A stretch of 27,801 nucleotides of DNA from a virus: IMG/VR virus record IMGVR_UViG_3300005295_000595, positions 1 through 27,801 of that record; one strand, written 5' to 3'. The notes below the pieces were generated by a model, which made no database searches, had not been told where the DNA came from, and saw only the letters and a program-made list of their open reading frames with translations. Below, piece after piece: positions 1 through 27,801 of this stretch. A program made the translations under genes and the position numbers. Positions within the stretch are counted from its first letter, which is position 1. Each line of letters starts with the position of its first letter.

Positions 1-126
1 ACCGCGCCGGCAGCGCCCGAGCCCAGCTTCCGCGAGCGGATGCGGGCGCGCGACCTCGATCTCGGGCCGCCGGCCAACGATCCCGAGCCTTTCGCGGCGG
101 GCGAGCAGATGGGGATGTTCGGATGA
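1..126 (+). CDS. C-terminal end of an unidentified protein (partial)
   Basis: The frame starting at base 1 is open through 41 codons and ends in TGA at 124-126, so this is the 3' end of a gene that begins outside the window. The visible tail is rich in Pro, Glu and Arg and looks disordered. It ends in EQMGMFG. The QMGMF part resembles the pentapeptide used by bacterial DNA polymerases and repair proteins to bind the beta sliding clamp (QLGLF or QADMF in known cases), so a DNA replication, repair or methylation protein is possible. That is inference from a very short motif. The stop overlaps the ATG of the next gene (ATGA), suggesting translational coupling. Confidence 0.6.
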   Translation, partial: TAPAAPEPSFRERMRARDLDLGPPANDPEPFAAGEQMGMFG

Positions 127-671
127 GCGACCTTTTCATGCGGCGATCGGCGGTGATCAGCCCGTGCGGGCTTTATCGGTACGAACTGCGGCGGGTGTGG
201 GACGATTCCCTGCCGGTGCTCGTCGTCTGCATGCTCAATCCATCGACGGCCAATCATGAGCGCGAGGATCCGACGCTGCTCGCGCTGATCCATTTCGCCA
301 GGCTGTGGGGCTATGGCGCGCTGCTGATCGTCAATCTCTATGCGTTTCGCTCGCCCTCGCCTGATGTGATGATGAAGGCCGGCCATGCTGTGGGGCCGGA
401 CAACGGCCTGCATATGACGAACGCGTTGGTGATCGCCAATAATCGCGGAAGAGGGCAGCTGCTTGCTGCCTGGGGCAATGGCGGCAAAATCGATTTCGGC
501 CATGGCGACCGAGAGGCCTGGTTCAAGGCGCGGGCTCGTAACAACATGCTCGATCTGATCTGTCTCGGCACGACCGCCGATGGCAGTCCGAAGCACCCGA
601 TGGCGCGCGGCAAGCATTTCATCCCGCGCGATCAGCAGCCGATCCTCTGGCGGGAGAGGCTCGCCGCATGA
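123..671 (+). CDS. DUF1643 family protein
   Basis: This 182-residue protein fits the DUF1643 family, found in phages and bacteria and without an established function. The sequence shows the family hallmarks: MLNPSTA at residues 37-43, followed by a helix and NLYAFR at 71-76. A later Gly/Ala segment (AAWGNGGK) and a C-terminal LICLGTTADGSPKHP stretch are also typical. No catalytic residues are established, although the conserved Asn, Ser and Thr suggest a small enzymatic or nucleotide-binding pocket. The ATG overlaps the previous stop by four bases, and the gene ends overlapping the next start, so it sits inside an early-gene operon. The family assignment is fairly secure; the role is unknown. 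Confidence 0.8.
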   Translation: MSDLFMRRSAVISPCGLYRYELRRVWDDSLPVLVVCMLNPSTANHEREDPTLLALIHFARLWGYGALLIVNLYAFRSPSPDVMMKAGHAVGPDNGLHMTNALVIANNRGRGQLLAAWGNGGKIDFGHGDREAWFKARARNNMLDLICLGTTADGSPKHPMARGKHFIPRDQQPILWRERLAA

Positions 672-913
672 GCATTCTGCCTTTCAAGCCCATTAAAGCG
701 GAAGTGCCGGATCAGCACGTTGAGGTTGGTCGTTGGTATCTGGCGAGTTACGGCTTTTCCCATGTTAGCGGGCGCTGTGTCGCGATCCTTCCGGATGGGC
801 TTCTCTTATCCTTTCGCTGGGGCGGCCCATTTCGTGAAAGAAAGTTCGTTGGCTGGCATTCGATCCATGGCGAGGTGCCCGATCCACGCTGGTTCTCGAG
901 GTTTCGTCGATGA
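668..913 (+). CDS. hypothetical protein, 81 residues
   Basis: I do not recognise this small protein. It is basic, rich in aromatic residues (several Trp, Phe and Tyr) and lacks a signal peptide or clear membrane segment. The middle alternates hydrophobic and polar residues (RCVAILPDGLLLSFRW), as in a small beta-barrel or SH3-like fold, but this is only an impression. The gene is accepted because its start overlaps the preceding stop at ATGA and its own stop overlaps the next ATG in the same way, making it one link in an overlapping chain. A reading frame at 720-938 in another phase covers the same DNA but lacks this coupling. Confidence 0.6.
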   Translation: MSILPFKPIKAEVPDQHVEVGRWYLASYGFSHVSGRCVAILPDGLLLSFRWGGPFRERKFVGWHSIHGEVPDPRWFSRFRR

Positions 914-1329
914 ACACGTCGGGGGGCGATCAGGGTAAGGCGGAGCGGCTCAAGGCGCTGATCGAGCGGCATGAGCATATCGACGATCAGATCGCGGACC
1001 TGCGCGTCGATCGGCGGGATATCCGCGCGGAGATGAAGGAGGCCGACCTCGATCTCGCGACCATCGACATGGTGCTGAAGCGGCGGCGGAAGGATCCGCA
1101 TGAGGTGATCGAGGCCGACCAGCTGCTCGAGAGCTATGAGATCGCGCTCGGCTGCGGCGCCGCGGCCGCCGGGGTGCTGACAGCCTCGCGCGGGGCAGAC
1201 GGCATGTTCGAGGTGAAGATGGTGGTTGGCCCTGCCGCCGTTGAGGAACCCAAGCTCACCCAGAAACGCAAGGCGCGGAAGGCGGCGGTGCTGCTGGCCG
1301 AGCTCAGCCGGCGCGCCCGCGAAGCCTAA
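910..1329 (+). CDS. GapR-like (DUF2312) DNA-binding protein with C-terminal extension
   Basis: Residues 11-82 match the DUF2312/GapR pattern: a long charged coiled coil beginning RLKALIERHEHIDDQI, then a segment with RRRKDPHE and a terminal helix (LLESYEIALG). In alphaproteobacteria GapR is a nucleoid protein that binds overtwisted AT-rich DNA ahead of replication and transcription and stimulates type II topoisomerases. Cellular GapR is about 90 residues. This protein is 139, adding an Ala/Gly-rich stretch and a basic tail (QKRKARKAA) that could add DNA contacts. The gene lies directly upstream of the phage helicase, consistent with a role in phage DNA replication. The family call rests on pattern recognition of the coiled-coil core. 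Confidence 0.75.
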   Translation: MNTSGGDQGKAERLKALIERHEHIDDQIADLRVDRRDIRAEMKEADLDLATIDMVLKRRRKDPHEVIEADQLLESYEIALGCGAAAAGVLTASRGADGMFEVKMVVGPAAVEEPKLTQKRKARKAAVLLAELSRRAREA

Positions 1330-1393
1330 GCAAGTAAAACACAAGTAAAAAGAAGATAAATTTCGTGACGTGTCCTAATTCAGAAGTACCGCC
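1330..1393 (+). promoter_or_regulatory. AT-rich intergenic region with a direct repeat upstream of the helicase gene
   Basis: This gap is strikingly AT-rich for the window. CAAGTAAAA occurs at 1331-1339 and again at 1342-1350, eleven bases apart, which is one helical turn. It is followed by AGAAGATAAATTT. Repeats one turn apart are typical of operators or replication-protein sites, and an AT-rich tract could bind the GapR-like protein encoded just upstream. No convincing -35/-10 pair or Shine-Dalgarno sequence is visible. Confidence 0.35.
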
Positions 1394-3043
1394 GTGTCCT
1401 TTGAAATGATCCCTGTTCCCGAGCGCGACCCGCTCAGCATGGTGTGGCTTGACACCAACGACCTCGGCAATGCCGAGCGGCTGGTGCGGCTTGCGCGCGG
1501 GCTGCTGCTGTGGGTCGAGGAGATCGGCTGGGTCGGCTATGACGGCAAGCGCTGGTCTGCCCGTGACGGGGCGCGGATGGCGGCGCGGCTCGCGCATGAG
1601 GTGGCCCGCCATGTCGATGCCGAGGCCAATGCGCTCGACGAGGTCTGCGAGGATGCCGCGAAGCTCAAGACCGCCTTTGGCTGGAACGTGCCGATCGAGG
1701 TTGCCGGCGAGCGGGTGACGGCCTTGCGCAAGCATGCGATCCGCAGCGGCAATTCGGCCGCGACCAAGGCGATGCTCGAGCAGGCGCGCACGCTGCTGCC
1801 GGCCTATCGCGAGGAATTCGATACCGATCCCTATGCGATCAACCTGCAGAACGGGACGCTGCGGTTCGTGAAGGGCGTGGGTGGGTGGACGGTCGCGCTC
1901 GGCGTGCATGAGCCCGAGGACCGCTTCATGCAGATCGCCAATTTCAGCTATGATCCCAAGGCGACGGCGCCGGACTGGATCGAGCGCATGGTGCTGGTGC
2001 AGCCCGAGGACGATCAGCGCGGCAAGCTGCAGCAGATTTACGGCTATTGCCTGACCGGGCTGACCAGCGAGCAGAAGTTCTTCCTTTATCAGGGGCGCGG
2101 CGGCGACGGCAAATCGCTGACCAATGCGGTGATCGCCGAATGCCTGGGCGATTATCACCGCCACGCCCAGGTCGAGAGCTTTCTGGAAGGGGGCAGCCGA
2201 TCGGGCAGCGACCATTCGAGCGACATGGCGCGCCTGCAGGGCGATATCCGCATGGTCACCTGCGACGAGCCGAAGCGCAACAGCGCGTTCAACGGCACCC
2301 GGATCAAGCAGATCACCGGCGGCAAGGTGACGTGCCGGCCGCTGGGCAAGGTCGAGATCGAATACAGCCCGCACTGGAAGCTGATCATGGAGTGCAACCC
2401 GCTGCCGGCGGTGCCGACCGACGATGACGGTTTCTGGCGGCGCTGCGACCTCAATCCGTGGCCGTACCAGTTCGACAAGGGCGGCGAGAAGAGCGAGCCG
2501 TTCGAGATCCTGGTCGAGCGCTTCGTGGCGCAGGGGTCCGGCATCCTCAACTGGATGATCGACGGCGCGCTGACCTGGCTCGCCACGCGGCGGCTGCCGC
2601 CATCGCGCGCATCCGCCGAGGCGGTCGACAATTATCGCCAGTCCTCGAGCCCGATCGGCGAGTGGCTGGCCGAATGCTGCGAGGTGACCGATCGCGGCGC
2701 GATGGAGCCGGCGCGGCCGCTCTACAATCATTTCAAGGCGTGGTGCGAGAAGACCGGCGCTGGCGGCGACAAGCCGCCGACCGAGACGATGTTCGGCCGC
2801 GCGCTGCGCGATCGGCAGATCCTGGTCGTGAAGGACGCCAGGACCGGCAACCGCATGCGCAAGGGCATCCGGCTGAAGCTCGACGGGCCGTTCCGCGATC
2901 TCGGCTCTTCAACGGGCGATGCGGGGGGTGGCGGGTCAAGCGTCGCCGGCGCAGCCGGCCCGGCAAGTTCTGGGGGCGCGCAAGATCCGGGTGGCGATTT
3001 GTGGAAGGCCGAGCGGGATGATGATGATTTTGTCGCGTTCTGA
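1394..3043 (+). CDS. phage SF3 helicase, D5/P4-family primase C-terminal type
   Basis: This 549-residue protein is a D5-like superfamily 3 helicase of the kind annotated as 'phage/plasmid primase, P4 family'. It probably unwinds the phage origin. A D5_N-like region spans roughly residues 50-220. The ATPase core has Walker A GRGGDGKS at 234-241, Walker B ending in TCDE (acid pair 291-292), a sensor-1 Asn in MECNPLP near 335, and an arginine-finger candidate in FWRRC near 349-350. No primase active site (Toprim or Prim-Pol) is apparent in the N-terminal part, so priming may come from another protein. The C-terminal tail is Gly/Ser/Ala-rich and probably disordered. GTG at 1394 is the first start after an in-frame TAA at 1376-1378; ATG at 1406 is the alternative. 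Neither has a strong Shine-Dalgarno sequence. Confidence 0.88.
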   Translation: MSFEMIPVPERDPLSMVWLDTNDLGNAERLVRLARGLLLWVEEIGWVGYDGKRWSARDGARMAARLAHEVARHVDAEANALDEVCEDAAKLKTAFGWNVPIEVAGERVTALRKHAIRSGNSAATKAMLEQARTLLPAYREEFDTDPYAINLQNGTLRFVKGVGGWTVALGVHEPEDRFMQIANFSYDPKATAPDWIERMVLVQPEDDQRGKLQQIYGYCLTGLTSEQKFFLYQGRGGDGKSLTNAVIAECLGDYHRHAQVESFLEGGSRSGSDHSSDMARLQGDIRMVTCDEPKRNSAFNGTRIKQITGGKVTCRPLGKVEIEYSPHWKLIMECNPLPAVPTDDDGFWRRCDLNPWPYQFDKGGEKSEPFEILVERFVAQGSGILNWMIDGALTWLATRRLPPSRASAEAVDNYRQSSSPIGEWLAECCEVTDRGAMEPARPLYNHFKAWCEKTGAGGDKPPTETMFGRALRDRQILVVKDARTGNRMRKGIRLKLDGPFRDLGSSTGDAGGGGSSVAGAAGPASSGGAQDPGGDLWKAERDDDDFVAF

Positions 3044-3060
3044 GGGACCACAACATCTGG

Positions 3061-3361
3061 TTACGGAGGGTTACGGAGGGTTGCCCCGAACCCTCCGTAG
3101 CTTTGAAGAAAGGGCGCGCATTTCCGGCGTGATCGGGGTCGGCGCGGCGGTGATGATGATGGGCCTCGGGATCGCGGCGGCCGTTGCCGGAGGGTTTTAC
3201 GGTGGGTCTGGCGGCGGACCATCCGGAACGCAAGTCGCTGGATTTGTTCGTTTTACGGAGGGTTACGGATAGTTCGGCGGGTTTGATGGCAGGTCGAGCA
3301 TGAGGCGGGCGCAGCGGGCGCACGCGCGGAGCGACTGTGTATACCCTCCTACCCTCCGTAA
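3061..3361. repeat. TTACGGAGGG repeat cluster, candidate phage replication origin (iterons)
   Basis: The gap between the helicase gene and the next gene holds multiple copies of the decamer TTACGGAGGG. Forward copies lie at 3061-3070, 3071-3080 and 3253-3262, the last followed by a half copy TTACGG at 3263-3268. Inverted copies lie at 3091-3099 (nine of ten bases) and 3352-3361 (exact), with a half copy CCCTCCT at 3344-3350. A degenerate copy spans about 3186-3207. Iterated sites beside an SF3 helicase gene are the usual form of a phage or plasmid origin, so an origin or a regulatory site bound by the helicase is inferred. No credible gene lies here. Confidence 0.6.
3072..3099. repeat. perfect 11-bp inverted repeat (hairpin) within the repeat cluster
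   Basis: TACGGAGGGTT at 3072-3082 is followed, after the six-base loop GCCCCG, by its exact reverse complement AACCCTCCGTA at 3089-3099. The arms are made from the same decamer repeat, so one forward and one inverted copy can fold together. It lies 28 bases after the helicase stop and has no T-run behind it. It could be a transcription barrier for the helicase message, a protein-binding dyad, or a structure extruded at the origin. Confidence 0.6.
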
Positions 3362-3379
3362 GGATTTGAGGATCTAGAT

Positions 3380-3976
3380 ATGGTTGAAGAGAAGAGAGAG
3401 GTTACGAAGTTACCGACCCGGTCGGCGCGGGGCGTGCCAAGGCAGCGGCGCGGGCGGCCCAGCCGGGTGAGCGAGGCGGCGGCGATCGCGATGTCACCGG
3501 CGCCGCGCCTCGTCGAGCGGCCTCCGCTGTGGACCTTCGCGATCGTCGAGCAATGGATGATCGATGCGGTGCGCAGCTGGTGGCGGCATGATCGCAGCGG
3601 CGGCGGCTCGCCCTTCGCCTCCGACGGGCCATGGAACCTGATCGTCGCCGAATGGGGCGACTGGGGCGCCCATGAGCGGGAAGAGGAAGACGAGGCCGAG
3701 GTGCGGCCGCCGCTCTCCCGCGATCAGATCGCCTGCATGCAGGAAGCGACGGAGTGGATCCTGCTGGTGCCCGAGGCCGACCGGCGCGTGCTGTGCATGG
3801 CGCTGCGTCACTATGCGATGGGGAAGGAGGAGCCCGACTGGAAGCGGATGCTGCGGCCGCTGGGCGTGAAGCGCGGGGCGCATGGGCTCAAGCGGCGGTA
3901 CACGCAGGCGGTCACGGCGATCTGCACGTGGCTGAATGGCGAGGTGCTGGTGCAGGGTGGCGGAAATCCGGCCTAG
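3380..3976 (+). CDS. DUF6362-like protein with C-terminal helix-turn-helix, putative regulator
   Basis: This 198-residue protein has a basic Arg/Pro-rich N-terminus (residues 1-48). A middle domain follows with several Trp (WTFAIVEQWMIDAVRSWW, then EWGDW). The C-terminal helical region (about 115-190) ends in LGVKRGAHGLKRRYTQAVTAI, resembling the last helices of sigma region 4 or DUF6362 phage proteins. The layout recalls small phage proteins that control late transcription or interact with terminase, and its place between replication and packaging genes fits a late regulator. That role is inferred from position and a weak helix-turn-helix. ATG at 3380 has GAGGA at 3368-3372, a good spacing. 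Part of the repeat cluster lies immediately upstream and could act as its operator. Confidence 0.55.
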   Translation: MVEEKREVTKLPTRSARGVPRQRRGRPSRVSEAAAIAMSPAPRLVERPPLWTFAIVEQWMIDAVRSWWRHDRSGGGSPFASDGPWNLIVAEWGDWGAHEREEEDEAEVRPPLSRDQIACMQEATEWILLVPEADRRVLCMALRHYAMGKEEPDWKRMLRPLGVKRGAHGLKRRYTQAVTAICTWLNGEVLVQGGGNPA

Positions 3977-4179
3977 AATATGTCAATATGAAATAGTTTC
4001 GCAGGCTCGAATTTTAAGGGTGCCATTCTAGGGCATCTGGTGCGTATCTATCGCTACTCTTGGGCGAGGCGTTCGCGCCGGGCCTCGGGGTGGCCTTAGG
4101 GCATCCTCTCCCTTCGACTTCGCAGCGCCCGTCACGGTCCCCGGATCGCGGCGGGCGCTGCGCTTTCACGGACATATCC
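3977..4179. other. intergenic region between the regulator and HNH genes
   Basis: No gene is supported here. The left part (3977-4020) is AT-rich, with ATATG repeated three bases apart, and could hold a promoter, although no clear -35/-10 pair is visible. TAGGGCATC occurs twice, at 4029-4037 and 4097-4105. The right part contains the strong inverted repeat described separately. A TTG-started extension of the HNH frame back to 4060 is possible but runs through the inverted repeat and adds low-complexity sequence, so I treat the stretch as non-coding. Confidence 0.4.
4121..4162. repeat. 11-bp perfect inverted repeat upstream of the HNH gene
   Basis: CGCAGCGCCCG at 4121-4131 pairs exactly with CGGGCGCTGCG at 4152-4162 across a 20-base spacer. 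The second arm is followed by CTTTCACGG rather than a T-run, so it is not a textbook intrinsic terminator. It ends 17 bases before the HNH start codon and could sequester the start region, stop upstream transcription, or bind a protein. GC-rich palindromes can arise easily in this genome, which lowers confidence in function. Confidence 0.45.
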
Positions 4180-4503
4180 ATGGCTCGGCTCAAGACGATG
4201 CCGGCGCGGCTGGGCTCGGCACCGGCACGGGTGCGGGCGGCGCCCAAGGTGGCCGACGCGCTCTACCTCTCGCCCGAGTGGCGCAAGCTGATGGCGGTGA
4301 TCATCGCCGAGCGTGGGCGCCGATGTGAGGATTGCGGCGCTCAGGGCGTGCGGGTGTTCGGTGATCACATCATTGAGGTGCGGGACGGTGGGGCGTCGCT
4401 CGACAAGCGCAATGTCAGGCTGCGGTGCGGCTCCTGTCACCAGGCGAAGACCGCGAAGGCGCGAGCAGAGCGGGCGGCAGGGCGGACGTACCGCGAGGGG
4501 TGA
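4180..4503 (+). CDS. HNH endonuclease, packaging-associated
   Basis: The protein has 107 residues from the ATG at 4180. It carries a zinc-ribbon HNH domain: CEDC supplies Cys49 and Cys52, DHI gives His63, Asn78 lies in KRNVRL, and CGSCH supplies Cys83, Cys86 and His87. HNH proteins encoded next to terminase genes are known to work with terminase in cos cleavage in HK97-like phages. Its position one short gap before the small terminase subunit fits that role. The N-terminus MARLKTMPARLG is a common start for this phage family, which supports the ATG over the TTG at 4060. A homing endonuclease is the alternative, but the terminase-adjacent location makes it less likely. Confidence 0.85.
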   Translation: MARLKTMPARLGSAPARVRAAPKVADALYLSPEWRKLMAVIIAERGRRCEDCGAQGVRVFGDHIIEVRDGGASLDKRNVRLRCGSCHQAKTAKARAERAAGRTYREG

Positions 4504-4586
4504 GGCTGAGAGGCCGGGGGGGGTAGGTCAAAGTCTGGAGCGGCCATGCCCGTATAACCGCGCCGGTACCCATTTGGAGATTTTTT
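4504..4586. other. candidate cos region between HNH and terminase genes
   Basis: In HK97-like cos phages the cohesive-end site usually lies between the HNH gene and the small terminase gene. This 83-base gap holds an eight-G run at 4516-4523 followed by TAGGTCAAAGTCTGGAG. The core is flanked by GGCC at 4512-4515 and 4542-4545. The G-run followed by GTCAAA resembles junctions I recall next to HNH and terminase genes in other phages, which is memory and not a search. The Shine-Dalgarno sequence of the terminase gene is at the right end. Confidence 0.35.
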
Positions 4587-4589
4587 TTG

Positions 4590-5051
4590 GTGGCCGTGAA
4601 TTTCGACCTGTTCGGTGACCCGATCCCGGAGCCGCGCGACGGGCCGGGGCGGCCGGAGCATGTGTGGACGCTAGAAAACTCGAACAAAATCAACCTCTTG
4701 TTTGCGACCGGGCATGAGATTGGCGACGCCGCCAAGGCGCTGAGCATTTCCCAGCCGACGTTGAGGAAGCATTATTTAAAAGAGGTCGAGCAGTGGCGGG
4801 TCGCCCGGCTGAAGCTGAAGGCGCGGCAACTGCAATATCTCAACGACGAGGCGGGCAAGGGCAATGTCGCCGCGATCAAGGAGTTGCTCAAGGCGATGGA
4901 GAAAGGCGAGCTCGCCCAGTTGGCGGCGCGTTTCTCCGATCGCGGCCGTGAGGTGAAGAAACCAAAACCCGGCAAGAAGGAGCAGCAGCGCGAGGCGGCC
5001 CGCCAGGTCGGCGGAAAATACGCCGTGCCGGAACCTCCGCTGGTCCAGTGA
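4590..5051 (+). CDS. terS: terminase small subunit
   Basis: This roughly 153-residue protein lies directly upstream of the large terminase and is predicted to recognise phage DNA for packaging. Residues 38-62 form a helix-turn-helix (GHEIGDAAKALSISQPTLRK). A long charged helical region likely to mediate oligomerisation follows, and the basic C-terminal tail (KKPKPGKKEQQR) could contact DNA or the large subunit. GGAGA at 4576-4580 is the ribosome site. Both TTG 4587 and GTG 4590 are possible starts, separated from it by a run of T; I prefer GTG. The stop is one base before the ATG of the large subunit. The call combines the DNA-binding motif with context, because small terminases diverge widely. 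Confidence 0.8.
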   Translation: MAVNFDLFGDPIPEPRDGPGRPEHVWTLENSNKINLLFATGHEIGDAAKALSISQPTLRKHYLKEVEQWRVARLKLKARQLQYLNDEAGKGNVAAIKELLKAMEKGELAQLAARFSDRGREVKKPKPGKKEQQREAARQVGGKYAVPEPPLVQ

Positions 5052-5052
5052 C

Positions 5053-6822
5053 ATGCAGTGGTCGACCGCGTGCCTCGACTGGAAGGATCGGATTGTCCAG
5101 CGGCGTTCGCTGATTCCGTTCGATCCCCTGTTTCCGGACGAGGCGGCGGCGGCGCTGACGGTGTTCAAGTCGCTCCGGATTGTTGATCTGCCCGGCATGC
5201 CGACTTTCGGCGAGGTCAGCGATCAATGGGTGTTCGATTTCGTCGCGGCGATATTCGGGGCTTATGATGCCCGCACCGGCCGCAGGCTGATCAACGAGTT
5301 CATGCTGCTGATCAGCAAGAAGAACACGAAATCGACGATCGCGGCCGGGATCATGATGACCGCGCTGCTCCGCAACTGGCGGCATTCGGCGGAGCTTCTG
5401 ATCCTGGCGCCGACGATCGAGGTGGCCAATAACAGCTTCGTGCCGGCGCGCGGCATGGTGCGAAACGACCCCGAGCTCGACGCGCTGCTGCATGTGATCG
5501 ACAATCAACGGATCATCAAGCACCGCACGACCGAGGCCGAGCTCAAGATCGTCGCCGCCGATGCTGACACAGTGGCAGGCAAGAAGGCGGCGTTCGTGCT
5601 GCGCGACGAATTGTGGAGGTTCGGCAAGAAGGCGAATGCCGGCGCGATGTTCGGGGAAGCAACCGGCGGCCAGGTGAGCCGCCATGAAGGCTTCACGATC
5701 GACCTGACGACGCATAGCGACGAGCCGCCGGCCGGGGTGTTCAAGACGCGCCTCGAATATGCCCGTGATGTGCGCGACGGCGTGATCGAGGACAAGCGGT
5801 TTCTGCCGGTGCTCTACGAGTTTCCGGAGGAGATGATCGAGGCGGAAGCCTATCTCGATCCTGATAATTTCTACGTCACCAATCCAAACCTCGGCCGTTC
5901 TGTCGATGCGGACTGGCTGAAGCGGGAGCTCGGCAAGGCGATGCGCGGCGACGGCGAGGAGGACAAGCAGGTCTTCCTTGCCAAACACCTGAACGTCGAG
6001 ATCGGGCTTCGGCTGCGGCGGGACCGCTGGCGCGGCGCCGACTTCTGGCAGGACGCGGCATTCAAACCGCTCCGCGAGCTCGATCATTTGCTCGATCGGT
6101 CCGAGGTCGTGGTGATCGGGATCGATGGCGGTGGTCTCGACGATCTGGCGGGTTTCTGTGTGGTCGGGCGGGATCGGCGCACCAAGGCATGGCTCTATTG
6201 GTGCCACGCCTTCGCCCATCGCAAGGTGCTGCAGCTGCGCAAGGAGATTGCGCCCTTGCTGCTCGGGTTCGAGAAGGACGGGGACCTGACGTTCTGGGGC
6301 GATGAGCATGCCGCCCCATCCAATGTGGTGAAGCTGCTCGACGATGAGGGTGATGACGACGCGCCGCGCCATGGCACGGATGAGGATATCGCGGCGATGG
6401 TCGCGCTGTGTACGCGGGTGCGGGATTCCGGGCTGCTGCCGGCGGATCATGCGATCGGCACCGATCCGGCCGGCATCGGCGCGCTGATCGACGCACTGGA
6501 GGGTGCCGGTTTCACGCTTTCGGACGGCAACAAGGGCGATATCGCCGCCGTCAGTCAGGGCGCGGTCAGCATGTTTTCGGCGATCAACACGCTGGAACGA
6601 AAACTGGAGGCCGGCACGGCGGCGCACGGCGGCACCGACATGATGAACTGGTGCGTCGGCAATGCCAAGGCGGAGCAGCGGGGGAACAGCGTGATCATCA
6701 CCAAGCAGGCAGCAGGCCGCGCCAAGATCGACCCGCTGATCGCGGCGCTGGTGGCGACGAAGCTGATGGAGCGCAATCCGGAGGCGGCGCGCGCGATCGA
6801 TGTCATGGCCATGATCGGCTGA
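5053..6822 (+). CDS. terL: terminase large subunit
   Basis: This 589-residue protein is an HK97-type packaging ATPase and nuclease (Terminase_1-like), which pumps DNA into the prohead and cuts it. The ATPase domain has a deviant Walker A, SKKNTKST at residues 88-95, and Walker B FVLRDE ending at Asp185-Glu186. The nuclease domain begins near residue 350. Its likely metal-binding acids are Asp358 (IGIDGG), Asp471 (IGTDPAG) and Asp560 (AKIDPL). The length is typical of the family and no key residue appears to be missing. It starts two bases after the small subunit stop and ends 11 bases before the protease-capsid gene, with GAGGAG in between. Confidence is high. Confidence 0.93.
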   Translation: MQWSTACLDWKDRIVQRRSLIPFDPLFPDEAAAALTVFKSLRIVDLPGMPTFGEVSDQWVFDFVAAIFGAYDARTGRRLINEFMLLISKKNTKSTIAAGIMMTALLRNWRHSAELLILAPTIEVANNSFVPARGMVRNDPELDALLHVIDNQRIIKHRTTEAELKIVAADADTVAGKKAAFVLRDELWRFGKKANAGAMFGEATGGQVSRHEGFTIDLTTHSDEPPAGVFKTRLEYARDVRDGVIEDKRFLPVLYEFPEEMIEAEAYLDPDNFYVTNPNLGRSVDADWLKRELGKAMRGDGEEDKQVFLAKHLNVEIGLRLRRDRWRGADFWQDAAFKPLRELDHLLDRSEVVVIGIDGGGLDDLAGFCVVGRDRRTKAWLYWCHAFAHRKVLQLRKEIAPLLLGFEKDGDLTFWGDEHAAPSNVVKLLDDEGDDDAPRHGTDEDIAAMVALCTRVRDSGLLPADHAIGTDPAGIGALIDALEGAGFTLSDGNKGDIAAVSQGAVSMFSAINTLERKLEAGTAAHGGTDMMNWCVGNAKAEQRGNSVIITKQAAGRAKIDPLIAALVATKLMERNPEAARAIDVMAMIG

Positions 6823-6833
6823 GGAGTTTTGCA

Positions 6834-8759
6834 ATGGAAGTGATCCAGAAAGCCACCGCGCGAGCGGCGGGCGCGAACCCGCTTGAGTATGTCATGTCGG
6901 ACGCGACGATCGATCGTTATGGCGACGTGATCGAGCCTGATGGCTGGAACCTCAAGAATTTCCGCAACAATCCGGTCGCGCTGTTCGGGCATGACAGCCG
7001 CTTTCCGATCGGCTTCTGGAAGAATGTTCGGGTTGCCGACGGCGCCCTGCGCGGCGAACTGGAGTTGTTGCCGGAGGGCCGTTCGGAACGTGTCGACGAG
7101 ATCCGCGCGTTCGTTGAGAGCGGAATCCTGCGCGCCGTGTCGGTCGGCTTCCAGCCGCTGTCATCGGAACCGCTTGACGGATCGAAAAGCGGCGGGCGAC
7201 GCTATACCAAGGCCGAGCTTGTCGAATGCTCACTGGTCAGCGTCCCGGCCAATCCCAACGCGCTCCAGATCGCGAAGGAGCTCAACCTATCCAGCACCGC
7301 GCGGCAACTGATCTTCGGCAAGTCCGCCGATGAAGATCGTACGACCGCGCTGCGGACCACCGGCGAGCACGCCGCAACCTCACCCTATACGGGGACACGA
7401 ACAATGAATCTTACCCTCACCCAGCGCATCGAGAATGCGCAGGCGGACCTCGTTCGCGACAAGGATGCGCTGACCGCACACCTCGCCGAAGACAATGCGG
7501 ACCCGATCGTCACCGATGAACTCAGTGCACGGGTCGAGCAGAAAGAGGCTGGACTGGCCGCCTTGAAGCGCGCGGAGACCGCGCTTGCGACGAAGACTAC
7601 GACGGTTTCGGCCAAGGACGAAGCTGAACAGCAGCGCCGCCCCTTCGCCGCACCCGCCAAGAAGATTGATCCGAAGGATTATGTCTATCGGGCGGGCGTC
7701 GTCAGCCTGATCAGCAAGATCCAGGCGCGCCCCAAGGCCGATGTCCTGCGCGACATTTATGGCGAGGACGAGTTGACGCGCGTCGTGTTCGATGTGGTGA
7801 CCAAGGCGGCGACCGCGCCCGCCACAACGACCACCACGGGCTGGGCGGCTGAGTTGGTGCAGACTGCGATCGGTGATTTCATCGAATCGCTGATGCCCAA
7901 TTCGATCTATCCCAGCCTTTCGACCAAGGGCGGCCGGTTCAGTTTTGGCCGCAACGGTATCGTCTCGCTGCCGAGCCGGGCCGCGACCCCGGCTGTCGCG
8001 GGTTCGTTCGTTGGGCAGGGATCGCCGATCCCCGTCCGGCAGGCAGCATTCGCCGCCACCACGCTGACGCCGAAGAAGATGGCGGTTATCACCACCTTCA
8101 CCCGTGAGATCGCTGAACACTCGATCCCCTCGATCGAGCAGATCCTGCGGCAGGCGATCCAGGAGGATACGGCGGTTGCGATTGACACCGTGCTGCTCGA
8201 CGCGACGGCGGCCTCGACGATCCGCCCGGCGGGCCTGCGTAACGGCGTCACGGTCACCACGGCGACGTCGGGCGGCGGTTTTGCGGCCCTGGTCGGCGAC
8301 CTCAAGGCCCTGATCGGCGCGCTGATCAGCGGCAGCAACGGCCAGCTCCGCTCGCCGGTGTGGCTGATGAACCCGATCCAGGTGCTTGCGGCAAGCGTGA
8401 CGCAGAATGCCGGCGGCGACTTCCCGTTCAAGGAGGAAATCGCCAACGGCACGCTGCTCGGCTATCCGATCATCGCGTCCAGCACGGTGACCGCGGGCAT
8501 GGTGTTCCTGGTCGACGCGGCCGACTTCTTCAGTGCCACCGGGGACGATCCTCGCTTCGACCTGTCGGATCAGGCCACGCTCCACATGGAGGATACGACG
8601 CCGCTGGCGATCGGCACCGCCGGTTCGCCCAACACGGTCGCGGCGCCGGTGCGCTCGCTGTTCCAGACGGACAGCATCGCGCTCCGGATGATCCTCGACA
8701 TGAACTGGGCGCTGCGCCGCACTGGCACCGTCGCCTGGACCCAGAGCGTCACCTGGTAA
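6834..8759 (+). CDS. prohead protease-major capsid protein fusion (HK97 fold)
   Basis: One 641-residue frame encodes two head proteins. Residues 1-150 are an S78 prohead protease: His53 in LFGHDS and Ser103 in AVSVGF are the likely catalytic pair, with Glu128 or Glu131 before SLVSVPANP as the third member. Residues 150-190 form a linker. Residues 191-270 are a charged coiled coil resembling the HK97 delta (scaffold) domain. From about 280 onward is the HK97-fold capsid protein, with an E-loop-like GGRFSFGRNG and a C-terminal beta-rich domain. The start at 6834 follows GAGGAG. Met191 (ATG 7404) has GGGGA at 7391-7395 and could give a separate capsid protein. The frame also runs upstream into the terminase gene, but that part is a shadow. 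Confidence 0.9.
   Translation: MEVIQKATARAAGANPLEYVMSDATIDRYGDVIEPDGWNLKNFRNNPVALFGHDSRFPIGFWKNVRVADGALRGELELLPEGRSERVDEIRAFVESGILRAVSVGFQPLSSEPLDGSKSGGRRYTKAELVECSLVSVPANPNALQIAKELNLSSTARQLIFGKSADEDRTTALRTTGEHAATSPYTGTRTMNLTLTQRIENAQADLVRDKDALTAHLAEDNADPIVTDELSARVEQKEAGLAALKRAETALATKTTTVSAKDEAEQQRRPFAAPAKKIDPKDYVYRAGVVSLISKIQARPKADVLRDIYGEDELTRVVFDVVTKAATAPATTTTTGWAAELVQTAIGDFIESLMPNSIYPSLSTKGGRFSFGRNGIVSLPSRAATPAVAGSFVGQGSPIPVRQAAFAATTLTPKKMAVITTFTREIAEHSIPSIEQILRQAIQEDTAVAIDTVLLDATAASTIRPAGLRNGVTVTTATSGGGFAALVGDLKALIGALISGSNGQLRSPVWLMNPIQVLAASVTQNAGGDFPFKEEIANGTLLGYPIIASSTVTAGMVFLVDAADFFSATGDDPRFDLSDQATLHMEDTTPLAIGTAGSPNTVAAPVRSLFQTDSIALRMILDMNWALRRTGTVAWTQSVTW
7391..7406 (+). promoter_or_regulatory. 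possible internal ribosome site and start for the capsid protein
   Basis: GGGGA at 7391-7395 lies eight bases before the in-frame ATG at 7404, inside the protease-capsid fusion. Starting here would give a 451-residue protein, about the usual size of an HK97-type capsid precursor, beginning exactly at the predicted scaffold helix (MNLTLTQRIEN). This would supply many free capsid subunits and few fused protease copies. Sequence alone cannot show that it is used. Confidence 0.4.
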
Positions 8760-8764
8760 GGCAT

Positions 8765-8786
8765 CGGCCCGCCGTCTGACGGGCCG
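8765..8786 (+). repeat. short hairpin directly after the capsid gene
   Basis: CGGCCCG at 8765-8771 pairs with CGGGCCG at 8780-8786 across an eight-base loop, five bases after the capsid stop. It is followed by GTTCC and not a T-run. It may protect the 3' end of the abundant capsid message or act with the stronger hairpin just downstream. Confidence 0.45.
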
Positions 8787-8806
8787 GTTCCTGATCGATG
8801 ACAAGG

Positions 8807-8835
8807 ACGGCCTGCCGAGTCTCGGCGGGCCGTTT
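8807..8835 (+). terminator. terminator-like hairpin downstream of the capsid gene
   Basis: The arm ACGGCCTGCCG (8807-8817) pairs with CGGCGGGCCGT (8823-8833) through ten Watson-Crick pairs and one G-T wobble, leaving a loop of about five bases, and TTT follows. A partial intrinsic terminator after the capsid gene is common in phage late operons, where it lets capsid mRNA exceed downstream mRNA. The short T-run suggests partial rather than complete termination, since the portal gene follows on the same strand with no obvious new promoter. Confidence 0.6.
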
Positions 8836-8867
8836 CCATTTGCCACCCGTCATCAAGGAGTAGTTGG

Positions 8868-9104
8868 ATGACCGAGAAGACATTGGAGCAGCAGCTGGCA
8901 GAGGCCAAGGCTGCGCAGGACAAGGCCGAAAAGGAGCTTGAAGCGGAGAAAGCAGCTCACGCCAAGACGTCAGCTGCGCTCGACAAGGCGAGCCCGAAGG
9001 AAGCTGAAGACGAGGATCTGACCCCGACCCCGACGCAGGCCGAGATCGATGCCGCCAAGCTCGGGCTGGAGCCTGAAAAAACCGGCAAGTACAAGACGCG
9101 CTGA
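8868..9104 (+). CDS. small coiled-coil protein between capsid and portal genes
   Basis: I do not recognise a named family for this 78-residue acidic protein. Residues 1-45 form a strongly charged Ala/Glu/Lys heptad-like helix (EQQLAEAKAAQDKAEKELEA), followed by an acidic segment, a Thr-Pro stretch and a basic end (KTGKYKTR). Small coiled-coil proteins at this point in head operons can be head-fiber, scaffold-like or head-decoration proteins, so a structural or assembly role is possible by position only. It has a good ribosome site (AAGGAG) before ATG 8868. It is separated from the capsid gene by two hairpins and ends ten bases before the portal gene, so it is likely translated. Confidence 0.6.
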   Translation: MTEKTLEQQLAEAKAAQDKAEKELEAEKAAHAKTSAALDKASPKEAEDEDLTPTPTQAEIDAAKLGLEPEKTGKYKTR

Positions 9105-9114
9105 GCGGCGATCA

Positions 9115-10473
9115 ATGGGCCTTCTCGCCAAAACCCTGTCGTTCCTTGGCATCAAGGGGAGCGAGGGTGCGTACCGGGAAGGCCCCTATTATCTGCCGGT
9201 GACGGGTGGATGGCTTTCGGCCGACGCCGGGAAATACGCCAATTGGTGGCAGCTTGGGCACAACCCGGAGGCGACGTCACGCACGGCGATCGTGGAGGCG
9301 TGCGTCTCGGCCTATGCGCAGACGGTAGCGATGTGCCCCGGCAATCATTGGCGCTGGACGGCAGAGAAGGGCCGCGAGCGGGTGATCAATTCAGCGATCG
9401 TCCGCATCCTGCGCAATCCCAACGATTATCAGTCGATTTCCGATTTCCTGCTCAACGCGGCCCGGCACCTGATGTTCGAAGGGAACGCCTATGCACTGGT
9501 GCTGCGCAACAATCGCTACGAGCCGGAGCAGTTGCATCTGATGGACCCGCGCCTTTCCGGCGCGCAGCTCACTGAGACCGGCGAGATCTTCTATCACCTC
9601 AAGGGGAACCCGATCGTTGACCGGCGGATCGGATCGAATCTGATCGTGCCGGCGCGTGACGTGTTGCACCTCCGGCTGCACACGCCGCGCCACCCGCTGA
9701 TCGGGGAGACGCCGCTAGTGGCCGCTGCGCTACAGATGGCGGCAGGGAACTCCGCACTGCAGCATGAAATCAATTTCCGGCTCAACCAGGCCCGTCCGTC
9801 CTTCCTGCTTTCTACTGACCAGGTGCTCGATAAGGAGAAGGTCGAGGTGCTGCGCGAGCTCTGGAACGAGCAGGCGAAGGGTATGAATGCTGGCGGCACG
9901 CCGATCTTGACCGCCGGCCTCAAGGCCCAACAGATCGGCATCAGCGCGAAGGATTCGCAGCTGGCCGATCTCCTCAAGCTCAGCGATCAGGCGATCGCGC
10001 ATGTGTTCCGCATCCCGTTGCAGGTGCTTGGCACCGGAGACACTCCCTACGCCTCGACCGAGGCGCTGATGTCCTCCTGGCGCGCGGGCGGCCTCGGCTT
10101 CCTGCTCAATCATATCGAGGAGGCGATCGGCCTGCTGTTCAAGCTCTCGGGACAGCCCAGCGAATATATCGAATTCGATACCAGCGCGCTGCTCCGCTCG
10201 GCGTTCAAGGAGCGGGTCGAGGGATGGTCGGTTGGCGTCAAGGCTGGGATTTTCGACCGCAATACCGCACGGCAGGATTTCGAGCTGGCGCCTGTCGAAT
10301 ATGGCGACGAGCCCTGGGTGCAGCAGCAGGATATCCCGCTGAGCGTCGCCGGCGAGTTGGCGAAAAATCCGCCGAAGCCTGCACCGGCAGCCGAGCCACC
10401 CGCTCCAGCCAATGATCCCGAGGCCAAGGCCGCGATCTATGAGAAACATCTGAGGGAGGCGCTTCGTGGATGA
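9115..10473 (+). CDS. phage portal protein, HK97 family
   Basis: This 452-residue protein is an HK97-family portal, the dodecameric ring at the packaging vertex through which DNA enters and leaves. Family features include an early NP.DYQS segment (101-106), FEGNAYALVLRN (121-132) before a short beta region, a long helical stem in the middle and RIPLQVLGTGDTPYAS near residues 299-314. The C-terminal 35 residues are Pro/Ala-rich and flexible. ATG 9115 is preferred; the frame continues upstream to 9049, but that part overlaps the preceding gene and looks like shadow sequence. The portal follows the capsid gene here, the reverse of HK97. Its end overlaps the next gene's GTG start by eight bases. 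Confidence 0.92.
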   Translation: MGLLAKTLSFLGIKGSEGAYREGPYYLPVTGGWLSADAGKYANWWQLGHNPEATSRTAIVEACVSAYAQTVAMCPGNHWRWTAEKGRERVINSAIVRILRNPNDYQSISDFLLNAARHLMFEGNAYALVLRNNRYEPEQLHLMDPRLSGAQLTETGEIFYHLKGNPIVDRRIGSNLIVPARDVLHLRLHTPRHPLIGETPLVAAALQMAAGNSALQHEINFRLNQARPSFLLSTDQVLDKEKVEVLRELWNEQAKGMNAGGTPILTAGLKAQQIGISAKDSQLADLLKLSDQAIAHVFRIPLQVLGTGDTPYASTEALMSSWRAGGLGFLLNHIEEAIGLLFKLSGQPSEYIEFDTSALLRSAFKERVEGWSVGVKAGIFDRNTARQDFELAPVEYGDEPWVQQQDIPLSVAGELAKNPPKPAPAAEPPAPANDPEAKAAIYEKHLREALRG

Positions 10474-11410
10474 TGCGAAAGCCATCGCCGCCGCGACCGC
10501 GATCGTCGTCCGCGAGACGGTGGCGGCTGCGCTTGAACCGATCCTGGCGCGCCTTGCCGTACTCGAAGCGCGACAACTTGAGCGCGGCGAGAAGGGAGAA
10601 CGTGGCGACCCCGGCGAAAAGGGCGAGCGCGGAGAGGCCGGGGAGCGTGGCGAGAGGGGAGAGGATGGAGCGAGCGTCGATCTCGCTTGGCTGACCGATA
10701 CGGTCCAAAGCATGGTTTCCGAAGCGGTCGAGGCTGCTGTCAAGGCACTGCCGGCACCCGAGCGCGGGGAACGCGGTGAGACCGGACAAACCGGAGAGCA
10801 AGGCGAACGGGGTGCCGATGGCGTGGGCCTTGCCGACGCTGTGATCGATCGGGCCGGCGAGTTGGTACTGACCATGACCGATGGAGGCATGCGCCGCCTC
10901 GGCGTGGTGGTCGGCCGCGACGGTGAGAATGGGCGCGACGGGGAAGACGGCCGCGATGGGCGTGATGTCGAGGATATCGTCGTCACTCAAGATGGCGCGA
11001 CCGTGGAGTTCGGATTTACCGTAGGCGAGGCGCGGTCGGTGTTCGAAATCGAGCTGCCCGTGGGTCCGCCTGGCGAGACACCCTATGTCGGCGAGGCGCG
11101 CGGCCTGTTTGATCCTGAGGCGACTTATCGCGCGCTCGATGTCGTCAGCTTCAACGGCTGCGAGTGGCGCGCCCGATGCGACAATCCCGGCACTCTTCCC
11201 GGTGAAGGCTGGATGCTCTCGGCGGGCAGGGGCAAGCGAGGCGAGAAGGGTGAGCGCGGGGATCGCGGTGGTGTCGGCCTGCCTGGGCCGTCGCTCGTCA
11301 CCGGCTATGTCAAGGATATGGCGCTGACCCTCGTTCGTGAGGATGGACAGGAAACGCAGGTCGATCTGTACGATTTCGCCGAGACAATCCGGCGGGTGGC
11401 CGCCCCATGA
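10466..11410 (+). CDS. collagen-like virion protein
   Basis: This 314-residue protein contains several blocks of Gly-X-Y triplets, which form a collagen triple helix. The blocks lie at about residues 41-69, 101-121, 150-167 and 256-275, with a short GPPGE near 200. Charged triplets such as GEKGERGDPG are typical of phage collagens, which stabilise trimers through salt bridges. An amphipathic helix precedes the first block. A small beta domain with FDPEATYRALDVV and a Cys pair (about 213-254) resembles carbohydrate-binding modules of fibers. It is probably a trimeric fiber or stalk on the virion, perhaps at the head or neck given its position after the portal. GTG 10466 has GGGAGG six bases upstream. 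The stop overlaps the next ATG. Confidence 0.8.
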   Translation: MDDAKAIAAATAIVVRETVAAALEPILARLAVLEARQLERGEKGERGDPGEKGERGEAGERGERGEDGASVDLAWLTDTVQSMVSEAVEAAVKALPAPERGERGETGQTGEQGERGADGVGLADAVIDRAGELVLTMTDGGMRRLGVVVGRDGENGRDGEDGRDGRDVEDIVVTQDGATVEFGFTVGEARSVFEIELPVGPPGETPYVGEARGLFDPEATYRALDVVSFNGCEWRARCDNPGTLPGEGWMLSAGRGKRGEKGERGDRGGVGLPGPSLVTGYVKDMALTLVREDGQETQVDLYDFAETIRRVAAP

Positions 11411-13776
11411 AAACCACGGCATTCGCCAATGAGATGCTCGCGCTGCTGTACCAGGGTGCGGCGATCTCGGAGCTTGCCCAGAACGCGGCATCGTCGCCGC
11501 TGGGCAGTCTCTGGATGGCGCTGCATACCGCCGATCCCGGCGAGGCCGGGGATCAGACGACGTCGGAAGGCCCGTTCGCGCGCGTCGCGGTGGCGCGTAG
11601 TGGTTCGGGCTGGGCGGTGGCGAGCAAGGGCGTGTCGCCCGTCGCCGATGTATCCTTCGCCAACAATGCGAGCGGCGCGACGGTCACGATTACGCATGTC
11701 TCAATCGGCATGGCCTCGGGCGGCGCGAGCAAGATCATTCATCGCGGGACGCTCAAGAATCCGCTGGTGATCGCGGTCGGCGATAATCCGGTGATCTACA
11801 AGCAATCGGTGATCTACGAGGACGGTACCATCCCGCTGATCGTCGCGCCCGATCCGACCTTTCCATCGGGTGGCATCTCGGGCCTCACCATTGCCTCGAT
11901 CTACAATGTGCCGACCGGGATCACGCCGGTCTGGACGCCCGACAATGGCGGCGACGCGGGCAAGATCGCGGTCGGGGGCAACGGCGCCACGTCCAAGCTG
12001 GTGATCGGCCTCACGCCCGCCGCGCAGGGAAGCATCTCGGGCACGATCTCGGCCACCGGCATGCCTAGCCTCGCTATCACGGTGGTGGTGACGGCCCCGG
12101 CGGCCAGGCTGGTCTCGGCGGCTAATCGTTCGCGGCTTTCGACCGCGCGCGCGACCGTCGCGACGGCCTTCAACTATATCCGCTATGCCGAGACCCCGGC
12201 GCGTGACCTGACGGGCCTGCGCGGCATCTTCTCGAACGTCAACATGATCGTCGGGGTCGCCAATGGCGAGGTTGGCCCCGGCAACAGCGTCCGCTACCGC
12301 GCCGGGTTCGTGACGGGCATTTCCGGCACCGGATCGAACCAGACCGGCGCCATCGCCACGCCGGTCACTTTCGGCGACGCCAAGAACGGCACCCTGATCA
12401 CCAGCACCTATGGCCTCACGGTCGCGGCGATAGTCAAGACCAACCGTGGCGTCAATCCGAACACCACCGACACCAAGACCTATGCCGAGTTCGTCGCCGA
12501 TGGCGGGCTGATCGAGGATTCGGTGATCAACGGCGTGGTGGTGGCGAACAGCAAGATCACGCTGCCGAGCCTCTACACGGTGGTGAGCGACGCCGGCCCC
12601 AACGTCTCGGCCAATGCACCCTATTTTGTGCAGCTGGAGGAGGAGGTTCCGCTCGTCACGGTGACCGGCATCACCGTCCCGGTGGCCGGCACGATCACGA
12701 TCGCCACCGCGAACACCAGCTTCGTCAAGGTGGGCGACGAAGTGGTGGTGGCGAGCGCGACGGGAAACACCAGCGTCAACGGCACATGGCCGATCAGCTC
12801 GATCGTCGCCAACACCTCGATCACCTGCACAGGCACTAGTTCGACGACGGGGACGGTCACCGGCAGCCCGACCGCGCGCTTCCGGCACACCAGCTCCAAC
12901 CTCGTCGGCCGATCCGATCTCGGCGACATGCAGAAGACGAGCGCCACGGTGGTCGATTGCGTCGGATCGGTCGATTGGTCGACGATCAGCGCCGGCGCGG
13001 TCACGACGGGCAACACCTATAATGGCCTTACCGCGATCATGGGTAGCGACCCTACCGGCGGCAAGAATTGCGCGATCATCGGCGACAGCATCGTCACCGA
13101 GGTGCGCGACGGCAACACAAACAGCCCGTCCTCGACGTTGACCGGCGACGCGCGCGGGAACCTCGCCTTCATGCAGCGCGCGCTGGCGGCCAGCAACTAT
13201 CCCGCGATGCGGATGTCCTGCCCCGGCATGTCGGACGGGTTCTATAATTACGGCGATGATTCCTTGCGCAAATGGCTGTGCAATTTCGCCGACACGATCA
13301 TCACCCAGCTGGGCCATAATTATGTGAGCACGGCGGGCAGTTACACCGGCTTCAAGAACCGCCAGATCAACCTGTTCACCCGCTACCGGCAGGCATTGCG
13401 CGGCGGCCAGGGGCGGATCGTGGCGACGACACAGACGCCGACCACGACATCTATCGATCTCTGGCACCAGCGCCCGACCAATCAGACCTTCGCCGCCAAT
13501 TTCGGCATCACCAATTATATCTACACCAATTATCACCTCGATCTGGTCAATCCGGCGGTGTTCCTGACCGGAGCGGCGGGCGGCATAGACGCGGTGCTCG
13601 ACATCGCCCAGATCACCAGCGACCTCGCGGGTGCCCACGCGATCGACGGTTACTGGCCGGTAGACGGCACCGATTACAAGTACACGACCGACGGCACCCA
13701 TCCGTCGAAGGACGGGCATATCGGCATTGCCGCTGCACTGAACTCCAGCGTCCTTTCGGCCGCGCTGGGCTATTGA
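11407..13776 (+). CDS. virion adhesin with C-terminal SGNH/GDSL-hydrolase-like domain
   Basis: This 789-residue protein appears to be a modular virion protein. Residues 1-140 form a phage fiber-type domain (WMALHTADPGEAGDQTTSE) shared with the next gene. Residues 145-530 are Ser/Thr/Gly-rich beta repeats, probably a stalk of Ig-like domains. From about 545 there is an SGNH/GDSL esterase-like domain: GDSI gives the nucleophile candidate Ser561, GHN at 636-638 may be the oxyanion Asn, and DGTH gives Asp762 and His765. SGNH enzymes commonly remove O-acyl groups, and phage versions deacetylate host surface polysaccharides, a plausible role for a phage of capsule- or sphingan-producing bacteria. 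The ATG overlaps the collagen-like stop (ATGA). Catalytic residues are read by eye; the substrate is unknown. Confidence 0.78.
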   Translation: MKTTAFANEMLALLYQGAAISELAQNAASSPLGSLWMALHTADPGEAGDQTTSEGPFARVAVARSGSGWAVASKGVSPVADVSFANNASGATVTITHVSIGMASGGASKIIHRGTLKNPLVIAVGDNPVIYKQSVIYEDGTIPLIVAPDPTFPSGGISGLTIASIYNVPTGITPVWTPDNGGDAGKIAVGGNGATSKLVIGLTPAAQGSISGTISATGMPSLAITVVVTAPAARLVSAANRSRLSTARATVATAFNYIRYAETPARDLTGLRGIFSNVNMIVGVANGEVGPGNSVRYRAGFVTGISGTGSNQTGAIATPVTFGDAKNGTLITSTYGLTVAAIVKTNRGVNPNTTDTKTYAEFVADGGLIEDSVINGVVVANSKITLPSLYTVVSDAGPNVSANAPYFVQLEEEVPLVTVTGITVPVAGTITIATANTSFVKVGDEVVVASATGNTSVNGTWPISSIVANTSITCTGTSSTTGTVTGSPTARFRHTSSNLVGRSDLGDMQKTSATVVDCVGSVDWSTISAGAVTTGNTYNGLTAIMGSDPTGGKNCAIIGDSIVTEVRDGNTNSPSSTLTGDARGNLAFMQRALAASNYPAMRMSCPGMSDGFYNYGDDSLRKWLCNFADTIITQLGHNYVSTAGSYTGFKNRQINLFTRYRQALRGGQGRIVATTQTPTTTSIDLWHQRPTNQTFAANFGITNYIYTNYHLDLVNPAVFLTGAAGGIDAVLDIAQITSDLAGAHAIDGYWPVDGTDYKYTTDGTHPSKDGHIGIAAALNSSVLSAALGY

Positions 13777-13787
13777 GGATCTGATCC

Positions 13788-14228
13788 ATGTCAAAAGGCA
13801 ATACGTTCGAGAATGACTGGCTGCGGCTGATATTCTGGGGTGATCCGATCGCCAACATCGCCGACAACGCGACGGTTTCTCCACTCGCGCTGCTCTACGC
13901 CAGCCTGCACAGCGCGGACCCTGGCGAAGCGGGCAATCAGGCGACCAGCGAGGCGGCCTATGCGGGCTATGCGCGTGTCGCGGTGCCTCGAGCTCCAAGC
14001 GGCTGGACGATCAGCGGCAGCATCGTTCACCCGGCGGCGGCGATCATATTCCCCGAGCTTGCATCGGGCAGCGGGAATTACCCGTTCTTCGGCATCGGCA
14101 CGGCGCTGAGCGGCGCGGGCAAGCTGCTTTATTACGGGCCGATCACCAACAGCGCGGGCGGCGCCCTAGCGCCCAGTGCGGGCATCGCGCCCTATATCGG
14201 CACCGATACCGTGATCACCGAGGATTGA
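13788..14228 (+). CDS. phage fiber-domain protein, paralogue of the preceding gene's N-terminus
   Basis: This 146-residue protein consists of the same domain found at the N-terminus of the 789-residue protein just upstream. Shared features include LHSADPGEAGNQATSE near residue 40, a following YARVAV segment, a SGWTI strand and a terminal T.ITED. Domains of this kind are common in alphaproteobacterial phages close to portal, connector and fiber genes. A virion structural role such as a short fiber base is likely but not proven. GAGGA eight bases before ATG 13788 is a usable ribosome site. The pair suggests tandem duplication, with one copy gaining the esterase part or the other losing it. Confidence 0.7.
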   Translation: MSKGNTFENDWLRLIFWGDPIANIADNATVSPLALLYASLHSADPGEAGNQATSEAAYAGYARVAVPRAPSGWTISGSIVHPAAAIIFPELASGSGNYPFFGIGTALSGAGKLLYYGPITNSAGGALAPSAGIAPYIGTDTVITED

Positions 14229-14232
14229 GACG

Positions 14233-14421
14233 GTGGCTGCGGTAGGCGGGATCATCGTGACGCAGGCGACGTCCACCACCGTGGGCCATGGCGGCGTCGG
14301 CACCGGCGGGACCGGCACGGCTGACGGCGCTGCGGTCGTGACCGGCCATGGCGGACTGAAAGGTCGCCCGCGCCCGCCCGAAAGCCGCCGCTTCACCGAC
14401 GGCAACGGGGCCGCGACGTGA
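14233..14421 (+). CDS. small Gly/Thr-rich protein of the fiber module
   Basis: This is a 62-residue protein of low complexity, rich in Gly, Thr and Ala. It contains HGG twice in similar settings (VGHGGVGTGG and VTGHGGLKG), then a basic Pro/Arg tail (RPRPPESRRF). No catalytic motif or membrane segment is present. GTG 14233 lies four bases after the previous stop, and its TGA overlaps the GTG start of the next gene. This tight spacing on both sides is the main reason to accept it. The imperfect internal repeat suggests a flexible surface or linker peptide, but the function is unknown. Confidence 0.5.
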   Translation: MAAVGGIIVTQATSTTVGHGGVGTGGTGTADGAAVVTGHGGLKGRPRPPESRRFTDGNGAAT

Positions 14422-14705
14422 AGGTCAAACCGTTCGGCACCGATCTTGATTATGAGATCGAATGGACGCTGGGCGACAATGAGACGATCGCCAGCAGCGA
14501 CTGGACGGTCGCCCCCGAGGAGACGGGCGGCCTCGCGGTGGTGCCGGATCAGGACCTGATCTCGGCCGCGCGCACCAATGCGATGCTGACCGGCGGCGTC
14601 TTCGGCAATCTTTACGAGGTGACCAACAGCATCGTCACCAGCTTCGGGCGGCGCGATGCGCGCACGATCACGTTCATTCTTGGCATCACGGAGGCGGAAC
14701 AGTGA
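14418..14705 (+). CDS. fiber-tail adaptor-like phage protein
   Basis: This 95-residue acidic protein matches a small phage family I recall being annotated as fiber-tail adaptor: an early DLDYEIEWT strand, LGDNETIASSDWTV, and a C-terminal RRDARTITFILGI segment that forms paired strands. The role is presumably structural, linking a fiber-type protein to the virion. The location, after three fiber-type genes and before the head-tail connectors, is consistent with this. It begins with GTG overlapping the previous stop and ends overlapping the GTG start of the next gene. The family name comes from memory of similar sequences, so treat the specific function as tentative. Confidence 0.6.
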   Translation: MKVKPFGTDLDYEIEWTLGDNETIASSDWTVAPEETGGLAVVPDQDLISAARTNAMLTGGVFGNLYEVTNSIVTSFGRRDARTITFILGITEAEQ

Positions 14706-15265
14706 GCGGCTGGCTTCCGGTCGAGACGGTGACGAAGCCCGCGGGCGTGCCGCTACCGATCGGCGTGGTGCGGGCGTGGGTGAATGTGACCGACGATAGC
14801 GAGGACGCGCTGCTGACGCTGCTCGCGCAGGCGGCGGTGGCGCATGCCGAGGATCATGCCGGCATCCGGCTGTTCACCCAGACGGTGCGGATGCGGCGGC
14901 GATGTTTCGATGCGTGCATGCGGCTGCCGATCGGGCCGATCCAGTCGATCACCACGATCGAGTATCTCGACGAGAGCGGCGCCACAGCGACGCTCGATCC
15001 GGCGGTCTATGATTTCGCGGGCGGCGCGGCGCTCCGCCCCAAGCTAAACCTCGCCGACGGCCAGAGCTGGCCGACGCTCTATCGGGCCGCGGGCGCGGTG
15101 ACGGTGACGGCGGTGGCGGGATTCGGCGGGATCAACGATCAGCGCCCGAACATCCGCATCGCGCTCGCCAAGATGGTCGCGGCCTGGTTCGACAATCGTG
15201 CCGAGGGGGATATCCCGGCGGACGCGCTGCGTATCCTCGACATGTACCGGATGCCGGTGCTCTGA
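14702..15265 (+). CDS. head-tail connector protein (gp6/YqbG-like)
   Basis: This 187-residue protein fits the phage head-tail connector (adaptor) family that binds the portal ring. The pattern is an N-terminal helical bundle (VRAWVNVTDDSEDALLTLLAQAAVAHAEDHAG), a beta region with LPIGPIQSITTIEYLDESG, and C-terminal helices (IRIALAKMVAAWFDNR). The length is normal for the phiE125 gp8-like type. It starts at GTG 14702, overlapping the preceding stop, and its TGA overlaps the ATG of the head closure gene by one base, so the connector genes form a translationally coupled set. The family call is confident even though no enzymatic residues are involved. Confidence 0.85.
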   Translation: MSGWLPVETVTKPAGVPLPIGVVRAWVNVTDDSEDALLTLLAQAAVAHAEDHAGIRLFTQTVRMRRRCFDACMRLPIGPIQSITTIEYLDESGATATLDPAVYDFAGGAALRPKLNLADGQSWPTLYRAAGAVTVTAVAGFGGINDQRPNIRIALAKMVAAWFDNRAEGDIPADALRILDMYRMPVL

Positions 15266-15615
15266 TGGCGATCAGGGACGCGGGGAAGCTCAATCGGCTG
15301 GTGACGATTGAAAAGCCGGTCGACACGCCCGATGGCGCCGGCGGCTACACCCGCAACTGGGTGAAGGTCGGTACCGCCAAGGTGCAGGCGACGCCGATCG
15401 CCGGCAAGGAGCAGATCCTCGCCGAGATCCCCCGCGCCACCCAGCCGTGGCGGATAGAGATGCGCTGGCGCGCCGATCTCGCTGGCGCCGAAGGGACGTC
15501 ATACCGAATGACGGCGGACTGGCTGCCGGGCAGGCATCTGGCGATCCAATCGGTCGCCGATCCTGCCGGCACGCGGCGCTGGCTGGTGCTATTCGCCGAA
15601 GCGGTGGCTTTTTGA
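15265..15615 (+). CDS. phage head closure protein
   Basis: This 116-residue protein matches the SPP1 gp16-like head closure family, which caps the connector and holds packaged DNA until the tail joins. Typical features are RDAGKLNRLVTIEKP at the start, DGAGGYTRNWV, a central strand with EMRWRADL, and a final beta hairpin before the terminus. The length is standard. It begins at ATG 15265, sharing one base with the connector stop. Its stop overlaps a tiny 11-codon frame that leads into the next gene. The call is confident on both sequence pattern and context. Confidence 0.87.
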   Translation: MAIRDAGKLNRLVTIEKPVDTPDGAGGYTRNWVKVGTAKVQATPIAGKEQILAEIPRATQPWRIEMRWRADLAGAEGTSYRMTADWLPGRHLAIQSVADPAGTRRWLVLFAEAVAF

Positions 15616-15650
15616 TGTTTCTGGTTGCGAAACATCGGGCGCTTGGGTGA
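15615..15650 (+). CDS. 11-codon bridging mini-ORF (possible reinitiation leader)
   Basis: A reading frame encoding MFLVAKHRALG starts at ATG 15615, sharing the A of the head closure TGA, and stops at TGA 15648-15650, sharing its A with the ATG of the next gene. The frame therefore exactly fills the gap with a TGATG junction at each end. No Shine-Dalgarno sequence is seen for it, which fits reinitiation by ribosomes finishing the upstream gene. A peptide function is doubtful; a translation relay is the more likely purpose. Chance remains possible. Confidence 0.3.
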   Translation: MFLVAKHRALG

Positions 15651-16126
15651 TGGCGCGGTCGCGGGTCAAAGGCGCGGCCTCGCTCAGGCGGTTGTTGCGT
15701 AAGCTGCCGGATGCGATGCGGGATGATCTCGCCTGGGAATTGGGGGATATCGGGCGGCGATTGCTGGGACGCGCCCGTGCGGAGACGCCGGAGAAGTTCG
15801 GAGGTCTGCGTAGTGCGCTCAACATCTCGGTCGCGCCGAAGACGCTGGTGCTCAAGCTCGGACTGCTCACCAAGCGGCTTCAGCGCCGCTATTTCTATGG
15901 TTATGTGCTCGATCAGGGACGGCGGTCGCGGGTGGTCGAGGCCAAGCGGCGCACGCCGAGCGGCGGGATTTCGACCTACGCGATGCGTATCCGGGGGATC
16001 AGCCAGGAGCGCTATAATTTCGTGTTCGGTCGCCGCGCCGACTTCATCCGGAACGAACTACCGAAGCTCCGGAAATCGCTACACAATGTTCTGAGCAAGG
16101 TCTCCAAGGGCGTCGGCAATGACTGA
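15650..16126 (+). CDS. HK97 gp10-like tail connector/completion protein
   Basis: This 158-residue basic protein belongs to the HK97 gp10-like group of neck or tail-terminator proteins. It opens with SRVKGAASLRRLLRKLPDAMRDDL, followed by an RARAETPEKFGGLRSAL segment typical of the family (helix, then TP..GGLR), then a beta region and a C-terminal helix. ATG 15650 shares its A with the stop of the preceding mini-ORF; GTG 15647 is an in-frame alternative one codon upstream. Its stop overlaps the next ATG by eight bases. It most likely joins head and tail in the neck. Its exact position in the particle is inferred from the gene order. Confidence 0.8.
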   Translation: MARSRVKGAASLRRLLRKLPDAMRDDLAWELGDIGRRLLGRARAETPEKFGGLRSALNISVAPKTLVLKLGLLTKRLQRRYFYGYVLDQGRRSRVVEAKRRTPSGGISTYAMRIRGISQERYNFVFGRRADFIRNELPKLRKSLHNVLSKVSKGVGND

Positions 16127-16514
16127 CTATCAGGGCGCCCTTGAGGCGGCACTGTTCGCTCGGCTTAGTGGAATGGTGACGCTGGCTCCGGTCTATCAGC
16201 ACGCGCCGGACAATATCGCGCCGCCGGTGGTGATCATCGGCGATGCGTCAAGCGAGAATGTCGGCGCCAAGGACAGCCCCACGCTCCGCTTCGACGTGAC
16301 GATCGTCAGCATCGTGATCGGGCCGGCGCGCAAGCCGCTCAATGCGCTGCAGGCCGAGGTGTTCGCGGCACTCAACGGATGGACGCCGGACGCGACCGGA
16401 GAGGTGACATTCGGCGACGTGACGGTGACGACCGGATCGAACCGGCTGCTGCCGTCTGAAGAACCGATCTATTATGGCGAGCAATCGATCAGCGTTTTCG
16501 TGTTCGACGCCTGA
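16119..16514 (+). CDS. DUF3168 tail completion/terminator protein
   Basis: This 131-residue protein fits DUF3168, the phage tail completion (terminator) family that stops tail tube growth and joins the connector. Visible family features are LEAALFARLSG near the start, VYQHAPDNIAPPVVIIG, and a strand with RFDVTIVSIVIG followed by a helix and a C-terminal beta pair. The length is normal. The gene overlaps the previous one by eight bases. It is followed by a 67-base gap with a terminator-like hairpin, so it closes the connector cluster. Confidence is high from pattern and order. Confidence 0.85.
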   Translation: MTDYQGALEAALFARLSGMVTLAPVYQHAPDNIAPPVVIIGDASSENVGAKDSPTLRFDVTIVSIVIGPARKPLNALQAEVFAALNGWTPDATGEVTFGDVTVTTGSNRLLPSEEPIYYGEQSISVFVFDA

Positions 16515-16539
16515 GAATTTTACTGTGTGATCACTTTCG

Positions 16540-16566
16540 AAGGTCTGCCTTGCCAGCGGGCCTTTT
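16540..16566 (+). terminator. terminator-like hairpin before the tail tube gene
   Basis: AAGGTCTGC (16540-16548) can pair with GCGGGCCTT (16556-16564) across a seven-base loop, using two G-T wobbles, and the structure runs into TTTT. It lies between the connector genes and the highly expressed tail tube gene. It may reduce read-through from upstream. An internal tail promoter would then be expected between it and 16582, but there is little room. The 8-base palindrome GTGATCAC sits just upstream at 16527-16534. Confidence 0.5.
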
Positions 16567-16581
16567 CTTATGGAGGACGGC

Positions 16582-17016
16582 ATGAGTCAGAAATTGGGTA
16601 ACAGTTACCGGCTGTGGATCGAGAGCGGCACACCTGGAACTTACAATCTGGTCGCGGGCCAGCAGTCGCTAAGCTATGATCGCAAGTCGAACACGATCGA
16701 CAGCTCGACCAAGGATAACGCGCCCTACGGCACCACCGCGCCAGGGCTGTTCGATGTGTCGATCAAACTGGACGGCATCGCCGACCTGCCCGATGCCAAT
16801 GGCTTCACGCTGGCGGAGACCAACTTCAAGAGCCAGACGTCGAAGAAGTTCCAGATCCGCAAGGGTGGAGCATCGGGCAACGGCACCACTGACGTGGTGT
16901 TCGAGGCGCTGTGCAATATCCTGTCGTTCCCGATCAGCTACGGTCAGAACGACATGGTCAAATATTCGCTGGAGCTTGGCCTCGCCACCGCTCCCGTGAC
17001 CGACGCGCTGGCCTGA
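16582..17016 (+). CDS. major tail tube protein
   Basis: This 144-residue protein is the predicted tube subunit of the non-contractile tail. It has the usual tube-family pattern: a start with LGNSYRLWIESGTPGTYNLVAG, then SLSYDRKSNTIDSSTKD, a central FDVSIKLDGIADLPDANGF strand set, and a final beta segment (MVKYSLELGLA). ATG 16582 is chosen because GGAGG at 16572-16576 sits five bases upstream; the in-frame ATG at 16570 overlaps that site. The gene follows a terminator-like hairpin and precedes the chaperone genes, the standard order in siphophages and gene transfer agents. Confidence is high. Confidence 0.88.
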   Translation: MSQKLGNSYRLWIESGTPGTYNLVAGQQSLSYDRKSNTIDSSTKDNAPYGTTAPGLFDVSIKLDGIADLPDANGFTLAETNFKSQTSKKFQIRKGGASGNGTTDVVFEALCNILSFPISYGQNDMVKYSLELGLATAPVTDALA

Positions 17017-17018
17017 TC

Positions 17019-17426
17019 ATGACGCGAGCGAACAAAACGCGAGGTGAGAGCGGCATTGTCCTCGACGGCGTATCCTATGTGCTGCGGCCAAGCTTCGAGG
17101 CGCTTGAGGCGATCGAGGATGAGACCGGCAAGGGTCTTGGCCGGTTGCTCGCCGAAGCGACGCGCGGTGACCTGACTGTCAAAGCCACCGCTACCGTGAT
17201 CACCGAGTGCATCCGCGCGCAGGGTAGGGCAACGGGCGATGACGGCATGGCCAAGGTCAACACCGACAAGATCGGCAAGCTGATGATGACGATGGACGGC
17301 GGATATGTCGCCGCGCTGGGCATCATCATCGATCTGATCTCGACCGCGCTCACCGGCGGATATTCCGTCGAGGGGGAAGTGGTGGCGCCGACGGGGACAG
17401 CGAAGAAAGCTCCCGCCGGCGCCTGA
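17019..17426 (+). CDS. tail assembly chaperone, gene-transfer-agent family (Phage_TAC_11-like)
   Basis: This 135-residue protein resembles the gene transfer agent gp10-type tail assembly proteins. It starts with a basic stretch (MTRANKTRGES), followed by GIVLDGVSYVLRPSFEALEAIEDETGKGLGRLL, the family's typical 'evaluate helix' pattern. The C-terminal part is helical and ends in a flexible Ala/Lys tail. Such proteins coat the tape measure and help start tube assembly. ATG 17019 is preferred; the open frame extends upstream to 16911 but overlaps the tube gene. The stop overlaps the ATG of the next small chaperone gene by one base (TGATG). The second chaperone lies in the -1 frame relative to this one. 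Confidence 0.82.
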   Translation: MTRANKTRGESGIVLDGVSYVLRPSFEALEAIEDETGKGLGRLLAEATRGDLTVKATATVITECIRAQGRATGDDGMAKVNTDKIGKLMMTMDGGYVAALGIIIDLISTALTGGYSVEGEVVAPTGTAKKAPAGA

Positions 17427-17539
17427 TGGGGCTGGCGACCATGAACCTCCGATGGTCGCCGCAGACCTTCTGGTCGGCCACGCCGCATGAATTCTTCGCG
17501 GCGTGGGAAATCTTCGTGGAAATGAACAAGAGGGATTGA
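17426..17539 (+). CDS. small tail assembly chaperone (Rcc01693/Phage_TAC_6-like), 37 residues
   Basis: This gene is only 37 codons plus stop. It reads MGLATMNLRWSPQTFW, then SATPHEFFAAWEIFVEMNK. The LRWSP..FW.ATP.E core is typical of the Rcc01693 tail assembly chaperone family found between GTA gp10-like and tape measure genes in alphaproteobacterial phages and gene transfer agents. Position and motif together make it a real gene despite its length. It begins at ATG 17426, sharing the A of the preceding TGA, and stops four bases before the tape measure GTG. A second ATG at 17441 is possible. Family members are usually somewhat longer. Confidence 0.8.
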   Translation: MGLATMNLRWSPQTFWSATPHEFFAAWEIFVEMNKRD

Positions 17540-17542
17540 CCG

Positions 17543-19174
17543 GTGGCCGATGAAGTCCGCGCACTGATCCTGCAACTGAGCGCCACCACGACCCTGATGC
17601 AGTCGCAGCTGCGCGATGCGGAAGGGGTCGTCAGCAGCTTCGAGAAGAAGGGAACGCAAGCGGCCGAGCGGGTCGATCAGGCGTTCCGGAAAACGGGCGC
17701 GTCCGCCGGGCAAATGCGCGCAGGATTCCAGCAGCTCGGCTACCAGATGAACGATGTCGCGACGCAGTTCGCATCGGGGACCAAGCCGATGCAGATTTTC
17801 GCGCAGCAGGCCGGTCAGACCATGCAGGCGATTGCCCTGCTGACAGATGGTGGAAGCAAGTTCGGCGCATTTTTGACGGGTGGCTGGGGCGTCGCCATCA
17901 CGGCCGGCATCACATTCCTGGCACCGTTCATCGCCAAACTGTTTGACGCTGGCGATGCTGCGCAGAGGTCGGAACAGAAAATCCGATCCTTTGCCAATGC
18001 CGCTGAGCTCGCGAAGCGATCCGAAGAGACGCTTGCGCTGATCCAGAAGCGGGGCGAGCTGCAAAACAGCCTGAGGCGCCCGACGCCGCAGGGCACCGCC
18101 TTTTTCGCTCAAACCCTTGAGGGCAAGCGGATCAAGGCTGAGATCGATGAACTTACGAACGACATCACGACCAATCAGCGTCTGGTTGGTATTTATAATC
18201 GGAACCTTCATTCTACGGCGGAGGGATCTAACGACGTGCGGGATGCGCGTCTGCGGCTGGCCACCGCGACGGATTCGGTTTCGCGAGCCGAGGCAAATCT
18301 CAATCTCGTCAAGGCCCAGGCCAATCAGGCACTCGACGCACACCAGATCACCGAGGCGCAATATATAATCCAGGTGCGCGCTGCCCAGCAGGCGGTTGAC
18401 GCGGCGCGAACCGGGAAAGCCGCCGACACGCGCGCGACCCGTGAGGCGACCAAAGCCTATCAGGATCTTGAGCGCAGCATCGCCAGCGTCGGCACCCGTA
18501 TCGGACAGGTCGATTTCGGCAGCCTTTTCAAGCAATCCAGCCACAATATTCTCGACGATATCGGCGTGGAAGGCGGCGCTGATCTGCGCAAGCGGGTCGA
18601 CGAGATCGAGCGGGTCCGTGATGCCGCCGTCGATCAGCGTACCGAGACGATCCTGAAGGGAATCGACCAGGAGCGAGACCGAGTGAAGGGCCTCGCCCGT
18701 ACTTTTGAGGACGCATTCCATCACGGCTCGGATTCAATCTGGCAGAGCTTCAAACGTCAAGGTGAGGCGGTGATAGCGCAGCTGCTGGCACGACTTGCAG
18801 TCGCTGGGTTCAGCCAGGGCGGCATTGGCGGCGCCGGCGGTCTGGCGGGAATTTTCAAGGCATCGCTGAGTTCGGTGTTCGGCGGCGGCTATGCGGATGG
18901 CGGAAGCCCGCCGATGGGCAAGGTTAGCCTAGTCGGCGAACGTGGTCCCGAACTGTTCGTGCCGAAGGTGTCGGGGACGATCGTTCCGAACCGGGGGCTT
19001 GGCGGCGTGGTCAATCATTTCGATCTGCGCGGCGCCGTCGTCACCGAAGCGCTCTATGCCGACATGCAGCGGATCGCCTCCAGCACGGTGCGCGAGTCCG
19101 CGCCCGCCATCGTCCACGCCGCAACGGCCAACACGTTCCGCGCCGCCCGGCGGCCACGGCTTGGCGGCCGATGA
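17543..19174 (+). CDS. tail tape measure protein
   Basis: This 543-residue protein is the predicted tail-length ruler. It is largely helical, with a coiled-coil N-terminus (LILQLSATTTLMQSQLRDAE). A family-typical FQQLGYQMNDVATQFASGTKPM segment lies near residues 62-83, and a long hydrophobic stretch at about 107-133 is thought in such proteins to help DNA enter the cell. The C-terminus has GGYADGGSPPMGKVSLVGERGPELFVP, a signature of many tape measure proteins. By the usual relation of about 0.15 nm per residue the tail should be short, near 80 nm. GTG 17543 is the start, four bases after the chaperone stop. The stop overlaps the next ATG. Confidence 0.9.
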   Translation: MADEVRALILQLSATTTLMQSQLRDAEGVVSSFEKKGTQAAERVDQAFRKTGASAGQMRAGFQQLGYQMNDVATQFASGTKPMQIFAQQAGQTMQAIALLTDGGSKFGAFLTGGWGVAITAGITFLAPFIAKLFDAGDAAQRSEQKIRSFANAAELAKRSEETLALIQKRGELQNSLRRPTPQGTAFFAQTLEGKRIKAEIDELTNDITTNQRLVGIYNRNLHSTAEGSNDVRDARLRLATATDSVSRAEANLNLVKAQANQALDAHQITEAQYIIQVRAAQQAVDAARTGKAADTRATREATKAYQDLERSIASVGTRIGQVDFGSLFKQSSHNILDDIGVEGGADLRKRVDEIERVRDAAVDQRTETILKGIDQERDRVKGLARTFEDAFHHGSDSIWQSFKRQGEAVIAQLLARLAVAGFSQGGIGGAGGLAGIFKASLSSVFGGGYADGGSPPMGKVSLVGERGPELFVPKVSGTIVPNRGLGGVVNHFDLRGAVVTEALYADMQRIASSTVRESAPAIVHAATANTFRAARRPRLGGR

Positions 19175-19773
19175 CGGTCATCACCCCGCCGGCGGCGCTG
19201 CCGATCCGGCGTATCCAGTGGCAACTGCGGCAGCCAGCGCAAATCAACCGATCCGGCTGGTCAGGGCGCCGGCAGGTTGCCGGCCAACCCGGAGGCGCGG
19301 TGTGGACCGCGAGCGGAGAGTTTGCGCCGATCGTGCGCGAAGCTAACGCCCGGCCATGGCGGGCATTCTGGCTGGCGCTGCGCGGGGCGATCAACACCTT
19401 TTACCTGCCTGCGTCCGAAGGCGATCAGCATGCGCTGTCCTTCACCGCGCGGGTGAATGGCGCCGGACAGACAGGTCGCACGCTGGCGATCGACGGATTG
19501 CCCGCTAGCACCACGATTATATCTTCCGGGGCCTTGGTCAGCATCCCAACCACGAACCAGCTGCTCATGCTGACATCGGCGCTGACCAGCAACGGCTCGG
19601 GACAGGCGACGCTGGCGTTCGAGCCGGCGCTGCGCGTCTCGCCCGCAGACAATGCCATCGTCGAGACGAAAAATCCGGTGGCGCATGTTGCGCTGACATC
19701 GGACGCGAGCGGCTGGTCGGTCGATCCGGGGCAGGTTTACGGCTTCGCTTTCGATGTCGAGGAGGTGTTCTGA
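19171..19773 (+). CDS. distal tail protein (Dit-like)
   Basis: This 200-residue protein is placed as a distal tail protein because it directly follows the tape measure. It has a Dit-like arrangement: an N-terminal beta strand region (IRRIQWQLRQPAQINRSGWSG), then WRAFWLALRGAINTFYLP, and a C-terminal beta-rich domain ending in YGFAFDVEEVF. In siphophages this protein forms the ring joining tail tube and tip. I recognise the general type but not a specific named family with certainty. The ATG overlaps the tape measure stop at ATGA. Its stop overlaps an 11-codon mini-ORF that leads to the next tail gene. Confidence 0.65.
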   Translation: MTVITPPAALPIRRIQWQLRQPAQINRSGWSGRRQVAGQPGGAVWTASGEFAPIVREANARPWRAFWLALRGAINTFYLPASEGDQHALSFTARVNGAGQTGRTLAIDGLPASTTIISSGALVSIPTTNQLLMLTSALTSNGSGQATLAFEPALRVSPADNAIVETKNPVAHVALTSDASGWSVDPGQVYGFAFDVEEVF

Positions 19774-19808
19774 TGGATCGCCTCCTAAAAAATGAGGTGC
19801 GGGGATGA
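19773..19808 (+). CDS. second 11-codon bridging mini-ORF
   Basis: A frame encoding MDRLLKNEVRG starts at ATG 19773, sharing the A of the preceding TGA, and ends at TGA 19806-19808, overlapping the ATG of the next gene (ATGA). It is 36 bases long including the stop, the same length as the mini-ORF at 15615-15650, and it too fills a gap exactly. The sequence before the next gene includes GAGGTGCGGGG, which can also serve as its ribosome site, so this relay may be only partly needed. Confidence 0.3.
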   Translation: MDRLLKNEVRG

Positions 19809-20458
19809 CCCTCCCCGACGCGACGGCATGCGCCCAGCTGACGCAGGATTTCTTTCCCGCATGGGTCGGCTTTCTGGACATTGTCGGCGATCCGGTCCGG
19901 GTGACGACGGCGCAACTCTCGCTCACCTTCGCGGGCACGGGCGACGCCGATCTCGACGGCCAAGTCTTTTCGGCGGCCGATCCTTCGGTGATCGAGGTCG
20001 GCGGTGTCCGCAACGGTGACGACGGGTCGGATACGCTGACCTGTTCGCTTTCCGGCATCGTCGGGCCGGACAGTGCCCTGCTCGATGCGATGGGCGACAC
20101 CGCCAACTGGCGCGGTCGGACGGCCAGGTTGTGGTGTGTGATCTACAATATGGGCGATGTGCAACAGGGCGATGTATGGGCGTTCTATACCGGGCGCATG
20201 TCATCGCTGCGGATGGTGGGCGATCCCAGCAGCCAGACCGTCGAGCTGGAAATCGAGAATTATCTCGCGTCGCTGAAGGATGCATCGGGCCGCACCTATG
20301 ATCAGGAATATTTCGACAGCGGCGATCTCAGCTTCCGGCTGAAGGTCGCGGCGGCGAACGGCGCCACCAAGGGTGCGGCGGTGCAGACGAACGCCCAGGC
20401 CGATCACTGGCGCTATACCGTGCCGTCCATTCCCGGCACGCGGACACCTTATCTGTGA
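19805..20458 (+). CDS. minor tail protein, tail-tip hub component
   Basis: This 217-residue acidic, beta-rich protein sits where gene transfer agents and lambda-like phages encode a minor tail protein (DUF2163/gpL-like position). Visible features are ACAQLTQDFFPAWVGFLDIVGDPVR at the start, DGSDTLTCSLSGIVG in the middle and YDQEYFDSGDLSFRLKVAAANG near the end. No enzymatic motif is seen. The order distal tail protein, this protein, NlpC-like protein, J-like tip protein is standard, and the role is most likely structural in the tail tip. The exact family is uncertain. The stop overlaps the next gene's GTG. Confidence 0.65.
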   Translation: MTLPDATACAQLTQDFFPAWVGFLDIVGDPVRVTTAQLSLTFAGTGDADLDGQVFSAADPSVIEVGGVRNGDDGSDTLTCSLSGIVGPDSALLDAMGDTANWRGRTARLWCVIYNMGDVQQGDVWAFYTGRMSSLRMVGDPSSQTVELEIENYLASLKDASGRTYDQEYFDSGDLSFRLKVAAANGATKGAAVQTNAQADHWRYTVPSIPGTRTPYL

Positions 20459-20871
20459 TCCGTCGGTCGAATTGGGAGCGGCGGCTGGCGGTCTATCTGG
20501 ACGGCCATCGCGGTGCGGTGTTCCGCTACGGCAGGCTCGATTGCGCGCTGTTCGCGGCGGGGGCCGTGAAGGCGATGACGGGGAAGGACCCGGCGCGCGG
20601 CTTCCGGAGCAAATATCGCAGCCAGGCCAGCGCGGTGCGTGCGATCCGCGCCGCTGGCTTCGAGGATCTCGCGGCGGTCGTCTCAAGCAAGTTCGAGGCG
20701 ATCGCGCCGGCTTTTGCGCGGCGCGGCGATCTCGTGATGGACCGCGACGGCAGCCTCGGCGTCTGCGTCGGGCGCGAGGCGCTGTTCGTCGGCGAAGAAG
20801 GCGGACTTGCCGGGCTGGTGCGGCAGCCGATCAGCGCGTGGGCGAAAGCCTGGCGGGTGGCGTTCGGATAA
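20455..20871 (+). CDS. DUF6950/NlpC-P60-like tail protein
   Basis: This 138-residue protein resembles DUF6950, a group related to NlpC/P60 cysteine peptidases and encoded just before tail-tip genes. The visible nucleophile motif is RLDCALFAAG, placing Cys30 at the start of a helix as in NlpC/P60 enzymes. The expected catalytic His is not apparent: the later RRGDLVM strand is followed by GSLGVCVGREALFVG without a His. It may therefore be a degenerate or differently built enzyme. Its homologues sit in the tail tip, where peptidoglycan cutting would assist DNA entry. It starts at GTG 20455, overlapping the previous stop, and ends six bases before the J-like gene. Confidence 0.72.
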   Translation: MIRRSNWERRLAVYLDGHRGAVFRYGRLDCALFAAGAVKAMTGKDPARGFRSKYRSQASAVRAIRAAGFEDLAAVVSSKFEAIAPAFARRGDLVMDRDGSLGVCVGREALFVGEEGGLAGLVRQPISAWAKAWRVAFG

Positions 20872-20877
20872 GGCGCC

Positions 20878-23445
20878 ATGGGCAAGGTCATCAAGGTCCT
20901 CACCTCGCCCTTGTCGCTGATCGACAAGCGGCTCGGCGCGATCGTTTCCGGTATCGCGCTGACCACGATCGGCGTGATCACCGGCAATCCGGCCCTGATC
21001 GCGGCAGGCGTGTCGAACATCTCCAGCGGGCTTGCCAAGAGCCCGAAGGCGCCGCCGGCCAACACCGATCGTCTCCGCGCCAGCATCGATCTGCGGGCGC
21101 CGCGAAAGATCGTGTTCGGACACACGGCGATGGCGCTCGACGTGCATTATCAGGAGTTCACCGGTTCCGATCAGGAATATCTGAACAGCATCATCGTCGG
21201 CGCCAGCCACACCGTGCAGTCGATCGACGAAATCTGGTTCGATCAGGACAAGGCATGGTCGTCGGGCGGTGGCGTCACCTCGAAATTCTCCGGCTATCTC
21301 ACCGTCACCACCCGCGCGGTCGGCACCAGCGGCAACGCCTTCACGATTACGGGATCGACAAGCTGGGTTTCCTCGACCTGCTGGCTGACCGGTTGCGCCT
21401 ATTTCTGGCTGCGCTACAAGCTGACCGGTAATTCGAAAAAGGCGCAAAGCCCGTTCTCGTCCAGCGTGACCAGCCGGATTACGGTGCGCGGGCGCGGCGC
21501 GTTGCTCTACGATCCGCGCCGTGACAGCACCAATGGTGGATCGGGCAGCCATCGCCCGAACGATCAGGCGACCTGGGCATGGGTGAACGACGATGTCGGC
21601 CGCAACCCCGCGTTGCAGCTGCTCTGGTATCTGCTTGGCTGGAAGATCGGCGGCAAGCTGGCGGTCGGCCTCGGCCTGCCGGTGGCGCGGATCGATCTGG
21701 CGAGCTTCATCGCGGCGGCCAATATCTGCGACGAGACCGTGAGCCTGGCCGCCGGTGGAACCGAGCCGCGCTATCGCGCCGACGGGGTGTTCAGCGAAGC
21801 CGATGCGCCGGCGCTGGTGTTCGAGAACCTGCTGGCGACGATGAATGGCGTGCTGCGCGATGCCGGCGGACAGATCGCGCTGGAACTGCTGGTCGATGAT
21901 CTCGGCTCGCCGGTGGCCGATTTCACCGAGGCCGATGTGATCGGCAGCTTCGTCTGGGAGCAGACGCCGCCGCTCAACGAGACGCCGAACGTGGTGCGTG
22001 GGCGCTACACCGATGCCAGCGACAATGCGCTCTATCAGCCGCTCGACTATCCCGATGTGGCGCTGACATCGCCTGACGGGATCGACCGATCGACCTCCTT
22101 TGATCTGTCGATGGTACAGTCCGCAAGCCAGGCCCAGCGGCTCGCCAAGCAGTTCCTCCAGCGGCTGCAATATCCCGGCACCTTCGCGGCTGATTTCCTG
22201 GCCAGCGCGTGGCGGGTGCGCGTCGGCAGTGTGGTGCGGCTGACCTTTCCCGCGCTGGGTTTCTCGAACCGGCTGTTCCGCGTGGCCGAGCATTCGATCC
22301 GGCCCGACGCTATCTGCCCGATGACGTTGCGGGAAGAAAATGCCGACATCTATCAATGGGAGGAGGACGAGGCGCCGGCGGTGGTGCCCGCCGATCCCAA
22401 TGTCTACGATCCAATCAACGATCCGATCGTGCAGGCGATCGATGAGGTGTTGAGCGCGGCCGAAGCGGCGCAGCTCGCGGCCGAGGATGCGCAGGCGGCG
22501 GCGGACGGCCTCGTCACCGTCTTCTTCGAGCCGACGGCGCCGACCGCCGCCGAATCCAGCATCGGCGATCGCTGGATCGATACCGACGACGATGGCCGAG
22601 AATATGTGCGGATCACCAACATCACCGGCGGCGGCGTCGAGGTGACCGCAGGCGGGGTCGCGATCGATGCGGTATGGGGCCTTGCGCCCGACCAGCGGAT
22701 CGGTCAGGCGCTGATCGACGCCGCCACCGCCAACGGCCTCGCCTCGGCCGCGCAGGTGACGGCCGACAGCAAGGTCTTGACCTTCTACGATGAATCGACG
22801 CCGACCGCCGAGGATCTCGGTGATCTCTGGTACAAGCCCAGCACCAAGGAGATCAAGCGCTGGGATGGATCGACCTGGGCGGCGGTCGGCACCCATGGCG
22901 CGCCCTCCGGCAGCAATGTCGGCGGCACCGCGGCGACGGTGGTGGAAGGCGGCGCCAATGCCGCGAATAATGGCGTCAATTCAGACGGAACGATCAAGAC
23001 CGACAAGGTTGATACCGGCGCGATTGTCTCGGACGCGGTGTCCGAGCGGCCCTTTGTCAATCTCGGAAGTGGTTTCAATCTCAGTACGTCGAATCAGCTT
23101 GTGCTCGATATTACCGTGCCTGCGTCGGTGGCCGGGGAACCGCAGAAATTCACCGGAGCGATCGACGCGAACGCCAGTAGTTACGAAGGATCGCAGACCA
23201 CGGTCAATCTGACGATCCAGCGATGCGATGTGAGCGGCACGTTCGAATCGACGCTGGTCAATGACCGGCAGATCGGCACCTTTTCGGATGAAAATATAAG
23301 CTATGGCTTCTCGGCGACCTTTGCGTTCATCAACACGCCGACGAGCACCTATCGGCGATACAAGATCTATGCGCGTCAGGTCGATTCATCGGCATCGGCG
23401 CTTCAGACCAGCAGCTTCGTGCAGACGGAGGCACTCAAGAAATGA
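20878..23445 (+). CDS. tail-tip host-specificity protein (J-like/central tail hub)
   Basis: This 855-residue protein is the tail-tip hub, comparable in position and role to lambda gpJ. It begins with a hydrophobic N-terminal segment (LGAIVSGIALTTIGVITGNPALIAAG, about 19-44). Residues 60-200 contain RKIVFGHTAMALDVHYQEFTG and a beta-rich domain typical of the family. A phage tail domain with ENLLATMNGVLRDAGGQIALELLVDD follows, then strand repeats. Near 545-580 and 630-670 two similar F.E..PT..E..GD.W segments occur, like short carbohydrate-binding modules of adhesins. The C-terminus (after about 720) is a beta-rich putative receptor-binding region. It is encoded between the DUF6950 gene and the companion genes. 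Fit is good by pattern, size and order; the exact receptor is unknown. Confidence 0.82.
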   Translation: MGKVIKVLTSPLSLIDKRLGAIVSGIALTTIGVITGNPALIAAGVSNISSGLAKSPKAPPANTDRLRASIDLRAPRKIVFGHTAMALDVHYQEFTGSDQEYLNSIIVGASHTVQSIDEIWFDQDKAWSSGGGVTSKFSGYLTVTTRAVGTSGNAFTITGSTSWVSSTCWLTGCAYFWLRYKLTGNSKKAQSPFSSSVTSRITVRGRGALLYDPRRDSTNGGSGSHRPNDQATWAWVNDDVGRNPALQLLWYLLGWKIGGKLAVGLGLPVARIDLASFIAAANICDETVSLAAGGTEPRYRADGVFSEADAPALVFENLLATMNGVLRDAGGQIALELLVDDLGSPVADFTEADVIGSFVWEQTPPLNETPNVVRGRYTDASDNALYQPLDYPDVALTSPDGIDRSTSFDLSMVQSASQAQRLAKQFLQRLQYPGTFAADFLASAWRVRVGSVVRLTFPALGFSNRLFRVAEHSIRPDAICPMTLREENADIYQWEEDEAPAVVPADPNVYDPINDPIVQAIDEVLSAAEAAQLAAEDAQAAADGLVTVFFEPTAPTAAESSIGDRWIDTDDDGREYVRITNITGGGVEVTAGGVAIDAVWGLAPDQRIGQALIDAATANGLASAAQVTADSKVLTFYDESTPTAEDLGDLWYKPSTKEIKRWDGSTWAAVGTHGAPSGSNVGGTAATVVEGGANAANNGVNSDGTIKTDKVDTGAIVSDAVSERPFVNLGSGFNLSTSNQLVLDITVPASVAGEPQKFTGAIDANASSYEGSQTTVNLTIQRCDVSGTFESTLVNDRQIGTFSDENISYGFSATFAFINTPTSTYRRYKIYARQVDSSASALQTSSFVQTEALKK

Positions 23446-23840
23446 GCGGCGCATATTACAGCAGTTACGACGATGACGGGCGGATCATCGCGACGGGTCG
23501 ATGCAGCAATCCTGAGGAGCAGGTGCCCGAGACCGGCGGCGTCTTCATCGGTGCCGTGTTCGATGGCGATCTCTATTATTTCTCCGGTGGTATGCCGACC
23601 CTGCGTCCCGAGGCGCCGGCGGTTGCACTCAGCGCCGCGACGGTGGTGGCGGACGGCGAGACGACGGTCATACTCAGTGGCGTCCCCGCCGGTGCCAAGG
23701 TCCGCATGGGCGATGCGGAGCTGACCGCAGACGGGACCGACATCGCCCTTTCGACCGATCTGATCGGTGAGAACAAGGTGATGGTCGATGCCTTTCCGGC
23801 GAAACCCTGGCGCGGAATTTTCAATGGCACAACAGCTTAA
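23442..23840 (+). CDS. tail-tip companion protein, unknown function
   Basis: This 132-residue acidic protein starts with MSGAYYSSYDDDGRIIATGRCSN, a beta-strand pattern like that of small phage tail-fiber companions. It then has a Pro/Ala linker and an Ig-like stretch (SAATVVADGETTVILSGVPAGAKV). I recognise no named family. It is probably a virion or fiber-associated protein because it is coupled (ATG overlapping the J-like stop by four bases) and followed within the same unit by a fiber gene. It overlaps the next gene by 17 bases. Function is inferred only from context. Confidence 0.6.
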   Translation: MSGAYYSSYDDDGRIIATGRCSNPEEQVPETGGVFIGAVFDGDLYYFSGGMPTLRPEAPAVALSAATVVADGETTVILSGVPAGAKVRMGDAELTADGTDIALSTDLIGENKVMVDAFPAKPWRGIFNGTTA

Positions 23841-24024
23841 GCGCGTCGCGCCCGATGGTCTGCGCGACAAGCGCCGCGCCGCCGCATCGCGCTATTTCTC
23901 GATGACGCCCGCCGAACTGGATAAACTGTTGCAAGATCCGAAGGAAGCGCGGCGAGCGCTCATCTTCATGCTCGGCGTGATGAAGCTGCTGCTCGTCGCC
24001 AATCAGACCAGTCCACCCAAGTAA
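23824..24024 (+). CDS. small basic helical protein, unknown function
   Basis: This 66-residue protein starts at ATG 23824 and overlaps the preceding gene by 17 bases in another frame. It is basic at the start (KRVAPDGLRDKRRAA), helical throughout, and has a hydrophobic segment near residues 46-60 (LIFMLGVMKLLLVAN) that could be an amphipathic or short membrane helix. A longer version from 23788 exists but would overlap more of the upstream gene. Small proteins of this size between tip and fiber genes are common, but I cannot assign a family. It might be a fiber chaperone or membrane-active peptide; neither is supported beyond position and composition. Confidence 0.5.
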   Translation: MAQQLKRVAPDGLRDKRRAAASRYFSMTPAELDKLLQDPKEARRALIFMLGVMKLLLVANQTSPPK

Positions 24025-24036
24025 AAGGGCTTCCTC

Positions 24037-24729
24037 ATGACTGAAATCACGTCGCTGAGTTTCAACACAACACTCGACGGCTCCGAGCTTGTACCAATTT
24101 ATCAGGGGTCGGGATGGGCCAAGATGGCCATGTCGAGCGTGGTATTCACCGACACAAGCGGATATGTAAACTTTCGCGGCCATCGCGGCGGCTCCGGCAG
24201 CGTACCCGGTAGCGGCAACTTCAAGGTTTATGCGGATGCAGCCGGGGGCTGGGCATATGGATCGTATGACACGCAGGATTATAATGCCTTTCAGTTCGTC
24301 CGTGACGTTTCAGGGGTGGCCACACAATGCGGCACCATCCGCGTCAACGTGTCATCGGTCACATACAACACCACGTCAGACCGGGAACTCAAGGACGACG
24401 ACGGCCAGCTAAGCTACGATCAGGCGCGCGCGATCCTCCGGCTGATCATTATTCACCGGTTCCGGTGGAAGGCCACCGGCACCGAGGATATCGGGGCGTT
24501 CGCGCAAGAGCTCTACGAGGTATATCCCGCCGCGGTCAGCCGGGGCGGCTGGTGGGACGCAAAATCCCAGAGCTGGTCTGACGTTGAAATCGAAGGCGTC
24601 CTCTATTCTCCATGGGGCGTGGATTACTCGAAGCTCGTCCCGATCATCATTCCGGTTGTCGAGGGCAACGCGGTGCGTCTCGATGCGCTGGAGGCGCTTG
24701 TAAAGCCCGCCAGCTCTGGCGGATTCTAA
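24037..24729 (+). CDS. tail fiber with C-terminal S74 self-cleaving chaperone domain
   Basis: This 230-residue protein has an N-terminal beta-rich part (1-105) and a C-terminal Peptidase_S74 domain. S74 domains act as intramolecular chaperones for trimeric fibers and cut themselves off after folding. The key signature is NTTSDRELKD: Ser114 is the expected cleavage nucleophile and Lys119, five residues later, the general base, matching the Ser/Lys spacing of the endosialidase domain. Later family elements are IGAFAQELYEVYPAAV and VDYSKLVPIIIPVV..NAVRLDALE. The short body (about 113 residues released) suggests a small fiber or a fiber tip. A short gap (24025-24036) with AAGGG precedes the ATG. 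Fold and role are confident; the attachment site is inferred. Confidence 0.82.
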   Translation: MTEITSLSFNTTLDGSELVPIYQGSGWAKMAMSSVVFTDTSGYVNFRGHRGGSGSVPGSGNFKVYADAAGGWAYGSYDTQDYNAFQFVRDVSGVATQCGTIRVNVSSVTYNTTSDRELKDDDGQLSYDQARAILRLIIIHRFRWKATGTEDIGAFAQELYEVYPAAVSRGGWWDAKSQSWSDVEIEGVLYSPWGVDYSKLVPIIIPVVEGNAVRLDALEALVKPASSGGF

Positions 24730-24742
24730 CTGGAGGGCGGGA

Positions 24743-25219
24743 ATGAATGCGTCGGCAGCAGATGCGGCGGACTTACGCATGAGTCCGTGGCTTGAAGGAT
24801 TTTGCGCCAAATATGGCGCGATCACGGTCGGCATCTTCTTCGGCACCAGCGCCAAATATGCGTTGGCGCTGGCGGAGGGGCGGCGGCTTACCCTGCGCAT
24901 GCTTGCCGTCGATATCCTGCTGATAGGCATGATCGCCCTGCTTGCCTCGAATGTCGTCACCCGGCTTGGCGCGAGCGGGGACACGGCGGCGACGATCGCG
25001 GCGCTGTTCGCGGTCTCGTCCGATCGGGTGATCCGGCTGGTGCGTGAGCGGTTCCTGCGGCGGCTGGGCGATGAGTTCCGCGCCGACGTGGACTATCACA
25101 AGGGCTTGATCCGGCAGGAAATCCAGGCCGAAATGTCCGGCAAGTCGATCATTGACGACACGATCAGGGGCACCGCCCCGGCGGATTACAAGACACTCTC
25201 GCCCAAGCATCCTGAATAG
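24743..25219 (+). CDS. putative holin, three membrane segments
   Basis: This 158-residue protein has three predicted membrane segments at about residues 24-44 (YGAITVGIFFGTSAKYALAL), 53-72 (LAVDILLIGMIALLASNVV) and 81-97, followed by a charged cytoplasmic tail containing RERFLRRLGDEFRADVDY. The layout and the position directly before an endolysin gene suggest a holin that forms the lethal inner-membrane holes. A good ribosome site (GGAGGG) precedes ATG 24743. The long hydrophilic tail (about 60 residues) is larger than in minimal holins and may regulate timing. Family is not recognised beyond general holin features; another inner membrane protein is possible. Confidence 0.65.
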   Translation: MNASAADAADLRMSPWLEGFCAKYGAITVGIFFGTSAKYALALAEGRRLTLRMLAVDILLIGMIALLASNVVTRLGASGDTAATIAALFAVSSDRVIRLVRERFLRRLGDEFRADVDYHKGLIRQEIQAEMSGKSIIDDTIRGTAPADYKTLSPKHPE

Positions 25220-25240
25220 CCACACTGAAAGGATGAAACC

Positions 25241-25867
25241 ATGATCGCCTTTGACCGAAAGGCGTTCTTCGACGCCGTGCGCCCGCTGTTTGGCGGGCGT
25301 CTTACGCAGGCTCAGGTGGACAGCCTGAGCATTGCGATCGATGCCGGGCTGGGGGTGATCCATCAGACGGGGCCTGTCATTAGCGAACCGCCCTGGGTGA
25401 CGATCGCGCGCCGCGATATCGGTTTGCAGGAGATCCCAGGCAAGCAACACGCGTCGCGCATCATCCAGATGCTCAAGCTGCTCAAATACTCGATCTCCGA
25501 TGACGAAACACCCTGGTGCGCGACGGCGATGGCCGCGTGGATGACCGAGGCCGGATTGACCCCGCCGCCTTATGGCTACCGGGCGAAGAGCTGGGCGGAT
25601 TGGGGCGTCGAGTGCAGGCCGCAGGTCGGCGCGATCGGCGTCAAATCGCGCGTTGGCGGCGGTCATGTTTTCCTGATCGTTGGCGAGACGCCGGACAAGC
25701 GCTGTTTCAAGGCACTGGGGGCCAATCAGCGTAACGCGGTCAACATCATGGACGTGCTGAAGTCGGATGTAAGCGCCGGCGATATCCGCTGGCCCCCAGG
25801 CGTGCCGCTACTCAATCTTCCGTTGCCGGTCATGTCGACCGGCACCCTATCGAAAGACGAAGCATGA
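25241..25867 (+). CDS. endolysin, TIGR02594-type cysteine peptidase/amidase
   Basis: This 208-residue protein has two parts. Residues 4-36 (FFDAVRPLFGGRLTQAQVDSLSIAIDA) are a small helical motif common at the start of phage lysins. The catalytic part matches the TIGR02594 family: PWVTIARRDIGLQEIPG, then ETPWCATAMAAW with Cys93 as the likely nucleophile, AKSWADWG, and GGGHVFLIVGET with His142. A GANQRN stretch (Asn162) completes a likely Cys-His-Asn triad. It should cleave peptidoglycan, probably a peptide bond. No signal peptide is visible, so export depends on the upstream holin. Ribosome site AAAGGA lies before ATG 25241. Its stop overlaps the next gene by four bases. Confidence is high. 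Confidence 0.85.
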   Translation: MIAFDRKAFFDAVRPLFGGRLTQAQVDSLSIAIDAGLGVIHQTGPVISEPPWVTIARRDIGLQEIPGKQHASRIIQMLKLLKYSISDDETPWCATAMAAWMTEAGLTPPPYGYRAKSWADWGVECRPQVGAIGVKSRVGGGHVFLIVGETPDKRCFKALGANQRNAVNIMDVLKSDVSAGDIRWPPGVPLLNLPLPVMSTGTLSKDEA

Positions 25868-26211
25868 TCACCTTCACCAAACCAGACGCGCGCGGATGGA
25901 TCGGGATCGGCTGCTATGTGCTGGTGGTGATCCTGCTCGGCATGATGTGGGCGGACAAGACACTGCTGAAGGATGATTTCTTCAAGGTGATCGCCACCGC
26001 TATCATTCTCACCGGCTGGAATAACGGCCCGGTCGGGTGGGCATACCAGGCCACCAAGGGCGGTGGCGAAGCGGCCGAAAGCTCGGCACGCATCGCGGAA
26101 CAGGCAGCCAAGGCCGCACTGCCGCCTGACCCCGCAGAACCGAAGACCGTCACGGTCGACCAACCGTCGAGCGAGCCCATCCCAACAACTGTGGAAGGAA
26201 CCAAGAAATGA
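25864..26211 (+). CDS. small membrane protein of the lysis cassette (i-spanin or accessory holin)
   Basis: This 115-residue protein has a membrane segment at about residues 12-29 (GWIGIGCYVLVVILLGMMW). A weaker hydrophobic stretch lies at 40-51, and an Ala/Glu helical plus Pro-rich tail follows (AAESSARIAEQAAKAALPP). The gene overlaps the endolysin stop at ATGA and is followed by a lipoprotein gene, overlapping that start too. The pairing of a membrane protein with a lipoprotein right after endolysin is the genetic layout of inner- and outer-membrane spanins. The single membrane segment and helical tail are compatible with an i-spanin, but an accessory holin cannot be excluded. No family is recognised. 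Confidence 0.5.
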   Translation: MITFTKPDARGWIGIGCYVLVVILLGMMWADKTLLKDDFFKVIATAIILTGWNNGPVGWAYQATKGGGEAAESSARIAEQAAKAALPPDPAEPKTVTVDQPSSEPIPTTVEGTKK

Positions 26212-26567
26212 AACGCCTGATCTTCGCCGCGCTGATCGCGGCCACTCCACTTACACTGACCGCCTGCGACTTCGGCGCGCTTCAGTCCCCCGGCAGCGTC
26301 GCCAACCGCACCGTGCTCGACGAGCAAATCGGGAGCGCTGTCGAACTGGCGTACAAGGCCGCACGCACCGCCATGGAGACGGCAGTCGATGCCGGCCTGA
26401 TCAAGGGCGCGCTCGCCACCAAGGTGGCATTGGCCGACAATAAGGCGTTCGCCGCAACGCAGGCGGTGCAGCGGGCATACCGCGCCGGCAATGCCAGCAA
26501 CTATGCAGTCGCCGCAACACAGGCACAGGCCGCAATCGGCGAATTCCTCGCCGCCATCAAAGGATAA
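26208..26567 (+). CDS. lipoprotein of the lysis cassette, possible outer-membrane spanin
   Basis: This 119-residue protein begins with a signal peptide and lipobox LTAC, with Cys20 as the lipidation site. The mature part is a helical Ala-rich protein with little predicted globular content (KAARTAMETAVDAGLIKGALATKVALADNKAFAA is a single long helix). It is coupled to the small membrane gene upstream at ATGA. The pairing could be a spanin set, linking inner and outer membranes to disrupt the outer membrane in the last lysis step. Classic o-spanins are shorter and Pro-rich, so other roles, such as superinfection exclusion after release to the outer membrane, remain open. Confidence 0.65.
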   Translation: MKRLIFAALIAATPLTLTACDFGALQSPGSVANRTVLDEQIGSAVELAYKAARTAMETAVDAGLIKGALATKVALADNKAFAATQAVQRAYRAGNASNYAVAATQAQAAIGEFLAAIKG

Positions 26568-26572
26568 TCACC

Positions 26573-26788
26573 ATGTTCGATTTCACCAGCGTGTTGAAAT
26601 TCCTGCCCGTCGTCGGTCCTGTCGTCGCGGCACTGCCCGAGTTCAAGTCCATCTTTGACCAGATTGTCGGCACGTTCGGCGCGCACGACCAGACGCTTCT
26701 CAAAGAGGCATACGAAGACCTGATCGCCGACAATGACGAAGGGCATGCGCGGCTTCAGGCCAAACTGGCAGCGGCAGCGCAACGATAG
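26573..26788 (+). CDS. small unknown protein next to the lysis genes
   Basis: This 71-residue acidic protein opens with FTSVLKFLPVVGPVVAALPEF, a hydrophobic amphipathic segment with Pro, then a charged helix. It may associate with membranes, but no typical signal peptide or catalytic residue is present. The gene starts five bases after the lipoprotein stop and ends eight bases before the beta-helix gene. It looks translated, as the spacing is tight. I recognise no family. It could be an accessory membrane or lysis-timing peptide. Confidence 0.55.
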   Translation: MFDFTSVLKFLPVVGPVVAALPEFKSIFDQIVGTFGAHDQTLLKEAYEDLIADNDEGHARLQAKLAAAAQR

Positions 26789-26796
26789 GAACCCCC

Positions 26797-27801
26797 ATGA
26801 AACACCTCATCCTCACCCTCGCCCTGTTCGCCTCCCCCGCGCTTGCCGACAAGCTGGCCGATGCGCAGTGGGTATTGAGCCATCAGGATCGCTACACGGC
26901 GGCGCAGATCAATTGGGCCAAAGCTTATGTCGCTGCGAATGCTCCTACACCGGCGCCGACCATCACCACCAAGGCGATCTCCGGGCAGACCGCGCTGCTC
27001 AACGCATTGTCCGGATCGAAGGGTGGCGAGACCTTCCTGCTTGCGGACGGCAATTACTCGATCAATCTCGCCGATCGTGATTACAAGGGCGTCACGCTGA
27101 AGGGCGGGCGCGGGGCAAGGATCGGTTCCTATGCGAAACTGACCCGCGTCTCCAACCTCTCGTTCGCCGGGCTTACCATCCGGTGCTCGGCTGCAATGCC
27201 CGCAGGTGGTTATTGCTTCAAGCTCGACGGCACGAAAAACATCACCTTCAATTACGTGGCGGTCGCCGGAGTGGATGGCACCGGCTTCGCATTTTACGCG
27301 GCCGGGGCTGTCAATACCGGGCTCAAGATCCTCAAGCCGGACATAGGATATACGCTTTACGGTGTCGTCATGTACGGCGGCGCCGACACGCTGATCGAGG
27401 GCGGTGACTTCCATCATCTCGGCTCGGACGGGATCAGTATCAGCGGCAATCGGGATACGATCGTCCGCTCCAATATCTTCCGCGATGCTAAGCCCAGGCC
27501 GACGCAGCACCCCGACGTCTTCCAGATGGTGGGGACGTGCACGAACACCTTGTTCGAGTACAATGATGCGTCGGGCATGTGGCAGGGCGGCGGCTCCTAC
27601 ACCAAGCCGCAAATCAACGTCATCTATCGGCGCAACCGATTTGCGGTCGGCTATTCGAACGTTATCTATCTGGCGGCTGGTTCGACTGGCGCGGTGCTGG
27701 AGAATAGCCTCAAGACAGTCGGGCAGTATAAGCCGCTGATCCGCCTGTTCGATAGCGGCGTGAAGCGGATCGGCAACACGCTGGACGGGAAGCCTTACTA
27801 G
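26797..27801 (+). CDS. secreted right-handed beta-helix protein (polysaccharide lyase/depolymerase-like)
   Basis: This 334-residue protein begins with a Sec signal peptide (MKHLILTLALFASPALA, likely cut after residue 17). A short helical domain and a Pro/Ala/Thr linker (about 48-56) follow, then roughly 250 residues with the repeating short strands and Asn/Gly turns of a right-handed beta-helix (NLSFAGLTI, ITFNYVAV, DTLIEGGDFHHLGSDGISISGN). Such folds occur in pectate lyase-like enzymes and in phage tailspikes. The signal peptide is unusual because tailspikes assemble in the cytoplasm. I infer a secreted or periplasmic enzyme, perhaps degrading host polysaccharide or changing the lysogen surface. 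No catalytic residues can be named. The stop is the last base of the window. Confidence 0.75.
   Translation: MKHLILTLALFASPALADKLADAQWVLSHQDRYTAAQINWAKAYVAANAPTPAPTITTKAISGQTALLNALSGSKGGETFLLADGNYSINLADRDYKGVTLKGGRGARIGSYAKLTRVSNLSFAGLTIRCSAAMPAGGYCFKLDGTKNITFNYVAVAGVDGTGFAFYAAGAVNTGLKILKPDIGYTLYGVVMYGGADTLIEGGDFHHLGSDGISISGNRDTIVRSNIFRDAKPRPTQHPDVFQMVGTCTNTLFEYNDASGMWQGGGSYTKPQINVIYRRNRFAVGYSNVIYLAAGSTGAVLENSLKTVGQYKPLIRLFDSGVKRIGNTLDGKPY

Follow-up and report, generated by a model that had tools for sequence, protein, structure and literature searches.

A converging iteron cluster directly behind an SF3 helicase gene is a probable replication origin in an uncharacterised phage

The record of Lactobacillus phage A2 (AJ251789) has a rep_origin annotated at 32208-32717, directly 3' of the primase gene, which contains forward copies of TTACGGGAGGAT, an AT-rich tract and inverted copies. 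In SaPI elements the C-terminal domain of the Rep protein reads an iteron origin immediately downstream of its own gene, and SCCmec Cch2 uses its C-terminal domain to bind direct repeats that lie downstream of its own gene (PMC7581432). The record of phage P4 annotates a crr whose type-1 iterons stand 46-345 bp 3' of the alpha gene, and it holds a separate rep_origin at 9086-9809. The crenarchaeal plasmid pRN1 has its origin, a stem-loop, 3' of the gene that encodes its primase-SF3-winged-helix initiator (PMC4234260).

We analysed a viral sequence of 27,801 nucleotides (IMG/VR record IMGVR_UViG_3300005295_000595, hereafter the window) in which an initial annotation had described a decamer cluster at 3061-3361 and proposed it as a replication origin or as operators of the next gene. 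Exact forward copies of TTACGGAGGG were found at 3061-3070, 3071-3080 and 3253-3262, an exact inverted copy at 3352-3361 and an inverted copy with one mismatch at 3091-3100. In the register TACGGAGGGT, which is shifted by one base, all five copies are exact (three forward and two inverted in 300 bp), whereas no 10-mer exceeded three copies per 301 bp when the whole window was dinucleotide-shuffled 100 times, indicating that the cluster is real. The half copies described alongside the full decamers were also recovered, at 3185-3196, 3197-3208 and 3263-3274 and, inverted, at 3217-3228. The cluster lies, as had been stated, right behind the helicase gene, spanning 18 to 318 bp past the stop at 3043 with an iteron period of 10 bp, and the following ORF begins at 3380. 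When we scanned the whole 27.8-kb window no decamer with zero or one mismatch was observed outside 3061-3361, and thus the objection that the decamer is simply common fails for this phage fragment. Counts at up to two mismatches are uninformative because they show no excess across the window (23 matches versus 18 expected).

The perfect 11-bp hairpin noted earlier was confirmed, with arms at 3072-3082 and 3089-3099, a loop of 6 nt and a folding energy of -16.1 kcal/mol as single-stranded DNA (z -5.2). The offsets of the left module (0, 10, 28) are identical in another helicase locus, L007. GC skew gave no useful signal on the 27.8-kb fragment, which may be incomplete: the cumulative curve climbs throughout and has no minimum at the cluster.

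Table 1. Features of the helicase gene and the repeat cluster, in window coordinates.
Feature	Position	Strand	Basis or detail
SF3 helicase gene, P4/D5 type, stand-alone, putative initiator	1394..3043	+	profile matches, model
C-terminal winged-helix domain, putatively origin-binding	2600..2902	+	domain model
Left module: two tandem iterons TTACGGAGGGTT	3061..3082	+	10-bp period
Inverted iteron, completes left (+,+,-) module; hairpin arm with 3072-3082	3089..3100	-	
Middle degenerate iterons TGCCGGAGGGTT and TTACGGTGGGTC	3185..3208	+	2/12 mismatches each
Degenerate inverted half copy TTCCGGATGGTC	3217..3228	-	3/12 mismatches
Right forward cluster: TTACGGAGGGTT and TTACGGATAGTT	3253..3274	+	10-bp period
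Spacer between converging clusters, 66 bp, GC-rich, candidate melting core	3275..3340	.	
Right inverted cluster: partial copy ACCCTCC beside exact copy	3341..3361	-	
Next gene, distant DUF6362 / phrog_6836; iteron present also without related gene	3380..3976	+	

The helicase ORF matched the profiles PF08706 (D5_N, 7e-21) and PF19263 (DUF5906, 1e-6) and scored 162 bits against TIGR01613 (primase_Cterm, cut-off 108.7), and no primase domain was found in the ORF. Its AlphaFold2 model (pLDDT 89.4) had as best structural match the primase-helicase SaPI5 Rep (7om0), with Z 30.6 over 403 residues, and the alignment extended to model residue 504. Modelled alone (pLDDT 85.3), the C-terminal domain matched the phage P4 origin-binding domain (1ka8) with Z 8.7 over 79 residues. 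This suggests that the C-terminal winged helix of the predicted structure is of the origin-binding type. The closest solved folds for this domain were RFX-type winged helices, whose DNA-binding domains (Z 10.1 and 9.5) scored slightly above that of P4. RFX contacts DNA through its wing, and therefore the wing may matter for the iteron specificity of the helicase domain. Directly ahead of the helicase gene a GapR-like DNA-binding protein (PF10073, 2.7e-12) is encoded at 910-1329, and a DUF1643 protein (PF07799, 2e-32) lies at 123-671, at the fragment start. A predicted protein with collagen-like GER/GEK triplet repeats is encoded at 10466-11410, just behind the portal gene.

The window resembles A2 in that the A2 origin stands immediately behind a homologous P4-type primase/helicase gene, carries a similar iteron (TTACGGGAGGAT) and has forward and inverted clusters that face each other over a spacer. 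A2 differs in its low GC content, its AT-rich spacer, the sequence of its iteron and the additional N-terminal sequence of its helicase. The SaPI Rep origins (SaPI5, SaPIbov1) and SCCmec Cch2 are of the same kind, in which a self-loading Rep helicase uses its C-terminal domain to read iterons placed directly downstream of its gene; these are, however, satellites or cassettes of staphylococci with other iterons, and SaPI5 Rep, for all its similarity in fold, has a primase domain. P4 shares the winged-helix origin-binding domain and has type-1 iterons of the GGTGAACAGT family 3' of alpha, in crr, but its separate ori is distant, its primase is fused in alpha and the surroundings are AT-rich. In pRN1 the origin likewise lies 3' of the gene for an SF3-winged-helix initiator, but iterons are absent and a 100-nt stem-loop is required. 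We rejected an origin of the pRN1 type, as the window has only the 11-bp hairpin (3072-3099) and no stem-loop of about 100 nt.

The traits of the P4 crr, SaPI and A2 type were found in the window: a D5_N/primase_Cterm helicase gene directly upstream, iterons about one helical turn apart within about 400 bp 3' of it, converging forward and inverted clusters over a spacer of about 65 bp (66 here) and, on the predicted model, a C-terminal winged helix of the origin-binding type. An AT-rich unwinding element, which is common but not defining in origins of this kind, is absent from the window spacer.

We then looked at where the same iteron occurs in other phages. The exact 20-mer TTACGGAGGGTTACGGAGGG had three matches among 2.9 million viral contigs, and in 3/3 of these other contigs it stood right behind a gene for an SF3 helicase of the D5_N/P4 type. 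One of the three, contig L005, is a low-GC, Firmicutes-like phage whose helicase is nearest to the primases of Listeria, Enterococcus and Lactobacillus phages and has 29% identity to the window's helicase. In this phage the helicase stop is immediately followed by two forward copies, and an AT-rich stretch separates these from two inverted copies. Contig L009, found with an 18-base pattern, was rejected as a further example, having a single copy outside a helicase context. Rhizobium phage RR1-A, which encodes a relative of the helicase, was also set aside, as its primase gene lacks a cluster of this sort directly 3' and another annotated gene is immediately next. A protein scan of viral contigs for close relatives gave no confirmed match, and no DNA similarity of 2600-3990 to phage records was found. 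The helicases and origins most like those of the window were observed in Sphingomonas and Croceicoccus genomes (loci L090, L091, L092 and L094). A Sphingomonadales host is therefore suggested, and the window is probably from a tailed phage of that order.

To extend the comparison we surveyed 160 loci, taken from viral contigs and prokaryote genomes with the helicase protein as the sole criterion; dereplication left 129 loci, the window included. Repeated 7- and 8-mers (for example ACCCTCC, ATCCTCCC and ACGGACAG) were present at least 3 times in the 600 bp downstream at many loci and in 0/452 background windows. We applied one repeat score to every region. A score of at least 4.5 was reached by 71/127 downstream windows but only 1/116 upstream windows, and about 45% of the surveyed loci had no cluster at this threshold. 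The regions further downstream gave 7/120 and 3/113, and the inside of the gene 4/128. In a held-out set drawn from two further scans, clusters were found downstream at 39/84 loci as compared to 1/86 upstream and 0/74 in the background. Thus such clusters follow members of this helicase family across phyla and in many unrelated phages.

The iteron sequence varies by clade (ACGGCGGGT, ACGGACAGT, TGGGAGGAT, GCGAGGGTT and others). The layout, however, is kept across clades. Near the helicase stop there is a direct pair with an inverted copy; beyond some additional copies, a forward and then an inverted cluster face each other over a spacer. This spacer measures 63-68 bp in most of the low-GC held-out loci. 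Because one layout recurs behind related helicase genes in many phages that are not related to each other, the origin reading of the initial annotation is well supported. Taken together with the positions of the A2 origin and the P4 crr and with the P4-type winged helix, sequence comparison strongly favours iterons of a replication origin, and we conclude that 3061-3361 is very probably the cis-acting replication origin of this phage, or its essential iteron part, bound by the helicase.

The spacer of the window is not AT-rich (AT 0.34 versus 0.36 for the window) and folds no better than shuffles (z +1.0). It does hold GCGCACGCGCG, an 11-nt alternating purine-pyrimidine run (p 0.015). We found that in GC-rich relatives the spacer often has such a tract, of up to 33 nt; long ones are present at L055, L033, L015, L115, L120 and other loci. 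A tract at p<0.05 was detected in 33/59 spacers against composition shuffles and in 31/59 against dinucleotide shuffles, these loci being related rather than independent (19 clades at 45% helicase identity, of which 7 have a median p<0.05). In the remaining gaps of these origins a tract was detected in 2/100 cases, and among held-out GC-rich loci the tract was found in 5/10 spacers versus 1/54 control gaps. Palindromes showed no overall enrichment in the spacers (10% at p<0.05). The tract is thus statistically real in the relatives and modest in the window, and it may have a role in melting or Z-DNA formation. We tentatively suggest that in GC-rich phages an alternating tract of CG/CA/TG steps, prone to form Z-DNA, replaces the AT-rich unwinding element between the converging clusters. 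Two helicase rings might then melt or flip a B-Z-type core at this tract.

The initial annotation had also raised the possibility that the repeats are operators of the next gene; the 3380-3976 protein or a different regulator would then act on them to control its transcription. The last copy does end 18 bases ahead of that ORF, whose product is weakly similar to DUF6362 and had no match in phage records. However, contigs L005 and L006 share the iteron of the window while their next proteins are unrelated to the window's, and relatives of the window's protein stand behind other iterons, for example ACGGACGGT in L015 and CGGGGAGGA in L027. Loci L007 and L016 have next proteins that are 83% identical, yet their iterons differ (ACGGAGGG versus ACGGACGG). 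Nor was a promoter-like site found in the 3061-3361 stretch. The iteron tracks the helicase rather than the gene behind it, so we disfavour operators and consider them highly improbable. Consistent with this, iteron similarity correlated with winged-helix identity once the ATPase domain was controlled for (partial r 0.23, permutation maximum 0.12). This covariation supports the helicase as the likely reader of the iterons. It does not single out the winged helix, since the ATPase domain covaries with the motif as well (partial r 0.28). The L007 and L016 origins form a natural specificity pair, and their helicases differ after the RQI motif (IVRTK versus IIGTK), at candidate specificity residues.

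Our main residual doubt is whether replication starts at this cluster or whether the cluster is the partner of another site. In P4 the cluster 3' of alpha is crr and not the annotated origin, and therefore the start could lie elsewhere; the helicase would bind here, with strand opening at a second genomic site. The P4 record, with its separate rep_origin, sets the precedent for such an accessory element, and an incomplete 27.8-kb fragment would leave room for the second site. However, a second decamer cluster was not found in the 27.8 kb, and the converging clusters with a spacer of about 65 bp match those of A2, whose annotated rep_origin sits at just this place. We therefore regard a crr-like role as unlikely. 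The hairpin, together with the HNH endonuclease and terminase genes a little downstream, could also be taken to indicate a packaging (cos/pac) site, a transcription terminator or a structured RNA element. Against this, the surveyed loci were chosen by the helicase alone, yet their clusters lie at the helicase 3' end, and the layout equals that of an annotated replication origin. An intrinsic terminator was rejected, as no GC-rich hairpin with a T run, nor any other terminator-like site, was found in the stretch, and an RNA family was rejected as the stretch had no Rfam match. We give these explanations very little weight.

For a helicase-bound origin we propose the following mechanism. The helicase would bind the iterons via its C-terminal winged helix (residues 403-503), and two hexamers would assemble, one on the forward cluster (3253-3274) and one on the inverted cluster (3341-3361), facing each other over the 66-bp spacer. 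ATP hydrolysis would melt the spacer and the rings would travel outward both ways, while a different protein would provide the primers. Extra sites for helicase loading or for regulation may be formed by the left module (3061-3100) and by the degenerate copies in the middle.

Our data locate a probable replication start in an uncharacterised phage, a new and well-supported case of an origin type already known. The module of an initiator and downstream iterons, known from a few elements (P4, SaPIs and A2), is widespread and combines a single architecture with many different iterons. The collection of modules is a natural data set on how a winged-helix domain reads DNA, and the layout may guide origin prediction in phages from metagenomes. 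With the alternating core of the GC-rich members, the melting of GC-rich origins becomes directly testable.
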